NCBI RefSeq assembly: GCF_019924045.1
Contig: NZ_JAHXBN010000028.1
Span: 1-64,000 of the forward strand
Source of the DNA: Dyadobacter fermentans
GTDB taxonomy: Bacteria > Bacteroidota > Bacteroidia > Cytophagales > Spirosomataceae
Length of the DNA stretch: 64,000 nucleotides
Direction: 5' to 3'
Below the pieces are notes generated by a model, which was not told where the DNA came from, did no database searches, and saw nothing but the letters and a program-made list of their open reading frames with translations. Of this stretch, positions 1 through 64,000 are shown in pieces. Position 1 is the first letter of the stretch; each line of letters opens with the position of its first letter. The position numbers were made by a program, and so were the translations under genes.

Positions 1-107
1 AACTTGAAAACGCCTTCTGACATGCACAAGCTCAGTGTAGCCTGAAAGGGGAAGGAAGGAAAGAAAGAATCTAGTAATAATCTGTCCACTTTTTTCAGGA
101 CAAGACA
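1..107 (+). mobile_element. Probable right end of an IS3-family element (partial)
   Basis: The window opens in frame with 14 codons reading NLKTPSDMHKLSVA and a TGA at 43-45. The NLKTP-x-x-x-H pattern resembles the C-terminus of IS3-family OrfB integrases (family knowledge, short match). About 60 bases downstream, 81-107 reads as a possible terminal repeat ending in a reverse-complement TGTCTTGTCC tip, as IS3 ends start with TG. The rest of the element lies outside the window, so the call is tentative. The alternative is the tail of an unrelated gene. Confidence 0.35.
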
Positions 108-130
108 TCCCCTCACTCCTCCCTTTTGAC

Positions 131-1468
131 ACTATCTCAAAAACTGTGTAAGTGAAGAATCGGGGTTTATGATTCCGATTCTTTATTTTTAACAAAACAC
201 AGCTTATGAAACCAGAAGACTTGTTGACCGATGATTTTTTAAAGCAATTTAAGAGCCGTGAGGCGCTTAATGGTTTTCTTGGGCAGTTACAAAAGCGTGG
301 CATCGAGAAGATGCTGGAAGGTGAGTTGGACGGACATTTAGGCTATGATAAGCACGAACAATCGGCCAACAGCAATTCGCGTAACGGCTATGGTAAAAAG
401 AAGATAAGGACGAGCTACGGCGAATCTGAGATCAGCGTTCCGCGTGATCGTGACGCCAGTTTCAATCCAATGATTGTCCCTAAGCGGGAGAATATGGTCG
501 ATGGCATCGAAGAGGTAATCGTCTCGTTGTATGCCAAAGGAATGAGTGTTTCGGACATCGAAGAGCAGATCAAGGATGTTTATAATTTTGATGTTTCAGC
601 TTCAACCATTAGCCGCATTACTTCCCGGATAGCAGAAGACATTGTTAGTTGGCAAAACCGGCCATTGGAGCCTGTTTATCTGATCGTGTGGATGGATGGA
701 ATCGTCTTTAAAGTGCGTGAAAACAGCAAGGTCATCAATAAAACCATATACATTGCTGTTGGGCTTAAACGGGATGGCTACAAGGAAGTTCTGGCATGTG
801 GCTGGGTAAAAACGAGTCTGCGGCCTACTGGATGAGCGTATTAACCGATATGAAGGCCCGCGGATTGCAGGACATCCTGATCACAGCTACTGACAATCTA
901 AACGGCTTTACTCAAACGATCCGGTCTGTGTTTCCAGAATCCGCTACTCAGATCTGTGTCGTCCATCAAATTCGAAACAGTTGCCGCTACGTGGTCTGGA
1001 AAGACAAAAAAGAGTTTAGCCGTGATATGAAGGACATCTATGCAGCTCCTACCAGGCAAGCTGCCCTGGCTGCCCTGGAAGCCCTTGAATCAAAATGGAA
1101 TAGCAAATACTCCTACGCCATCAAAAGCTGGCGACTGAATTGGGATGAATTGACCGTATTTTTTGATTTTCCATTGGAAATCCGGCGGATCATTTACACC
1201 ACTAATTTGATTGAGAACCTGAATGGCAAGATTAGGAAGTACACCGCAGCGGCGGCCGCCAAGAACAAGCTGTCTTTCCCCAATGACGAAGCAGTATTGA
1301 AGTCTGTTTATCTGGCGCTCAGAGAAGCCTCTAAAAAATGGACCATGCCCATCCAGAATTGGGGCATGGTCCTAAATCAGTTTTTAATTATTTTTGAAGA
1401 TAGAGTCAGACTTGAATTGTAAGTACTGACCAGCCCCGATTGAAAGTTTACACAGTTAATGCGATAGT
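131..1468 (+). mobile_element. IS256-family insertion sequence with 35-bp terminal inverted repeats
   Basis: The ends at 131-165 and 1434-1468 are inverted repeats. Three blocks match with identical spacing on both sides: ACTATC, AACTGTGTAA and AATCGGGG, separated by 5 and 6 bases. The 1338-bp length is normal for IS256. The 8 bases outside the ends (123-130 and 1469-1476) do not match, so no target duplication is visible. That fits an old insertion, a flank rearrangement, or abutment on the IS3 tail. The transposase inside is frameshifted. Confidence 0.85.
206..1422 (+). pseudogene. IS256-family transposase, frameshifted
   Basis: Two overlapping frames, 206-835 and 796-1422, together encode an IS256-type (MULE-like DDE) transposase of about 405 residues, the usual size. 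The acidic triad is visible as VWMDG in the first part, and ATDNLNGF and [13 protein letters not shown] in the second. The family continuity [17 protein letters not shown] is broken near 793-796: the sequence reads ctggcatg where ctgggcatg would join the frames, a one-base G deletion. No slippery heptamer is seen at the junction, so I favour a disabling mutation or a sequence error over programmed frameshifting. Confidence 0.85.
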
Positions 1469-1482
1469 CCCAGCGGATTAAA

Positions 1483-1532
1483 TCCCCCTTTCCTCCCTTT
1501 CCTCCCTTTTCTCCCTTTCCTCCCTTCTCCCT
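1483..1532. repeat. Pyrimidine word array after susD1
   Basis: About five imperfect tandem copies of TCCTCCCTTT (10-11 base period) lie directly against the susD1 stop codon on the minus strand. As minus-strand RNA this is a purine-only, G-run-rich 3' untranslated region. A shorter pyrimidine stretch of the same flavour occurs at 109-127 on the far side of the IS256 element, and a purine tract lies at 46-69. Confidence 0.75.
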
Positions 1533-3218
1533 TTAAATTCCCTGCCCGAAAGCCGGGTTATTCTTGTCAAACCACAGGCGTTGGCTGTTTAGCGTGGTGG
1601 CAGTGCGGTCGTTGGGCGTAAATCCTTGCTCTGTCTGCGCTTTTAGCCAGTTGGCGTTGTTGGTTCCCAGCGGCGGCTCGTCGACCCAGTAGCGGCGCGG
1701 AATGGCTTCGTTAAACGCGTCTCGTGGGTAATACGTCGAGCTGTTTTTGGGGTAACCGGTCCTGCGCACAAACGTAAACGCCTCCGTCGGCAGGCGCATG
1801 AAGTTCAGGTATTCCTGAATGTAAATGCGTTCCAGGTTGTTGGTACCGTTCAGTTTTACCTGCGGGAGGGCGAGGTAGGCGGCGATTTCAGCATCTGCAT
1901 TGGCCGATAATCCGGTGGTGGAGAGTGCCGCTTGTGCGATGGAGTTCATTGTTCGCATCGACGAGGCAATGCCCTTTTTGTACCAATCCTCGGCCGTACC
2001 CGTGATTTTCGAGCCTGTACCATAACCTTTCTGAATCAGCTCGGCGATGTAGAAACAGCCTTCTGCGCTCGTAATCATGTAGTCCTGGAAAGTCCCTTTG
2101 CCGCCGTTGCGGGTGGGCGCGAAGAACACCTTGTTGATGGTCGACATCACCACATACTTGTTGCTGCCTGCGTTGAGCGGGTTTTTATAATACTGCGCGA
2201 CGGTCGGATTGGTTGTCCAGTCGGCAGGGCCGCCCTGGAACCGGATTTGCGGGTCGGCCGGGTCGATGAATGCCGGCAATGCCTGGTTGTACTTTTTGAG
2301 CGAATCCAATGCATTCTTAGTCAGGTCATTCGGACTGAAATAGATAGCCAGCCGCGGGTCTTTGGTCTGTTTCAGGAACGTCATGATCGACTTCGTAGCG
2401 AAACGTGTGCTCCGGTAATCGACATCGCCGCCAACCGGTCCCCAGTCCGGATCGAGGTAGGCAAACTGGTCGGCGTCCTCCATGATGGGGCCGATGGCAT
2501 TATCGGCCACCTCCTTGTAAATCTGCTGCGTTTTGGCTTTATCCTGGCCCTCATAGCGCAATGCAATCCGCAATTTGAGCGTGTTGGCCGCTTTCACCCA
2601 CTTCACCCAATCGCTGTGGTAAATAATGTCGGCATTACCGAAGCCTTCCTGATCTTCCGAGCTGGCGCTCAGTGCGGTAATCGCCTCGTTCAACTCGGCC
2701 AGCCAGGTGTCGTACAGGGTCTTTTGGGTGTCATATTCAGGCGTGTAATTCTGTTCATCGCGGGCTTTAATGGCCTGGGAGTAAGGTATGGAGCCGTTCA
2801 TGTCCGTTACGCGCAGTCCGTGCAGAACGCCCACCACGTAAGTAGCGGCGCGCATTTTCCGAAACCGTTCTTTGTTGGGTTTCAGGTCTATTTGCTTGCG
2901 GATTTCGACCAGGTTCGGCAAAATGTTCGAATAGTAAGCCGAATACCGGGAATTGATATTGGTCGAAAGCTCATAAGGATCGGTGGTGAGATGTTGTGAA
3001 AAGCGCAGGAGCTGTTCCAGGTTTTCCCACACCCATTCGGTACCCTGGTACGATTCGAGACTGTTGAGCGAGTAGGTAAAAAGGAACTTGGGATCAGGTG
3101 TGATCACAATGCTCGGGTCGGTATTGATGTCGCCGAAATCCTTTTCACAGGAGGTCGTCCACAGTAAGCCGGTGGCAAGAACGGTACCCGCGGCGCATTT
3201 GGTTAATATATTTTTCAT
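1533..3218 (-). CDS. SusD/RagB-family outer-membrane lipoprotein (pair 1)
   Basis: This is a 561-residue surface lipoprotein that would cap the SusC porin encoded just upstream and capture its glycan or oligomer ligand. The N-terminus has a lysine-containing leader and a lipobox ending TTSC, with the lipidated cysteine at about residue 24, then the usual EKDFGDINTDP start of mature SusD-like_2 proteins. The helical TPR-like core and the C-terminal FxRRTGYPKN region fit the family. It is separated by 42 bases from susC1 on the same strand, so the two form one operon. The ligand cannot be read from sequence, and no glycosidase gene lies beside the pair. Confidence 0.93.
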   Translation of the reverse strand: MKNILTKCAAGTVLATGLLWTTSCEKDFGDINTDPSIVITPDPKFLFTYSLNSLESYQGTEWVWENLEQLLRFSQHLTTDPYELSTNINSRYSAYYSNILPNLVEIRKQIDLKPNKERFRKMRAATYVVGVLHGLRVTDMNGSIPYSQAIKARDEQNYTPEYDTQKTLYDTWLAELNEAITALSASSEDQEGFGNADIIYHSDWVKWVKAANTLKLRIALRYEGQDKAKTQQIYKEVADNAIGPIMEDADQFAYLDPDWGPVGGDVDYRSTRFATKSIMTFLKQTKDPRLAIYFSPNDLTKNALDSLKKYNQALPAFIDPADPQIRFQGGPADWTTNPTVAQYYKNPLNAGSNKYVVMSTINKVFFAPTRNGGKGTFQDYMITSAEGCFYIAELIQKGYGTGSKITGTAEDWYKKGIASSMRTMNSIAQAALSTTGLSANADAEIAAYLALPQVKLNGTNNLERIYIQEYLNFMRLPTEAFTFVRRTGYPKNSSTYYPRDAFNEAIPRRYWVDEPPLGTNNANWLKAQTEQGFTPNDRTATTLNSQRLWFDKNNPAFGQGI

Positions 3219-3260
3219 TGGAAATATCTTTTAAAAATGGCTGAACATGAACCGTTTATA

Positions 3261-6200
3261 TCAGAATGCTGCACGCAGTGTAACGCCCAGGGCGCGGGTC
3301 ATCGGCGGAATAAAACCGACTTCCTTCTGCACCGCGGTACTGTTCGAGAAGTTCGATGCGGGGTTGAAATTTAACGGTAATGTGTTGTACAGGTAAAGCA
3401 GATCGCGCCCTACCAGGTTGATTGATAATGCGTTGAGCTTGATTTTCTCGCAAACCGATTGCGGGACCTGGTAGCTGAGCGAAACCTGGCGCAGCGAAAT
3501 CCACGAGTTTTCCGAAATCCAGTAGTCGCCGACGGCAGTCGAGAACGAGCCGTAGCGGTAGTTGTATTGCGGTAGATGGGTGGGTTCAACCAATCCTTTG
3601 TCGTAAGCCTCCTTGAAAGTCATCCCGCCCACGTTCACATTCGAGCCGTCGGGCTGCGTGATGGTCTGGCCGGCCGCAAAAACGCCTTCGGGCAGAATGC
3701 CGTCGTCGTAGGTTTTACCATCAAACTTGCTCTGGAACACGATCCCGCCGTGGTCTGCATCGCGGCCTTGAAGCGAATTTTTGAATACGCCCGTGTGCGT
3801 TCCGTACCGGAGCGAGGTGATGATCATATCCCCGCCGATCTTGGCATCGAACAATACATTAAGGGATAACCTTTTGTAAGAGAATGTATTATCCCATCCT
3901 CCGCGGAATTTCGCATTGATATCGCCCACATCTTTCCATTCATTGCTGCGGGCCGGGAACGCCGCGCGCGCATCACCGCGCCACGAGAGGATCGGCAACC
4001 CGTTACGCGGGTCGCCGGCATCGGTACCCTGGAAGCGCGCAGCCGCAATTTTGGTGCGGATTACACCATAAGCGCCGCCCACTTTGGCATAAGGGATGAG
4101 ATCGTTGCCGCCTCCCGATTCGTCGGCCAGGGCGTAGTATTCGCGGTTACCGTACAGCTCAATGATTTTGTTTCGGTTACGTGAAAATGTTATCGTGCTG
4201 TTCCAGGAAAAGGCACCGATTTTAATGGGGGTAGCATCAAGCGCGATCTCGATACCGGTGTTCTGGATATTTCCCGCGTTGATGAGAATGCTGTTCACGC
4301 CGGTCTCGATGGCCGCTGAAATGGGGATCGGCTGGTTGCGGGAGTTATCGCGGTACACCGACAAATCGAGCCCGAGGCGGTTATTCAATACTTTCACTTC
4401 CAGGCCGATTTCCTTAGCGATTTTACGCAGCGGCTTAATATTCGTTTGCAGGGTCGATTGGGCGCTGAATGTCGATAATGCCTGATCACCAAAGCTGCCG
4501 GCATTGGTATACCCGCCGAATTTGAAGCCCGGATTGAGCAGGAATGGCTCGATGTCGCCACCTAATGCAGCCAGATTTCCCCTCAACTTTCCATAACTGA
4601 GCCAGTTAGGCAAAGAAGAGTGGAATGACTGCGTAAAAATCCAGGACAAACTGGCCGAAGGGTAATTATAAAAGTTGTTTCCGGAGCCATTGGAATAGGT
4701 CAATGCCGACGACCAGTCGCCGCGCCACGTAGTTTGGAGGAAAAGCTGGTCGCGCCAGGCAAAATCTGCGCTGGCATACAGCGACTTATAGGATCGGCGC
4801 GTTTTGATCCCACCTTCCGATTTTTGCGATTGTACCGAGTTGGCCAGGAAGAAATTACCTGGGTAGGAAAGTCCGCCTACCGTTTCCGCATTGTTGAACG
4901 ACAGGCTGTACTGCTGCGATTCGCCGCCCACGTAGCCGTTGAAGTCCAGGTCTTTGGTGATGGGTTTGTTAAAAATTGCGAGCCATTTCATGAAATTTGT
5001 TTGCTTCGTCGAGTGCCCGAGCGCGTAGCGGCCGCCCGTGAAGTTCACGCCCTGGCCCAGCTCCTTGATTTCGCTCTTGGTGTACAGGTTGTTGAAATTG
5101 CCTTCTATCTGCAATTTGAGCCAGTCGGTAACAGTAGCAGTCAATGCGAGGCGCCCGCGCACCATTTGTTCGCGCTGGCTGTAATTGTTTTCAAAGATAT
5201 TGAACCAGTAATCGGCGCCGGGGACGAGGTTAGGCTCGTTCACGTCGCTCACGTTCCGCAGCCCGCCTTTGTAGCCGATGTAATTCTGGCGCTGCATCCA
5301 GTATTGGGTGTCGTAGTTGCGCGGGAAAGTCCAGATATAGTTATTCAGGCTGAGCGACGGCGGGTTGGTGCCCTCGGTAGTAGTGTAATCGGCAGTCACG
5401 TCGGCGACCAGGAATTTGTTCAGGTTTTGCGTCGCACGTAGGTTAAATGCGTTTTTGCCGAGGTTGTTTTTGAAATTGATTCCCCGGCTGTCGACGCGGT
5501 TATAGGAGAACCGGAACGTCGACCGTTCGTTGCCGCCGTCGATCGCCACGTTCGTCAAACTGCCTTTTCCCGTCTGGAATGCATCCAGGTAGTTGTTCGG
5601 ATAGGCCTGGTAAGTCGTCATTTTCCCATCATAATCAACCACTTGCTGATTGTTGAAGCGGGGACCCCAGTTTTCGAGCTCGCGGTTCATTTGCCGGTCG
5701 ATGTATGGTTGGCCTTGCGCGTTGGTAGGGAACACCTTCGTGGTCCAGCTCTCATCGGGTTTGTAGTTCGGGTCGCGGGTATCTGTGAAGAATGCGCCTA
5801 CCGTACCGCCTCCGTACTCGTTCTGGAAATCGGGGCCACGGTAGGGTTTCTGCATATTGAACGTCTGCGAAACGCTCACGCCGAGGCCTTTGCGCTGAGC
5901 GCCTTTTTTGGTCGTGATCAGGATCACCCCGTTAATCGCCCGGGTGCCGTATAATGCAGCGGCCGCGGAGCCCTTCAACACCGAAACGCTCTCAAAATCC
6001 TCCATATTTAGGTTTTTAAGTGAATTACCAAAGTCACGGGGGCCGCTGCTGCCGTCGTAGACATCGTTGTCGAGGATCACACCATCGACCACGAAAATAG
6101 GCTGGTTGTTGACGCCGAGCGTAGAGTTACCGCGGATCAGGATTTTGGTGTTACCCATGAGGCCACCCGCGCCCTGGTCGATCTGCACGCCGGGAATGCG

Positions 6201-6656
6201 TCCCTGCAATGCGCTGATAGGGCTCAATTCGTTCGTGGCCGCCATTTTTGCACCGGCGATCTCGGAAACGGTGTAACCCAGTTGCTTTTTCTCACGTTTA
6301 ACACCCAACGCAGTAACCACCACTTCGTTCAGTTGCTGGTTATCTTCTTTCAGGACCACGTTGATCACGCTCTGGTTATTGACCTGTATTTCCTGTTTTT
6401 CAAAACCGACGAACGAAAAAACGAGCGTCCCGCCCGAGGGCGCATTGATCGCGTATTCGCCCGTAGCATTGGACGTGGTGCCGTTATTGGTGCCTTTTAC
6501 GAGAACGGATATCCCCACGAGCGCCGAATTGTCGGAGGCGGAGGTGACGGTTCCGCTAACCCTTACATTTTGGGCATGGAGCGTGAGGCAACTCCCAAGG
6601 AGCAGGCACAGCAGGCGTAACAAGTACGCGCTGTGCAGAAGGTACATTTTCTTCAT
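3261..6656 (-). CDS. SusC/RagA-family TonB-linked outer-membrane receptor (pair 1)
   Basis: This 1131-residue TonB-dependent porin imports the ligand captured by its SusD partner. In order there is a signal peptide to about residue 29 (LTLHAQ), a carboxypeptidase-regulatory-like beta-sandwich (about 32-110, VRVSGTVTSASD to VVLKEDNQQ), a TonB-box-like NEVVVTALGVKR, the SusC signature and plug (about 120-250, LQGRIPGVQI, IRGNSTLGVNNQPIFVVDG), and a long beta-barrel ending in aromatic F. No N-terminal STN domain is present, so it does not look like a FecIR-type signalling receptor. It is first in the operon, with susD1 following. Confidence 0.95.
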   Translation of the reverse strand: MKKMYLLHSAYLLRLLCLLLGSCLTLHAQNVRVSGTVTSASDNSALVGISVLVKGTNNGTTSNATGEYAINAPSGGTLVFSFVGFEKQEIQVNNQSVINVVLKEDNQQLNEVVVTALGVKREKKQLGYTVSEIAGAKMAATNELSPISALQGRIPGVQIDQGAGGLMGNTKILIRGNSTLGVNNQPIFVVDGVILDNDVYDGSSGPRDFGNSLKNLNMEDFESVSVLKGSAAAALYGTRAINGVILITTKKGAQRKGLGVSVSQTFNMQKPYRGPDFQNEYGGGTVGAFFTDTRDPNYKPDESWTTKVFPTNAQGQPYIDRQMNRELENWGPRFNNQQVVDYDGKMTTYQAYPNNYLDAFQTGKGSLTNVAIDGGNERSTFRFSYNRVDSRGINFKNNLGKNAFNLRATQNLNKFLVADVTADYTTTEGTNPPSLSLNNYIWTFPRNYDTQYWMQRQNYIGYKGGLRNVSDVNEPNLVPGADYWFNIFENNYSQREQMVRGRLALTATVTDWLKLQIEGNFNNLYTKSEIKELGQGVNFTGGRYALGHSTKQTNFMKWLAIFNKPITKDLDFNGYVGGESQQYSLSFNNAETVGGLSYPGNFFLANSVQSQKSEGGIKTRRSYKSLYASADFAWRDQLFLQTTWRGDWSSALTYSNGSGNNFYNYPSASLSWIFTQSFHSSLPNWLSYGKLRGNLAALGGDIEPFLLNPGFKFGGYTNAGSFGDQALSTFSAQSTLQTNIKPLRKIAKEIGLEVKVLNNRLGLDLSVYRDNSRNQPIPISAAIETGVNSILINAGNIQNTGIEIALDATPIKIGAFSWNSTITFSRNRNKIIELYGNREYYALADESGGGNDLIPYAKVGGAYGVIRTKIAAARFQGTDAGDPRNGLPILSWRGDARAAFPARSNEWKDVGDINAKFRGGWDNTFSYKRLSLNVLFDAKIGGDMIITSLRYGTHTGVFKNSLQGRDADHGGIVFQSKFDGKTYDDGILPEGVFAAGQTITQPDGSNVNVGGMTFKEAYDKGLVEPTHLPQYNYRYGSFSTAVGDYWISENSWISLRQVSLSYQVPQSVCEKIKLNALSINLVGRDLLYLYNTLPLNFNPASNFSNSTAVQKEVGFIPPMTRALGVTLRAAF

Positions 6657-7048
6657 ACAAAAGAGATTTAGAGATACAAGCAGTTATTGTAATTTGTAGA
6701 AAACATTAGTGCGTACATAGAAATACTACGCCATAAAGACGCGGATAAATTAATAAGATTTTTTATTAACTTATTGGTATTTATTTATCTTTTTAAAAGA
6801 CTAGCCGGCTAAGCGAATGTTGCATTCGGCAGGCAAAAGTTTTAAAAGTGGCCAATGTCAGGTATTAACTTTCAATACTCACGGTATTATACATATCAAA
6901 TGTTATGTATTTTATATTATTATAAAATGTATTAAAAGTATAAAACTAATCCAGTACTTCTGATACGATTGTGAAATATTAAAAGTACATTACTTTTAAT
7001 ACATATATTACTTATGATTTGTATTATTAGTGAAGATCATATAAAACA
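6657..7048. promoter_or_regulatory. AT-rich control region upstream of susC1 with three TATTAAAAGTA copies
   Basis: No gene is seen in these roughly 390 bases. The word TATTAAAAGTA occurs at 6930-6940 and 6977-6987, and inverted at 6991-7001. The last two form a perfect 11-bp palindrome around a CAT loop. A further AT dyad (ATTTTATA/TATAAAAT) lies near 6909-6929. Placed 270-350 bases upstream of the susC1 start, these could be operators or only AT-rich structure. I could not find a convincing TTG-N20-TAnnTTTG promoter here, and the 50-bp element of the other two Sus loci is absent. Confidence 0.4.
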
Positions 7049-7087
7049 AATATCCCGTAACATCCATATTAGATGTTACGGGATATT
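7049..7087 (-). terminator. Strong hairpin terminator of the 7102-9309 gene
   Basis: The arms AATATCCCGTAACATC (7049-7064) and GATGTTACGGGATATT (7072-7087) pair perfectly around a 7-base loop. On the minus strand the stem is followed by TTTGTTTTAT. It lies 14 bases past the stop codon of the minus-strand gene. Confidence 0.85.
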
Positions 7088-7101
7088 TAATTGATTAATA
7101 A

Positions 7102-9309
7102 CTATTTAAGTACTGTGAGCCCTCCCTTGTACGAGCGTTTGGTGTACTGTATGAGGAAGTAGTAGTAGCCACCGGAGATCTTGTCGGGGCACCAGTTGTT
7201 CGGTCTTACCTTGGAATAAAAGACCTGCTTGCCCCAGCGGTTGAATACGGTGATGTCTTTGAAGTAATCATCGCAATTGTCTGTCGGCAGTTCGTCGAAC
7301 ACGAGGCAGTCGTTCTTGCCATCGCCATTCGGGGTGATGACATTCGGGAATTCAGGGAATGGGGTAGTACCGTTATCCTTGATGGTAACCTTCACCGTGG
7401 TGGTGTCGGTGGCCGCAGCACAGCTTTTATCCTGGGTAACGAAATCGACCAAGAAGGTCTGTTCGGGCTGGCCGTTGAGTACCGAGCATTCAGGATTCCA
7501 GGCGTAAGGAGAAGTGACCGATTTTACGCCCGTTTTGGCCTCGAAAATCATTCCGGCATCCTTCATGTCAAATCCACGCCCGGCGGCCGTCAAAACGATC
7601 ATATTCGTGTCGGGGTCACTTGCCAGCACATCGAAGGTAATGCCCTGCGAACTGCCGATCTGGTAAGTGACTTCCTGAACGGGCAAGGATGTTTTCACGG
7701 ACGGGGCCCGGTTGGGTGATTCATCGATGATGAAATACACCGGTTTTGAAACGGGCATCGGATTGCCCTCGCAGCGCATATCTTCCACCTTGAAATCCAC
7801 AGCGAGGGTATCTCCCTTTTTGGCATTGCAGGGAGGTATCCAGGTAAACTTCTGCTGCACACTGGCCTGGCCGCTGGCTGGCTTAAAATCCATTCCCATG
7901 TCGTTCATGTTGAAATCCTGACCGCGGCCGGAGAGCGCCAGGTTATCCTTGTCGGGATCTTTTCCGTAGACATCGAACGTCACAGCTACGCCCGCGGTCA
8001 CGTGTACGTAGTCGCTCGCAAGCGAGGTCGTGACGGTGGGGGCATTATTTCCGCTGCTTTCGCGGCGAATGTAGATATTCAGTGTGTCGGTCAGCGGGAA
8101 AGGGCAGCTGCCGTCCTGCGCAATGAGCTGGATCTTGATCGGGCGGTTATCGTAGGTGACGAAGCATTCTTCCAGACAAACCTGGAATTTGAGGGTATCG
8201 TTCGGGATCCTGGTGGTGAATTGGGCAGGTAGCAGCGTAAAGTAATCCTTCGAATTGTTCACCGCATGGCCATCGACGGCTACGACTTGGTTCACGGTGG
8301 GGTCGGTAACCATTACTTCAAAGCACTCCGGATCACCTTTTTTGATCGTGATGATCTCGTTTTCAGTGTAGTAAGTGTTCTTTCCTTTGGGTTTGAACAA
8401 GAGTTTGGGCGGATCCATTTTAGGGCAGTCGACCACTTTGAGCTGGAAATCGCGCGTAAGCATTCCGATTTTCACGCCGTTGCGGTATTCCTCTACCTGG
8501 ACGGCAAACACATACAGGCCCACAGAACCGGCTGTAACCGACAACATCCCCGTCGATTTGTTGACTTTCAGCGGATCGGGTCCCGGGATCATATTACTCA
8601 CCGAAATACCGTCGATCCACGTCAGGCGCGGGTAGTTGGATGAGCCGCGGGCGGGAGCGCTGGGGTTGGATTTGTCGGCAAAACCCTGCATGGGTGTGAT
8701 CAGCGAGTACACCAGGCTGTCGCCATCGGCGTCTGTACCCCCGAAATTGAACAGAAACGGCGAATTTACGCAAGCATAATCGCCCTGGATTTCCGGAAAT
8801 ACAGGGGAGGAATTTTTGAAATTGGCATTATTCTTGAAGAGTGGCGGGAATTCGAGGTAAAATAGGCTGCCCGCATCACCGGGTGCCTGAATATTCGTAA
8901 TGGTGCCGTTGCGGCAGCACCGGTCCCACACCATATAGTAGCCCTCGGCGTCGGCAAAATCAGTCGGTAAAAGGCGCACGGCGGCGCTGTAAGTGATCTG
9001 CCACGTCTGGAGTGTGGAGATTCCGCAGAGCGGGTTTGCGTAGTTGACCGATTTTCGTTCTATTTTTGGGGCTTCAAGAGAGCCTATGAGCACATTGTCG
9101 CGCTTTCTGAACACATAAATCGTGACGAACGGGTCTTCTGCGCCGGGATTACCATTGAGGGCGTCGAAATACATCGTGAGGCCCATATTGTAGTTGTACC
9201 GGGGATCCTGGGTTTGCGTGATGAAGAGCTGCCCGCCAACAATGTGTGTAGCGCTGGCGTCGCAAATGGCAAACAGCATCAGAATAAATAAGATGAACCG
9301 TTTTTTCAT
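7102..9309 (-). CDS. Secreted protein with gliding-motility / T9SS type B C-terminal domain
   Basis: This is a 735-residue exported protein. It has a signal peptide (about 1-20, MKKRFILFILMLFAICDASA) followed by THIVGGQLFITQ, a start often seen in large Bacteroidota adhesin-like proteins. The middle holds repeated beta-sandwich segments with similar wording (SPVFPEIQGDYACVN; DPDKDNLALSGRG; DPDTNMIVLTAAGRGFDM). The last 90 or so residues (FPNVITPNGDGKNDCLVF, FNRWGKQVFYS, GGYYYFLIQY) are the gliding-motility-associated C-terminal domain that directs export by the type IX secretion system. The role is unknown; surface adhesion is a guess from architecture. It is a single-gene unit with its own terminator, divergent from rlmD. 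Confidence 0.85.
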   Translation of the reverse strand: MKKRFILFILMLFAICDASATHIVGGQLFITQTQDPRYNYNMGLTMYFDALNGNPGAEDPFVTIYVFRKRDNVLIGSLEAPKIERKSVNYANPLCGISTLQTWQITYSAAVRLLPTDFADAEGYYMVWDRCCRNGTITNIQAPGDAGSLFYLEFPPLFKNNANFKNSSPVFPEIQGDYACVNSPFLFNFGGTDADGDSLVYSLITPMQGFADKSNPSAPARGSSNYPRLTWIDGISVSNMIPGPDPLKVNKSTGMLSVTAGSVGLYVFAVQVEEYRNGVKIGMLTRDFQLKVVDCPKMDPPKLLFKPKGKNTYYTENEIITIKKGDPECFEVMVTDPTVNQVVAVDGHAVNNSKDYFTLLPAQFTTRIPNDTLKFQVCLEECFVTYDNRPIKIQLIAQDGSCPFPLTDTLNIYIRRESSGNNAPTVTTSLASDYVHVTAGVAVTFDVYGKDPDKDNLALSGRGQDFNMNDMGMDFKPASGQASVQQKFTWIPPCNAKKGDTLAVDFKVEDMRCEGNPMPVSKPVYFIIDESPNRAPSVKTSLPVQEVTYQIGSSQGITFDVLASDPDTNMIVLTAAGRGFDMKDAGMIFEAKTGVKSVTSPYAWNPECSVLNGQPEQTFLVDFVTQDKSCAAATDTTTVKVTIKDNGTTPFPEFPNVITPNGDGKNDCLVFDELPTDNCDDYFKDITVFNRWGKQVFYSKVRPNNWCPDKISGGYYYFLIQYTKRSYKGGLTVLK

Positions 9310-9374
9310 GAGAATGATGCGGCAGTAAAATTGATCCGATAGGATATTGGGATTAGTAATTAAAACAGGAAATA

Positions 9375-10775
9375 ATGTCTAAGAGTAACAAGTACGAGTA
9401 CGTTGAAATTACCGATTTTGCGGCAGAAGGCAAATGTATATTTAAATCGGAAGACGGCGTAATCTTTGTGGAAGGTAATGTGGCTCCCGGTGACATCGTC
9501 GATCTTCAGGTGGTTCGTACCAAGAAAAAATTGAAGGAGGCCATCGTTACCAAAATCCATTCTCAATCGGCTTTACGTACGGAACCCTATTGCGAACATT
9601 TCGGGGTATGCGGGGGCTGTAAGTGGCAGCACATTAGCTATGAGCATCAGCTCAGGTTCAAAAGGCAGCAGGTTGTGGATCATTTTGAAAGGATAGGAAA
9701 GATCAGGAATGTTGAGATTAACGAGATTATCGCTGCCCCTAAGACTGAATACTATCGCAATAAGTTGGAATTCACTTTCTCAAATTGGCGGTGGCTAACC
9801 AAGGAGCAGCTCGATTCGGGACAGCAGTTTGCCAAAACCGCGCTGGGCTTTCACGTACCAAAGCGCTTTGATAAAATATTCACCGTAGACCATTGCCATC
9901 TCCAACCTGATCCGTCGAATGCGATCCGGAACTCGCTGCACCGGTTTTCGGAGGAAAAAGGGTATCCTTATTACGACGTACGTTTTAATGTAGGCGTCAT
10001 GCGCAACGTGATCATCCGTACAGCCAATTCTGGCGACGTGATGGTGATCGTGCAGTTCGGTGAGCAAAACGATGAAATTATCGGGGAGGTGATGGCATTT
10101 TTGCATCAAAACCATCCTGAAATCACTTCGCTGAACTATATCGTAAACCTGAAAGGGAATGATTCTTACCAGGACCAGGAAGTGATCCATTACGCTGGCG
10201 AAAAGGTGATCCGCGAAACGATGGAGGACCTGACGTTCCTGGTCGGACCGAAATCGTTCTATCAAACGAACTCGGAGCAGGCTTACAAGCTGTTCAGTGT
10301 GGCGCGCGAGTATGCACAACTCACGGGTAATGAATCGGTTTATGACCTGTATACCGGCACCGGTACCATTGCCAATTTCGTGGCCCGCAGCGCGAAGAAA
10401 GTGGTAGGGGTAGAATATGTGGAAGCAGCCGTGCAGGACGCACGCATTAACTCTCAGTTGAACGGCATTACTAACACGTCGTTTTTTGCAGGCGATATGC
10501 GCGCCATCATGAACGAGAGCTTCCTGCATACGCACGGGCGCCCGGACGTGATCATTACCGATCCGCCACGCGCCGGAATGGACGTGCCGGTGATCGAAAC
10601 GATCCTGAAAGCCGCTCCCGACCGTATCGTGTACGTGAGTTGCAATACAGCCACACAGGCGCGCGACCTGGCATTAATGGCCGACGATTATGAAGTAACA
10701 CGTGTACAACCCGTAGATATGTTCCCAAATACGCATCACGTGGAGAACGTGGCATTGCTTGTTCGGCGTAGTTAA
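9375..10775 (+). CDS. rlmD: 23S rRNA (uracil-C5)-methyltransferase, RlmD type
   Basis: This 466-residue SAM-dependent enzyme of the RumA/TrmA family is predicted to methylate U1939 of 23S rRNA. An N-terminal TRAM domain (about 1-65) is followed by the iron-sulfur cysteines in CEHFGVCGGCKWQH (about 73-86). The Rossmann core shows DLYTGTGTIANF and the catalytic cysteine loop YVSCNTATQARDL near the C-terminus. The start at 9375 matches the expected TRAM start. Bacteroidota often carry RlmD/RlmCD-like paralogues, so the exact uracil is inferred. The gene stands alone, 65 bases from the divergent secreted protein. Confidence 0.9.
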   Translation: MSKSNKYEYVEITDFAAEGKCIFKSEDGVIFVEGNVAPGDIVDLQVVRTKKKLKEAIVTKIHSQSALRTEPYCEHFGVCGGCKWQHISYEHQLRFKRQQVVDHFERIGKIRNVEINEIIAAPKTEYYRNKLEFTFSNWRWLTKEQLDSGQQFAKTALGFHVPKRFDKIFTVDHCHLQPDPSNAIRNSLHRFSEEKGYPYYDVRFNVGVMRNVIIRTANSGDVMVIVQFGEQNDEIIGEVMAFLHQNHPEITSLNYIVNLKGNDSYQDQEVIHYAGEKVIRETMEDLTFLVGPKSFYQTNSEQAYKLFSVAREYAQLTGNESVYDLYTGTGTIANFVARSAKKVVGVEYVEAAVQDARINSQLNGITNTSFFAGDMRAIMNESFLHTHGRPDVIITDPPRAGMDVPVIETILKAAPDRIVYVSCNTATQARDLALMADDYEVTRVQPVDMFPNTHHVENVALLVRRS

Positions 10776-10776
10776 G

Positions 10777-10840
10777 GGGAAAGGGTCAGGTGTTGTCAAG
10801 GATTGTCAAGCGTTGTCATGACTAGCCCCTAGTTGGGGCT
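10777..10840. repeat. TTGTCA word array and hairpin after rlmD
   Basis: Directly after the rlmD stop comes GGTCAGGTGTTGTCA, then GATTGTCAAG and CGTTGTCATG, three ten-base variants of one word. The same word family returns at 22169-22283. It is followed by AGCCCC-TAGT-TGGGGCT (about 10824-10840), a short hairpin that could help end the rlmD transcript. Confidence 0.6.
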
Positions 10841-10855
10841 GCCCCAAAAGCAAAA

Positions 10856-12628
10856 GAGGGTGTCTCAATTCAAAACTGAGGCACCCTCTTTCTTTTGATT
10901 TCTAATAACTAAGAATTGACGGTCAAAGTCTCGGATCAAAAGCTAACGCTGTTGTTTGTGCGATCCAGGTAAAATAGCCCCCTTAGGCGGCCCTTTTCCT
11001 GATATTGTGAGCCATTGCGACCAATCCCCACTCAATTTCGACCTTCTGTTTACCTCGGAGCATAAACCGACGGAAGTTGTGGTTATTTTTAATGTTTCCG
11101 AAGACAGGTTCTACGTCCCAACACCGCTTCTTTCGTTTGATAACTCCTTCTTCACTTTTTAGCAGCTGGTCGGCTTGCTGCTTTTGCCTTTCCAGGTTTA
11201 CGTTGACCTGGATGATTCGGTCATTTTGTGATTTATGACAAGCTCCATTCAAAGGGCAACTCTGACAGTTTTGGGCTTTGTAAAGTCTTACGGTTTGCTC
11301 AAAACCTGTCGTTGTTTTCCTTGTTCTGTTGCCGATATAACTCATTTTCTGACCCATCGGACAGATATAATAGTCTCGCTCTGAGTTGTAGTAAATCTTG
11401 TCAGCTGCGAAAGGATACTTTTTGTTGAAGGCTTGGTTCTGGCGTTTGTCAAACAGGCCGTACTTGACAAAGGCAGTTATCTTTTTTTCTTCGAGCAATG
11501 TGTAGTTCTCTTCCGAGCCGTAACCGGCATCGGCTGTCAGAGACTTCGGGGCAGCACCAAAGCTTCTTTCATGTTGTTCCAGGTGGCCTGCCAGCGTATT
11601 GGTATCGGTCGTGTTAGGATGGATTGTGTAATTTACAATGAACTGGTTGGAGGTTGATATCTGCACATTGTAAGCTGCTTTGAGCTGCCCATTGCGCATA
11701 TGATCCTCCTTTAGTTTCATAAATGTTGCGTCCGGATCGGTCTTGCTATAACTGTTACGCCCGCCTAAAATAGCCTCCTGTTGCTCGTAACGGGCGATAT
11801 TCACCGGATAGTGCTTGGTTACATAGCCCAGTTTTGCCTTCATTTTCTTATCAATGCCTTCCTTTTTGCCTAGCACCTGGTTGAGCGTATCGACCGTATC
11901 CTGGACTTTTTCTTTGTTGATCGTAGTTAGATCAGGCGGTTCGGGCAGGTTGTCCTCACCGGCAGCCACGCTCTGCGCATACGCCCAGATATCGGCCAGC
12001 TGCTTTTCCATTTTCTCTTTATTGGTGGCAATGGCGCGCTTCCAGACGAAAGTATATTTGTTAGCATTGGCTTCGATTTTAGTCCCATCAGTATATACTT
12101 CCTAGATGCTCAAATAGCCTTCTTGGGCAAGCAGACTAACCACCTGCTCAAAAATAGTCCGAAACGTATCCTTTAACCGCACGCCCCGGAATCGGTTGAT
12201 GGTATTGTGATCAGGGAAGCTCATCGAGCTCAAAAACCGCCGGGCGGCCCCGATGAAGTAAATGCTCTCTCTACAAGCTGCTTCGAGCTTCCTGCTCGAA
12301 TAGATATTGCTCATATAGCCAAACACGAGCACTTTCAGAAGCATTTGAGGATGATAGCCTGCCGAACCTGAATAATAGTAAGCAGCATTGAGCGGCTCTA
12401 AATTAATTCGGTTGATCACATCGTTGACTACCCGGACGACATGTCCTTTGGGAATCAGTTCATCCAAACTTGGAGGAAGCAGCATCAATTGCTGCTGGTG
12501 ATATGGCTTAAAACTAGGTTGCCGACGGCCCATTTTTCGTGAATTGCTTATATCTAAAGATAATCAATTCATCGGATCTACACAAACCCTAAAAACGCAA
12601 AAAAGGCTGCCTCATTTGAGACAGCCTC
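10856..12628 (-). mobile_element. IS1182-family insertion sequence, copy 1
   Basis: The two ends are inverted repeats: GAGGGTGTCTCAA at 10856 and the reverse complement reading GAGGCTGTCTCAA at 12628. Each end continues into a self-complementary second half (TGAGGCA...CCTC), so each terminus is itself a hairpin. The 1773-bp length fits the family. No certain target duplication is seen. The element abuts a second IS1182-family transposase gene on the other strand. Confidence 0.8.
10983..12533 (-). pseudogene. IS1182-family transposase interrupted by one in-frame TAG
   Basis: One continuous frame of 516 codons is broken only by TAG at 12102-12104. The upstream 143 residues (N-terminal DUF772-type domain, PSLDELIPKGHVVRVVND) and the downstream part resume in frame: EVYTDGTKIEANANKY follows the stop, then the IS4-like DDE core, the cysteine region (CPMGQK, NCQSCPLNGAC) and IEWGLVAMAHNIRK at the end. 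A CAG-to-TAG change is the simplest explanation. The element is probably inactive unless the amber codon is read through or the long 342-residue part starts separately at 12011. Confidence 0.88.
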
Positions 12629-12637
12629 TTTTTTTGT
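12597..12637. terminator. Hairpin at the junction of the two IS1182 elements
   Basis: The arms AGGCTGCCTCA and TGAGACAGCCT surround a very short loop and end in an 8-base T run. It is the right end of IS1182 copy 1. On the plus strand it would also stop incoming transcription 27 bases before the second transposase. Confidence 0.6.
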
Positions 12638-12663
12638 ATTTTTAATTACGACATTAGAAATAC

Positions 12664-14253
12664 ATGGGCAAGATAAAAAAATCTGTTGTTTTTAAAGAAT
12701 ATACCCCCGGGCAATTGCTATTGTTGCCTCCTTCGTTGGAAGAATTAATCCCACAGGCACATTTGGTACGGGTTGTCAACCAGGTTGTCGAACGAATGGA
12801 TATCAGCGAGCTGATCAACCTTTATGAAGGCGGCGGTACCAGCGCCTACCATCCACGGATGCTGCTGAAAGTGCTGTTGTATGCGTATTGCATGAAAATA
12901 TACACTGGCAGGAAGATAGCATGTGCCTTGGCGCAGGATATCCATTTTTTCTGGTTAAGTGGCATGTCCCGCCCCGACTTCCGGACAATCAACCGGCGCT
13001 CCGGCGCCCGGTTTCGCAGCGGCAAAGCCAAAGACGCCATCCAGGTCTTGTTCAGCTCGATGCTGGTGTTTTTGATGGAGCATGGCTATATCAGAATGGA
13101 AAACTACTTCTGTGACGGCAGTACTTTTTCGGCCGATGCTAATAAGCACAAAATGGTCTGGAAGAAGAACGCGCAGCGTTACAAGGCTTCGGCAGAACAA
13201 AAATGCAGGCAGCTGCTCAAAGAGATTGATGCATTAAATGCGGTTGAAGATGCGGCTTATGGCAACAAAGACCTGGAAGAATACGGCCCTGGGCCCATCA
13301 GCCAACAAGTTATCGCTGATCAGATCGAGCAGCTCAATGAGAAGGTGAAGGGTCTCACCAGTAAAAAGACGAAACGGAAAGCCCAGGGCCTGGGCAAGAA
13401 ACTGGCGCAGGCCGCAGACCGGGCCCGGCAGTATGATGATCAAATCCAAACCGCAGGTGCCCGCAGCGGCTACAATTTGACCGATCCGGACGCGAGTGCG
13501 ATAATGATGAAAAACAAGGTGGAGGTACTGCCGGCCTACAATGTACTGGCGGGTTGTGAAGACCAGTTTATCACCGGCATAAGCCTGCACCAGAATACCC
13601 ACGACGGCACGTGCTTCAAAGAGCATGTAACGCAGATATCAGCCCAGCAGCCCGCCCCTGTTGAAAATATCATTGCAGACAGCATCTTCGGCACAGAAGA
13701 GAACTATGAATTGCTGGAAAACAAAGGGATAAACAGCTACCTGAAATTCCCCTGGTTCCACGGTGAGCAGAAGAAAAAGTATCAAAACACCCCTTTTCTA
13801 AAAGACAACTTTCACTACGATACTGCCTGGGATACCTATACTTGCCCTAATAACCAGACGCTCAGCCTGCAACGCAGCTGTAAACAAACGCATAAACGGA
13901 CAGGTTATCAATCACAGATCAAAGAATACGAATGCAGCAGTTGCGCGGGTTGCCCGTTTTATGAGCGTTGCTGCAAATCCGAGCAGGGTGCCAACCGGAT
14001 TATCAAAGTCAACCAAAAACTTGATAACTACAAGCAGCAAGCCCGGGTGAACCTTAATTCACAGAAAGGCTTCCAGCTCCGGAAACAACGAAGTATTGAA
14101 ATAGAGACTTGTTTTGGTGACATAAAAGCTAATATGGGCTTCCGCCGGTTCCACCTCAGGGGCCTCAAAAAGGTAACCGCCGAGTTCACCCTGGTCGCTA
14201 TGGCCCATAACCTGCGAAAACTGCACCTCAAACAACAAAAAGCGGCTGCATAG
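12664..14253 (+). CDS. IS1182-family transposase, copy 2 (intact)
   Basis: This complete 529-residue transposase resembles copy 1 but is clearly a different subtype (PSLEELIPQAHLVRVVNQ; YFCDGSTFSADANKHKMVWKKN). It has an N-terminal DUF772 domain, a lysine/glutamine-rich helical insert (about 170-260), a DDE core with GARSGYNLTDPDASAIMMK and ADSIFGTEENYELL, a cysteine cluster (CSSCAGCPFYERCC), and RSIEIETCFGDIKANMGFRRF containing the last catalytic glutamate. The frame is open and looks functional. It faces away from copy 1 with 130 bases between the starts. Confidence 0.9.
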   Translation: MGKIKKSVVFKEYTPGQLLLLPPSLEELIPQAHLVRVVNQVVERMDISELINLYEGGGTSAYHPRMLLKVLLYAYCMKIYTGRKIACALAQDIHFFWLSGMSRPDFRTINRRSGARFRSGKAKDAIQVLFSSMLVFLMEHGYIRMENYFCDGSTFSADANKHKMVWKKNAQRYKASAEQKCRQLLKEIDALNAVEDAAYGNKDLEEYGPGPISQQVIADQIEQLNEKVKGLTSKKTKRKAQGLGKKLAQAADRARQYDDQIQTAGARSGYNLTDPDASAIMMKNKVEVLPAYNVLAGCEDQFITGISLHQNTHDGTCFKEHVTQISAQQPAPVENIIADSIFGTEENYELLENKGINSYLKFPWFHGEQKKKYQNTPFLKDNFHYDTAWDTYTCPNNQTLSLQRSCKQTHKRTGYQSQIKEYECSSCAGCPFYERCCKSEQGANRIIKVNQKLDNYKQQARVNLNSQKGFQLRKQRSIEIETCFGDIKANMGFRRFHLRGLKKVTAEFTLVAMAHNLRKLHLKQQKAAA

Positions 14254-14256
14254 CAA

Positions 14257-14307
14257 GCAAAAAGGGTCAAAAAACACTCCTAAGAGCAGATTATTGACCC
14301 TTTTTGC
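14257..14307 (+). terminator. Hairpin downstream of the IS1182 copy 2 transposase
   Basis: A perfect 14-bp stem GCAAAAAGGGTCAA / TTGACCCTTTTTGC closes a 23-base loop just after the transposase stop. It may double as the right terminal structure of the element. The left partner near 12597 is similar only in shape, so I could not fix the element ends. Confidence 0.6.
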
Positions 14308-14365
14308 AAATTCTGGCTTCTATAAGTCTGAAAAATCTAAAACGGCCGATTAACAGCCAACTTGA

Positions 14366-14469
14366 CTCGGGACTTTTTAGTCAGCCCCGAGCGTCACACG
14401 GTCTCTGACCGCAACGTCACGCAAAGCCGGTCGGAGACCGGCATACACTCGGACGTAGTCACAGACTAC
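14366..14469. repeat. Row of four REP-like hairpins
   Basis: No gene lies between 14254 and 14648. Within it are four successive perfect small palindromes: GACT-TTTT-AGTC (14371-14382, inside a longer CTCGGG/CCCCGAG stem), CGGTC-TCT-GACCG (14399-14411), GCCGGTC-GGA-GACCGGC (14426-14442) and GTAGTC-ACA-GACTAC (14455-14469). Three of the four loops are 3 bases long. The layout resembles REP/BIME elements mobilised by RAYT transposases, but no RAYT gene is in the window. Confidence 0.65.
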
Positions 14470-14519
14470 ACCCAACTCTCAAGTGAATCCACCAGCCACA
14501 ACGCCTGACTACAAATGAC

Positions 14520-14558
14520 AAAAAAGGCTGGAATGAGCGATCATTTCCGGCCTTTTTG
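14520..14558. terminator. Bidirectional hairpin
   Basis: AAAAAAGGCTGGAATGA and TCATTTCCGGCCTTTTT pair with one mismatch around GCGA, with A and T runs on the two outer sides. It could end transcription arriving from dnaB (minus) or from the IS side (plus). Confidence 0.6.
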
Positions 14559-14578
14559 CTATTTGTTCAGATCAATGG

Positions 14579-14645
14579 CGCTTTAAGCGGTAGGCTTTAG
14601 GCTTTAAGCAGTAGGCTTTAAGCTTATTGCTTATAGCTTATAGCC
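14579..14645. repeat. GGCTTTAAGC word array after dnaB
   Basis: Immediately past the dnaB stop codon, shuffled copies of TAGGCTTTAAGC, GGCTTTAGG and GCTTATAGC fill 67 bases. The word AGGCTTTA occurs three times. It is self-complementary in part (GCTTTAAGC), so hairpins are possible. Confidence 0.65.
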
Positions 14646-14648
14646 TTT

Positions 14649-16268
14649 TCAAAACGGCGGTTCGCTATCCGGCCCTTTGTAATCGAAGTTGCTCAAATCA
14701 TTAGCCCGGCTGCGGAGTGTTCCACCCATGGCCGGCGCCGTTGGTTTAGCCTGGCTTTCAAAAGAGGAGATCGGGTTCGAAGTCTGGATCGGGCGATCGA
14801 TCGAGAATGGGGCAGGTGTGAAGCCTGAATCGAGGTCGGCGAATTTGGTGTATTTACCAATAAAGCGAAGTTGAATGGTATCCAGCGAACCTGCACGGTT
14901 TTTAGCCAGAATTACCTCACCTACACCCGCGACCGAGTTACCCGCTTCGTCTTCCGTAATGCCGTAGTATTCAGGACGGTAAAGGAATATTACCATATCC
15001 GCATCCTGCTCGATGGAACCGGATTCCCTCAAATCGGAGAGCTGTGGGCGTTTTTCACCGCCACGCGTTTCAACGGCCCGGCTCAGCTGCGACAGCGCGA
15101 TGACCGGTACGTCGAGTTCTTTCGCCAGGTTTTTCAACGATCGCGAGATCATTGCAATTTCCTGTTCGCGGTTACCCGGGCTCTTACCGCCTGTATCGCC
15201 GGTCATAAGCTGCAAGTAGTCGATTACGATCATCTGAATGTCGTGCTGCGCTTTCAGACGGCGGCATTTGGCACGCAGTTCGAGGACTGAAAGGGCAGGG
15301 GTATCGTCGATGTAAATGGGGGCATTGGTAAGCCGGTGAATACGGTGGTGCAACTGCTCCCATTCGTGCGGCGCGAGGCTTCCTTTACGGATTTTTTCAC
15401 TATCGATCTCAGCCTCCGCGGAAATCAAACGATTGACGAGCTGTACCGAGGACATCTCCAAAGAGAATATCGCTACCGGGATATTGAAATCCACCGCCGC
15501 ATTCCGGAGTGAGGAAACGACGAATGCCGTTTTACCCATACCGGGACGTGCCGCGAGGATCATCAATTCCGTCTTTTGCCAGCCGGAAGTCAGCCTGTCG
15601 AGCGCGCTGAAACCGGATGGTACACCCGTAAGACCGTCCTTATTATTCTTTTTCTGGTCGAGTTCGGCCAGCGCCTGGCGCATGAGCGCACCCATGTCGG
15701 CGTAGTTTTTCTTGATATTGGATTCCGAAATCGCGAAAAGCGATTGTTCCGTTTTGTCCAGCAACCGGAACACGTCGGTCGTATCTTCATAAGCCTCGCG
15801 CTGGATCTCGGAGGATACTTTGATGAGTTCCCTTTTGATATAAGCCTGCGAGATAATGCGGGCGTGGAATTCGATGTTGGCCGCCGAGTTGACCTTGCTG
15901 GTCAGCTCCATGATGTACGACGCCCCACCGACCAGCTCCAGCTCTCCGGTACTGCGCAATTTGGCCGTAACCGTGAGCATATCTATGGGCTCTGAGTCGG
16001 CGAAGAGCGTGACGATCGCGCTGTAAATACGGACATGCGACTCCTTGTAAAAACTATCCGGGCGGAGGATATCCGCCACCGCCGTGAGCGCATCTTTTTC
16101 GATCATCAGAGCACCCAAAACCGCCTCTTCCAGGTCGATGGCCTGGGGGGGTAATTTGCTGAAATTCTGATCGTTGGATGGCGTTCTCGGAGCAAAAGCG
16201 CGCTTGGTACCGTTGCCGGCTTTGGAGCTGCTCCTGGGGTAGCTGTTAGATGCCTTTTCGTTTTCCAT
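14649..16268 (-). CDS. dnaB: Replicative DNA helicase DnaB
   Basis: This 539-residue hexameric helicase unwinds DNA ahead of the replisome and contacts primase through its N-terminal domain. A basic, low-complexity leader (about 1-35) precedes the N-terminal DnaB domain (PPQAIDLEEAVLGALMIEK), a linker, and the RecA-like motor with Walker A (AARPGMGKTAFV), Walker B (IQMIVIDYLQLM) and LSQLSRAVETR. Ordinary length, no intein. The C-terminal tail (about 490-539) is variable. A TAACTTTG -7 box lies only a few bases upstream of the ATG, which would give an extremely short 5' leader. Confidence 0.96.
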   Translation of the reverse strand: MENEKASNSYPRSSSKAGNGTKRAFAPRTPSNDQNFSKLPPQAIDLEEAVLGALMIEKDALTAVADILRPDSFYKESHVRIYSAIVTLFADSEPIDMLTVTAKLRSTGELELVGGASYIMELTSKVNSAANIEFHARIISQAYIKRELIKVSSEIQREAYEDTTDVFRLLDKTEQSLFAISESNIKKNYADMGALMRQALAELDQKKNNKDGLTGVPSGFSALDRLTSGWQKTELMILAARPGMGKTAFVVSSLRNAAVDFNIPVAIFSLEMSSVQLVNRLISAEAEIDSEKIRKGSLAPHEWEQLHHRIHRLTNAPIYIDDTPALSVLELRAKCRRLKAQHDIQMIVIDYLQLMTGDTGGKSPGNREQEIAMISRSLKNLAKELDVPVIALSQLSRAVETRGGEKRPQLSDLRESGSIEQDADMVIFLYRPEYYGITEDEAGNSVAGVGEVILAKNRAGSLDTIQLRFIGKYTKFADLDSGFTPAPFSIDRPIQTSNPISSFESQAKPTAPAMGGTLRSRANDLSNFDYKGPDSEPPF

Positions 16269-16275
16269 ATTAAGA

Positions 16276-16306
16276 CAAAGTTAATCATTGGAGGCCTTCA
16301 ACGAAA
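16276..16306 (-). promoter_or_regulatory. Candidate dnaB promoter
   Basis: On the minus strand a perfect TAnnTTTG box (TAACTTTG, 16276-16283) is preceded 20 bases upstream by TTT. The predicted start site falls within a few bases of the dnaB ATG at 16268. Either dnaB is nearly leaderless or translation starts further in. Confidence 0.4.
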
Positions 16307-16515
16307 GGGGCGGCGGGGAGTTTGGCGCAATAATTTTTTTTCTGCCGCACGACTTTTTTGTGCGTGTCTGATAATGAAAGACTTGGTCGGGAAACGGGAA
16401 TTTTTTCGCCCGGGATTTGGATGGATAATTGTTTTTTCGACGATTATGTTTTACAAATGTTGGTTATTATTACTAAATTTTACAAACGATAGAGAAACAT
16501 TAAACACTGACTCAT

Positions 16516-17463
16516 TTGCTGGAAAAAATCATCACACTCGAAGACGTATCCATGGTCGATTTTCTGGGCATTCACAATTCGAATATCAAGGAAGTTGCCG
16601 CCGCTTTCCCCGAAAGTAAAATCATTTCACGCGGAAACGAGATCCGCATCCAGGGGACTGCCCCCGAAATTATCCGAATCACAGATGTAATCGACTCACT
16701 TCTGGCGCATTATCAGAAGTATGGAAAAATAACCAACGACAACGTCAAAGGCTACCTGAACGGCATCGCTAAAATGCCCGCAGCCACCGGCGAGGACGAC
16801 GATGACGTGATCCTCTATGGCAACAAGGGGCTTGTCGTGAAAGCCAAAACGCCCAACCAGAAACTCCTGGTGGAGCAGGCCGGTAAATACGACCTCGTGT
16901 TTGCGATTGGCCCGGCCGGTACCGGAAAAACCTATACCGCGGTAGCCATTGCGGTAAGGGCATTGAAAAACAAGGAAGTACGCAAGATCATCATCACGCG
17001 TCCGGCGGTAGAGGCGGGTGAAAACCTGGGTTTTTTGCCGGGTGACCTGAAAGAGAAGATCGATCCCTACCTGCGCCCGATCTACGACGCGCTCGATGAT
17101 ATGATTGCGCCGGAAAAGCTGAAATTGTACCTGGAAAGCCGGGTGATCGAAATCGCGCCGCTTGCTTACATGCGGGGACGTACGCTGAACAATGCATTCA
17201 TCCTGCTCGACGAAGCCCAGAATACCACGCCGATGCAGATGAAGATGTTCCTGACCCGGATGGGCCCGAGTTCGAAGGCGATCATTACCGGTGATAAGTC
17301 GCAGATTGACCTTCCGAAAAACCTTAAATCGGGGCTGATCGACTCTCTGACGGTTTTGAAGGGAATTAAAGGGATCAGTTTCGTAGAACTGGACGGTTCT
17401 GACGTTGTACGGCACCGTTTGGTGAAGGACATTCTTGCTGCTTATGAAAAATCGGAAAAGTAG
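16516..17463 (+). CDS. phoH: PhoH-family P-loop ATPase
   Basis: This is a 315-residue ATPase of the PhoH/PhoL family, cytoplasmic and linked by family knowledge to RNA metabolism. Its ATPase core shows Walker A GPAGTGKTYTA, RPAVEAGENLGFLPGDL, AYMRGRTLNNAFILLDEAQN (Walker B) and MGPSSKAIITGDKSQIDLP. An N-terminal KH-like region includes LEKIITLEDVSMVDFLG. That segment is conserved in the family and requires the TTG start at 16516, because a stop codon lies 15 bases upstream in frame; the first ATG at 16552 would cut it off. The next gene's ATG sits inside its 3' end. Confidence 0.92.
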   Translation: MLEKIITLEDVSMVDFLGIHNSNIKEVAAAFPESKIISRGNEIRIQGTAPEIIRITDVIDSLLAHYQKYGKITNDNVKGYLNGIAKMPAATGEDDDDVILYGNKGLVVKAKTPNQKLLVEQAGKYDLVFAIGPAGTGKTYTAVAIAVRALKNKEVRKIIITRPAVEAGENLGFLPGDLKEKIDPYLRPIYDALDDMIAPEKLKLYLESRVIEIAPLAYMRGRTLNNAFILLDEAQNTTPMQMKMFLTRMGPSSKAIITGDKSQIDLPKNLKSGLIDSLTVLKGIKGISFVELDGSDVVRHRLVKDILAAYEKSEK

Positions 17464-18721
17464 CCTGTTGCTGGCCGGCCTGTTGCTGGTTTCTGTGCTC
17501 GGAAGAGCGCAGGATTCCCTCGTTACGCGCTGTGCCAGCACAGAACGCGACTCAGTACGGCTATTGAAAAACCCGGCCCTGAGAAACTTGCGGATCGAAT
17601 CGGAGCAAGCGATTCAGCACTATCTGCGGTCCACCGCTGGCGCACGTACGAGCGCCAGCGAGGTGATCACGATTCCGGTCGTGGTGCACGTCGTTCACAA
17701 CCGGGCCGACAATGTGATCGGCGGAGCAGGGAACGGGAATATCTCCGATGCCCAGATCCAGAGCCAGATCGACGTGCTGAACGAGGATTATGGCAACACA
17801 TCCGGCTACAAAGGCTTTTATACCGATTCATTGGGTGTCGACACAGGCATCCGTTTCAGGCTGGTGTCGGTGGTGCGCACCTATAATGCCACATCGCAGT
17901 TCAGCCCGATTACCGATGCGGATGATCTGGCAAACATTTCGCCTGCCTGGTTTACCAATCGTTACCTGAATATCTGGGTAACACGGCTGAACGACCGCTA
18001 CCTCGGAACTTCGCAATTTCCGGTTGTAACGGAGCTTAACAGCCGTACCGCGGGTCTTGCCACTTCCGAAAACGCAGAAACCGATGCATTGACCGACGGC
18101 GTTATCATCGATTTCCGCTATTTCGGGCGGAATTCCGATGCGATTACAAGCCGGATCTACAACCTGGGCCGGACCACCACGCACGAGGTAGGGCATTGGC
18201 TGGGGCTGATTCACATCTGGGGTGATGCCACTTGCGGCACCGATTACTGCGATGATACGCCGACGGCGAATACGAAAAATGAAACTACGGATGTTTCGTG
18301 CTCGCCGGTGTATTCGCAATGCCGCGGTACGCTCGTGACCCGTAACATGATTGAAAATTACATGGATTACTCGCCCGACGTTTGTATGAGCATTTTTACA
18401 AACGACCAGAAGGAGCGGATGCACGCGGTAATGGCCCTAAGCCCGAGACGCGCGAAAATGGTGGAATATTCAAAGATTTCGACGAAAGAGCTATTGGTGG
18501 AAATTTACCCTAATCCGGTTAGGGAAACGCTCACTACCAACATCTTCACGCCGAATTTCGAGAATTACACCGTGTCCGTTTACAACCAAAAGGGCCAAAA
18601 AGTGACGGAGGACGCCGTGAACCGTACTTATCTCAACGTTAAAAACTTTCCTAGCGGTTTGTACTATTTTAAGGTAACGACTGCTGATAAGACAATTACG
18701 AAACGTTTTGTTGTACGATAA
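17444..18721 (+). CDS. M43 (pappalysin-like) zinc metalloprotease with T9SS sorting domain
   Basis: This is a secreted protease of about 425 residues. A signal peptide (MKNRKSSLLLAGLLLVSVLGRAQ) supports ATG 17444 rather than the upstream TTG at 17435. The catalytic zinc motif HEVGHWLGLIH is at about 247-257, and the Met-turn region NYMDYSPDVCMSIF follows. These are pappalysin (M43B) marks. The last 75 or so residues (IYPNPVRETLTTN, LYYFKVTTADKTITKRFVV) form a type A type IX secretion sorting domain, so the enzyme is released or surface-anchored. The start overlaps phoH by 20 bases, suggesting coupled translation although the functions look unrelated. Confidence 0.9.
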   Translation: MKNRKSSLLLAGLLLVSVLGRAQDSLVTRCASTERDSVRLLKNPALRNLRIESEQAIQHYLRSTAGARTSASEVITIPVVVHVVHNRADNVIGGAGNGNISDAQIQSQIDVLNEDYGNTSGYKGFYTDSLGVDTGIRFRLVSVVRTYNATSQFSPITDADDLANISPAWFTNRYLNIWVTRLNDRYLGTSQFPVVTELNSRTAGLATSENAETDALTDGVIIDFRYFGRNSDAITSRIYNLGRTTTHEVGHWLGLIHIWGDATCGTDYCDDTPTANTKNETTDVSCSPVYSQCRGTLVTRNMIENYMDYSPDVCMSIFTNDQKERMHAVMALSPRRAKMVEYSKISTKELLVEIYPNPVRETLTTNIFTPNFENYTVSVYNQKGQKVTEDAVNRTYLNVKNFPSGLYYFKVTTADKTITKRFVVR

Positions 18722-18727
18722 CCATCC

Positions 18728-20509
18728 ATGCTATCTCGCGCTCCGTTTGTCAGCGTAGTAATATTCTTAGCAACCGGCATATTGGCGGGCGACGCATTAC
18801 GTACAACCGGCCATATGCCGGTTGTTTTTGTTTTAACAGCACTGATACCGGTAACGATTGGATGTATTTTGCTGTACCGGTTTGGCCGATCTACGGGTTT
18901 TGCAATAGGATTGGCGGCATGGATGTTTCTGCTCGGGGCCGGGATGAAGATCAGGGGTGAAGCAGAAAAGGATGCTCAAATTATTTCGGTTGATGCACTG
19001 GAATATAACACCTATACTGCGGAAGTGACCACCATACCTGAAAAGCGCAGTAATTCCATACGTTTTGGAGTTCTTACCAAACAATTCGGCCAGGGAAATC
19101 ATTGGATTAATTACCCTGCGAAAGCGTTGATTTATCTGCCGGATAGCCTTTCCGACATTCCACAACCGGGCGATTTGCTACTCGTGAGGGGACGGCTGGA
19201 CCGCCCTGCTCCGCCGGCAAACCCCGGACAGTTTGATTATGAACAGTATTTGCGTAACAGGGGCATTCTTTTTACGGCATTTGTAGATGATCATTCCTAC
19301 GAACGGGTTTCCGCTGGCTCGCGGAATAGCCCTGTTTATTGGCCCGAAGCCGTATCAGCATGGGCGGATGATCAGTTCCGTACGTATGTGAGTGATGCGG
19401 ACGCGTATGGGCTCGTGAAAGCCATGTTGCTGGGGCGGCGCGACGATCTGGGAGCGGAGCAAGTGGGCGATTACGTGATTTCGGGTGCTGTACATATTCT
19501 TTCCGTTTCCGGAATGCACGTGGCGATTATTTTTCTGGTGATTAGCATGGCTTTTGGCTGGGTGAAGCGTTGGTGCTTTGGGAAATGGCTCTATCTGTTT
19601 CTGATGGCTGCATTGTTGGGTTTTTACGCGCTGGTGACGGGCTTGCCACCGTCGGTACAGCGTGCCGCGCTCATGTGCCTGGTGCTGGTAATTGCCGAAG
19701 TCGCCGAAAGACGGCATAACCCGATGAACACATTGGCGTTTTCGGCGTTGATTATCCTGCTTCTTGAGCCGTGCGCGTTGTACGACGTTGGCTTTCAGCT
19801 GTCGTATCTGGCCATGGCGGGTATTTTTCTGTTTTACGAGCCTGTTTACGGCATATTGAAACCTTCTAACCGCTTTTTGAAATTTGTCTGGCAGGTTACT
19901 GCATTGGCATTCGCGGCGCAGCTCGCTACATTTCCGCTCAGTCTTTTCTATTTTCATCAATTTCCGACCTATTTCTGGCTGGTGAATCCGATGGTCGTTG
20001 CGTTTACGAATGTCCTGCTGCCAGCGGCATTGGTGTTGGTACTGATGAGCCTTTCAGGGATTTCATGGCTGGCATGGGTGGCGGGACAGCTGGTGACGTT
20101 TTCGGCTCAGCTTACCGACTGGTCGGCATCGATTCCGCGCGTGTTGCCGGGGCATTTGCTGGAAAACTTGCATTTGAACAAGTTGGAGGTTCTTTTGCTG
20201 TATTCGATGCTCTTCGCAATCTGGTATGCCTGGTATGCACGTTCGATGCGATGGTTGAAGGCCACGGTTATGGGCGTAATTGTTTTTGCAACTGTTTCAA
20301 TAGCAGGTAGTTTGATTGTGTATTGGAATGCTGATCCGGTCGTTTTTCAGGTTCCGAAGCATCGGGTACTGAGCTTTAAATCGGGAAACAGACTTTACCT
20401 TCTGAGCGATAAGGCGTTTACAGAGGATACCCGTGCATTTGATTTCAATGTAAAAAATTACGCGGTAAGCTGCGAAATTCAACAGATTATCCGCACTACT
20501 GCTCCGTAA
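18728..20509 (+). CDS. comEC: ComEC/Rec2-family DNA-uptake channel without metallo-beta-lactamase domain
   Basis: This 593-residue polytopic inner-membrane protein is the presumed channel for single-stranded DNA in natural transformation. Hydrophobic segments at the N-terminus (DUF4131-type) surround a soluble OB-like part (about 80-190). The Competence domain follows (LLGRRDDLGAEQVGDYV, HILSVSGMHVAIIF, LPPSVQRAALM, VGFQLSYLAMAGI). The sequence ends about 50 residues after the last membrane helix, so the C-terminal hydrolase domain found in many Gram-positive ComEC proteins is missing. That shorter form is common in Bacteroidota. It is convergent with the next gene, with three bases between stops. 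Confidence 0.88.
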   Translation: MLSRAPFVSVVIFLATGILAGDALRTTGHMPVVFVLTALIPVTIGCILLYRFGRSTGFAIGLAAWMFLLGAGMKIRGEAEKDAQIISVDALEYNTYTAEVTTIPEKRSNSIRFGVLTKQFGQGNHWINYPAKALIYLPDSLSDIPQPGDLLLVRGRLDRPAPPANPGQFDYEQYLRNRGILFTAFVDDHSYERVSAGSRNSPVYWPEAVSAWADDQFRTYVSDADAYGLVKAMLLGRRDDLGAEQVGDYVISGAVHILSVSGMHVAIIFLVISMAFGWVKRWCFGKWLYLFLMAALLGFYALVTGLPPSVQRAALMCLVLVIAEVAERRHNPMNTLAFSALIILLLEPCALYDVGFQLSYLAMAGIFLFYEPVYGILKPSNRFLKFVWQVTALAFAAQLATFPLSLFYFHQFPTYFWLVNPMVVAFTNVLLPAALVLVLMSLSGISWLAWVAGQLVTFSAQLTDWSASIPRVLPGHLLENLHLNKLEVLLLYSMLFAIWYAWYARSMRWLKATVMGVIVFATVSIAGSLIVYWNADPVVFQVPKHRVLSFKSGNRLYLLSDKAFTEDTRAFDFNVKNYAVSCEIQQIIRTTAP

Positions 20510-20512
20510 ACT

Positions 20513-21607
20513 CTATTGTACGGAATAGAGCGCCTCAATCTGCTGTGCGATTTTTTTGTCCCAGACGGCTTGCATGCCGTCATTAAGGCCGTGGCCGGTT
20601 TCCCCGTCGTATTGCTCCTGGTCCCGGTTCATTTCCCGGAATGCTTCGAGAAACTGGTATTGGATCTCACTGTCGTAGTCTTCAATGGTCAATTCAGCCT
20701 TTCTGAGGCGCTCTTTAAACTTCTCGACGACCAGCCTCGTGATATCGAAATGGATCTGCTCGTGACGCAATGTGCCCGCATTACGCGACTCCGGCCGGCC
20801 CCACGACATACTTTTGACCATGAATATTTTCAACCCGATTTCTACCACCAGATCATCATCTTTCGGATAGGTGCGGCCTTCGTAGCCGAAACTGGTAAAA
20901 ACCGCTGCCGCATACCGGCTGCCGGGTTTGGCGCTCCTCACCTTGAAATCATCCCAGATCAGCGGCCGCTTGGGCGAATAGAAAACAGTATCCTCCGAAG
21001 CGGTATTGTTAATTTCCTTAAATGTGAGCACCAGGTTTCGGGCCAATGCGGGTGTTTTGCCTGCATTCGTGGCCATCCACTTCTGAAAATGGCCTAATGC
21101 CTGATCTATCAGCTGCTTGATTAATTTGTCGTGCGTGAACGCAGTCTCGGGGCGGGTATAGTTGGCTGCCGTTTGATAACCGGTAAGCTCCACCGGGTGC
21201 ATATCGCGGTACCATCGGAACCGCACATTCAGGCGAACTTCCCCACTGACCCGGTTGGGGCCCACACGCTTTTCATTCACGGACAGCTCCTTAATGGTAA
21301 TATAAAGCGGTAGATAGGATTGCTCTTTCTTCGGCGCCAGGTAGGACCAGTAGGAGAATAACTCATTTTCGGCCTTTCCGGGCAGTACAGCGGGAATTTC
21401 CTTGCCCAGTGCGATTACCTTACCGAGCGAGGCACCCGGTTGCGTGCGTTGGTCTTCGACATTCTGAATGAAGAATTTATAAGACTTGAAAAGGCCCGCG
21501 GGATCTTTGGAAAGGGTAACAACCGACTTGTCCTGCTGCGCAAAAAGCGGGTTAAGGAACATGGTCAGCAAAACAAGAAGTGCAATGCTTTGGGTCATAC
21601 TTTTCAA
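20513..21607 (-). CDS. Exported DUF922-like putative metalloprotease
   Basis: This 364-residue protein has a signal peptide (about 1-24, ending NPLFAQ). The C-terminal third carries LRHEQIHFDITR, an HExxH zinc-site pattern, followed about 45 residues later by QEQYDGETGHGLNDGMQAVWDKKI; together they match the DUF922 pattern of predicted zinc proteases. The N-terminal part (residues 25-190) is unrecognised and beta-rich. The substrate is unknown. It is a single gene; the divergent dCMP deaminase family gene starts 61 bases away. Confidence 0.7.
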   Translation of the reverse strand: MKSMTQSIALLVLLTMFLNPLFAQQDKSVVTLSKDPAGLFKSYKFFIQNVEDQRTQPGASLGKVIALGKEIPAVLPGKAENELFSYWSYLAPKKEQSYLPLYITIKELSVNEKRVGPNRVSGEVRLNVRFRWYRDMHPVELTGYQTAANYTRPETAFTHDKLIKQLIDQALGHFQKWMATNAGKTPALARNLVLTFKEINNTASEDTVFYSPKRPLIWDDFKVRSAKPGSRYAAAVFTSFGYEGRTYPKDDDLVVEIGLKIFMVKSMSWGRPESRNAGTLRHEQIHFDITRLVVEKFKERLRKAELTIEDYDSEIQYQFLEAFREMNRDQEQYDGETGHGLNDGMQAVWDKKIAQQIEALYSVQ

Positions 21608-21668
21608 ACTGCGTTGAATCCAGCCGTCATTTCCCTAATTTTGTACCCTGAATTGGATTGAAAATAGA

Positions 21669-22166
21669 ATGACAATACCTACAACGAATTTGCGGCCGGA
21701 ATTTGATGACATTTACATGGACCTGGCAAAAAATCTTGCCAAGCGTTCACATTGTATAAAAGCACAGGTCGGTGCAGTGCTAACGAAGGATACACGGATT
21801 ATTTCGATTGGTTATAATGGGCCTCCCGCAGGTACGCACAACTGCGATGAGGAATTTCCAGGAGTAGGATGCCCTCGCGACGCGAAGGGCAGCTGTTCTC
21901 TGGCCTTGCATGCCGAACAGAATGCCATACTTTTTGCCGTAAAAAACGGCTCAAATATCGAAGGATCAACGCTTTTCGTGACACTTGCCCCCTGCATCGC
22001 GTGTGCGCGGGTGATCTACACCATGAAGATCAAAAAGGTGATTTTTCTGCATTCCTATGCCGCTTATAAAGGCATTGCCGTGGAAGAGGGCGTGGAGTTT
22101 CTGAGGCGCTTTGGCGTGGAAGTGGAGCAGTATCGCGGGGCCGTTGACGAACCGGTTGGGCTATAA
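21669..22166 (+). CDS. dCMP deaminase family protein (ComEB-like)
   Basis: This is a 165-residue zinc-dependent cytidylate deaminase. The active site is visible as HAEQNA (His81, catalytic Glu83) and PCIAC (Cys109, Cys112), with the family's extra NCDEEFPGVGC segment before it. It would convert dCMP to dUMP for thymidylate synthesis; ComEB of competence operons is the same family. comEC lies only one gene away but on a separate unit, so a competence role is not implied. Confidence 0.9.
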   Translation: MTIPTTNLRPEFDDIYMDLAKNLAKRSHCIKAQVGAVLTKDTRIISIGYNGPPAGTHNCDEEFPGVGCPRDAKGSCSLALHAEQNAILFAVKNGSNIEGSTLFVTLAPCIACARVIYTMKIKKVIFLHSYAAYKGIAVEEGVEFLRRFGVEVEQYRGAVDEPVGL

Positions 22167-22168
22167 GT

Positions 22169-22283
22169 GGGGTGTTGTCATTTGTTGTCAGGTGTGGCCA
22201 TTTATAGTCTTGAGTAGTTTTAGATATTCATTCGAAATGACAATACCTGACTATTCTTGACAACACCTGACTACCAATGACCA
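22169..22283. repeat. TGTCAGGTGTTGTCA array between convergent genes
   Basis: From three bases after the deaminase stop to the end of the converging FKBP gene, variants of TTGTCAGGTGT (plus) and ACCTGACTA/TTGACAACACC (its reverse complement) are interleaved. The left half carries the plus orientation and the right half the minus, so the region can fold on itself and may work as a bidirectional terminator. The same word family occurs after rlmD and, in part, at 26920-26980. Confidence 0.65.
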
Positions 22284-22799
22284 TTAATGATGATGCACCC
22301 CACCAACCCCGTGTACGTGGCCGTGGTCGAGCTCCTCAGACGTAGCTGCACGTACGCTCAGGATTTTGCCTGCAAAATGCATTTCCTTGCCTGCGAGCGG
22401 GTGGTTGAAGTTCATGATTACGACGTCGTCGTGGATCTCGACGATTTGACCGTGAAGTCTTTCGCCTTCTTCGTTGGTCATCGGAATGATGTTGCCCACT
22501 TGCAGCAGCTCATTCTCATCCACCTCGCTGTTTTGGAACACCGATTTAGGCAGGTCCACAACCGCTTCTTCGTCATATTCGCCATAACCTTCTTCGGGAG
22601 CTACGGTAAATTCAAAAGTATCGCCCGCTGACAGGCCTTCGATCTGATTTTCGAAACCTTCCGGCAAACCGCTGATACCGTGGATAAAGTACATCGGGTC
22701 GTTTTCGGTGACCACTTCTACCACATCCGTTTCGCCTTCCGAATCCGGAATACTGAGGCTATATGTAAGCGCTACAACGCTATTTTTTTCGACTTTCAT
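22284..22799 (-). CDS. FKBP-type peptidyl-prolyl isomerase, SlyD-like
   Basis: This 171-residue cytoplasmic cis-trans prolyl isomerase and chaperone has the SlyD layout: an FKBP half (VALTYSLSIPDSEGE, FIHGISGLPEGFENQIEGLSAGD), an inserted flap (VAPEEGYGEYDEEAV...GQIVEIHDDVVIMNFNHPLAGK) and return strands. The C-terminus ends HGHVHGVGGVHHH, a short metal-binding-like tail as in SlyD. In E. coli that tail delivers nickel; whether it does here is inference. It shares a 97-base divergent promoter region with the phosphodiesterase gene. Confidence 0.9.
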   Translation of the reverse strand: MKVEKNSVVALTYSLSIPDSEGETDVVEVVTENDPMYFIHGISGLPEGFENQIEGLSAGDTFEFTVAPEEGYGEYDEEAVVDLPKSVFQNSEVDENELLQVGNIIPMTNEEGERLHGQIVEIHDDVVIMNFNHPLAGKEMHFAGKILSVRAATSEELDHGHVHGVGGVHHH

Positions 22800-22837
22800 T
22801 TGCTAGTTTGATTAAAATAATGGTTGTTGTAAAAGAA

Positions 22838-22864
22838 TTGTTCCCCGGAAGAGTATGGGAACAA
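22838..22864. promoter_or_regulatory. Dyad TTGTTCCC-N11-GGGAACAA in a divergent promoter region
   Basis: A perfect 8-bp inverted repeat lies midway between the divergent FKBP and ACP phosphodiesterase genes. Its position suits an operator controlling one or both. It lacks a T run, so it is not a terminator. No regulator can be assigned. Confidence 0.45.
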
Positions 22865-22896
22865 ACGTACGGGAATTTTGTCAAAATGTCATTTAG

Positions 22897-23499
22897 ATGA
22901 ATTTTTTAGCACATATTTTGCTGTCGGGAGAGAATGAGGGAGTGATGATGGGCAATTATGTAGGGGATTTCATAAAAGGGCGTTTGAGCAAAGAAAAGAC
23001 CGCAACCTGGAACCCAGATTATGTGGTGGGGTTGAAACTGCACCGTTTTATCGATTCGTTTACAGATACTCACCCCGAAGTTTCAGAAGCCAAAGATGTG
23101 GCAGCTGTTACCCAGGGAAAGCTGGCGGGCATCGTAATGGACATTTACTTCGATTACTTCCTGGCTAAAAACTTCGAGCATTACCATAAGGAACCCCTTT
23201 TTATATACGCCCACCGGATGTACTCGGTTATCGAACGGAACCAGCATCTGATCCCGGAAACGATGGTGCCCATGGTCCGCTCCATGATCCGTCAGGACTG
23301 GCTGAATACTTATGCGACGCTAGACGGGATCGATACCACTTTTAAAAGGCTTTCGCGCCGTGCCGGTTTTTTGGCGCCTATCTCGACGGCTGTGAGCGAT
23401 TTGCGGGTGAATGAGGCGTTTTATTACGCCAAATTCCTGTCTTTTTTTCCGGAATTACGCCGGCAGGCTGGTCAATTTATCGCTGAAAACGCAGCATAA
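22897..23499 (+). CDS. Acyl-carrier-protein phosphodiesterase (AcpH-like)
   Basis: This 200-residue protein matches the ACP phosphodiesterase family (DUF479): MNFLAHILLSGENEGVMMGNYVGDFIKG at the start, LKLHRFIDSFTDTHPEV and GIVMDIYFDYFLAKNF in the core. These conserved His/Asp residues suit a metal-dependent HD-like hydrolase that removes phosphopantetheine from ACP in the cytoplasm. It stands alone upstream of holA with 60 bases between them. Confidence 0.85.
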   Translation: MNFLAHILLSGENEGVMMGNYVGDFIKGRLSKEKTATWNPDYVVGLKLHRFIDSFTDTHPEVSEAKDVAAVTQGKLAGIVMDIYFDYFLAKNFEHYHKEPLFIYAHRMYSVIERNQHLIPETMVPMVRSMIRQDWLNTYATLDGIDTTFKRLSRRAGFLAPISTAVSDLRVNEAFYYAKFLSFFPELRRQAGQFIAENAA

Positions 23500-23559
23500 A
23501 TCGGCGCGGAACGGTAAATTTGGTGCCCGGACCCTATCCAGGTCCAAACCCGCAAATCC

Positions 23560-24579
23560 ATGGCACAAACACCCGATATTATCCTTAAAGAGCTCAAAAG
23601 CAAGAAGTTTCGTCCGTTGTATTTTCTGCACGGAGATGAACCTTACTACATTGATTCCATTGCCGAAGAACTTGAAAACAAGGTAGTTCCGGAGTCTGAG
23701 CGCGGTTTTAATCAGTTCGTGCTTTACGGGAAGGATACCGATGTAGCAGGCGTGTTGAGCTATGCGCGCCGCTTCCCGTTCATGGCCGAGCGCCAGCTGG
23801 TGTTGGTGAAAGAAGCACATCGCCTGAACGGCATTGAGCAGAAGGAACAACAGCAGCGCCTCGAAGATTATGCATTGAACCCCGTGCCGAGTACGGTGCT
23901 GGTATTCTGCTACCACGCGAATGCCGACGAGCGGAAATCCTACCTGAAAGCCTGCAATGCTAACGGGGTGGTGGTGCAATCTAAAAAGATGTACGACAAC
24001 AAGCTGCCCGACTGGGTAGGGGCATTCTGCCAGCATGAGGGCGTGAAAATCAGCCCCAAAGCGGTTCAGATGCTTGTAGATAACATCGGTAACGACCTGA
24101 AACGGCTTTCGAACGAGATCCGGAAAATCATGGTGAACCTGCGCGTGGACGAGGGGATCGATGCGGCGGCGGTCGAGAAGTTTGTCGGGATCAGTAAGGA
24201 GTATAATGTATTTGAATTTCAAAAGGCATTAATGCATCGCGATGTACTGAAAGCGAACCAGATAGCTGCTTTTTTTGCTTCCAATTCGAAGGATAATCCG
24301 CTGGCGCCGGTGCTGATCATTCTGTTTGGTTTTTTCTCCAAACTACTCCTCACGCACGCCGCGCGCGACAAGTCGGAAAAAGGCCTGGCTGCCGAACTGG
24401 GTGTAAATCCCTATTTTGTAAAAGATTATCTGCTGGCTGCCCGTAATTATCCTATGGCTAAGGTGGTCAACATTATCCATTATCTGCGCGAATGCGACGG
24501 GCGTTTGAAAGGGCTTGACGGTACCAGCATTCCCGAAGGAGAGCTGCTCCGGGAACTCGTTTTCAAGATCGTGCATTGA
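23560..24579 (+). CDS. holA: DNA polymerase III delta subunit
   Basis: This 339-residue clamp-loader subunit opens the sliding clamp at the replication fork. The N-terminal AAA+-like domain (about 1-140: PLYFLHGDEPYYIDSI, RFPFMAERQLVLVKEA) lacks a usable Walker A, as is normal for delta. The middle domain shows NDLKRLSNEIRKI, and the C-terminal collar domain runs to the end. Length is normal. The stop codon overlaps the first copy of the downstream ATTGAATGA word array. Confidence 0.9.
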   Translation: MAQTPDIILKELKSKKFRPLYFLHGDEPYYIDSIAEELENKVVPESERGFNQFVLYGKDTDVAGVLSYARRFPFMAERQLVLVKEAHRLNGIEQKEQQQRLEDYALNPVPSTVLVFCYHANADERKSYLKACNANGVVVQSKKMYDNKLPDWVGAFCQHEGVKISPKAVQMLVDNIGNDLKRLSNEIRKIMVNLRVDEGIDAAAVEKFVGISKEYNVFEFQKALMHRDVLKANQIAAFFASNSKDNPLAPVLIILFGFFSKLLLTHAARDKSEKGLAAELGVNPYFVKDYLLAARNYPMAKVVNIIHYLRECDGRLKGLDGTSIPEGELLRELVFKIVH

Positions 24580-24640
24580 ATGATTGAATAGAACCTTATT
24601 CAGTCATTCAGTCACTCGCTCATTCAAAATTGAATGGGGG
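24576..24640. repeat. ATTGAATGA / TCATTCAAT word array after holA
   Basis: The holA stop is part of TTGAATGATTGAAT. After a short gap the reverse-complement words follow: TTCAGTCATTCAGTCACTCG, CATTCAAAATTGAAT. The two halves can pair, giving an imperfect terminator-like stem. The same word reappears at 26845-26895 and 26987-27030. Confidence 0.65.
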
Positions 24641-24663
24641 CCGGATACGGTGAATGCCGGCAG

Positions 24664-24820
24664 GCATGTAACATTGGTAGAAAAATGCAGTTCTGTATTT
24701 ATGCAAATGCCCTTGGGCATGCAACAACAACGCGTCGGTGAGGCAAGCAGGGTATCTGTTGTTGCATCCCTGACGGGATTGTAGCGTTGTGGTACGTCTC
24801 TGATTCTACCAATATTACAT
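24664..24820. repeat. Nested palindromic element between holA and alkA
   Basis: Outer arms ATGTAACATTGGTAGAA (24666-24682) and TTCTACCAATATTACAT (24804-24820) are inverted with one mismatch. Inside them, GGGCATGCAACAACA (24715-24729) and TGTTGTTGCATCCC (24757-24770) form a second nested stem. There is no coding content. It looks like a REP- or MITE-type element of about 155 bases. Confidence 0.65.
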
Positions 24821-24841
24821 CGCTACGCGATTCTATTCAAA

Positions 24842-25762
24842 ATGAAACTTGACATGCATCAACAAACTATTCTAATTCCAATTGCACCGCTTTTCAGCTT
24901 TCATGAATGCCTGTGGTTTCTCAATCGCAATTATGATGACTGCCTGCATTGGGTGACAGACACCGAAGTTTTCAAAGCAATTGCGACGCCTTACGGTGAT
25001 GTGCTTTTCCGGGTTAGCGAGCAGGGTAATTTTTTGAAAATCGATGTACTAGACGGCGCGTCGGACCCCGAATGCCACGATTTTCTCGCGGCCTACGTCA
25101 AAGAATGGTTCGATATGGACCGGGATATTGCGCCGTTTTATGCTCATTTGCAGCGCGACAGCCGGTTAGCCTACATGGCAGATGAATTTTCGGGCCTGCG
25201 GCTGATGGGGATTTTAGATATGTTTGAAGCGCTTTGCTGGTCGATTATCGGCCAGCAGATCAACCTCACTTTCGCTTACAAGATGAAACGGCGTATGGTG
25301 GAGCGCTATGGCCGGCATATTGAATGGAACAATCAGGTTTTTCATATTTTCCCCGAGCCCGAAGTCTTGGCTAATGCGGAGGTGGGAGTGCTGCGTGAAA
25401 TGCAGTTTTCGCAGAAAAAAGCAGAGTATGTGATCGGCGTCGCCCGTGCATTTGTGGAAGGTACGCTCAGCCGTGCGCTAATCGAGGCTCTGCCTGATTT
25501 TGAATCACGGCAAAAGGTCTTGGTGGCGCAGAAAGGGATAGGAGTCTGGACCGCGAATTATGTGCTGATGAAGTCGTTTCGGGCGCCGGAAGGCATTCCG
25601 CACGGCGATGTAGGACTGCTGAATGCACTCGTGGGACACGGTATCATTGGAGAACGTAGCGAAAAGGGCAAGATCGAAGCCTTTTTCCGAGATTACGCGG
25701 GCTGGGAAACGTACGTTACCTTCTATTTATGGCGCAGCCTTGCCGTGAAGCCATTAGCCTGA
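24842..25762 (+). CDS. alkA: DNA-3-methyladenine glycosylase II, AlkA type
   Basis: This 306-residue HhH-GPD glycosylase excises alkylated purines in base-excision repair. The N-terminal AlkA_N-like sandwich (about 10-110) is followed by the helical core: LCWSIIGQQINLTFAYKMKRR, the helix-hairpin-helix QKGIGVWTANYVLMKSF, and the catalytic aspartate in GIPHGDVGLLNAL. Its 3' end overlaps the convergent Ada-like gene by 9 bases, and the 2OG oxygenase lies just beyond, so three alkylation-linked genes sit together. No Ada box was recognised upstream; a nested palindrome lies there instead. Confidence 0.9.
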   Translation: MKLDMHQQTILIPIAPLFSFHECLWFLNRNYDDCLHWVTDTEVFKAIATPYGDVLFRVSEQGNFLKIDVLDGASDPECHDFLAAYVKEWFDMDRDIAPFYAHLQRDSRLAYMADEFSGLRLMGILDMFEALCWSIIGQQINLTFAYKMKRRMVERYGRHIEWNNQVFHIFPEPEVLANAEVGVLREMQFSQKKAEYVIGVARAFVEGTLSRALIEALPDFESRQKVLVAQKGIGVWTANYVLMKSFRAPEGIPHGDVGLLNALVGHGIIGERSEKGKIEAFFRDYAGWETYVTFYLWRSLAVKPLA

Positions 25763-26017
25763 TTTCCATTTCAAATAAGCTTCGCGCATGCAATGCCCGC
25801 ATGGGCGGTACCCGTGCGTGAGCGCATCATGCTCGTCTGCGAAGAATACCCGGCTGCTGCGCTTCATCCGCTCTCCCGAACCGCAGGATAACAACCCATA
25901 TATTTTCAAGTTACGATTGCCGGCAAAGGTTATTTGCCGGCTGGTAATCATCGTTTTCAATTTCCGGCTTGTCGCAAAGCCTTCCGGGCCTATTTCGTTG
26001 TGTTGAATCATTTGCAA
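25754..26017 (-). CDS. Stand-alone Ada-type metal-binding domain lacking the acceptor cysteine
   Basis: This 87-residue protein aligns with the N-terminal zinc domain of Ada: IYGLLSCGSGERMK, SRVFFADEHDALTHGYRPCGHCMREAY. Cys45, Cys73 and Cys76 fit three of Ada's four zinc ligands. The position of the fourth, Cys38 of E. coli Ada, which accepts the methyl group from phosphotriesters, is Gly41. There is no AraC domain and no O6-methylguanine transferase domain. The protein may bind DNA or damaged backbone without repair, or carry another metal. It is second in a minus-strand unit after the 2OG oxygenase, 50 bases apart. Confidence 0.8.
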   Translation of the reverse strand: MQMIQHNEIGPEGFATSRKLKTMITSRQITFAGNRNLKIYGLLSCGSGERMKRSSRVFFADEHDALTHGYRPCGHCMREAYLKWKSG

Positions 26018-26067
26018 ATGGTGATGGACTGAAAATGTTATCGTTAAATAGCGCGCACACCTAATGC

Positions 26068-26769
26068 TCAGTTCAATGCATCATGGAAAATGATGCCCAG
26101 CGTGTAACGTTGCCCGTTATGCACTTCACTCACGCCATGTTTCATATTGACGCGGTAATAGCCTTTGCTTCCCTTCACAGGCCTGAAGTTCGTTGTGAAA
26201 AGCAATGCGTCGCCCTTCCGTGGTTTCAAAACGATAGCGTTGGATTGTGCACGGGGTATTTGCTCGGTCATCACGAACTCACCGCCGGTATAATCCTCGT
26301 CCGGCTCGTTGAGGAAGAGTACCATTTGAATGGGGAAGAACAGTTCGCCGTAAAGATCCTGGTGCAGCGTGTTGTGGCCTCCTTTACCATATTTCAGGAT
26401 CAGCACGGTCGGTTTAGTCTGTCCCTGGGCGCGGCAGAGCTCCTGAAAATCTTCAAAATCAGCAGGGTAGGGATGCCCCATTTTTAATACTTCCATCCAT
26501 TGATTAGCTACCGGTACCAGTTTGGGAAATATGCTTTCGCGCAGCCGTTGGATAATCGGCGGTAATGGATAGGAGAGGTATTTGTATTCGCCTAGCCCAA
26601 ACCGGTAGCGTTCCATGACGATCGTCTTACGGTAATGCGCCGGGTTATCGTATTGCGCAATCAGTCCGTCGCATTCTCTGCTATCGAGGACGTTGGTAAG
26701 TTGCGCGTAGCCGCGTTCGTGGAGGTTTTCGCGAATGGAAGACCAGTCAAGGTTTTCGAGGTTGATCAT
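26068..26769 (-). CDS. 2OG-Fe(II) oxygenase of the predicted DNA-damage family (PF09859-like)
   Basis: This is a 233-residue cupin-fold dioxygenase. The iron site is His136-x-Asp138 (GGHNTLHQDLYGELFFP) and His211 (VNMKHGVSE), with Arg221 for 2-oxoglutarate (GQRYTLGIIFHDA). The surrounding wording (TGGEFVMTEQIPRAQS, GDALLF) matches a family predicted, not proven, to act oxidatively on damaged DNA. I start it at ATG 26769 (MINLENLDWSS). The open frame runs up to 26973, but that extension is read from the ATTCA word array and looks non-coding. It forms an operon with the Ada-like gene. Confidence 0.85.
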   Translation of the reverse strand: MINLENLDWSSIRENLHERGYAQLTNVLDSRECDGLIAQYDNPAHYRKTIVMERYRFGLGEYKYLSYPLPPIIQRLRESIFPKLVPVANQWMEVLKMGHPYPADFEDFQELCRAQGQTKPTVLILKYGKGGHNTLHQDLYGELFFPIQMVLFLNEPDEDYTGGEFVMTEQIPRAQSNAIVLKPRKGDALLFTTNFRPVKGSKGYYRVNMKHGVSEVHNGQRYTLGIIFHDALN

Positions 26770-26844
26770 TGCAAGTGGTATTTTGGTTTGTAAACCAAAA
26801 TTACCCTGCCAGAAAGCCCATAAAAACCCGATTCTTGCGTAGAT

Positions 26845-27030
26845 GAATGATCGAATGAAAGAATTACTGAATGACTGAGTTTTGAATGAGTGAATGAAAT
26901 TAGTCAGGAGGTCATTCGTGGTCATAAATTGTTTAAATAAATAGCTAAAACAATTCCTGACTACGTCTGACAAAACATGACTATTTATTCAATCATTCAG
27001 TCATTCAATCATTCAATCATTCAAAATTAA
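26845..27030. repeat. ATTCA and TGTCA word arrays downstream of the ABC transporter
   Basis: Abutting the ABC-transporter stop, 26987-27030 holds tandem TCATTCAATCATTCAG words with an 8-base period. Further on, 26918-26980 carries CCTGACTACGTCTGACA-type words. At 26845-26895 the first word returns in inverted orientation (GAATGA, TGAATGACTGAG). The outer copies can pair across about 140 bases. Confidence 0.65.
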
Positions 27031-28809
27031 TCACGCCGAAAGTACCGTCTCGTCCTTGCGTTCGCCGATTTGCTGGCGCCACATCGCGTAATAGAGGCCT
27101 TTTTCTTCCAGCAATGTGTGGTGGCTGCCGGTTTCGACGATACGGCCTTTTTCGAGCACGTAAATGCGGTCGGCGTACATGATGGTCGACAAACGGTGCG
27201 CGATCATGACGGTGATATGCTGGCGCTGGTCGGTGATGTCGCGGATGGTATTTGATATCTCTTCTTCCGTAAGTGAATCAAGCGCGGACGTAGCTTCGTC
27301 GAAAATGATCAGGTGGGGGTTACGCAGGAGCGCACGGGCAATCGAGAGGCGCTGGCGTTCACCGCCTGATAATTTCAAACCGCCTTCGCCGATCACCGTG
27401 TCGATGCCATTCTCTGCACGGGCCAGCAAGTTGTAGCAAGCGGCTTTCATGAGCACATCGTTGATCATCTCGTCCGTCGCTCCCGGATTTACAAAAAGCA
27501 GGTTTTCCTTGATCGTACCCGAGAAGAGTTGCGTATCCTGGGTCACGAAGCCGATTTTGTGCCTGATTTCGTCAAAGTCAATTTCTTTTCCATTCACACC
27601 ATTATAAAGCACGTTGCCTTCAATGGGCTGGTAAAGGCCCACGAGCAGCTTCACCAAAGTAGTTTTCCCGGAGCCCGACGGTCCGACGAATGCAATAGTT
27701 TCTCCACGCTTCACGCCGAATGAAATGTCCTCCAAGGCGGGCCGTTTCGCTGACTGGTGCTGGAATTTCACGTGATCGAACTGCAAATCTTTAATATCGG
27801 TAATCGTCTCGGGGTTAGCCGGTTTGTGTTCTACCGGGCGGGCCAGCAGCGTTTGCAAGTTGTTGAGCGATGCCTCGGCTTCGCGGTAGGAGAGGATCAC
27901 ATTGCCTAGTTCCTGCAATGGCCCGAAAATGAAGAAGGAATAGAACTGCATCATCATCATCTGCCCCACGGTAATCTTATCCCGGAACACGAAAAACAGC
28001 AATGCAAACATCACGCATTGTTGTAGAAAGTTGACGAACGTGCCTTGGATGAAACTTACCGAACGGATACTTTTCACCTTTTTTAGTTCCAGTTTCAGGA
28101 TTTTGTAAGTGGTTGTATTCAACCGGCCAATTTCCTGCTGGGTGAGTCCGAGGCTTTTCACCAGTTCGATATTGCGCAGGGATTCGGTCGTGGAGCCGGC
28201 TAATGCGGTCGTTTCTTTCACGATATTTTTCTGGATCGTTTTAATCTTCCGGCTTAACACGCTCGTCAGAAATGCCAGTATCACCGAACCGATGAGGTAG
28301 ATCAGCGGTAGCCAAGGGCTGAGCCTGAATGCGACTACCACTACGAAAACAATACCTACTGACGTGAAAAAGAGTACGTTAACGAAGTTCAGAATGAATT
28401 TCTCGCAATCGGCACGGACTTTCAGAAGCACCGAAAGCGTTTCGCCGGAGCGCTGGTCCTCAAAATCCTGGAAAGGGAGCCTTAATGCATGCCGCAACCC
28501 ATCCGTATAGAGGGCAGCGCCGAATTTCTGGATAACGACATTCACCAGGTAATCCTGAAATGCCTTGGCAATGCGGGATACCATCGCTACGCCGATGATC
28601 ATCAGCAGGCCCATGAGTACGCCCTTGAAGAACTCGTTATCAAGCCCTTTGGTACGAAATTCTACCGCCTTGTTGGCGTATGGGTCAATGAGGTAGTTAC
28701 CGAGGATGTAAGGGTTAAGAAGGGAGAAAGTTTGGTTGATGGCGGCCATCAGCAGGGCCAGAAATATAAGCGCCTTGTACCTGCTCAGGTATTGGATCAA
28801 TAATTTCAT
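27031..28809 (-). CDS. ABC exporter half-transporter (MsbA/multidrug type)
   Basis: This protein of 592 residues has a six-helix membrane domain (about 1-320) fused to an ATPase domain. The ATPase shows Walker A GPSGSGKTTLVK, the Q-loop VTQDTQLF, signature LSGGERQRLSIARALL, Walker B HLIIFDEATSALD and the H-loop IAHRLST. It would work as a homodimer exporting lipid, peptide or drug. I start it at ATG 28809 (MKLLIQYLSRYKALIFL); 35 more codons are open upstream but cover non-conserved sequence. The substrate cannot be told. Confidence 0.9.
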   Translation of the reverse strand: MKLLIQYLSRYKALIFLALLMAAINQTFSLLNPYILGNYLIDPYANKAVEFRTKGLDNEFFKGVLMGLLMIIGVAMVSRIAKAFQDYLVNVVIQKFGAALYTDGLRHALRLPFQDFEDQRSGETLSVLLKVRADCEKFILNFVNVLFFTSVGIVFVVVVAFRLSPWLPLIYLIGSVILAFLTSVLSRKIKTIQKNIVKETTALAGSTTESLRNIELVKSLGLTQQEIGRLNTTTYKILKLELKKVKSIRSVSFIQGTFVNFLQQCVMFALLFFVFRDKITVGQMMMMQFYSFFIFGPLQELGNVILSYREAEASLNNLQTLLARPVEHKPANPETITDIKDLQFDHVKFQHQSAKRPALEDISFGVKRGETIAFVGPSGSGKTTLVKLLVGLYQPIEGNVLYNGVNGKEIDFDEIRHKIGFVTQDTQLFSGTIKENLLFVNPGATDEMINDVLMKAACYNLLARAENGIDTVIGEGGLKLSGGERQRLSIARALLRNPHLIIFDEATSALDSLTEEEISNTIRDITDQRQHITVMIAHRLSTIMYADRIYVLEKGRIVETGSHHTLLEEKGLYYAMWRQQIGERKDETVLSA

Positions 28810-28899
28810 ACAGTTCTGAGGTGATTCGGTGGTGTTACCAATTACTGTAAACCCAAACGCGCCGATTTTAATTCTCGTAGAATGCGCAAAATGTACGGA

Positions 28900-28931
28900 A
28901 ATAAAAAAAGACATCCGGGAGGGATGTCTTT
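28900..28931 (-). terminator. Terminator of tRNA-Met
   Basis: AAAGACATCC (28907-28916) and GGATGTCTTT (28922-28931) form a perfect 10-bp stem with a 5-base loop, followed on the minus strand by seven T residues. It lies 8 bases past the tRNA 3' end. Confidence 0.85.
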
Positions 28932-28938
28932 AACAATG

Positions 28939-29012
28939 TAGCGGGGAGCAGGATCGAACTGCCGACCTTAGGGTTATGAATCCTACGCTCTAACCATCTG
29001 AGCTACCCCGCC
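28939..29012 (-). tRNA. tRNA-Met (anticodon CAT)
   Basis: The minus strand folds as a 74-nt cloverleaf. The acceptor GGCGGGG pairs with CCCCGCT (G1-U72 wobble), the D arm is AGCTCAGATGGTTAGAGC, the anticodon loop is TTCATAA, and the T arm is GGCAG-TTCGATC-CTGCT-like. A73 is at 28939; CCA is not encoded. The anticodon stem lacks the three G-C pairs of initiator tRNA, so elongator Met is the best call. A lysidine-modified Ile tRNA with the same anticodon is less likely. Confidence 0.87.
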
Positions 29013-29026
29013 GTCGTATTGTGGTG

Positions 29027-29058
29027 CAAAAGTATGTTAAAGAATATTACAATGCAAC
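29027..29058 (-). promoter_or_regulatory. Promoter of tRNA-Met
   Basis: On the minus strand GTTG (29055-29058) is followed after exactly 20 bases by TACTTTTG (29027-29034). This is the Bacteroidota -33/-7 consensus TTG-N20-TAnnTTTG without mismatch. The start site would fall a few bases before the tRNA. Confidence 0.85.
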
Positions 29059-29084
29059 CCATTTGCCCATTTTTAACGTAATTT

Positions 29085-29117
29085 TCGCGCATTTTTAAAA
29101 CAACAAATTTAAATTTG
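29085..29117 (+). promoter_or_regulatory. Candidate promoter for the START-like / LptF-like operon
   Basis: A perfect -7 box TAAATTTG is at 29110-29117, with T-rich sequence but no clean TTG about 20-24 bases upstream. It would give a leader of roughly 85 bases before ATG 29211. Confidence 0.45.
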
Positions 29118-29210
29118 CACGCTTTTATTGTCGATTTATGTTATATTACAACTTTTAAATCAGCACATAAGGCGATCGCTAACGAGGCGGCTCCTTTAAT
29201 TTCAGCACAT

Positions 29211-29603
29211 ATGGAAAAATATAAATTTGTTACAGAATTTGAATTGCGATCCTCCCCAAAAGTTCTCTTTCCATATATTTCCACGCCCTCGGGCCTCCAA
29301 CAATGGTTTGCCGAGAAGGTTACTGTGCTGCCCGACCACCGATTCGATTTCCAATGGGACGGCGACAGCCACATTGCCCGGCAGACAGGACTGAGAATTA
29401 ATAAAGCGGTGCGTTTTGATTTTGAGGATACCAGCGAAGATAATCTGGACAACAACCATCTGGAACTAAAATTAGAAGTAAGCGAGTTAACCCAGACAAC
29501 CTTTTTGCGGATAATCGACTACTCGTCCAACAAGGACCGTGACGAGCTGACTTCTTTGTGGGAGGGTTTTATTGATAATTTAAGAGAAATAGTAGGTAGT
29601 TGA
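29211..29603 (+). CDS. START-like domain protein
   Basis: This 130-residue protein is probably a cytoplasmic member of the SRPBCC/AHSA1-like superfamily with one ligand-binding pocket (MEKYKFVTEFELRSSPKVLFPYISTPSGLQQWFAEKV, LWEGFIDNLREIVG). A longer frame opens at 29115, but its first 32 residues look non-conserved and would cover the promoter region, so ATG 29211 is chosen. The stop overlaps the ATG of the permease by one base (TGATG), so the two genes are translationally coupled. No ligand is known. Confidence 0.8.
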   Translation: MEKYKFVTEFELRSSPKVLFPYISTPSGLQQWFAEKVTVLPDHRFDFQWDGDSHIARQTGLRINKAVRFDFEDTSEDNLDNNHLELKLEVSELTQTTFLRIIDYSSNKDRDELTSLWEGFIDNLREIVGS

Positions 29604-31099
29604 TGAAAAAGCTGGACAAGCTTATTTTAACGTCCTTTTGGGGACCATTTGTGATTACAATGTCGGTCGTGGTGTTCGTCTTCCTGATGCGGATCATGAT
29701 CTTTTATATAGATGACTTCGTGTCCAAGGACCTGAACGTCATGGACTATGCACAGCTATTCTTCTTTTTTAGCCTCATTACAGTGCCTACGGCATTGCCG
29801 CTGGCCATGCTGCTGTCCTCGCTGATGGCGTTCGGAAACCTGGGTGAATTTTTTGAGCTCACGGCTATTAAAAGTGCCGGTATTTCCGTTGTGCGGGCCA
29901 TGTTGCCCATGTTCATCGTCGCGATAGGGATCAGCGTCTTCTCCTTCTTTTTCAACGACCGTGTTTCACCCTGGGCTAACCTGAAAGGGTATAGCCTGCT
30001 TTATGACATTAAGACAACGAAGGCCACATTGAAGATAAAAGAAGGCATTTTCTACAATGATTTGCCCGGGTACAGCATTAAAGTCGATGAAAAGCTGGAA
30101 AACGGCAAAATGATCGGCATGGTGATTTACAAGCACAACAGCCGGTCGTATGAGTTAGGGAATACGGAGATTATCCTGGCCGATTCGGGACGGATGTACG
30201 CCATTAATGAGAACCGTTATCTGGTAATCGAGCTCTACAACGGTACCCGCTATACCGACGAGCAAGGCTCGGGCAGCTCGCGGCCTGTGTATATTTCCAC
30301 TCCTGCGGGCGCGCAAACACCTTACACCAATTTCAACCGCCAATCGTTCAGGCATTATCGCCTTACGGAAAGTCTTGCGTCGTTTGGTATGAAGCGTACG
30401 GATGAGGGGCAGTTCAAATACCACGAGTTTATGAAGAACATCAGTGACCTCACTTCCACGGCGGATTCATTGCGTACTTCATATGAGGAGACCAAGAAGA
30501 ACCTCGTTGCGGGTAGCCAGCAGTATTATTCTTACAATTATCGCGAAGGTACGGACAAAACGATTAAGCCCGGCAAATGGATTGACTCGCTATTGGCGAA
30601 GCCTGTTTCCGACAGTTTGAAAAAGGATATCCTGATGAATACCAAAGCGGCTTCGAACAGCATGCTAAGCTACATCAAGTCGCAGCAGGATTACCTGCAA
30701 GCGAAATTGAAGGATGCGAGCAAATACGAACTGGAAAGGCACCATAAGTTCACCAATGCAATTTCCTGCCTGATCATGTTCCTGATCGGCGCACCGCTGG
30801 GGGCCATTATCAAGAAAGGCGGGTTCGGGGTACCTGTGCTGGTTTCGATACTGTTTTTTATCCTGTTGTATGTATTGACTAACCAAGGGGACAAATGGGT
30901 GAAAGAAGGGTTGGTAGCCGTACCGATAGGGGCATGGATGGCCAATACCATACTTTTTGCGGCCGGTATGTACTTCATCGACCGTGCACGAAGCGACTCT
31001 CGGCTGTTCGATAAGGACGTTTACCAGATGTTCTTCAAAAGAATTAAGTCCAAATGGGCAAGTAGATTTGGCAAAAGGGAGCTTATCACTGATATTTAA
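29603..31099 (+). CDS. LptF/LptG-family permease (YjgP/YjgQ)
   Basis: This 498-residue inner-membrane protein is a transmembrane half of the Lpt exporter that extracts lipopolysaccharide toward the outer membrane. Three helices at the N-terminus (about 8-125), a periplasmic beta-jellyroll with helical insert (about 130-370) and three C-terminal helices (FTNAISCLIMFLIGAPLGAIIKKGGFG onward) match the family. Only one such gene is here, so the partner subunit and LptB lie elsewhere. ATG 29603 overlaps the preceding stop. Confidence 0.87.
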   Translation: MKKLDKLILTSFWGPFVITMSVVVFVFLMRIMIFYIDDFVSKDLNVMDYAQLFFFFSLITVPTALPLAMLLSSLMAFGNLGEFFELTAIKSAGISVVRAMLPMFIVAIGISVFSFFFNDRVSPWANLKGYSLLYDIKTTKATLKIKEGIFYNDLPGYSIKVDEKLENGKMIGMVIYKHNSRSYELGNTEIILADSGRMYAINENRYLVIELYNGTRYTDEQGSGSSRPVYISTPAGAQTPYTNFNRQSFRHYRLTESLASFGMKRTDEGQFKYHEFMKNISDLTSTADSLRTSYEETKKNLVAGSQQYYSYNYREGTDKTIKPGKWIDSLLAKPVSDSLKKDILMNTKAASNSMLSYIKSQQDYLQAKLKDASKYELERHHKFTNAISCLIMFLIGAPLGAIIKKGGFGVPVLVSILFFILLYVLTNQGDKWVKEGLVAVPIGAWMANTILFAAGMYFIDRARSDSRLFDKDVYQMFFKRIKSKWASRFGKRELITDI

Positions 31100-31108
31100 T
31101 TTAAATTA

Positions 31109-31140
31109 TTTTAAAAAGCGGTTTAAAAAGCCTACTTTTG
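31109..31140 (+). promoter_or_regulatory. Promoter of rpsO
   Basis: TACTTTTG at 31133-31140 is a perfect -7 box, with a T run about 20 bases upstream standing in for the -33 element. The transcript would have a leader of about 55 bases. Confidence 0.65.
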
Positions 31141-31152
31141 CAACCTTATTTG

Positions 31153-31165
31153 CGGCAAGGTGCCG
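31153..31165 (+). promoter_or_regulatory. Hairpin in the rpsO leader
   Basis: CGGCA-AGG-TGCCG is a perfect small stem-loop in the predicted rpsO leader, about 38 bases before the ATG. In several bacterial groups S15 binds structured leader RNA to control its own synthesis, with different structures per group. That role here is inference. Confidence 0.35.
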
Positions 31166-31202
31166 TATTTACTACATATCACTTTAATCTGTTGTTACAA
31201 TC

Positions 31203-31478
31203 ATGTATTTAACCGCGGAAAAGAAGAGCGAGATCTTCGAATCGAAAGGTTTTAAAAAGGAGAGCGGTGACACCGGCTCTGCTGAATCACAAATTGCTTT
31301 ATTTACGTACCGTATCAATTATCTGAACGAGCACCTCAAAACGCACAAGAAAGATAATGATACACGTCTGGGCCTCCTCAAAATGGTAGGAAAGCGCAGA
31401 AGATTGTTGGATTATCTTTACAAAAAAGACATCAATCGCTATCGTGCGATCATCGCCGAATTGAACATACGTAAGTAA
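31203..31478 (+). CDS. rpsO: 30S ribosomal protein S15
   Basis: This 91-residue protein has the standard S15 length and signatures ([60 protein letters not shown]). It binds the central domain of 16S rRNA early in small-subunit assembly. It is followed by a strong terminator and then pnp, the widespread rpsO-pnp order. Confidence 0.97.
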
Positions 31479-31482
31479 TTTC

Positions 31483-31525
31483 AAAATCAGGGAACTTGAC
31501 ATATGTGAAAGTTCCCTGATTTTTT
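31483..31525 (+). terminator. rpsO terminator
   Basis: AAATCAGGGAACTT pairs with AAGTTCCCTGATTT around a loop of about 11 bases and is followed by T residues. It lies directly after rpsO, so pnp expression would need read-through or its own promoter. No clear promoter is seen in the 67 bases between them. Confidence 0.85.
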
Positions 31526-31592
31526 GCGGAAAAAACAAGAACTTACCGGGACGTCAGGATGGCGTTTCACAGCTACAAAAATCAAATATTCT

Positions 31593-33734
31593 ATGCTCTT
31601 TAATATAGTTACCAAGACTATAACCTTACCGGACGGCAGGGAAATCACAATTGAAACAGGAAAATTAGCGAAGCAAGCCGACGGATCGGTGGTTGTCAGA
31701 CTGGGTAACACCATGTTGTTGGCGACAGTGGTTGCTAACAAGGATATTAAAGAAGGTCTTGACTTTCTTCCGTTGTCAGTTGATTACCAGGAGAAATTCG
31801 CATCTGCGGGACGCATCCCCGGAAGCTTCCAGCGCCGCGAGGGCAAACTGTCTGACCACGAAGTATTGACAAGCCGCCTGGTTGACCGCGTATTGCGCCC
31901 ATTATTCCCCGACGATTACCACGCAGAAGTACAGGTAAACATTCTTTTGATTTCTGCCGACGCAGAAGCATTGCCTGACGCCCTCGCTGCATTGGCGGCA
32001 TCTGCTGCATTAGCGGCATCCGATATTCCTTTCGGTGGTCCGGTTTCAGAAGTCCGCGTTGCGAAAATCGACGGTGAATATGTGATCAACCCGGGAACGA
32101 CTGCATTAGCTAACGCAACCCTCGACCTGATGGTAGGCGCGACGTATAACGACATCGCGATGGTGGAAGGTGAAATGAGCGAAGTTTCCGAAGAGGAAGT
32201 GATCGAAGCATTGAAAATCGCACACGAAGCTATCAAAACCCAATGCCTTGCTTTGAAAGAGTTCGAAGCAGCGGTTGGCAAAACTGAAAAAAGAGAATAC
32301 GTAGGCGATCCTGCGGACGAAGCGCTCGAAGCTCGCGTTCGCGCATTTGCTTATCCTAAAATATATGCTGTTGCACAGCAGGGTTCTACCAACAAAAACG
32401 TAAGAAAAGACGGTTTCAAAGCAGTTTGGGAAGAATTCAAAGCCACTATCACCGAAGAAGAAGCAGCGGATTTCAACGAAGGCCTTGCGAAGCGCTATTT
32501 CAACGACCTGGTTTGGGAAGGTTCACGCCGTTTGGTATTGGACGAAAGGATCCGCCTCGACGGCCGTAAACTCGACCAGGTAAGACCTATCGCTTCGGAA
32601 GTGGATTATTTGCCGAATGCACACGGTTCTGCATTGTTTACACGCGGGGAAACGCAATCGTTGACTACGGTGACGCTCGGTACCAAGCAGGACGAGCAGA
32701 TCGTTGATACCCCATTGAAATATGGTTACAGCAAATTCCTTTTGCACTACAACTTCCCGGGTTTCTCAACCGGCGAAGTGAAGCCTAACCGCGGTCCCGG
32801 CCGTCGTGAGGTAGGACACGGTAACCTCGCATTGCGCGCATTGAAAAAAGTGCTTCCTCCTGAGGCGGACAATCCATATACTATCCGTATCGTTTCCGAT
32901 ATCCTTGAATCTAACGGTTCGTCATCCATGGCGACGGTTTGCGCAGGATCGCTTGCATTGATGGACTCAGGTCTGAAAATCAAAGCGCCTGTATCGGGTA
33001 TCGCCATGGGCCTTATCTCGGATGAAGCAACCGGTAAATACGCGGTGCTTTCCGATATCCTCGGTGACGAAGATCACCTGGGTGATATGGACTTCAAAGT
33101 AACCGGAACATCGGAAGGTATCACTGCCTGCCAGATGGACATGAAGGTGAACGGTCTTTCATTCGAAGTGTTGACAGAAGCCTTGATGCAAGCCAAAGCG
33201 GGCCGTCTGCACATCCTCGGTGAAATGAACAAAACCATCACCGAAAGCCGTCCTGACCTGAAACCTCATACACCACGTGCGATCGTGATTAAAATCGATC
33301 GTGAGATGATCGGTGCGGTGATCGGACCAGGCGGAAAAGTGGTTCAGGACATTCAAAAAGAATCCGGAGCAACCATCTCTATCGAAGAGAAAGATGGCGC
33401 AGGCTTCGTAAGTATATTCTCTGCCGATAAGTCTTCCATGGATAAGGCAGTTGCACGGGTTAAGGGGATCATTCTAGTCCCTGAAATCGGTGAAATCTAT
33501 ACCGGTAAAGTTAAATCGATCATGCCTTTCGGAGCGTTCGTAGAATTCCTCCCAGGCAAAGACGGTTTGTTGCACATTTCCGAGATCAAGTGGGAGCGCC
33601 TCGAAAAAATGGACGGCGTTCTGGAGGTAGGAGAAGAGGTGCAGGTGAAGCTCGTTGAAATCGACAAGAAAACCGGCAAATACCGCCTTTCACGCAAAGT
33701 ATTGTTACCAAAGCCTGAGAACAAAAAAGATTAA
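31593..33734 (+). CDS. pnp: Polynucleotide phosphorylase
   Basis: This trimeric 3'-5' phosphorolytic exoribonuclease of RNA decay has 713 residues. It contains two RNase PH domains joined by a helical domain ([27 protein letters not shown]-type core with [22 protein letters not shown]), a KH domain ([21 protein letters not shown]) and an S1 domain ([29 protein letters not shown]). The frame is open from 31524, but [18 protein letters not shown] at 31593 is the family start and clears the rpsO terminator. Confidence 0.96.
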
Positions 33735-33799
33735 TTGAGTGTTCTAACAGGTAGGAACGGTAAAAACGTCGTTATATAACATACTTAATAAAGACATAG

Positions 33800-34663
33800 A
33801 TGAGACAGCTAAAGATCAGTAAGCAAATTACCAACCGTGAAAGTCAATCATTAGATAAATATTTGCAGGAGATCGGTAAGGTGGATTTGCTAACGCCGGA
33901 TGAGGAGGTGACGTTAGCTCAGAAAATCAGGGATGGAGATCAGTTGGCTTTGGAACGTTTGACCAAGGCGAACCTCCGTTTCGTGGTGTCCGTTGCAAAA
34001 CAATATCAAAATCAAGGCTTGTCGTTGGGTGACCTGATCAACGAGGGAAACCTCGGTCTGATCAAGGCAGCACAGCGTTTTGACGAAACAAGGGGTTTTA
34101 AATTCATTTCATACGCGGTTTGGTGGATTCGTCAGTCGATCCTGCAAGCGTTGGCGGAGCAATCACGTATCGTACGTTTACCCCTCAACCGTGTAGGTTC
34201 ACTGAATAAAATTTCAAAAACTTTCTCTGAGCTGGAACAGCGTTTCGAACGCGAGCCATCGCCTGAGGAGTTGGCGGAAGTACTGGAAATTTCTTCTTCC
34301 GAGGTAGTAGATACGATGAAAATCTCCGGTCGCCACGTTTCCATGGACGCACCATTCGTACAAGGCGAGGAAAACAGCCTTTTGGACGTTCTGGAAAACG
34401 ATCTGGAAGACAAACCGGACTCCGGCCTCGTAAACGAATCGCTCCGCAAAGAGGTACAACGCGCATTATGCACGCTTACACAACGTGAAGCGGACGTAAT
34501 CGCCCTGTATTTCGGCCTGAATGGCGAGCATGCGATGACTTTGGAAGAGATCGGGGAGAAGTTCAACCTTACCCGTGAGCGCGTGCGCCAGATCAAGGAA
34601 AAAGCGATCCGCAGATTGCGCCACGTTTCCAGAAGCAAAGCTTTGAAAACCTATTTGGGTTAA
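33800..34663 (+). CDS. rpoD: Primary sigma factor RpoD of Bacteroidota type
   Basis: This 287-residue sigma-70 factor has region 1.2 ([19 protein letters not shown]), region 2 ([48 protein letters not shown]), region 3 and region 4 ([30 protein letters not shown]). Region 1.1 is absent, as is usual for the short primary sigma of this phylum, which reads TTG-N20-TAnnTTTG promoters like those listed here. It is a single-gene unit with its own terminator. Confidence 0.95.
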
Positions 34664-34696
34664 TGCATATTGAGATGCAAACCTTCTAATTACTTT

Positions 34697-34723
34697 AAAT
34701 AGCCTCTTTCGGGAGGCTATTTT
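34697..34723 (+). terminator. rpoD terminator
   Basis: AAATAGCCTC / GAGGCTATTT is a 10-bp stem with a short TTTCGG-type loop ending in T residues. It sits between rpoD and menD, 10 bases before the menD ATG. Confidence 0.85.
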
Positions 34724-34733
34724 CATTTGTGAT

Positions 34734-36443
34734 ATGGCTATTTTACAACCTTTGATCGACATGGCCGAGATCTGCTACCAGCAAGGTATCCGGCACGTCG
34801 TAATTTCTCCCGGCTCGCGCAGCGCCGCGCTTACGCTCGCATTCGCCCGTCATGGGGGCTTTCAGGCGCATGTGTGTACAGACGAGCGCTCGGCGGGCTT
34901 TATCGCACTCGGAATGGCCCAACAAATCGATTCTCCCGTGGTTTTAATATGTACTTCGGGTAGTGCCGCCTACAACTTCGCCCCGGCCGTTTCTGAGGCA
35001 TTTTTTCAGCAAATTCCGCTCCTGGTACTCACCGCTGACCGACCGAAAGAGTGGCAGCACCAATATGACGGTCAGACGATCTACCAGACAGGCATTTTCG
35101 GCCAGCACGTGAAGCGTTCCTTTGAAGTTTCGCCGGATTACCAGCATTCCGACGTGCAATGGGCGATCAACCGGGTTACAAACGAGGCCATTAACCTGGC
35201 GTCAATCGCTCCGAATGGCCCTGTACATATCAATGTGCCGATCCGCGAGCCATTCTATCCGGTTGCCGGTGAGGATTTCAATGCCTCGGGTGCAGTCAGG
35301 ATTATCCACAGGCAGGAAAACGAAGTGGTTTGGCCGCAGGCGGTCTGGGAAGAACTGCTCGACGAATGGGAGGCCGCTTCCAAAATCCTGATAGCGGGCG
35401 GCCAGGGCAAGCCTGATGCAGCACTGAATAGGGTGCTGGACCGGATTATCGAAGAATGGCAAATTCCGGTGCTCGGCGACTGCATTGCCAACCTATCCGG
35501 AAAAGAAATCATACGCCACCATGATCTGTTCCTAGGGGCTGACGGTGCCGAAAATCTCCGGCCCGATTTGCTCATCACGTTCGGAATGTCGTTTCTTTCG
35601 AAGGAATTTAAGCAGTTTATAAGGAAAAATCCGCCGAGATACCATTGGAACATCAGCGAAGATGCATTCCTGGCCGATCCCTTTCAGTCGGTTACGAGGG
35701 ACATTCCCGGAAAAGCGACTGTATTTTTTGAAAATTTATTCGAAAAGCTTGATTATCAGTCTTTTGTTGAGAATTCTGACCTGGGGCACGACACCTCATA
35801 TTACAGTTTTTGGGTGCAAAATGAGCGAAAAGCGCGTCAGAAGAAGCATGAAATGCTGAAAAATCTATCGTCGTTCGGTGACTTAACTTTGTTAGATTGT
35901 ATATTTAAGTATGTAAAAAATAAATATCAGTTACATATTTCGAATAGTATGTCGGTGCGGTACGCCAATGTACTGGCCACAGAAAATGAATGGTCGGGCG
36001 TGTTCGCGAACAGAGGAACGAGCGGGATCGATGGATGTTTGAGTACAGCCATCGGCGCGGCCAGGGTAAATGGACAACCGACCTTATTGGTGGTAGGTGA
36101 CGTTGCATTTCTCTACGACCGGAATGGTCTGCTGATCGACAATTTGCCGCAGAACTTGAAAATCGTCGTGTTGAATAATGCGGGTGGGAACATATTCCGA
36201 ATGATCGATGGCCCGGGAAATTTGCCGGAGTTGGAAACTTTCTTCGAGACCCGGCATTCGTTCTCCGCACGGCGTTCCTGCGAAGATTCCGGGATTGCAT
36301 ATTTCCGGGTTTCAGACCTCGCAGGCACGGAAGGGATTGTGAAGGAGTTTCTGGATTTCGACGGAATCGCCCTGCTGGAAGGTTTTACCGATCCCGTCGA
36401 AAATACCCGCGCCTGGAAAGCGCTCAAACGAGCCGTGTATTAG
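34734..36443 (+). CDS. menD: SEPHCHC synthase MenD (menaquinone synthesis)
   Basis: This 569-residue thiamine-diphosphate enzyme joins isochorismate and 2-oxoglutarate in the first committed step toward menaquinone. The pyrimidine-binding half shows GIRHVVISPGSRSAALTLAFARH and CTSGSAAYNFAPAV. The ThDP half shows GTSGIDGCLSTAIGAA, VGDVAFLYDRNGLL and VLNNAGGNIFRMIDG. Length is normal. Other men genes are not in the window. Its stop overlaps that of the convergent TPR lipoprotein by four bases. Confidence 0.95.
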   Translation: MAILQPLIDMAEICYQQGIRHVVISPGSRSAALTLAFARHGGFQAHVCTDERSAGFIALGMAQQIDSPVVLICTSGSAAYNFAPAVSEAFFQQIPLLVLTADRPKEWQHQYDGQTIYQTGIFGQHVKRSFEVSPDYQHSDVQWAINRVTNEAINLASIAPNGPVHINVPIREPFYPVAGEDFNASGAVRIIHRQENEVVWPQAVWEELLDEWEAASKILIAGGQGKPDAALNRVLDRIIEEWQIPVLGDCIANLSGKEIIRHHDLFLGADGAENLRPDLLITFGMSFLSKEFKQFIRKNPPRYHWNISEDAFLADPFQSVTRDIPGKATVFFENLFEKLDYQSFVENSDLGHDTSYYSFWVQNERKARQKKHEMLKNLSSFGDLTLLDCIFKYVKNKYQLHISNSMSVRYANVLATENEWSGVFANRGTSGIDGCLSTAIGAARVNGQPTLLVVGDVAFLYDRNGLLIDNLPQNLKIVVLNNAGGNIFRMIDGPGNLPELETFFETRHSFSARRSCEDSGIAYFRVSDLAGTEGIVKEFLDFDGIALLEGFTDPVENTRAWKALKRAVY

Positions 36444-37474
36444 CGGCAATGTTTAGCGGCCTCGGCCATCGCCAGGGAGTCCTTCAACACGACACCCTGC
36501 TTCCATATTTTACAGGCTTCCAGGCTGTTTTTTTGTGCCAGATAAGCCTGCCCGGTCAATCCGTAGAGCATTTCCACAGGCTCGGCAATTTCAATGGCCT
36601 TATTGAAAGCGTTCAGCGCCTCCGAGGTATTTCCTTTCTGCTGGTAATAGATGCCCAGGTTGCGAAGTGCATACCCGTTTTTTGGCAGCTTATCCAAGGA
36701 CTTTTCGATCAGGACACGGGCTTCTTCTCCCTTGCCGGTTTGAAGCAATGCGTAGGCTTTGTTATTGAGCGAATACGGCTCGGCAGGATCGCGGCTCAAC
36801 ACCTGATCGAAGTATGCGATGGCTTGCGGCCACTGTTTGCTTTTTGAAGCAATAAGCCCGAGGTTGTTCAATGCCTGGGGCTGTGCGGGGTCAAGAGCCA
36901 CGGCGGTTTCAAAATCTGACTGAGCCTCGGCATAGGACCCCATTCGGTAATACACGGCACCGCGATTCACATAAGCTTCCACATTGGTTTTGCTTAACCG
37001 GAGTGCGGCATCGTATTCAGGAATGGCTAGTGACGGGTTACCCTGGGCGTCGAGCAGGTTGCCTTTTACCAGATGGAAGCGGGTAGAGTCCTGGTACTGC
37101 TTTTCAATTTGAAACAAATCCTCCTGAGCATCCTTCAAACGCCCCAAATCGAGCGCTGATTCCGACCGCACGAGATTTGCCTGTGTCAGTGTAGGGTCGA
37201 TACGGATCGCTTCTGTCAAAACCTCGTAGGCATCTTCAACCCGCCCCAATTTCAACAAAGTTATCCCCTTGTTGAGATAGGCGTCCGAAAAATCTGCATT
37301 TTTGGCAATTGCTTCGTCGTACAGCCTCAATGCCTCGGCATAGTTCTTTTGTCCGAGAGCCTGGTTCCCTTTAAGGAAAAAATCAGCTGCATCTTTTTTG
37401 CTCTGGCTTGTACAATTTAGTAATGTTAGTACTAAAAATAGTAGCTGAATTAAAGTATTGAATTTGAATAACAT
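36440..37474 (-). CDS. TPR-repeat lipoprotein
   Basis: This is a 344-residue protein of about eight tetratricopeptide repeats (for example AEALRLYDEAIAKNADFSDAYLNKG; PQAIAYFDQVLSRDPAEPYSLNNKA). ATG 37474 gives MLFKFNTLIQLLFLVLTLLNC, a lipoprotein-type leader with Cys21; the 16 codons upstream are unlikely to be used. Asn before the cysteine is unusual for a lipobox. It is probably a periplasmic or outer-membrane scaffold. The partner is unknown; the divergent small gene starts 28 bases away. Confidence 0.8.
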   Translation of the reverse strand: MLFKFNTLIQLLFLVLTLLNCTSQSKKDAADFFLKGNQALGQKNYAEALRLYDEAIAKNADFSDAYLNKGITLLKLGRVEDAYEVLTEAIRIDPTLTQANLVRSESALDLGRLKDAQEDLFQIEKQYQDSTRFHLVKGNLLDAQGNPSLAIPEYDAALRLSKTNVEAYVNRGAVYYRMGSYAEAQSDFETAVALDPAQPQALNNLGLIASKSKQWPQAIAYFDQVLSRDPAEPYSLNNKAYALLQTGKGEEARVLIEKSLDKLPKNGYALRNLGIYYQQKGNTSEALNAFNKAIEIAEPVEMLYGLTGQAYLAQKNSLEACKIWKQGVVLKDSLAMAEAAKHCR

Positions 37475-37502
37475 ATAATTAGTAATAGTAAGAACACCAG
37501 TT

Positions 37503-37754
37503 ATGAGGTATATCAAGGACATCCCTAACCCTCGCTACAAAATCGGTCTTTACCAATGGAACAGCAAGTACATTATCAAGATCGAATCGGGAATGTATGA
37601 GCAAACTTACAAAATCGACGATTATGAAGTTGCGTCCACCGACGAGCTTGAAGCCTGCATGGACGAAGCTTTCACGCAAGCCGTCGCTTCCCGTTTCGAT
37701 GCCATGCACGACGATTTCAATGGCACACTCATCCGGAATAATGTGCTTTTTTAG
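37503..37754 (+). CDS. Conserved small protein of unknown function
   Basis: This 83-residue acidic protein (MRYIKDIPNPRYKIGLYQWNSKYIIKIESG, YEVASTDELEACMDEAF) has no signal peptide or membrane segment. It reads as a compact alpha/beta cytoplasmic protein whose beta-rich first half holds several aromatic residues. Bacteroidota genomes commonly carry similar short proteins, from memory and unchecked. It is divergent from the TPR lipoprotein and 160 bases before the large TPR gene. Confidence 0.7.
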   Translation: MRYIKDIPNPRYKIGLYQWNSKYIIKIESGMYEQTYKIDDYEVASTDELEACMDEAFTQAVASRFDAMHDDFNGTLIRNNVLF

Positions 37755-37914
37755 CGCTTCCGGCGTATTTCTGACAAGCAGACGTATACGGTTTTAAAGC
37801 GCTTTTCGTTAGATAGCAAACAATTTTAAGCGGTAAGTGAGGACCAAAATATTCTTTTGTCAGGATATGGCAGACCACAAAAACTTAATTCAAAACTCCA
37901 CCAACTCAGTATCT

Positions 37915-40900
37915 ATGGTTTTTAAACGCAGCGCCTCCACCATCGGCATGTTTGTATGTGTAGGCGCGTCTTCCGTAGTAGCCCAGAATACGCTTAGTAT
38001 TACGGAGCCGGAAGCACACTTTCGCAACGGCCTCGAATATTATGCAAAGTCCAATTACGTGGCTGCGAGACAGGAATTCGGCGAGTTTCTGAATTCGCAG
38101 GATAAGTTGCTCAGCACGAGCGATTACAATAAAGTTACGGCCGAGTACTACGTGGCTGTAACGGGCCTTTATCTGAACTATCCCGAGGCCGAAGTGCAGG
38201 TTGACAGGTTTGTCAAGAACCATGCAGAACACCCCAAAGCGCAGCTTATTTATAGTGATTTGGGTAAATATTATTATGAAAGCGGCAATTACGAAAAAGC
38301 CATTACCTACCTCGAAAAGGCGGTAAATCTACCCGGGGCAGGGGCGGGGAAGCTGGAAAGCACCTACCGGCTTGCCATGTCCTACTATAACAGCAAGCAG
38401 CCCGATCTGGCTTTGCCATTGTTCAACCAGGTTAAGACGGAGGTAGGTTTCGAGAATGCGGGTGATGCTTCCTTCTACGCCGGCGTCATCAATTACCAAA
38501 AAAATAACTTTGAGGAAGCTTATCAGGATTTCAAGCGGATCGAGGAGCATCCGTATTATAAGAATGAGGCCCCTAACTGGATCATTTCTTCGCTGTACCA
38601 GCTTAAAAGGTTTGATGAGCTCCTTGCCTACGGCGAACGGATTCTCGGTGCACAGCGGGGCAATACCAAATTGGACGATGTGGCATTGTATGTAGCAGAG
38701 GTGTATTACGAGAAGGGAGATTATGCTAATGCGGTAAAAGCCTATGAGCGTTACAAGCGCATGAAACCGGGCACCGTCCCGCCCACAGTCGCTTTACATT
38801 ACGGCCACGCGCAGTTCCGTAACAACAACTTTGAGGGCGCAATTGCTTCGTTAAAGCCAATCGGAAATGGCAAGGATTCTGTTTCGCAATACGCTTCATA
38901 TATCCTGGGAATCAGCAACTTAAAGACAACTAATTTAAGTAATGCTTTAACGTCATTCGGTAATGCAGCTTCATTGGACTTCAACCAGGTAGTGAAGGAA
39001 GAAGCGACCTATAACCATGCAAAAGTGCAGCTGGAACTCGGTAATAATACCGATGCGGTAAAGGAGCTGAATAACTACATGGCGAAGTACCCGGAAAGCA
39101 AGCATACGGAGGAAGCGACCGAGTTGGTGGCCGAAGGATACGCCAGCGCTAGCAACAGTTCAGCCGCTATAAAGTACATTGAGGGGCTGAAATCACGCAA
39201 TACTAAAATAAATAGTACCTATCAGAGGCTTACTTACAACCAAGGGGTGACGGATTTCAATGCCGGGCGCTTTGAGCCGGCGATAGAAATGTTCGAGAAG
39301 TCGCTGAAATACCCGATCGATGCGGAGCTCTTCAATTCTGCTTCGTTTTACAAGGCGGAATCGGTGTACGGTTTGAAGCGGGTGGACGAAGCGGCTACCC
39401 TGTACAACCAGATCGCCAAGAACCCGAAAGCAGGCATCTACGCAAAGAAGAGCCTGTACGCTTTGGGGTACATTTATTATAACCAGAAAAAATATAGCCA
39501 GGCGCTGCCCTATTTCCGCGATTTTACCAACAACATCGAGGGAATGGAGGCAGATATGATCGAGGATGCGCACGCAAGGCTTGCGGACTGCTACCTGGCT
39601 GCCAAAAATTACAACGAGGCCATCCGTACGTATGAACAGGTAGCAGCGAAAGGTAAGGTAGACAAGGACTATGCATTGTTTCAAAAAGCGCGCGCGTACG
39701 TGTACATGAACCGCGAGGCAGAAGCGAAACGTCAGTTTGAGTTGCTGATCAGCCAATATCCGCAGTCGAAGCACCTGGACAATGCCTATTTCCAGCTGGC
39801 AGACATCGATTTCCAGAACCAGAGCTATTCGGCCGCGGTGAAGGGCTTTACCCGTATGATCAACGAAAAGCCGAAGAGCACGCTCATTCCGGCTGCGTTG
39901 CTGCGTCGGGCGCAGTCGTACTACAATTTGCAAGTGTACGAACAGGCGATCGTCGATTTCCGCAAGATCCTGACCGAATATTCCGATTCACCGTCTGCGG
40001 AAAGTGCTTTGGAAGGTATCCAGGAGAGCTACTCGGCGGTAGGGCGTCCGGAAGAGTTCAACCAGGTGCTGGGTGTTGTGCGTAAAAACAACCCGGGCAA
40101 CGAGAAACTGGAGGGCGTGGAGTTTGATAACGTACGCAACCTATATTATGCCGAGAAGTACGACAATGCGATTACAGCATTACAGGCTTTCCTCCAAAGT
40201 TACCCGGCCAGCAAGTATCAGTATGATGCTACGTACTTCATTGCGTCATCCTACGACAAGACTAACCGCGTGAATGAAGCACTTCAGTATTACGCTAAAG
40301 TGGTTCAACAAAACCGCTCGCAGTTCGTAGGAGCGGCGGCGCAGCGTTCGGCTGAGCTTGAAATTGGTCGCGGCAACTTCAACAATGCGGTCACGAGCTT
40401 CCGTGTGCTTTCGCGCAATGCCGAAAATAAGAAGGACCAGGCTACTGCATGGACGGGCCTGATGGATACCTATTTCACCCTGAAAAGCTACGACTCGACG
40501 CTCTATTACGCGAAAGAGATCATCAGCATGGGTAATATTATTCCGGCCAGCCTCGGTAAGGCGCACCTTTATCTCGGCAAGGTCCCTTATGAGAAGGGCG
40601 ATTTGAAGAAGGCGGGTGAGGAGTTTAAGAAACTGTCGACCTCGTCGAAGGATGAATTTGGTGCGGAAGCAGCCTATTGGTCGGCCATGGTCCTCTACAA
40701 AGAGAAGAAATACAAGGAAGCGGAGACTGCCATCATTGATATGGGTAAAAATTTCGAGGGATACGACTTCTGGCGCGCACGCTCGTTCATTCTGCTTGCG
40801 GACGTATACGTGGGCATGAACGAGAAGGTTCAGGCAAAGGCGACACTGAACTCCATTATCGAGAATTCCGATGATAAGGAGGCGGTTGAAATGGCCAAAG

Positions 40901-40926
40901 AGAAGTTGAACAAAATTGAAAAATAA
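37915..40926 (+). CDS. Large periplasmic TPR protein
   Basis: This protein of about 1003 residues is built almost wholly of TPR-like helical repeats (YYESGNYEKAITYLEKAVNLPG; YNQKKYSQALPYFRDFTNN; YAEKYDNAITALQAFLQSYPASKYQYDATYFIASSY). ATG 37915 gives a good signal peptide MVFKRSASTIGMFVCVGASSVVAQ. An open frame extends back to GTG 37837 with another ATG at 37867, but those codons push the signal inward. It heads a run of envelope genes (barrel, HU/SPOR, TonB-like), 41 bases before the barrel, so it may scaffold an outer-membrane complex. Confidence 0.85.
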   Translation: MVFKRSASTIGMFVCVGASSVVAQNTLSITEPEAHFRNGLEYYAKSNYVAARQEFGEFLNSQDKLLSTSDYNKVTAEYYVAVTGLYLNYPEAEVQVDRFVKNHAEHPKAQLIYSDLGKYYYESGNYEKAITYLEKAVNLPGAGAGKLESTYRLAMSYYNSKQPDLALPLFNQVKTEVGFENAGDASFYAGVINYQKNNFEEAYQDFKRIEEHPYYKNEAPNWIISSLYQLKRFDELLAYGERILGAQRGNTKLDDVALYVAEVYYEKGDYANAVKAYERYKRMKPGTVPPTVALHYGHAQFRNNNFEGAIASLKPIGNGKDSVSQYASYILGISNLKTTNLSNALTSFGNAASLDFNQVVKEEATYNHAKVQLELGNNTDAVKELNNYMAKYPESKHTEEATELVAEGYASASNSSAAIKYIEGLKSRNTKINSTYQRLTYNQGVTDFNAGRFEPAIEMFEKSLKYPIDAELFNSASFYKAESVYGLKRVDEAATLYNQIAKNPKAGIYAKKSLYALGYIYYNQKKYSQALPYFRDFTNNIEGMEADMIEDAHARLADCYLAAKNYNEAIRTYEQVAAKGKVDKDYALFQKARAYVYMNREAEAKRQFELLISQYPQSKHLDNAYFQLADIDFQNQSYSAAVKGFTRMINEKPKSTLIPAALLRRAQSYYNLQVYEQAIVDFRKILTEYSDSPSAESALEGIQESYSAVGRPEEFNQVLGVVRKNNPGNEKLEGVEFDNVRNLYYAEKYDNAITALQAFLQSYPASKYQYDATYFIASSYDKTNRVNEALQYYAKVVQQNRSQFVGAAAQRSAELEIGRGNFNNAVTSFRVLSRNAENKKDQATAWTGLMDTYFTLKSYDSTLYYAKEIISMGNIIPASLGKAHLYLGKVPYEKGDLKKAGEEFKKLSTSSKDEFGAEAAYWSAMVLYKEKKYKEAETAIIDMGKNFEGYDFWRARSFILLADVYVGMNEKVQAKATLNSIIENSDDKEAVEMAKEKLNKIEK

Positions 40927-40967
40927 CCCGTGAATTACGGTTTCATTAAACAGAAAAACCCGTTACC

Positions 40968-42638
40968 ATGACGCATTCCAAGATATTACGTTCCTCCCTG
41001 TTTTTGCTGGCGCTGGGTTTCTCTTCCCAGTTCGCGGTTGCGCAAAAAGGAGAGATTGAAAGTCAGACATACGAGATTTTAAAGGACAAAAGCATAGAAT
41101 TTGCCCCGGCCGACCGGGTTTTCGACAAGGTGCAGCCTGTAAAAGGCGAGACCGGCAAAAAAAAGGTGTCTTACCAGATCATTGACCCGGAAATCAATAT
41201 CGCTTCCCCGAAACTGACACCGGCGGTCGCTGCATCTTCCGACGAACAGAGCCGTAAAGATGAGCCCGATGTGCTGAACAATTACGTGAAGGCCGGCGGC
41301 GGCAACTACGGCCGTTTCCTGGGCGAGTTGTTTGTGGGGGGAAGGCCCAAGGAAGACCTGGCTTATACCGTGCAGCTGAAACACCTTTCAGCGGCTAATG
41401 GTCCCGTCGATGGTAAAAATTCGGCTAATGCAGCCACCGGTTTTAAAATCGGCGGGAAGTATATCCGCGAGAAGTATAAAGTTGATGCAGGCTTCAATTT
41501 TGACCGCAAAAACTATTACTTCTACGGCTACAAGCCACAGCCGGACGGCGTGGTAGTGGACCGGGATACGATCCGGCAGACGCTCAACCAGTTTGGGTTC
41601 AACCTTGGCTTTGAAAATACGGACGCTTCGGTACTCGTGGATTACTCGGTAAAAACGAGCCTGAACAGCCTGAAAGACCGCTACAATGCGTCGGAAATCG
41701 ATTGGGGGACTAACCTGACCGCTTCCGTGCCCATTTCGGAAACGTTCTTTGCATTGCTGGAAGCCGACGCTTATGTATCGCAACGTGTCGACTACTTTAC
41801 TTACAACCGTAACCTCTTCCGTGTTAAACCTACGTTCAAGTATGTGAACGACATGTTCTCGGTTTCGGCGGGTATTAACGCTGTTAACGAGACGGATAGC
41901 CAGCTGGACATTAACCGCACAAAGGCATTTCCGGCTGTGAATCTGGATGTAACCCCTATTTCGGGTGTGCATATTTTTGCAGGCTGGAATGGCGATATCG
42001 TGCGGAATACGCTGAAAAGCATGTTGAGCGAAAACCAATGGCTGGGGCCGAACGTGCTCGTGATGAATACCGAGAAGACTTCGGATATCAGCGCGGGTGT
42101 TAAAGGCGAAACCGGCACAGGTATCAACTACGAGGGTAAGGTAGCTTACACGTCCTACCGGAATTTCTATTCGTACAACAACTCGCTTTCGGATACCTCG
42201 CGTTTCTCGGCGATTTTCGATCCGGGTAAGACCAAAGTGCTGACGATTTCCGCGCAGGCCGGCTATAATTTCAATGAGTTGTTCAAAACGTCGTTGAAAG
42301 CCAACTTCTTCGATTATGCAGTGGATAAGGTGGAAGAACCCTGGCACCGCCCCGATCTAACTTTGAACTGGTTCAATGCCCTTACCATCAGCAAAAAACT
42401 CTTTGTAACGGCAGATTTTTATATGCTGAGAGGCTTGAAAGCGAAAAATTTTCAGACCGGAGAAGTGACCAAATTGCCGGTGATCGCAGATCTGAATCTT
42501 AAAATCGACTACCTGTTAACCAGGAACTTCTCTGCATTTGTAAACCTGAACAACGTGTTGGGTAAACGTTACCAGCGGTATCAATACTACCCTCAGCAGG
42601 GCCTGAACTTTATTGCGGGATTGTCTTTTTCTTTTTAA
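40968..42638 (+). CDS. Outer-membrane beta-barrel protein, TonB-receptor-like without plug
   Basis: This 556-residue protein has a signal peptide (MTHSKILRSSLFLLALGFSSQFAVAQ), a short charged region (about 27-110) and then amphipathic strands typical of a barrel (YVKAGGGNYGRFLGELFVGG; NLFRVKPTFKYVNDMFSVSAGINAV). The last segment resembles TonB-dependent receptor C-termini (DYLLTRNFSAFVNLNNVLGKRYQRY, ending SFSF). A plug domain and a carboxypeptidase-like domain are both missing, so gated import is unlikely. It follows the large TPR gene closely, and the two may form one complex. Confidence 0.8.
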   Translation: MTHSKILRSSLFLLALGFSSQFAVAQKGEIESQTYEILKDKSIEFAPADRVFDKVQPVKGETGKKKVSYQIIDPEINIASPKLTPAVAASSDEQSRKDEPDVLNNYVKAGGGNYGRFLGELFVGGRPKEDLAYTVQLKHLSAANGPVDGKNSANAATGFKIGGKYIREKYKVDAGFNFDRKNYYFYGYKPQPDGVVVDRDTIRQTLNQFGFNLGFENTDASVLVDYSVKTSLNSLKDRYNASEIDWGTNLTASVPISETFFALLEADAYVSQRVDYFTYNRNLFRVKPTFKYVNDMFSVSAGINAVNETDSQLDINRTKAFPAVNLDVTPISGVHIFAGWNGDIVRNTLKSMLSENQWLGPNVLVMNTEKTSDISAGVKGETGTGINYEGKVAYTSYRNFYSYNNSLSDTSRFSAIFDPGKTKVLTISAQAGYNFNELFKTSLKANFFDYAVDKVEEPWHRPDLTLNWFNALTISKKLFVTADFYMLRGLKAKNFQTGEVTKLPVIADLNLKIDYLLTRNFSAFVNLNNVLGKRYQRYQYYPQQGLNFIAGLSFSF

Positions 42639-42668
42639 CTTCGCTCAGTTAACACCAAACTTTGCTTC

Positions 42669-43736
42669 ATGATAGCAGTCGAAACAGTCATCCGGAAACT
42701 CATAGGCGAATACGAATTCGTGATCATTCCCGGCTTCGGTGCCTTGCTCTCGCATCAGGTACCTGCGGTTTATGATGGTAATTCGGGTATTTTCGCGCCG
42801 CCTGTCAAAAGACTGGCGTTTAATGAGTATCTGAAACTGGATGATGGCTTGCTGGCGAACTACATTTCGCGCCATGAGAAAGTGACGCATGCCGATGCGG
42901 TGGAATATATCAAGGGTTACACTGATCGCCTGAGATCCGGCCTTGATATCAACGGTGAAGCCAGTATTGCAGGCATTGGTGAGTTCAAACAGAATGTGGA
43001 AGGCAAGCTGGTGTTCGAACCTAACACCGGTAAGTACTTTAAAGACGAGTGGTACGGCTTTGAGAAGATCAAAGCCGTTGTGGCACAGGTCCGTCCGGTC
43101 GCTGCATTAAACTCGGCACAATACGTCAGCGACGACGTTGAAGTGGTCGAGCTGGAAACCGAAGCACGGCCACGTCGCTGGGCAGGCTGGGCGGCGGCGG
43201 CAGTGATCGCAGGTTTACTTTGCGGATTGAGCTTTTTTTTGGTCAATACAGAGAATGAATACATCAAGAGCACGCTGAACCCGTTCTCGGAAATGTTTAG
43301 CCGTAAAGAAGCTGCTGAAACGACGGTAGTAAAGAACGAGGAAGTAGAAGCGCCTAAACCGGCACCGGTTACCGAAGTGGTAGTCGCGAAAGTGGATTCA
43401 ACGCCTGCGGATTCAGCACCGGCCAATACAGTGGAGACCGCCGCAACCGTACCGACTACATTGCCTGCCGTTGCGGAGCCGAAACCTGTGGAAGTATCGT
43501 CGGTGAAGTTTTACGTGATCGCCGGTGCGTTCAAAGGTACCAAACAGGCAAATGTTTTGCTCGCACAGCTCACAGAGAAAGGATTTACAAAAGCATTGAT
43601 CATCCCCGGAGATGAACGGAGCAAGAAAGTAAAGGTTGCAGTGGATGGGTTTGACAATGAATCGGATGCCTATCGTGCTTCCAACGAGCTGAAAAAAGTA
43701 ATCGGTGAAGCAGGTTGGGTTTTCAAGAAAAAATAA
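42669..43736 (+). CDS. Single-pass membrane protein with HU-like N-terminus and SPOR C-terminus
   Basis: This 355-residue protein has three parts. Residues 1-125 match the bacterial CCDC81-type HU-like pair (LIGEYEFVIIPGFGALLSHQ, SIAGIGEFKQNVEGKLVFEP). A single helix (about 171-192, WAGWAAAAVIAGLLCGLSFFLV) crosses the inner membrane. A Pro/Ala/Val linker (about 215-280) leads to a SPOR domain (VKFYVIAGAFKGTKQANVLLAQL to the end) that would bind denuded peptidoglycan at the septum. The HU-like part would face the cytoplasm, offering a DNA-to-wall link. Confidence 0.85.
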   Translation: MIAVETVIRKLIGEYEFVIIPGFGALLSHQVPAVYDGNSGIFAPPVKRLAFNEYLKLDDGLLANYISRHEKVTHADAVEYIKGYTDRLRSGLDINGEASIAGIGEFKQNVEGKLVFEPNTGKYFKDEWYGFEKIKAVVAQVRPVAALNSAQYVSDDVEVVELETEARPRRWAGWAAAAVIAGLLCGLSFFLVNTENEYIKSTLNPFSEMFSRKEAAETTVVKNEEVEAPKPAPVTEVVVAKVDSTPADSAPANTVETAATVPTTLPAVAEPKPVEVSSVKFYVIAGAFKGTKQANVLLAQLTEKGFTKALIIPGDERSKKVKVAVDGFDNESDAYRASNELKKVIGEAGWVFKKK

Positions 43737-43758
43737 GGTTCTAAACCTGGAAATACGG

Positions 43759-43785
43759 AAAGGAGGTCAGTTGGCCTCCTTTTTT
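43759..43785 (+). terminator. Terminator after the HU/SPOR gene
   Basis: AAAGGAGGTCA and TGGCCTCCTTT form a stem (one G-T pair) around a 4-base loop, followed by T residues. It separates the envelope genes from the TonB-like gene. Confidence 0.8.
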
Positions 43786-43843
43786 GTTGCATACGTTTTT
43801 TACTACTTTTACGTTTTCCGAAAGAAAACCCATTTTTTGATAA

Positions 43844-44770
43844 ATGATCACATTACAGGCAGAAGACCGGCAGCGAATCGCAATATCATGGGCGTGGTCC
43901 TTTGGGATTACCGCGGCTATGCTGGGCATATTCTTTTTCATCCGTCTTAGCTCATCACTTCCCAAAGTCGAACCCATGGAGTTGTTTGTGGAAGTGAACT
44001 ACGGAACCAGCAAAGTGGGCAGAGGGGACGTGCAAACCTACAATAAGCCCAACGACAGCAAGGTAAGAGAGAACATGAAAGCGGATGCGGAAGAAGTCAA
44101 AAAAGTGAAATCGGTCGCTACACCGAAGCCGACACCTCCCACACCGCCTAAAATAGAGTCGCCAAAGCCCACAAAAACCGTCGCTGAGAAGCCCGCGATC
44201 ACTTCGAAGGCAGAGAGCCCGGTGGAGGCTCCGGAGAAGACTGACGTGAAAAAATCAAACGGTAGCGAGAATGCGTCCGCGCCCGTGTCAAAACCAGCGC
44301 CTGAAAAGGCCGTTAACAAGGATGCATTGTTCAGCAAATCATCCGGCAGCAAGTCGGGTAGCAACGGTACGAATGGTACGAAAACCGGCATTGGAGGCAA
44401 CAACAATGGCGACGACGCCGAAGGAGTAGGCGACAAAGGATCCAAAACCGGCAGCCTTTTTGCCAAAACCTACAAAGGCGAAGGCGGTGGCGGCGGAACC
44501 AACGTGGGGCTTAACCTCTCGGGTTGGAGCTGGTCCAGAAGACCGGTTGTCGACGATAATTCGGACGCCACGGGCGATATTACCTTCAAGATTACGGTCG
44601 ACAGAAATGGCCGTGTGAAAAGCGTAATTACGCAGGCGACAACCGTTACGGATTATGCGGTGGTCAACAAATACAAGAGCGCTGTCAGAGACCTTACTTT
44701 CGTGCCGAAATCGGCTAATGTACCGGATGAGTCGATCGGTACCATCACTTTTAAAATACGTTCACGCTAA
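43844..44770 (+). CDS. TonB-like energy transducer
   Basis: This 308-residue protein has a short cytoplasmic start, one membrane helix (about 14-33, ISWAWSFGITAAMLGIFFFI) and a long Pro/Lys-rich periplasmic arm (about 80-150, PKPTPPTPPKIESPKPT). A Gly/Asn/Ser-rich linker (about 165-215) precedes a C-terminal TonB/TolA-like fold (ATGDITFKITVDRNGRVKSVITQATTV, GTITFKIRSR). It would pass proton-motive energy to outer-membrane receptors such as the SusC proteins here. No exbB or exbD lies beside it. folC follows after 7 bases, an apparent operon. Confidence 0.8.
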   Translation: MITLQAEDRQRIAISWAWSFGITAAMLGIFFFIRLSSSLPKVEPMELFVEVNYGTSKVGRGDVQTYNKPNDSKVRENMKADAEEVKKVKSVATPKPTPPTPPKIESPKPTKTVAEKPAITSKAESPVEAPEKTDVKKSNGSENASAPVSKPAPEKAVNKDALFSKSSGSKSGSNGTNGTKTGIGGNNNGDDAEGVGDKGSKTGSLFAKTYKGEGGGGGTNVGLNLSGWSWSRRPVVDDNSDATGDITFKITVDRNGRVKSVITQATTVTDYAVVNKYKSAVRDLTFVPKSANVPDESIGTITFKIRSR

Positions 44771-44777
44771 TAATTAA

Positions 44778-46079
44778 ATGACATATCAGGAAACGATCGG
44801 ATATCTGTACGACAGATTGCCGGTTTTTCAGAATATAGGGGCCCGTGCTTTCAAGCCGGGCCTTCATACTACCAGGGAATTGTGTAAGGCCCTGGGCGAT
44901 CCGCAGGATAAATATCCCACCATCCATATTGCCGGCACGAACGGGAAGGGAAGCACGTCCCATATGCTGGCAGCGATCCTGCAAGAGTCGGGATACCGCG
45001 TAGGACTGTATACTTCGCCTCATTTAAAGGATTTTCGCGAGCGCATACGTGTAAATGGCGCCTGTGTACCCGAAGAATTTATTATTGAGTTTGTTGCTGA
45101 TCAAAAATCTAACATTGATAGATTGTCTCCATCCTTCTTTGAAGTGACTGTGGCTATGGCTTTTTCCTATTTCGAGAGAGCTCGTGTAGATGTAGCGGTG
45201 ATCGAGGTAGGTATGGGCGGGCGGCTGGATTCGACGAATGTGATCACACCGGAATTGTCGGTTATTACCAATATCAGTTTCGATCATATGCAATTCCTGG
45301 GCGACACGCTGGGCAAAATTGCCGGCGAGAAGGCCGGCATTATCAAAAACGGGGTCCCGGTCGTGGTCAGTGAATACCAGAATGCAGAGATTGGTGATGT
45401 GATGATTGCGGCCGCCGAAGCGGCGAATGCGCCGTTGACGTTTGCGTCGAATGCATTGGCAGTAAAGTTTGATAAACTCTTCGGGGGAAAAATGCTCGTC
45501 GATGTGATAGAAAAGGCTTCCGGGAATATGATCTCGGAGGGCCTGGCGACTGACCTGACCGGCTCGTACCAGTTGAAGAACATTGCCGGAGTGTGGGCTG
45601 CCAAAGATGTGCTTGTTTCAAAAGGCTGGAAAATAACCGACGATTCGGTTAAAAGGGCGCTGCAAGCTGTAAGCGCGATCACCGGTCTGAAAGGACGCTG
45701 GCAGCAATTGCGCCAAAACCCTGACGTTTATTGTGATACGGCACACAATACCGCCGGTCTGACCATGACTTTGGCCCAATTCGAATCTGTTTGCGAGGGA
45801 AGGAAGCGGTTTGTGGTGGGTTTTGTGGGCGACAAGGACATTTCGACCATGTTGTCGCTGTTTCCGAAGGACGCGGATTATTACTTTTGCGAACCCTCCA
45901 ATATGCGGGCATTGAAAGCGGAAGAATTGCAATCCAGGGCTCTCGAACAGGGCTTGGTGGGGAAGACCTTCGGAAATGTGAACGAGGCGCTGGAAGAAGC
46001 TGTCAGGGATTCGTCGCCGACCGACGCAATTTACGTAGGGGGCAGTACCTTTGTAGTCGCAGATATTGAAAGTTTATAG
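44778..46079 (+). CDS. folC: Folylpolyglutamate synthase / dihydrofolate synthase
   Basis: This 433-residue Mur-ligase-family enzyme adds glutamate to folates and may also make dihydrofolate. The P-loop GTNGKGSTSHMLAAIL and YTSPHLKDFRERI are at the N-terminus; VAVIEVGMGGRLDSTNV, SFDHMQFLGDTLGKIAGEKAGI and CDTAHNTAGL follow. Length is normal. It lies seven bases after the TonB-like gene and 14 bases before trmB. Confidence 0.94.
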   Translation: MTYQETIGYLYDRLPVFQNIGARAFKPGLHTTRELCKALGDPQDKYPTIHIAGTNGKGSTSHMLAAILQESGYRVGLYTSPHLKDFRERIRVNGACVPEEFIIEFVADQKSNIDRLSPSFFEVTVAMAFSYFERARVDVAVIEVGMGGRLDSTNVITPELSVITNISFDHMQFLGDTLGKIAGEKAGIIKNGVPVVVSEYQNAEIGDVMIAAAEAANAPLTFASNALAVKFDKLFGGKMLVDVIEKASGNMISEGLATDLTGSYQLKNIAGVWAAKDVLVSKGWKITDDSVKRALQAVSAITGLKGRWQQLRQNPDVYCDTAHNTAGLTMTLAQFESVCEGRKRFVVGFVGDKDISTMLSLFPKDADYYFCEPSNMRALKAEELQSRALEQGLVGKTFGNVNEALEEAVRDSSPTDAIYVGGSTFVVADIESL

Positions 46080-46093
46080 AGTATACAAGTATA

Positions 46094-46753
46094 ATGGCAA
46101 GAAGAAAGTTACATCATTACAGGTTTAGTGAGCAGGCACAAAATGTAGTTCAGGCGGGCAAACCGCTCTACTCGGAAATAAAAGGCAATTGGAATAAGCT
46201 GTACTTTCACAACGAAAGCCCGATCGTAGCGGAATTGGCATGCGGCAAGGGAGAATACACGATCGGATTGGGTAAGAAATTCCCGGACAAAAACTTCATC
46301 GGAGTCGACATCAAAGGTGACCGGATTGCGCGCGGCAGTGCACTAGCCACCGAACAGAATTTGTCGAACGTGGCTTTTCTCCGGGCAGGTATTCAATATT
46401 CGGAGGAGTTTTTCGGAGAAGGTGAATTAAGCGAGATCTGGCTCATTCATCCCGATCCCCAGGTGCGTGACCGGAATGAGAAATACCGGCTCACCAATCC
46501 AAGTTTTCTGGCCAAGTATGCGGCATTTTTGAAAGAAGGGGGTATGTTCTTCCTCAAAACAGACAGCGATTTCCTTTACGAATACACGTTGCAGACGCTC
46601 ACAGAGGCGCCCGATTTCCGCATTGTAGAGCATACGTCCGACTTGTACCAGTCGCATTTGCTGGATGAGCATCATGGAGTGCGCACGCATTATGAAGGCA
46701 TTTTCACGGCAAAAGGATATACCATTAAATACATCAAAGCAGAGCTCATATAG
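46094..46753 (+). CDS. trmB: tRNA (guanine-N7)-methyltransferase
   Basis: This 219-residue SAM-dependent enzyme forms m7G46 in tRNA. The SAM site shows VAELACGKGEYTIGLGKKFPDKNFIGVDIKGDRIARG, and the catalytic region shows EIWLIHPDPQVRDRNEKYRL, close to the family FPDPWPKKRH motif but with PQVRD in place of PWPKK, a divergence often seen in Bacteroidota. It ends the folC transcript, followed by a bidirectional terminator. Confidence 0.9.
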   Translation: MARRKLHHYRFSEQAQNVVQAGKPLYSEIKGNWNKLYFHNESPIVAELACGKGEYTIGLGKKFPDKNFIGVDIKGDRIARGSALATEQNLSNVAFLRAGIQYSEEFFGEGELSEIWLIHPDPQVRDRNEKYRLTNPSFLAKYAAFLKEGGMFFLKTDSDFLYEYTLQTLTEAPDFRIVEHTSDLYQSHLLDEHHGVRTHYEGIFTAKGYTIKYIKAELI

Positions 46754-46767
46754 CGTGAACAATAAAG

Positions 46768-46806
46768 AAAATGGCCCGTTCCGGCATTTGCCGCAACGGG
46801 CCATTT
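46768..46806. terminator. Bidirectional terminator between trmB and gap
   Basis: AAATGGCCCGTT and AACGGGCCATTT form a perfect 12-bp stem with a smaller inner hairpin (CGGCA/TGCCG) in the loop. Converging genes flank it on both sides. Confidence 0.88.
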
Positions 46807-46823
46807 CGTATTAAAGTATGTTA

Positions 46824-47837
46824 TTACTTCTGGATCAAGCCAGCGAAATAGTAAACAGTTCTTACAAGCTGAGACACGTAAGACATTTCGTTGTCGTACC
46901 ATGAAACAGTTCTAACGAGCTGAACGTCACCTACTTTCTGAACGCGAGTCTGAGTTGCGTCGAACAGTGAACCGTAGCTGATACCGATAATATCGCTGCT
47001 CACGATTTCGTCCTCTGTATAGCCGTAGCTTTCGTTGGCAGCTTCTTTCATGGCAGCATTGATTTCTTCAACGCTGGTTTCGCGACCCAAAACAACTGTC
47101 AATTCAGTTAATGAACCGGTCAGTGTAGGCACACGCTGAGCAGAACCGTCGAGTTTACCTTTCAATGTAGGCAATACAAGACCGATCGCTTTTGCAGCAC
47201 CGGTGCTGTTAGGAACGATGTTCTGAGCAGCAGCTCTCGCTCTTCTCAAATCACCTTTCGGGTGCGGAGCATCCTGGGTGTTCTGGTCGTTGGTGTATGC
47301 GTGGATGGTAGTCATCAAGCCGTTTACGATACCAAATTTCTCTTCCAGAACCTGTGCCATCGGCGCAAGGCAGTTAGTTGTACAAGAAGCACCGCTGATG
47401 ATCGTTTCAGATCCATCAAGGATGTTGTGGTTTACGTTGAAAACGATTGTTTTCAAGTCGCCGGTAGCAGGAGCGGAGATAACCACTTTTTTAGCACCCG
47501 CTTTGATGTGTGCGCTGGCAGATTCTGCGCTGGTGAAGAAACCAGTACATTCAAGAACTACATCAACATCGTGCTGAGCCCAGGGAATTTGCGAAGGATC
47601 GCGTTGTGCATAGATAACGATGTTTTCGCCATTTACGACAACTGAATTGTCGGTAGACTTAACATCTGCATCGAAACGTCCTTGTGCAGTATCGTATTTG
47701 AGGAGGTGTGCTAACACTTTTGGACTTGTCAAATCATTGATGGCTACGATGTCGATGCCCTCCATGTTATAGATTTGACGGTAAACAAGGCGACCGATGC
47801 GGCCAAATCCGTTGATTGCAACTTTTACTTTTGACAT
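46824..47837 (-). CDS. gap: Glyceraldehyde-3-phosphate dehydrogenase, type I
   Basis: This 337-residue glycolytic enzyme has the NAD-binding start [18 protein letters not shown], the catalytic cysteine in [17 protein letters not shown], and [22 protein letters not shown] and [16 protein letters not shown] at the end. Length and motifs are standard for the homotetrameric cytoplasmic form. It is a single gene, convergent with trmB; its promoter region is shared with dapD on the other side. Confidence 0.97.
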
Positions 47838-48209
47838 ATCGAGGTAGATTGGTTATTTCAGCCGCAATATTAATAAAAATGTCTGCGGATGAAAAGTATA
47901 TACAGGAAATATAACAAATTAGACTATTCTCGCAGGAAAGATACTGTAATTAGTAAATTAGTACTGGGTTACACGCCAATTTAGTATTTTTAGATGCTTA
48001 TTTACTAAAATAAATAGTAATCACGGCGGCTTTATTCTGTTTGTATTGCTTTGATTCTATATTATTAACCTATAATATTGCGTTGTAGTTCCTGTGAGCG
48101 AGGCCTACTTTTAAGGCGGTAAATCAATTCATTAATTTTATTTCACTATACTTCATAACTGATTGATTTACATATAATTAAATGATTATTATTAACTCTA
48201 TACTTTAAC
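47838..48209. promoter_or_regulatory. Divergent gap/dapD intergenic region
   Basis: No gene is seen in these 372 AT-rich bases. On the plus side a good promoter for dapD lies at 48085-48115. On the gap side I found no box close to consensus. A short imperfect dyad (TTTACT/AGTAAT) lies near 48000-48022. Confidence 0.5.
48085..48115 (+). promoter_or_regulatory. dapD promoter
   Basis: TTG at 48085-48087 and TACTTTTA at 48108-48115 are exactly 20 bases apart, matching TTG-N20-TAnnTTTG with one mismatch. The start would lie about 87 bases before the ATG. Confidence 0.7.
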
Positions 48210-49025
48210 ATGAATTTTACTGAACAAATTGAAAATTACTGGGCGAACCGGGAATTATTGAAAGAAGAATCGGCAAAGAATTTTATTCGCGATATCATAG
48301 AGGAGGTTGACAAAGGCAGACTGCGCGTAGCAGAACCCGATGCTAATGGAGGATGGATTGTTAATGAAGCGCTAAAAAAAGCGATCATTCTTTACTTCCC
48401 AATCCAACAAATGCATGTGAGCGAAGTTGGGATTTTCGAGTACCATGATAAAATGAAACTAAAATCCGGCTACGAGCAGCTTGGAGTAAGAGTAGTACCG
48501 CCGGCCGTGGCCCGCTATGGCGCTTATATTTCCAAAGGCGTAGTGCTGATGCCGTCATACGTTAACATTGGTGCCTATATAGATGAAGGTACGATGGTCG
48601 ACACATGGGCAACCGTGGGAAGCTGCGCGCAGATCGGCAAGAACGTTCACCTGAGTGGCGGCGTAGGAATAGGAGGGGTGCTCGAACCAGTCCAGGCGGC
48701 TCCTGTAATTATTGAAGATGGTGCATTCATCGGCTCTCGTTGTATCGTGGTAGAAGGTGCCCGTGTGGGAAAAAGAGCCGTTTTGGGCGCAGGAGTGACG
48801 ATTACTGGTAGCTCAAAAATCATCGATGTTACTGGCAGCGAGCCCGTGGAGTATAAAGGATATGTACCCGAAGATTCAGTTGTAATCCCTGGAACACTGC
48901 CTAAGGAGTTCGCGGCAGGTACTTATCACGTGCCGTGTGCATTGATTATCGGTAAACGCAAACCTAGCACAGACCTTAAAACTTCCCTGAACGACGCACT
49001 TCGCGACAATAGCGTAGCAGTGTAG
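48210..49025 (+). CDS. dapD: Tetrahydrodipicolinate N-succinyltransferase
   Basis: This 271-residue trimeric acyltransferase of lysine and diaminopimelate synthesis (succinylase branch) has a left-handed beta-helix of hexapeptide repeats (VLMPSYVNIGAYIDEGTMVDTWATVGSCAQIGKNVHLSGGVGIGGVLEP) preceded by the helical N-domain. The C-terminus (HVPCALIIGKRKPSTDLKTSLNDALRD) is typical. It is a single gene with its own promoter and terminator. Confidence 0.96.
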   Translation: MNFTEQIENYWANRELLKEESAKNFIRDIIEEVDKGRLRVAEPDANGGWIVNEALKKAIILYFPIQQMHVSEVGIFEYHDKMKLKSGYEQLGVRVVPPAVARYGAYISKGVVLMPSYVNIGAYIDEGTMVDTWATVGSCAQIGKNVHLSGGVGIGGVLEPVQAAPVIIEDGAFIGSRCIVVEGARVGKRAVLGAGVTITGSSKIIDVTGSEPVEYKGYVPEDSVVIPGTLPKEFAAGTYHVPCALIIGKRKPSTDLKTSLNDALRDNSVAV

Positions 49026-49055
49026 CTCCCGGGAAAGACATCCGAATAACGTAAT

Positions 49056-49096
49056 CTAAGTGCGGCATGAGATCTTCGTGCCGCACTTATTTTTTG
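49056..49096 (+). terminator. dapD terminator
   Basis: AAGTGCGGCA and TGCCGCACTT form a perfect 10-bp stem around an 11-base loop, then ATTTTTTG. Confidence 0.88.
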
Positions 49097-49212
49097 CTCA
49101 GATTTAGATGTTTATAAATATAAACAAGTATCATTCTCGGTAATTTAATTTTATAAATACTTACAATTGACTTAATTAAACCGTGATTGCGCTGTTGATT
49201 TACATATTTATA

Positions 49213-49243
49213 TTGCAGTTTTGATCCGCTTAGTTTACTTTTG
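49213..49243 (+). promoter_or_regulatory. Promoter of the HTH gene
   Basis: TTG (49213-49215) and TACTTTTG (49236-49243) are separated by exactly 20 bases, a perfect match to the phylum consensus. The leader is about 17 bases. Confidence 0.82.
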
Positions 49244-49266
49244 CATATACATTTATAAACTGTGAT

Positions 49267-49656
49267 ATGGATCTCACCGACAAGATAAAACAGATACTAG
49301 TTGACAAAAATATTACCCCGTCGCTCTTTGCCGACGAAATAGGGATTCAGCGATCAAGCATGTCGCATATACTTGCGGGGAGAAACAAGCCAAGTCTGGA
49401 TATGGTGCAAAAAATTGTAAAGCGTTTTCCCGACCTGGGCATCAGTTGGATCCTCGACGACGAGCCGCTGCCAGTAACGACTCCTGTGGCGGTTCCGGAA
49501 CCCGCCTTAGAATCGCGTAAAAAGGTAGTTTCCGCTCCGCAGCCCGCACAGCCGATTGTCGCCAAAGAGAAACCGGTCGTTTTGCCGGAGAAAAAGATCG
49601 AAAAAGTGCTTATTTTTTATTCTGACGGCACTTTTCAGGAATTTAAACAGGCTTAA
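49267..49656 (+). CDS. XRE-type helix-turn-helix protein
   Basis: This 129-residue protein has an N-terminal Cro/CI-like HTH (about 5-60, ILVDKNITPSLFADEIGIQRSSMSHILAGRNKPSLDMVQKIVKRFPDL) and a Pro/Val/Glu/Lys-rich C-terminus ending KVLIFYSDGTFQEFKQA, which looks like a small beta hairpin. It is a single-gene unit from a consensus promoter. It is the nearest regulator-like gene to the Sus locus starting at 49964, but nothing in the sequence links it to the 50-bp element there. Confidence 0.85.
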   Translation: MDLTDKIKQILVDKNITPSLFADEIGIQRSSMSHILAGRNKPSLDMVQKIVKRFPDLGISWILDDEPLPVTTPVAVPEPALESRKKVVSAPQPAQPIVAKEKPVVLPEKKIEKVLIFYSDGTFQEFKQA

Positions 49657-49725
49657 AAAGGAGCGATTGTAAAATTCAATAATCAGTAAGAACAGCCCTC
49701 CGCTGTCATATTAGGCTCATGTTCG

Positions 49726-49752
49726 TTTCGATGCCGGCCAGCGGCATCGAAA
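49726..49752. terminator. Hairpin downstream of the HTH gene
   Basis: TTTCGATGCCG and CGGCATCGAAA form a perfect 11-bp stem with a 5-base loop. The stem ends in A/T but a T run is short, so termination is likely but not certain. The remaining bases 49657-49963 show no gene. Confidence 0.6.
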
Positions 49753-49963
49753 ATTCGGAACGTATGACTATGACCGTCACTTTACCGTTTGAAACGTGAC
49801 GCCATGGAAAATCGCAGGCCGTGCCAAACTCCCCGCATTGAAGCGCAAAAGCGCGGCACCAACTTCACAAATGCAGTTACCACTTTAAGCTGCCGTTAAA
49901 TCTCGCGCAAGTTGGTCAGCGATAATTTAATTGTGTCTTACTCACAATTTTGGTAGCATACCG

Positions 49964-50013
49964 GACAGCACAGGATAGTATGGAATTCAAATACCGATAC
50001 TATTGTAAAAATG
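49964..50013 (+). promoter_or_regulatory. Shared 50-bp regulatory element, copy A (susC2 operon)
   Basis: This copy aligns without gaps to 55145-55194 and 59401-59450. Constant parts are GACAG, 2 bases, CAGGA, 22 bases, TAnTATTG (here TACTATTG at 49998-50005). Arms ATAGTAT (49975-49981) and ATACTAT (49997-50003) form a dyad. TAnTATTG resembles the -7 box TAnnTTTG with one mismatch, and no TTG stands at -33, so activation by a factor binding GACAG..CAGGA is plausible. A leader of about 215 bases follows. Confidence 0.75.
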
Positions 50014-50161
50014 ATATAATTCAAATCAATAATTGTACATATCAAGCATGGTTACTGGTATGTACTTCAAAGCCAAACATTTTGTCTGCCGGCAATATGT
50101 TTGAATTTTACTATCCGTTCCGGCCACTCCGGCCCTGATGTTCCACCCCAAACAGCTGCCT

Positions 50162-50197
50162 ATGGAAAAAATCAAGCATGAAACCCATTTTACTTAA
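50162..50197 (+). other. Possible 11-codon leader ORF before susC2
   Basis: ATG to TAA encodes MEKIKHETHFT, ending 30 bases before the susC2 start. A similarly short leader ORF lies before susC3. Expression is unproven. Confidence 0.25.
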
Positions 50198-50227
50198 TCA
50201 ATCTTTAACTATTCCAATCCTGAACGT

Positions 50228-53200
50228 ATGAATCAATCTCGACAAGTAAGATTCAATACCGGGCTGCGTCCGCTGCGAAAGCTGATGCTCGGCCAGGTAT
50301 TGTTCGGTGTTGCGCTTGCTGGCTTTTACCAAGCCCCGGCAACAGCAGCCTTTAAGAAGGACCCGATTATGGTGACCGCCGACCGGTCGCTGGCGGGGAA
50401 AGTTACCGATGAAAATGGCGCCGGACTCCCGGGCGTAAGTGTCATTGTGAAAGGTTCGAGCACCGGAACTGTAAGCGACGCTGAGGGCCGTTACACGGTC
50501 AATGTGCCTGAAGCAGGCAGCCCCGTTTTAGTTTTCTCTTTCGTCGGGTACGTACCAAAAGAGATTACAGTGGGAAATCAGACGTCTTTGGACGTTCAAT
50601 TAGCCGTGGATAACAAAGCATTGGAAGAAGTAGTGGTGGTGGGTTACGGGACCCAGCGCAAGCGCGATATTACCTCTGCTGTATCCAACATCAGTATGGA
50701 GGACATTGGTGAAGTCCCCAAATCAAACGTCACCCGGATGATCCAGGGCCAGGCCCCCGGGGTGATCATCAAACAGAAAAGCGGTACGCCGGGCCAGCAG
50801 TTCGAAGTAAAGGTCCGGGGAATCAGCTCCCTCGGAGCCGGCAGCGACCCGTTGTACGTCATCGACGGCTTCCCCGTCGGTATTTCTGTTGGTCAAAATC
50901 TCAACCCTAACGATATCGAAACTATCACCGTATTGAAGGATGCGGCTTCTACCGCCATTTATGGCGCTCGCGGTTCAAATGGAGTGGTTCTGATCACTAC
51001 GAAATCAGCCAAGGAAGGCAAAACGAGCCTCAATGTTTCCTTCGACTATGGTATTCAAAACGTTCCGGATTCCAGAAAAACCAAGGTATTGAATGGCCCG
51101 GATTTCGCGCAGTTCAAGAAGGAGGTATTCATCGGACGCTTCGTGCTCGACAAAAAACGGCAACCAACCAATGAGGAAATCCCCATTGATTTCCGAAACC
51201 CGGCAGACACCAAGTATTCTACCAACTGGTTTGACCTCATCCTGAACAACAACGCACCTTATAAGGATATAAACGTATCGCTGTCGTCCGGAAAGGGTCC
51301 CATCAAATCCATGGTTTCAATTGGATATTACAAAGAGGAAGGTGCGCTGAAATACACGGATTATGACCGTGCTTCCGTGCGCACAAACCTCGCCGGGGAC
51401 GTTAACAAATACATTTCGATGGGTGTAAACATCGCCGGAAGCTACTCGCGGTCGAGTCTGGCAGCTACTGATGGCCGCAGCGCATTAGTGGGTCTCACAC
51501 TTATCAGCGACCCGCGTTATCCTGCCTACGATCAGAAGGGAGACCTGATCCCGTACTACAATGGGGTAGGTGATATCTTCGGCTTTCCGAATCCATTGTA
51601 CTTGCTGAAAAACATTGACCGCGACCGCAATATCGCCGATGTACTCGCCAATGGTTACATCGATTTCAACATTGCCAAAGGCCTGAAATTCAGAACGTCC
51701 GTCAATGCGAAAATCAACTACAACAAGTACAAGGAGTACGTACCTTCGACGATCGGACTTGCCATCGCGACGGGCTCCAACGGTGCGCCTCCACGCATTG
51801 CGAGCGAACGCGACGACTCCGAAGAACTGCGCAACTACACCGCCGATCAACTGCTTACGTACAATGTGAATTTCGGAGAAAATCACCACCTGGACGCCAT
51901 GCTCGGCTATACTGCCCAGCAGGAAATCGTCAAAGGTTTGTACGGCTCCGGTAACACTTTCCCTGACGATCTCGCACCGTTCCTCGGCAATGCGACCATC
52001 CGTTCGTCCAACTCTATGGAGCGCAAATGGACTATGCTTGCTTACCTGGCCCGCCTTAACTACTCATTTAAAGACCGTTACCTATTCTCCGCTTCGTTCC
52101 GTCGCGAGGGGAGCTCGCGGTTCAGCGAAGGACACCAATTCGGTAATTTCCCTGCGGTGTCCGTCGGTTGGAGGCTTTCCGAGGAGCCATTTATTCCAAA
52201 AGCAGCCTGGCTGACCGACCTGAAACTGCGTGGTAGCTGGGGGATGACCGGCAACAACACCTACCAGGTAAGTGCCAACAATAACTTCGGCACAGGGCAA
52301 AACGCAGGTGACGACGGTAACTACGCCAGTCTTGCGTTCCTCACTTTGAACAATTATGTTTTCAATAACTCATTATCGATCGGTAAAACCGTAAACCGTT
52401 TTGCTAACCCAGAACTGACTTGGGAAAAGTCCAACCAACTAAACATTGGTCTCGACCTCTCCACATTCAATAACAGACTGATTTTCACGGCTGAATACTA
52501 CAAGAAGATCACCGACGACATGTTGCTGGGCTACAATATCCCCGCCGTTTCCGGCTTTACCTCGACGCTGAAAAACCTGGGCAAAGTGCAGAACCAGGGA
52601 GTAGAACTTGCGGCGAGCTATCGGATGAAAATCGGCCAGATCAATTTCAGGACCAATGCTAATATCACATTCAATCGCAGCAAAATCCTCGCGATTCGCG
52701 GACAGAACGACTTCATCCTCCAAGGAAGCCAGTACGGCGGATACAATATCCAGCAGGTGGGCCGACCGATCGGTATGATTTTCGGTTACAAAAAGCTCGG
52801 AATTTTTAACACGCAGGCGGAAATCGACGCTGCTCCGTTGCAGGAAGGTGCTGTACCCGGCGCCATGAAGTTTGCCGACTTGCATGGCGCACCCGATGGT
52901 GGCCCGGATGGAATCGTGTCTTACGACACCAAGGATATGACCGAAATCGGTAATCCGAACCCGAAATTTAACTGGGGATGGACCGTTGGCGTGGATTACA
53001 AGCGTTTCGATGTGAGCGTGTTACTGATGGGTGCCCACAAATTCGACATTTACCGCAACATCGAAGCTTCGACCATGAACATGGACGGCGTTTTCAATGT
53101 GTTGGAAAAAGCGAAAGACCGCTGGCGCTCCCCTGAAAACCCGGGCCCAAATCCGAATGCAAAGAACTCACAGGGTGGTACGGACTATTTCAAATGGTCA

Positions 53201-53461
53201 CGCGAGAGCAGCGAGCGCTATGTGTACGACGGAAGCCACACGTGGATCAAGAATGTGACGATCGGCTACACACTTCCCAAAGTAGACGGCATCCTATCCG
53301 ACGCCCGTGTTTTCGTAAATGCAGCTAACCTTCTGTTAATCACCAAATATCCGGGGAATAACCCCGATGCCGGTGTGCGCGGCGGAACGGAACTGAACAA
53401 CGACGACGAGTCGTATCCGGTGCCCAGAACGTTCTCAGTGGGTCTTAAAGTTAACTTCTAA
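50228..53461 (+). CDS. SusC/RagA-family TonB-linked receptor (pair 2)
   Basis: This 1077-residue outer-membrane porin has an unusually long basic leader before the export segment (MNQSRQVRFNTGLRPLRKLMLGQVLFGVALAGF). The carboxypeptidase-like domain follows (about 58-135, LAGKVTDENGAGLPGVSVIVKG), then the motif LEEVVVVGYGTQRKRDITSA, the plug (IQGQAPGVIIKQKSGTPGQQ, LYVIDGFPVG, ILKDAASTAIYGARGSNGVVLITTK) and a barrel ending KVNF. It shares its leader style (MNQxRQ) with susC3. Two bases separate its stop from susD2. The upstream 50-bp element ties it to the next two units. Confidence 0.95.
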   Translation: MNQSRQVRFNTGLRPLRKLMLGQVLFGVALAGFYQAPATAAFKKDPIMVTADRSLAGKVTDENGAGLPGVSVIVKGSSTGTVSDAEGRYTVNVPEAGSPVLVFSFVGYVPKEITVGNQTSLDVQLAVDNKALEEVVVVGYGTQRKRDITSAVSNISMEDIGEVPKSNVTRMIQGQAPGVIIKQKSGTPGQQFEVKVRGISSLGAGSDPLYVIDGFPVGISVGQNLNPNDIETITVLKDAASTAIYGARGSNGVVLITTKSAKEGKTSLNVSFDYGIQNVPDSRKTKVLNGPDFAQFKKEVFIGRFVLDKKRQPTNEEIPIDFRNPADTKYSTNWFDLILNNNAPYKDINVSLSSGKGPIKSMVSIGYYKEEGALKYTDYDRASVRTNLAGDVNKYISMGVNIAGSYSRSSLAATDGRSALVGLTLISDPRYPAYDQKGDLIPYYNGVGDIFGFPNPLYLLKNIDRDRNIADVLANGYIDFNIAKGLKFRTSVNAKINYNKYKEYVPSTIGLAIATGSNGAPPRIASERDDSEELRNYTADQLLTYNVNFGENHHLDAMLGYTAQQEIVKGLYGSGNTFPDDLAPFLGNATIRSSNSMERKWTMLAYLARLNYSFKDRYLFSASFRREGSSRFSEGHQFGNFPAVSVGWRLSEEPFIPKAAWLTDLKLRGSWGMTGNNTYQVSANNNFGTGQNAGDDGNYASLAFLTLNNYVFNNSLSIGKTVNRFANPELTWEKSNQLNIGLDLSTFNNRLIFTAEYYKKITDDMLLGYNIPAVSGFTSTLKNLGKVQNQGVELAASYRMKIGQINFRTNANITFNRSKILAIRGQNDFILQGSQYGGYNIQQVGRPIGMIFGYKKLGIFNTQAEIDAAPLQEGAVPGAMKFADLHGAPDGGPDGIVSYDTKDMTEIGNPNPKFNWGWTVGVDYKRFDVSVLLMGAHKFDIYRNIEASTMNMDGVFNVLEKAKDRWRSPENPGPNPNAKNSQGGTDYFKWSRESSERYVYDGSHTWIKNVTIGYTLPKVDGILSDARVFVNAANLLLITKYPGNNPDAGVRGGTELNNDDESYPVPRTFSVGLKVNF

Positions 53462-53463
53462 AA

Positions 53464-54972
53464 ATGACGAAGATGAAAAAAGCAACGATACTCGGAATCG
53501 CTCTGGCAATGTGCTTGTCGTCATGCAGCGAAGACTTTCTCAATCAAACCGACCCAACGAAAGTAAAGGTTGATTTGTTTTACAAAAATGAAGAACAGGT
53601 AAAGCAGGCTGTAAGCGGGGTTTACAGTCAGATTCAAGGGCTTACGAATACCGCATACCTGTTTGGTGAATTTCAAACGGATAACACCACAGTCGATCTG
53701 AACCCTTCCGACAGGGGCGGAGCGGGTGGCTGGGAAGCTTTCGAATTCAGCACCGTCAACTCGGGTAATGGCGAGATCGCCAACCTCTGGAACGGTTTCT
53801 ACGCCGCCATGTACAACTGTAACCTCACATTGGAGCGGATGGTAAATGCTACCATGACCGACAATGGCCGGAAAGAAGCCGAAGGCCAGCTCAAATTCCT
53901 TCGTGCGTACATGTATTTCCATCTCGTTCAGTACTTTGGCGACGTAGTCATCGTCACATCCACGCTGGAAATCCCCGATCCCGCCTTCGATCTCGTGCGA
54001 TCGCCTCAAGCCGATGTGTGGGCGCTAATTGAAAAGGACCTGAAAGATGCCGCAGCTGCTTTGCCTGCCAAATATGCCGCCGCCGGTGATATTGGCCGTG
54101 CAACCAAAGGAGCTGCGCTGAGTTTGTTGGGCAAATCCTACCTTACGCAGAAGAAGTATGCCGAAGCAGTAACAACCCTGAAAGAGGTTACCACCCTGGG
54201 GTATGCGTTGAATGCGAACTACGCCGATAACTATGCTATCACCAAGAAAAACGGCATCGAATCGATTTTCGAAATCCAATACATGGGTGATAACGACCTT
54301 GGAGAGTGGAGCAACTTCGAATACGTGTTCGCGCCAAGGGTGTCAAAAGGTGCGGTAACAGGCTTCTCCGCAGGCTCTAATGGCGGCCGCAATGTCCCTA
54401 CCAACGACATCATGGCCGCCTACGAGAAGGGTGATTTGCGTAAGGATATTTCCCTGAAACCCAATTTCAAATTGGATACCACCACCTACCACGTGCCTTA
54501 TATTGTCAAATACAACTACCCGCACACGATCGTAAACCGTACCAATTCCAACTGGCCGGTGCTGCGCTACGCCGACGTCCTGCTGATGCTCGCGGAGTCC
54601 ATCAATGAGCAATCCGGCCCGACAGCCGAAGCGCAGGGTTATCTGAATCAGATCCGGAAACGGGCCGGTCTTGCCGACCTCACTATCGCCGACAAGGTCG
54701 CATTCAGAACGGCTGTTTTGAATGAAAGAAGGTTGGAGCTGGCATTCGAAAACCACCGCTGGTTTGACTTGAAAAGGACCAAAACACCGGCTGAGTGGGC
54801 GGCATTCATGAATGCACACGGAGCACAGGAACGCGCGAAGCCAACAGTTGCCAGGGGAAATGTCCCATTCAATACGACGGATTATGTCTTTACAGAGAAT
54901 GAATATTTCTTGCCGTTGCCTGCGCCACAAATACTGATCAACCCCAAACTAACCCAAAATCCGGGTTATTGA
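53464..54972 (+). CDS. SusD/RagB-family outer-membrane lipoprotein (pair 2)
   Basis: This 502-residue lipoprotein partners SusC2. Its leader ends LSSC (Cys21 from ATG 53464; an ATG at 53473 would also work). The mature start SEDFLNQTDPTKV, the N-terminal TPR-like helices (LRAYMYFHLVQYFGDVVIVT) and the C-terminal RagB/SusD domain (LNQIRKRAGLADL, VLNERRLELAFENHRWFDLKRT, ending LTQNPGY) are all present. It is translationally adjacent to susC2. Confidence 0.95.
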   Translation: MTKMKKATILGIALAMCLSSCSEDFLNQTDPTKVKVDLFYKNEEQVKQAVSGVYSQIQGLTNTAYLFGEFQTDNTTVDLNPSDRGGAGGWEAFEFSTVNSGNGEIANLWNGFYAAMYNCNLTLERMVNATMTDNGRKEAEGQLKFLRAYMYFHLVQYFGDVVIVTSTLEIPDPAFDLVRSPQADVWALIEKDLKDAAAALPAKYAAAGDIGRATKGAALSLLGKSYLTQKKYAEAVTTLKEVTTLGYALNANYADNYAITKKNGIESIFEIQYMGDNDLGEWSNFEYVFAPRVSKGAVTGFSAGSNGGRNVPTNDIMAAYEKGDLRKDISLKPNFKLDTTTYHVPYIVKYNYPHTIVNRTNSNWPVLRYADVLLMLAESINEQSGPTAEAQGYLNQIRKRAGLADLTIADKVAFRTAVLNERRLELAFENHRWFDLKRTKTPAEWAAFMNAHGAQERAKPTVARGNVPFNTTDYVFTENEYFLPLPAPQILINPKLTQNPGY

Positions 54973-54997
54973 TCGACTGCAGTGCTTTCAATGTACA

Positions 54998-55026
54998 GGA
55001 GGGGCATTCAATATGTCTCTCCTGTT
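54998..55026 (+). terminator. Weak hairpin after susD2
   Basis: ACAGGAG and CTCCTGT pair around 15 bases and are followed by TAAATTTT. It is a modest stem at the expected end of the susC2-susD2 transcript. Confidence 0.45.
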
Positions 55027-55144
55027 AAATTTTATAACTAATCCGCGAAACATATCGTTATGAAACTAATAATCAATTCAATACCTCGAATGCGCTTTAT
55101 ATAATCCTTTTTAGAAAAACATGAATATTTTTCATTTATAACAA

Positions 55145-55194
55145 GACAGCACAGGATACTATTGACTTCGATGCATTTTAGTATTGTATGATTG
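55145..55194 (+). promoter_or_regulatory. Shared 50-bp regulatory element, copy B (cytochrome/DUF1501 unit)
   Basis: This copy has GACAG, CAGGA and TAGTATTG at the same spacing as copies A and C. The dyad here is ATACTA (55156-55161) with TAGTAT (55179-55184). Relative to copy A the central G-C pair has become C-G, a compensated change that argues the symmetry is real. The predicted leader to GTG 55241 is about 48 bases. Confidence 0.75.
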
Positions 55195-55240
55195 CCGAAT
55201 ATCCCCGCCGATATTCCTGAACCACTAACCCCTTGAACTT

Positions 55241-57601
55241 GTGTTACTCCAAGCAACCGAAACTTTCTGGCTTTGGCAATTTTTAGGACGATTGCACCCT
55301 TTACTGGTCCATTTTCCCATTGGACTTCTCTGCATTGCATTGCTTTTTGAACTCATCGACTGGAAGCATAAATCGACCGTCCTGCGCGACGGCACGCGCA
55401 TTATCACGTGGGTGAGCGCAGGTAGCGCGGTGCTGGCCGTTGCATTCGGCCTGCTGCTCGCCAGCTCCGAAGATTCCAGCGGTACCAATCTCGAAATCCA
55501 CCGCTGGGCCGGAATTGCCACGATGGTACTTTCACTCGTCACCGCATTTACATTGCGTTCCGGTAACAGGAGTCTCTTCCGCGGGCTGCTGCTTACCACC
55601 GTTTTCGGCGTTTCCTTTGCAGGCCATTATGGCGCCATGCTAACCCACGGCGAAGATTACCTCACGGGCGTGCTGCCCGGTGCCGATAAAACGGTGGAGC
55701 CGGAGGGCGAGGCCGAAGCTGATTTTGTGCTTACCAACAATGGCGCATTAACCCCTGAACAAGTACAAAACCTCAATGTGGAAGTCAGGACGATCCTGGC
55801 TCACAACTGTTACAGCTGCCACAGCGAAACCAAAATGAAGGGAGAACTGCGGCTCGACAGCAAAGACGCTATTATGAAAGGCGGCGAGCACGGCGTTGTG
55901 GTTGTGCCGAGCCATCCCGACAAAAGTGAACTGATCCGCCGGATTTCACTGCCCAAAGGACATAAGGAGGCGATGCCTACCAAAGGGAAGCGCCTGACGG
56001 AGAAGGAGGTAAAGTTGCTCCAATTCTGGATCGAAAAAGGTGCTCCGTGGCCCGACGGGAAAGAGAAAAGCATTTACCGCGTGGCCGAACTGGCGCCGCG
56101 TACGCCCGAGGTGCCCACTGCAACGGCCGATCTCAACAAGCCTGTGGACCTGTTTGTGAATGCCTATTTCCAAAAGAACAAAGGAAGCTGGAAACCCGTC
56201 GTGGACGACCGCACTTATATTCGTCGTGTTTACCTCGACATCATCGGACTGCTTCCGCCTCCGGAAAAGGTCGATGCATTTGTAGCGGATACCCACCCCG
56301 ACAAGCGTGAGTTACTTGCCAAAGAGCTCCTTTCGCAGAACGACGCGTACGCTCAGCATTGGATGACGTTCTGGAACGATGCCCTCCGCAACGACTACGA
56401 CGGAACGGGTTACATTACCGGAGGACGGTTCGGTATTTCCAAATGGCTTTACGCTAGTTTGCTGGATAACAAGCCCTACAATTGGTTCGTGAAAGAGCTG
56501 ATCAGCCCCAATAAGGAATCCGAAGGCTTTATAAAAGGTATCAAATGGCGCGGAACGATCAATTCCAGCCAGCGTACCGAAATGCAGGCAGCCCAGAATG
56601 TGGCCCAGGTGTTTTTGGGTCTGAACCTTAAATGCGCTTCCTGCCACGACAGTTTCATCAGCGACTGGAAACTAGCCGACGCTTACGCATTTGCCAACAT
56701 TTTCGCGGATACCCTGCTCGAAATCAACCGTTGCGACAAGCCTACGGGCAAAATTGCTGGAACACGCATTCTCTACCCGGAACTGGGCGAAATCGAAGTA
56801 AATGCAAGCACTGAAAAACGCCTCCGCCAGTTGGCCGATTTCCTCGTGCAGCCGAAAGACGGAAGACTATACCGCACGCTCGTGAACCGTGTGTGGGCAC
56901 AGTTGATGGGGCGCGGCATTGTGGAGCCGGTGGATGCGATGGACAATTTGCCTTGGAGCCAGGACCTGCTCGACTGGCTGGCATCCGACTTTGTGACGAA
57001 TGGCTACGATGTCAAAAAGCTCATCTACACGATCGTCACTTCGAAGACCTACCAGTTGCCTTCGACATCGGTGAAAGAGGCCGGGGATATTATGGCGAAC
57101 GATTTCAAGTTTACCGGCATGGTGCGCAGAAGACTTACCGCCGAGCAGTTCGCCGACGCGATCAGCACGAGCTTCACACCGATGTATGCCGACACAGCGC
57201 TTGCATTGAAGAAGCTTCCGGAAGATATCCGGTCGCGGCTGCCATTTCCGCGCGCGGCGTTTGTGAAGAACGATCCATTCCTTACTTCGCTCGGCCGCCC
57301 GAACCGTGAGACGGTGAGTACCGGTCGTACTTCGCAGGCGAACCTGCTCCAAGCATTGGAACTTACGAACGGCTCGAAATTCACCGAAACGCTCAAAGCG
57401 GGATCGAAGATCTGGAAGTCGCAATACCCGACCTCCGACTCACTCGTAACGGCACTTTACCGGAAGGCATTGGGGCGTTCGCCGATACCAAAAGAGCTCG
57501 CTGCCGCGAAGAAAATCCTCGGTACGACACCAAGCGAAGAAGGCATTCAGGACCTGGTTTGGGCGATTGCACTCGTACCCGAGTTCCAGCTGATATATTA
57601 A
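55241..57601 (+). CDS. Membrane diheme cytochrome with PSCyt1-DUF1549-DUF1553 domains
   Basis: This 786-residue protein starts with GTG. Three to four membrane helices (about 8-135, LHPLLVHFPIGLLCIALLF and following) anchor it. A planctomycete-type cytochrome c domain (about 175-275) carries CYSCH at residue 190. DUF1549 (about 300-500) contains a second heme motif, CASCH at 465, and DUF1553 (about 525-786) ends VPEFQLIY. Such fusions occur widely in Planctomycetes and in Bacteroidota beside DUF1501 genes; their reaction is unknown. Electron transfer during processing of an imported polymer is inference. Confidence 0.88.
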   Translation: MLLQATETFWLWQFLGRLHPLLVHFPIGLLCIALLFELIDWKHKSTVLRDGTRIITWVSAGSAVLAVAFGLLLASSEDSSGTNLEIHRWAGIATMVLSLVTAFTLRSGNRSLFRGLLLTTVFGVSFAGHYGAMLTHGEDYLTGVLPGADKTVEPEGEAEADFVLTNNGALTPEQVQNLNVEVRTILAHNCYSCHSETKMKGELRLDSKDAIMKGGEHGVVVVPSHPDKSELIRRISLPKGHKEAMPTKGKRLTEKEVKLLQFWIEKGAPWPDGKEKSIYRVAELAPRTPEVPTATADLNKPVDLFVNAYFQKNKGSWKPVVDDRTYIRRVYLDIIGLLPPPEKVDAFVADTHPDKRELLAKELLSQNDAYAQHWMTFWNDALRNDYDGTGYITGGRFGISKWLYASLLDNKPYNWFVKELISPNKESEGFIKGIKWRGTINSSQRTEMQAAQNVAQVFLGLNLKCASCHDSFISDWKLADAYAFANIFADTLLEINRCDKPTGKIAGTRILYPELGEIEVNASTEKRLRQLADFLVQPKDGRLYRTLVNRVWAQLMGRGIVEPVDAMDNLPWSQDLLDWLASDFVTNGYDVKKLIYTIVTSKTYQLPSTSVKEAGDIMANDFKFTGMVRRRLTAEQFADAISTSFTPMYADTALALKKLPEDIRSRLPFPRAAFVKNDPFLTSLGRPNRETVSTGRTSQANLLQALELTNGSKFTETLKAGSKIWKSQYPTSDSLVTALYRKALGRSPIPKELAAAKKILGTTPSEEGIQDLVWAIALVPEFQLIY

Positions 57602-57787
57602 ATGCAGGATACAGATAAAACGTATTTGAAATATCAAATGAATAAGACTTTAAATACATACACAACATTTACAATGTACATAAAGAATTAAATTATTAGT
57701 ATTATTTGTAAATATTATAAGTATTTAAAGTATAAAAAGTATATAAATATAATTTACTGAATTACAGTCATTTAAAATAAATAAGCA
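57602..57787. other. AT-rich spacer between the cytochrome and DUF1501 genes
   Basis: These 186 bases are very AT-rich, with repeated AAGTATA-like words around 57710-57760. There is no gene, no full copy of the 50-bp element and no strong terminator, so the two genes are probably co-transcribed. Confidence 0.4.
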
Positions 57788-59215
57788 ATGAATATCCAAT
57801 GGAATAGGAGGGAGTTTCTGCAACGCGCCAGCGCCGCTACAATGGCTGCTTTGGCGGCAGGAGCCCCCATATCAAACCTGCTAACCTCATGCCGGGGCAA
57901 GGCGGGAGCCAATTCTTCGGCGGACACAGTGATACTTTTATGGATGGCCGGCGGTATGGCGCATACCGAAACTTTCGACCCGAAAGCCTACACGCCGTTC
58001 GAAAAAGACATGGAGGGTAACCGCGTTTTGAGCACCTTCAAATCGTTCCCGACGAAGCTGGACGGCATCCATTTCTCGGATGGCTTGCAGTCGATAGGGC
58101 AGGTGATGGACAAGGGAACACTCATCCGCTCGTACGTCGCAGCCGACATGGGCCACATCCTGCACTCACGCCACCAATACCACTGGCACACCTGTTACGA
58201 ACCACCGCAAACGGTAGCTGCGCCGCATATCGGCTCATGGATCGCCAAGGAGCTGGGGCCAAAAAATCCGGTGATCCCCGCATTCATTGACATTGGCCAG
58301 CGGTTCACGGTAGGTGAAGCCGAAGAGCTGAAAGCATTTCACACGGCCGGTTTCCTGGGCAACGAATTCGGGCCATTCTTCATTCCCGACCCTAGCCAGG
58401 GCCTCGAAAGCGTGCGCCCGCCCGTAGGTATGGATGCGAAGCGATTCGAACGCCGGAACCAATTGTACAATGAGTTGATCAATAATAGTCCGGTAGGAGA
58501 GTTCGGCAGCGATTACCAGCGCGAGTCGCTGAAACGCTCTATGGAACAGGCCTACGCATTACTCAACTCGCCGGAGTCGAAAGCATTCGATTTGAGTACG
58601 GAGCCTAAAAAGAGCTACGACATTTACAATACCGGCCGCTTCGGACTCGGCTGCCTGCTCGCCCGGCGGTTGACGGAGCAAGGAGCGCGCTTCATAAGCG
58701 TCACCACCGAGTACGAACCGTTCAAGGGTTGGGACACGCATGAAAATGGGCACACCCGCTTGCAGGATATGAAGAAACAGATCGACGGTCCAATTGCCCA
58801 GCTCATTAAAGACCTCGATGAGAAAGGCCTGCTCGACCGCACGATGGTTGTACTCGCGAGCGAATTCAGTCGCGATATGATGGTGGAAGGCCGCCCGGAT
58901 GCCAAAGTGAAGGAGCAGGTTGCGCAGCCCGATATCCTTTCCGACCTCAAATTCTACGGCATGCACCGCCATTTCACCGACGGCTGCTCAATGCTGATGT
59001 TCGGTGGTGGCATTAAAAAAGGCTTCGTCTACGGCAAAACCGCCGACGAACGTCCCTGCAAGACCATTGAAAACCCCGTGAAGGTGGATGGCATTCACCA
59101 GACGATCTATCATGCATTGGGCATCCCACCGGATACCCAATATGAAATCGAGAAGCGGCCGTTCTATACAACACCTGACGGCAAGGGGCTCGCAGTGAAA
59201 GAACTGCTCGTTTGA
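57788..59215 (+). CDS. DUF1501 protein with Tat signal and lipobox
   Basis: This 475-residue protein has a twin-arginine signal (NRREFLQRASAA, residues 6-17) and a lipobox-like LTSC at about 32-35, so it is folded before export and probably lipid-anchored. The body matches DUF1501, a member of the alkaline phosphatase/sulfatase-like superfamily (VILLWMAGGMAHTETFDPK, SRHQYHWHTCYEP, VTTEYEPFKGWDTHENG, LASEFSRDMM). His and Asp residues in these blocks suit a metal site. Reaction unknown. It is paired with the upstream diheme protein, as DUF1501 genes usually are. Confidence 0.88.
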   Translation: MNIQWNRREFLQRASAATMAALAAGAPISNLLTSCRGKAGANSSADTVILLWMAGGMAHTETFDPKAYTPFEKDMEGNRVLSTFKSFPTKLDGIHFSDGLQSIGQVMDKGTLIRSYVAADMGHILHSRHQYHWHTCYEPPQTVAAPHIGSWIAKELGPKNPVIPAFIDIGQRFTVGEAEELKAFHTAGFLGNEFGPFFIPDPSQGLESVRPPVGMDAKRFERRNQLYNELINNSPVGEFGSDYQRESLKRSMEQAYALLNSPESKAFDLSTEPKKSYDIYNTGRFGLGCLLARRLTEQGARFISVTTEYEPFKGWDTHENGHTRLQDMKKQIDGPIAQLIKDLDEKGLLDRTMVVLASEFSRDMMVEGRPDAKVKEQVAQPDILSDLKFYGMHRHFTDGCSMLMFGGGIKKGFVYGKTADERPCKTIENPVKVDGIHQTIYHALGIPPDTQYEIEKRPFYTTPDGKGLAVKELLV

Positions 59216-59229
59216 TTTTACCCATTTGA

Positions 59230-59266
59230 TCCGCCGGAACGTGCTGATAACCAGCTTTCCGGCGGA
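59230..59266 (+). terminator. Hairpin after the DUF1501 gene
   Basis: TCCGCCGGAA and TTCCGGCGGA form a perfect 10-bp stem around 17 bases, 14 bases past the stop. The T run after it is poor. Beyond it, 59267-59400 shows no gene. Confidence 0.65.
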
Positions 59267-59400
59267 CATATTTCTTGCTACCTCACCTGCTTCGTATCCT
59301 ATATTGTGGACCGTCGCCTCGCTGCGGACGGATGGCGTCTCTATGCCAGATATAAGATATGTCCAAAAAACTCATGTTAATTAAATATTAATCAAAACCA

Positions 59401-59450
59401 GACAGAGCAGGACAGTCTGTTCTCGCATTCATTCTACTATTGCATAAATG
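59401..59450 (+). promoter_or_regulatory. Shared 50-bp regulatory element, copy C (susC3 operon)
   Basis: This copy has GACAG, CAGGA and TACTATTG (59435-59442) in register with copies A and B. The dyad is weaker here (four of seven pairs kept). CAG recurs three times at 5-base steps near the left end. A leader of about 300 bases separates it from susC3. Confidence 0.72.
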
Positions 59451-59657
59451 TTACTTTAAGCATGAATAATTGTCTTTTATGCGTCATAAAGACATTTATT
59501 TCTTAGAGTACTCCAAAATCTTCATCAACGATAGATCTGCCAGCTTTCAGGCGTGTTTACATGCAGGAAAGCCATCCGTTTCGTGATCAGACGACACCGT
59601 TTTTTACATACCTAAACACAGCTTTTCCCCAATCCCGACAATTATTCACTTAAACCG

Positions 59658-59690
59658 ATGACTATGAGAATAAAAAGCTTAACCGATTAA
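59658..59690 (+). other. Possible 10-codon leader ORF before susC3
   Basis: ATG to TAA encodes MTMRIKSLTD, 61 bases before the susC3 start, paralleling the short ORF before susC2. No other gene is seen between 59451 and 59751. Confidence 0.22.
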
Positions 59691-59751
59691 CCCCGTCACC
59701 CGGGCGTTTTATACGATGCTCTGGGACCTCTGCTAATTACTAAATCTAAAA

Positions 59752-62700
59752 ATGAAGCTTATGAATCAATTTCGACAATCCCCTTATTACGGCCGATTGA
59801 ATTCGATCCTGAAACTGTCCGTGGGCCAGGCGCTTATCGGTGCAGCTTGCGGGCTCAGTGCAGTAGCCGGCAATAGTTTCCATCTTAACCCGCTGGTTGT
59901 AAGCACCAACATTATCGCCGACCGGACGATCAAGGGAAAGGTAACCGACGACACCGGTGAGAAACTGCCGGGTGTGAGCGTAGTACTCAAAGGCACTACC
60001 ATCGGAACGGTGTCCGATGCGGACGGGGTGTACTCCATCAACGTCCCCGATAGAGGCGGTGTCCTCATTTTCTCTTCCGTCGGGTTCCTTACGCAGGAAG
60101 TTCCCCTCGGAGCTGCGTCAACCGTGGATATTAAACTCGCTACCGATGCCAAGGCACTTAGCGAAGTGGTTGTAGTGGGTTATGGTAGCCAGTTGAAAAA
60201 AGAAATTACAGGTGCGGTGCAAACCGTTAAAAGCGAGGAGCTGAAAGATATTCCGGTATCGCAGGTTACTCAAAAGCTACAAGGACGTCTCGCCGGCGTG
60301 CAGATCAACCAGACCACCGGTAAGCCGGGGCAGGGGATGTCCGTTCGTATTCGCGGCCAGGTATCGGTAACAGCCGGTAGCGACCCGCTTTATGTGATTG
60401 ACGGTTTCCCGATAACCGGCACCATCGGCCAGATGAACCCTGACGAAATCGAGGATATTACCATTCTGAAAGATGCTGCATCGACGTCCCTTTACGGGTC
60501 ACGCGCGGCCAACGGCGTTGTATTGATCACCACCAAACGCGGTACTCCGGGCAAAATGGCGGTAAGCTTCAACGCCTACGCGGGTATTCAGAAGGTGCCG
60601 ATGAGAGGTCGTGTGAAAATGCTGAACGCCGAAGAATTCGCGCAGTTCAAAAAGGAGATGTATGAAGATGAAAATAAAGCGGTACCCGAAGAGTTTCAAG
60701 ATCCATCAAAGTATCGCGGCAAAAACAACGACTGGTACGACGCATTGCTTCGTACTGCGCCTATCCAAAGCTACAACCTGACCGTCAGCTCCAACAAGGA
60801 GAACATGCGTACATCGCTCGTGGCAGGGGTATTCAACCAGAAAGGGGTCGTGCTGAACAATAACTACAAGCGCTATTCATTGCGTATGAACACCGAGTAC
60901 GATATTTCGAATAAGGTGAAAATCGGGTTCAATGTGGCGCCGCAATTTGTCTATGACAATACCCCGAGAACGGATGGTGACCGCGGTACGGGCGTCCTTT
61001 TCAATGCATTGCACACCTGGCCGATCATGCCGATTTACGATGCGAACGGGGAGCTTACCAAGTTCAACACATTCCCAAGCAGCACAGGTAACATCTTCAA
61101 CTATCCTAACTGGGTGCGTGCTGCCAATGAGCTGACAAACGAGACGAAGATCAACAAGTTGCTAGGTAACACCTACATCCAGTACAACCCGATCAAAGGT
61201 CTTACTTTGAAATCGACATTGAATGTGGAAATGGAAAGCAACAAGTTCTTCTTCTTCAACCCGTCGACAGCTACCAGCTCGATCAACGTTCCGATCCCGA
61301 CCACTGCCGTTTCGATCCGCCAGAACTATCAGAACTTCTCATGGCTGAACGAAAACCTGGCAACTTACAGCCACAGCTTCAACGAAAAACACAACTTTGA
61401 GTTATTGGCTGGTTTTACACAACAACGTTTCCGCCAGGAGTTCGACCGTATTACGGCCAACACCTATACCGACGACCGCCTTCCGACAATCCAGGGTGCG
61501 ATCAACATCGACCGTGGCGGTTCATTTAACGTGAATGGTATCTCAGGTTCCAACACTTTCAACGGTGCTAACGAATGGGCGCTGATGTCTTACATTTCAC
61601 GTTTGACTTATAACTACAAAGGCAAATACCTCTTCACTGCCGCTGTTCGTGCGGATGGTTCTTCCCGTTTCGGTTCCGACAACCGCTGGGGTACATTCCC
61701 TTCGGCATCTGTGGGCTGGGTCATTTCGGATGAGAACTTCATGCAGTCGATTCCGAAAGTGTCATTTGCCAAAGCACGCGCCAGCTACGGGGTGATCGGG
61801 AACAACAACATCGGTAACTACACCCAGTATGCATTGGTTAATAACACTACCAATGCGGTTTTCGGGAGTACAGTAGCCACCGGTGCGCAGGTAACATCCT
61901 TGTCCAACAGCAACCTGGGCTGGGAAACAACCAAGCAGTTTGACGCCGGTCTCGATGTGGGTCTCCTCAACGACCGCATTCAGCTGATCTACGATTTCTA
62001 CACCAAGCGGACCACCAACTTGCTTTACGCGGTTCAGGTTCCTCAGGAATCGGGTTTCTCCAACTACAATGATAATATCGGCGAGATCAAATTTTGGGGA
62101 CACGAAGTATCGTTGACCACCCGTAACCTGGTGGGCAAATTGAAATGGACTACCAATGCCAACATCTCGATCAACCGCAACAAGGTGATGGAACTCGCAC
62201 CCGGCATCGACCGCGTGTATGGTTCTTTTCACATTACACAGGTAGGCCGCCCATTCGGCCAATTTTATGGCTTGGTAAAAGAAGGCTTCTATATGAACAA
62301 GGAGGAGTTGGCCAGCAGCGCGATCATCCCGGGCCGTTCGGCTATTGGTACCATCAAGTTCAAGGACGTGAACGGCGATGGCGTGATCACCAACGGTGGC
62401 GATGCCGACGACCGGACGATCATAGGAAATCCGTTCCCGAAATTCACTTACGGTCTGACCAATACATTGAGCTACGGTGGATGGGATCTATCGATCACCG
62501 GATCCGGCTCGCAGGGTAACCAGCTTTGGGTACGTCACCTTTACAGCACGGCTAACCTCGACGGTGTATTCAACATGGTGGCAGGTGCCAAGGATCGTTT
62601 CCGTGTGAAAAACGGCGTGAACCCGGTAACCGGCGTTGTGGAAGCTCAGACGGTAATTACCCCGGGCAAAGGAATGTACGGTGCTACCAACAACGGTGGT

Positions 62701-63006
62701 AACTACACCGGTGTGGAACGCGACTGGAACAGCTCTCACTTCCTTGCCAACGCCTCTTACTTTACGCTCAAAAATATTACACTGGGCTACAATCTGGGCG
62801 GTATCAACAAGTTTTTCAAGTCGGCCCGTCTGTACGCAAGCGTTCAGCAAGTGTATGTCTTCACCAAATATTGGGGCGGACCTAACCCTGAAACAAGCGC
62901 CCAGGGCGACGGACAGGGAGATGGCGGTAACCTTAGCCAGGGTGTGGATCTTTCCAACTATCCGGTACCACGTACATGGACACTCGGTTTGAACCTCAAC
63001 TTCTAA
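59752..63006 (+). CDS. SusC/RagA-family TonB-linked receptor (pair 3)
   Basis: This 1084-residue outer-membrane porin is a paralogue of susC2. Its leader MNQFRQSPYYG, starting at the second ATG (59761), matches the MNQSRQ start of susC2, so 59761 is a good alternative start. In order: the carboxypeptidase-like domain (IKGKVTDDTGEKLPGVSVVLKG), LSEVVVVGYGSQLKKEITGA, the plug (LQGRLAGVQINQTTGKPGQG, LYVIDGFPITG, ILKDAASTSLYGSRAANGVVLITTK), and a barrel ending LNLNF. No STN domain is present. It is paired with susD3 after 39 bases. Confidence 0.95.
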   Translation: MKLMNQFRQSPYYGRLNSILKLSVGQALIGAACGLSAVAGNSFHLNPLVVSTNIIADRTIKGKVTDDTGEKLPGVSVVLKGTTIGTVSDADGVYSINVPDRGGVLIFSSVGFLTQEVPLGAASTVDIKLATDAKALSEVVVVGYGSQLKKEITGAVQTVKSEELKDIPVSQVTQKLQGRLAGVQINQTTGKPGQGMSVRIRGQVSVTAGSDPLYVIDGFPITGTIGQMNPDEIEDITILKDAASTSLYGSRAANGVVLITTKRGTPGKMAVSFNAYAGIQKVPMRGRVKMLNAEEFAQFKKEMYEDENKAVPEEFQDPSKYRGKNNDWYDALLRTAPIQSYNLTVSSNKENMRTSLVAGVFNQKGVVLNNNYKRYSLRMNTEYDISNKVKIGFNVAPQFVYDNTPRTDGDRGTGVLFNALHTWPIMPIYDANGELTKFNTFPSSTGNIFNYPNWVRAANELTNETKINKLLGNTYIQYNPIKGLTLKSTLNVEMESNKFFFFNPSTATSSINVPIPTTAVSIRQNYQNFSWLNENLATYSHSFNEKHNFELLAGFTQQRFRQEFDRITANTYTDDRLPTIQGAINIDRGGSFNVNGISGSNTFNGANEWALMSYISRLTYNYKGKYLFTAAVRADGSSRFGSDNRWGTFPSASVGWVISDENFMQSIPKVSFAKARASYGVIGNNNIGNYTQYALVNNTTNAVFGSTVATGAQVTSLSNSNLGWETTKQFDAGLDVGLLNDRIQLIYDFYTKRTTNLLYAVQVPQESGFSNYNDNIGEIKFWGHEVSLTTRNLVGKLKWTTNANISINRNKVMELAPGIDRVYGSFHITQVGRPFGQFYGLVKEGFYMNKEELASSAIIPGRSAIGTIKFKDVNGDGVITNGGDADDRTIIGNPFPKFTYGLTNTLSYGGWDLSITGSGSQGNQLWVRHLYSTANLDGVFNMVAGAKDRFRVKNGVNPVTGVVEAQTVITPGKGMYGATNNGGNYTGVERDWNSSHFLANASYFTLKNITLGYNLGGINKFFKSARLYASVQQVYVFTKYWGGPNPETSAQGDGQGDGGNLSQGVDLSNYPVPRTWTLGLNLNF

Positions 63007-63045
63007 ACCCGACTCGTAAAACGTCTCATCTTAATTCCGATAGAA

Positions 63046-64000
63046 ATGAAAACTAAATATATAGCAGCGTGGTTTCTGGCAGTGGGGCTGACGAGCAGTT
63101 GCGGGGACAAGTTCCTGACTGTTAACCCGGAAACCGCATTGAGTTCCAACAACTTCTTTACTTCTGAGAACGATTTCAAGCAGGCGGTAAACGCGGCTTA
63201 CGAACCGTTCCGTCAAATGTTCAACGAGCGTGCCTGGATTTTGGAGGAAATGCATTCCGACAATACCTACTACGCCCGTAACAAACTGTACGGTGCGGTG
63301 GACCCTACGGAAAACGTTGCGGATTTCGCGATTCCGACGGCTAACGGCATTACTGCCAACGACAACGTACTGGTGCAGTACCGCCTGAACTACCGGATCA
63401 TCGCCCGCGCGAACCAGATCATCGCATTAATTGACGGGGTGAATTTCGACGCGGCTTCCAAGGGGAACCTGAAAGGCCAAGCGCTCTTCCTGCGTGCGTT
63501 TGCTTATTTCGACCTCGTTCGTCTTTTTGGTAAAGTACCTCTTCACCTGGTACCAGCAACAGGTCGTGACGATGCGCCTGTCCCATTGTCGACGACCGAA
63601 GAAATTTATGCACAGATCGAGAAGGATGCGAAAGAAGCGATCACCGGGCTTCTGGATAAGTCCAAACAAGAGGCTGGACGTGTTACTTCGGGCACAGCTA
63701 GAATGTTGCTGGCGAACCTCTACATTACCCAGAAAAAATGGGCGCTGGCCGAGCCATTACTGAAAGAAATCGTAGCTAGCGGTCAATACGCATTGATGCC
63801 TGATTACAACGATGCATTCTCGACCACGACGGGCAACAAAAACAACAAGGAGTCGCTTTTCGAGATCCAGTACATGGAAGGGTCGTCGGGCTACAACGGT
63901 AACCAGATTTATCGCTTCATTCCGTCGCCTATCACTGCTGCCGAAATCGCGCCGATTACCGGCACCTCCAACCCGCAGCCGACTTCGCAGGAAAGTAACA
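63046..64000 (+). CDS. SusD/RagB-family lipoprotein (pair 3), cut by the window end
   Basis: The frame is open from ATG 63046 to the last base (318 codons). The leader MKTKYIAAWFLAVGLTSSC gives a lipobox with Cys19, followed by GDKFLTVNPETALSSNNFFTS, the SusD helical core (GQALFLRAFAYFDLVRLFGKVPLHL) and ESLFEIQYMEG. The C-terminal RagB/SusD half lies outside. It is the expected partner of susC3. Confidence 0.92.
   Translation, partial: MKTKYIAAWFLAVGLTSSCGDKFLTVNPETALSSNNFFTSENDFKQAVNAAYEPFRQMFNERAWILEEMHSDNTYYARNKLYGAVDPTENVADFAIPTANGITANDNVLVQYRLNYRIIARANQIIALIDGVNFDAASKGNLKGQALFLRAFAYFDLVRLFGKVPLHLVPATGRDDAPVPLSTTEEIYAQIEKDAKEAITGLLDKSKQEAGRVTSGTARMLLANLYITQKKWALAEPLLKEIVASGQYALMPDYNDAFSTTTGNKNNKESLFEIQYMEGSSGYNGNQIYRFIPSPITAAEIAPITGTSNPQPTSQESN

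Follow-up and report, generated by a model that had tools for sequence, protein, structure and literature searches.

Rhamnose utilization in bacteria is described as being controlled by RhaR regulators of the AraC, DeoR and LacI types, and the regulons of these proteins are local catabolic regulons that include rhaEW (Rodionova et al., 2013; PMC3870299). The DeoR-type members in that paper recognize direct repeats of 10–11 bp, and GntR, Dyadobacter and Spirosoma are not mentioned in its text. In Bacteroides, the HTCS/SusR regulons comprise SusCD loci with direct-repeat motifs, for which periods of 21 bp (HTCS) and 67–77 bp (SusR) are given, and FucR is a sugar regulator of the GntR family (PMC3878776). 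Chimeric regulators of the AraR type, in which a GntR helix-turn-helix (HTH) domain is combined with a LacI-type effector domain, also serve sugar utilization; the sites of the GntR family are reported to be usually palindromes (PMC4494728), with some exceptions that are direct repeats (PMC4494728, PMC5320631). In Verrucomicrobia, PSCyt/PSD (DUF1549/DUF1553) proteins are suspected of a role in carbohydrate use, while their function is called unknown in the text of the study (He et al., 2017; PMC5615132). The putative regulon of Dyadobacter fermentans described below resembles the RhaR regulons in being local, catabolic for rhamnose and inclusive of rhaEW, the DeoR-type sites in its 10-bp direct repeat, and the HTCS/SusR regulons in its SusCD loci and direct repeat. 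It differs from them in its candidate regulator, a one-component protein of the GntR/LacI type like the AraR chimeras, in its 10-bp period, and in its PSCyt/DUF1501 targets, which were not found for the RhaR regulons as PMC3870299 presents them. In contrast to the GntR-family palindromes, its element is a head-to-tail repeat at a fixed distance from a -7 box, and unlike in the Verrucomicrobia work, proteins with the PSCyt/PSD domain combination have a regulatory element in common with rhamnose genes.

The window, which is the whole 64,000-nucleotide stretch analyzed, carries on its + strand the Pfam-assigned genes for SusC1, a TonB-dependent receptor (50228..53461), SusD1 (53464..54972), PSCyt_a with the domain order DUF2231-PSCyt1-DUF1549-DUF1553 (55241..57601), DUF1501_a (57788..59215), SusC2 (59752..63006) and SusD2 (63046..64000), the last of which is truncated by the window end (full gene, L022:47-1558). 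As the sequence-only reading had proposed, PSCyt_a is a candidate diheme cytochrome with two CxxCH motifs, and DUF1501_a is predicted to be exported by Tat, its N-terminus MNIQWNRREFLQRAS being Tat-like by eye. SusD1 is followed by a terminator-like hairpin of 13 pairs (54995..55025, + strand), found in a scan at chance level (13 found against 13.6 expected). Known structured RNAs were rejected, as no Rfam match was found within 49600-59800 at gathering scores, and so were E. coli-type promoters (10 found against 11.0 expected).

A 50-bp element had been reported to precede all three transcription units of this locus. Its three copies on the + strand (49964-50013, 55145-55194 and 59401-59450) align without a gap and all agree at 26 of the 50 positions, whereas the best triple at any offset reached 15–18 when the three intergenic regions were dinucleotide-shuffled 30 times. 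The exact frame GACAG-N2-CAGGA-N22-TAnTATTG is found only at these copies in the 8,001,404-base genome (backward control, 0). With up to three mismatches allowed, there are three matches in the window against 0.10 expected, and genome-wide three exact matches, one with one mismatch, none with two and 16 with three, against 10 in the backward control; a motif dispersed over the genome was rejected because no match with two mismatches lies elsewhere. The match with one mismatch is a fourth copy at contig positions 64642-64683, 642 bases past the window end, before the gene for an 898-aa heme protein in a PVC-type heme protein operon. The three copies are real, and with the fourth the locus consists of four units with the element rather than three.

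In the element, CnnGAYAG is repeated in tandem with a period of 10 bp (GACAG-nnCAG-GAYAGT), and TAnTATTG follows after 18 bases. Tandem half-sites, spacer and box occupy 49964..50005 before SusC1 (box TACTATTG, 30.5 bits), 55145..55186 before PSCyt_a (box TAGTATTG, 28.3 bits) and 59401..59442 before SusC2 (box TACTATTG, 33.2 bits), all on the + strand. The core GACAG-nnCAG-GA thus belongs to a direct repeat that the earlier description did not contain. Among direct-repeat offsets of 3–12 compared within the 17-bp box, offset 10 stands out with a correlation of 0.94, whereas the best inverted correlation is 0.35, so that the palindrome usual for GntR-family operators is not seen. No second conserved copy of the 17-bp box lies within 20 bases on either side of the element, and the HTCS period of 21 bp was not found in the comparison of box offsets 3–12 and 20-base flanks, a scope that ends short of the SusR range of 67–77 bp.

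Weight-matrix scoring revealed six strong sites in the 8.0-Mb genome (25–33 bits), the next best scoring 14.2. Four are in the Sus/DUF1501 locus, one precedes a second PSCyt1/DUF1549/DUF1553 operon and one precedes rhaEW-rhaI, which encode rhamnulose-phosphate aldolase/dehydrogenase (TIGR02632 above cut-off) and isomerase on a separate contig from the Sus locus. Sites scattered at random, remote from Sus or DUF1501 genes, which the sequence-only reading had named as evidence against it, were not seen in this genome, rhaEW being the sole strong exception. The element is thus common to the units of a putative regulon as proposed, but the membership of this regulon is wider. Since the two sites beyond the locus lie in front of rhaEW-rhaI and of the second PSCyt1/DUF1549/DUF1553 gene, this membership points to rhamnose. 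Rhamnose catabolic genes are preceded by a site both in this genome (rhaEW-rhaI) and in other genera (rhaEW). Starting from the element, its tandem repeat, fixed spacing, conservation and gene set, all established at the level of sequence, we propose with a probability of roughly 0.64 that the elements are operator-promoters of a rhamnose (6-deoxyhexose) regulon, used by sigma-A together with a RhaR-like GntR/LacI-type regulator at -33. A dimeric regulator with a GntR HTH and a LacI-type effector domain would bind two head-to-tail CnnGAYAG half-sites one helical turn apart, which would substitute for the -33 element; given the appropriate sugar signal, the regulator would position sigma-A RNA polymerase on TAnTATTG, 18 bases downstream. 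The binder would be the GntR protein, its action activation rather than repression, and its ligand rhamnose or a product of it. Switched on jointly would be rhaEW-rhaI, two SusCD pairs, two PSCyt/DUF1549 operons with DUF1501-type partners and the PVC-type heme/TIM-barrel operon.

Promoters read by sigma-A in Bacteroidota carry TTG at -33. The site alignment bore out both a -7-type box and a conserved box that occupies the -33 position. TTG at -33 is found in none of 72 sites at spacings of 17–25 and in two of 72 at 16, an absence that is partly by construction since the conserved box covers these columns. The downstream box, TAnTATTG in Dyadobacter and TAnTTTTG in several other genera, is of the TAnnTTTG type, which is the -7 consensus of Bacteroidota sigma-A (PMC9723704). 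An activator or an alternative sigma factor had been suggested; we favor the regulator, as the probable partner of sigma-A, over the alternative sigma. The latter would be an ECF sigma factor reading CAGGAYRGT (-35) and TAnTATTG (-10) directly, with no operator and no sigma-A box. Two boxes at a rigid distance are consistent with such a promoter, and elements before ECF-sigma genes (L135/L136, L139, L199 and L037) would fit autoregulation. The upstream box, however, is a tandem repeat, the downstream box is a variant of the sigma-A type and lacks the CGT carried in the -10 region by the Flavobacterium ECF-type motif as given in PMC9723704, and Pfam finds no ECF sigma gene in the Sus locus of the window or beside rhaEW in L134. 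We therefore consider direct reading by an ECF sigma factor quite improbable.

Across the genus Dyadobacter, the element is kept while the spacer drifts and the flanks are unrelated. With gaps of 8–28 allowed, the distance between the boxes is 18 in all 108 distinct Dyadobacter sites (control, 0), and flexible spacing was rejected. Duplication of upstream sequence, leaving copies that share no regulation, would account for their being alike and near one another, but the boxes are conserved while spacers and flanks are not, and the same design is found at rhaEW on another contig and in other genera; we set this explanation aside as extremely improbable.

Strong sites are present in 38 of 150 family genomes. 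Outside Dyadobacter, comparable elements are found upstream of many rhaEW genes and of some genes for SusC, PSCyt and alpha-rhamnosidase; rhaEW is the commonest target (10 of the 15 annotated among 23 non-Dyadobacter sites, nine of which are in alignment A1). For 93 loci that were neither part of the training set nor from Dyadobacter, upstream regions were compared with the 95% level of 488 control genes, related genomes being counted as independent. This level was exceeded by 9/15 rhaEW (9/14 when one locus fetched for its element is omitted), 7/18 SusC2, 6/25 SusC1 and 13/49 PSCyt_a upstreams, five of the last 13 being from Larkinella with a nearly identical site, and by no DUF1501 (0/49 and 0/24) or SusD (0/38) upstream. 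A distant SusC class gave 5/8, which is not independent because each of the five belongs to a locus that was retrieved for its element (0/3 for the rest). Against the proposed regulon, PSCyt_a genes lack a site at the levels used in 12/29 cases in Dyadobacter and 36/49 in other genera. The GTARGTATAGGAAAGTT-type sites before SusC1 are based on weight-matrix scoring only, and a relaxed regular expression of the Spirosoma type matched one intergenic sequence, in two loci (L078 and L268). Alpha-rhamnosidase genes of GH78 and GH106 lie downstream of the element in other genomes (L137, L159 and L290), and GH106 genes within the PSCyt_a loci of three genomes.

The element might also answer a wider signal, such as several sugars of the plant cell wall, in which case the rhamnose genes would be just one part. 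Consistent with this, BNR-, 3-keto-disaccharide- and ECF-type genes are also preceded by sites, and of 12 hits outside the family, 10 of which were assigned, eight precede SusC of apparent pectin loci in another family, one rhaEW and one a sulfatase-like gene (by eye); two 20-kb stretches listed for these pectin-like loci contain no rhaEW or GntR gene. The mere six strong sites in 8 Mb and the prevalence of rhaEW among the non-Dyadobacter targets argue against it, and we regard a broader signal as very unlikely.

Because the promoter element of the little-understood cytochrome and DUF1501 proteins also precedes rhamnose-breakdown genes, our results suggest that these proteins help the cell of this soil-type bacterium to use rhamnose-containing material. 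The operator in common with rhaEW, together with rhaEW or alpha-rhamnosidase genes that other species carry within their PSCyt/DUF1501 loci, provides a concrete substrate class for PSCyt/DUF1501 proteins. Tentatively, and as a possibility with the odds somewhat against it, PSCyt1/DUF1549/DUF1553 proteins, their DUF1501 partners, the PVC-type heme protein and TIM-barrel isomerases may together make up a dedicated oxidative pathway in the periplasm for sugars of the rhamnose type that the two SusCD pairs import, with one GntR/LacI-type regulator committing the cell to it and to cytoplasmic RhaI/RhaEW through the tandem operator that replaces -33. DUF1549/DUF1501 modules thereby gain a testable role, for which a simple test is possible in Dyadobacter, an environmental and cultivable genus, and the element could serve as a sugar-responsive promoter in a group for which genetic tools are scarce. 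A literature search, made without RegPrecise and most subscription journals, found neither the element nor a rhamnose regulon under a GntR protein described for Spirosomataceae.

The candidate regulator of the Dyadobacter genome is encoded behind rhaI (G000:C9:712126-713145; L134:12127-13146, minus strand) and has a GntR HTH and a periplasmic-binding/LacI-type effector domain (PF00392 and PF13377, both above cut-off); its HTH relates to that of AraR 4egy. In 15 of 17 Dyadobacter genomes, a distance of 3.6–4.2 kb separates the GntR gene from the rhaEW-type site. Such a regulator is the neighbour of rhaEW in several genera and of SusC-PSCyt-DUF1501 in Spirosoma, where the gene is divergent from SusC1-PSCyt_a-DUF1501_a at five loci; in S. 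telluris, the GntR gene, rhaEW and PSCyt_a are in one cluster, and in g25 and g55 the GntR gene adjoins rhaEW or SusC bearing the element. Against this candidate, no GntR gene is listed within ~5 kb at the rhaEW loci shown for genus g57, and GntR homologues occur in 142/150 family genomes, a number well above the 38 in which strong sites are present. Another DNA-binding protein, of the DeoR, AraC/HTCS or XRE type, could instead bind the element and regulate the rhamnose genes, given the 10–11 bp repeats of DeoR-type RhaR, the AraC-type RhaR of Bacteroides (PMC3870299) and an HTH_3 ORF upstream of copy 1 (49267-49656), relatives of which lie near the locus in several Dyadobacter. However, a GntR protein is encoded in 16/17 rhaEW neighbourhoods, a count biased because the GntR gene was the reason for fetching 10 of the 17 (6/7 for the others), the 25 Pfam families most frequent in these 17 neighbourhoods (which have 50 further families) include none of the AraC, DeoR or LacI type, and the HTCS period reported in PMC3878776 does not fit; such a binder is in our view unlikely. 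In the GntR proteins, the recognition helix reads SRDT in Dyadobacter and SKGT or AKGT in Spirosoma, in parallel with CAGGAY versus TAGGAA in the sites, a correspondence that may reflect a single evolutionary event.

A shared element does precede the units of the Sus/DUF1549/DUF1501 locus: three copies are present at 49964, 55145 and 59401, before SusC1, the gene for the heme-motif protein PSCyt_a and SusC2, respectively, all on the + strand and each facing the gene behind it. As the sequence-only reading had counted, their gapless alignment holds 26 identical positions out of 50; when the three intergenic regions were dinucleotide-shuffled 30 times, the best identity over all offsets was 15–18. 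The frame proposed in that reading occurs exactly three times in the 8,001,404 bases of the genome (backward control, 0), and allowing up to three mismatches adds a single site with one mismatch, none with two and 16 with three (control, 10). The 1-mismatch site of the frame search is a fourth copy at contig positions 64642–64683, 642 bases past the window end, which is preceded by a terminator-like hairpin (read by eye) after SusD2 and followed by genes for a PVC-type heme protein of 898 aa (TIGR02603 above cut-off), two xylose-isomerase-like TIM-barrel proteins and a protein of 412 aa that matches no Pfam family. An HTH_3 (XRE-type) ORF of 129 aa, possibly a local regulator, lies ~300 bp before copy 1 (window 49267–49656, +); its relatives were found by tblastn near the locus in several Dyadobacter, and none was seen beside the rhamnulose-phosphate aldolase/dehydrogenase gene (rhaEW).

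Among 72 distinct sites of Dyadobacter loci, picked with ≤3 mismatches and therefore conserved partly by selection, columns 2, 4, 8–12, 35, 36, 40 and 41 are invariant and the 18-base spacer carries little information; two C positions ahead of the chosen frame are also kept (68/72 and 59/72), for which selection does not account. The 17-bp box is a direct repeat with a column correlation of 0.94 at offset 10 (from 5 column pairs), 0.71 at offset 5 (9 pairs) and ≤0.35 at any inverted centre, and its half-site, CnnGAYAG, is present in two copies one helical turn apart. With the gap left free from 8 to 28, the pattern gave 109 matches in 47 of 48 Dyadobacter genomes, one site being matched twice, and all 108 sites had a gap of 18 (control, 0). 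There is no TTG at -33 because the conserved box occupies that position, in agreement with the replacement noted earlier, while the TAnTATTG box is a variation around the sigma-A consensus given as TAnnTTTG (PMC9723704). The fixed spacing and the replaced -33 element would be the expected look of an activator-dependent sigma-A promoter, and it is solely this geometry that suggests activation rather than repression.

A sequence model built from 33 sites finds six sites at 25–33 bits in this genome, the next best scoring 14.2. The fifth strong site (C35:444810) precedes a second PSCyt1/DUF1549/DUF1553 gene, whose unit (L144:6810-13080, on the same contig) continues with two proteins, one of 484 aa that has a Tat-like start and one of 724 aa. 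The sixth (C9:708451, locus L134), first detected with a pattern derived from Sus-locus sites only, precedes the bifunctional rhaEW (TIGR02632 above cut-off), behind which a rhamnose-isomerase-like gene, rhaI, is found (TIGR02629, 500 bits vs a strict cut-off of 647). The putative regulon of two SusCD pairs, a cytochrome and a DUF1501 protein was right in kind but too small, as it comprises four units in the locus and two elsewhere. Because the strong unit away from Sus/DUF1501 genes is rhaEW, this is probably a rhamnose regulon, which gives a testable role to DUF1549/DUF1501 modules, whose function a 2017 paper described as unknown (PMC5615132).

The host genus Dyadobacter (family Spirosomataceae) also holds the closest DUF1501 proteins (97–99% identity), in D. 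jiangsuensis, D. soli, D. beijingensis and two other Dyadobacter records. In the 30 Dyadobacter loci among 80 scanned around DUF1501_a homologues, the element (≤4 mismatches, within 450 bp of an annotated start) is upstream of the PVC-type heme gene in 23/23, SusC2 in 20/23, SusC1 in 17/20 and PSCyt_a in 17/29, and it was found before none of the unit-internal SusD (0/42), DUF1501_a (0/30) and TIM-barrel (0/35) genes. The 12 PSCyt_a misses are L037, L041–L047, L049–L051 and L072. Only two of 115 other genes carry it, both situated between DUF1501_a and SusC2, in L037 and L041, which are among the loci scored as lacking the SusC2 site; the L037 gene encodes an ECF sigma factor, with FecR and then a large ORF behind it at the expected SusC2 place.

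Element matches occur in 31/101 family genomes in one search (backward control, 3 matches) and in 38/150 in a second. The 15 annotated rows among 23 non-Dyadobacter rows of the latter, 9 of them already in the training alignment, target rhaEW (10), SusC (2), a GH106 alpha-rhamnosidase, a 3-keto-disaccharide hydrolase/isomerase and an ECF sigma gene (1 each). In a less circular test, 300-bp upstreams from 93 loci of other genera outside training were scored against the 95% level of 488 control genes. Above it were 9/15 rhaEW upstreams (Mann-Whitney p = 2e-8; 9/14 once the locus fetched for its element was left out), SusC2 7/18, SusC1 6/25, PSCyt_a 13/49, PVC-type heme 3/10 and rhaI 2/11, along with GntR 1/45 and none of DUF1501 (0/49 and 0/24), SusD (0/38), PSCyt_b (0/25) or the rhaB-like kinase (0/9).

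The GntR gene, behind rhaI in this genome, encodes a 339-aa GntR-HTH/LacI-effector protein (PF00392, PF13377) with an HTH related to AraR (4egy), and this protein is a candidate binder of the element with rhamnose or one of its products as candidate ligand. Its homologues are found in 142/150 family genomes; therefore presence alone does not discriminate. In the 150-genome search, 15/17 Dyadobacter genomes have a site 3.6–4.2 kb from the GntR gene, with rhaEW itself observed in four such loci (L134, L141–L143); genomes G028 and G064 gave none at that distance at E ≤ 0.01. Elsewhere, a GntR homologue lies directly (genus g25) or ~1 kb (g39) before element and rhaEW, directly before element and SusC (g55), or ~3 kb from an element before GH106 (g41), and 16/40 loci fetched around GntR homologues also contain a rhaEW, rhaI or rhaB-like kinase gene. 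In five Spirosoma loci (L054, L055, L058, L091, L101) GntR is divergent from SusC1-SusD1-PSCyt_a-DUF1501_a-PSCyt_b-DUF1501_b-PSCyt-SusC2, in L078 it is divergent from PSCyt_a, and in S. telluris (L068) the order is GntR, rhaEW, PSCyt_a (two pieces), DUF1501_a, PSCyt_b, DUF1501_b, PSCyt, SusC2. GH106 alpha-rhamnosidase genes lie inside PSCyt_a loci of three genomes (L043, L092, L097). Such neighbourhoods link the DUF1501 module with rhamnose independently of the motif. Operators of the GntR family are described as usually palindromes, with MocR-type members binding direct repeats (PMC4494728, PMC5320631). Since DeoR-type RhaR motifs are reported as direct repeats of 10–11 bp (PMC3870299), another winged-helix protein is a possible binder instead of the GntR candidate.

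Across the phylum, 12 of 395 genomes have a match at E ≤ 0.001, this genome and 11 others, 10 of which belong to two genera of one other family. In one of these genera, which looks like Flavobacterium, eight matches precede a SusC; two such loci (L286, L288; other family, g66) are apparently pectin loci, L286 containing pectinesterase and apiosidase (Pfam), and neither has GntR or rhaEW listed within 20 kb. Genome G502 carries the element both at rhaEW, where GntR is divergent, and at a sulfatase-like gene; close to the latter, a site of 27 bits belongs to a GH78-sulfatase gene.

ECF-sigma genes, too, lie behind the element or a weaker version of it in L135, L136, L139, L199 and L037 (FecR next in L135 and L037), which may add a second tier of control over some SusCD pairs. 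In genus g57 (L151:5203-7097) the element precedes a fused 3-keto-disaccharide hydrolase/xylose-isomerase-like protein, behind which lies a gene used as GH106-like reference; this arrangement hints at a keto-sugar step in the regulon. In genus g53 (L154–L156), a GACAGTTCAGGAGGGTTA-type variant is found ~245 bp before a BNR/sialidase-like gene.
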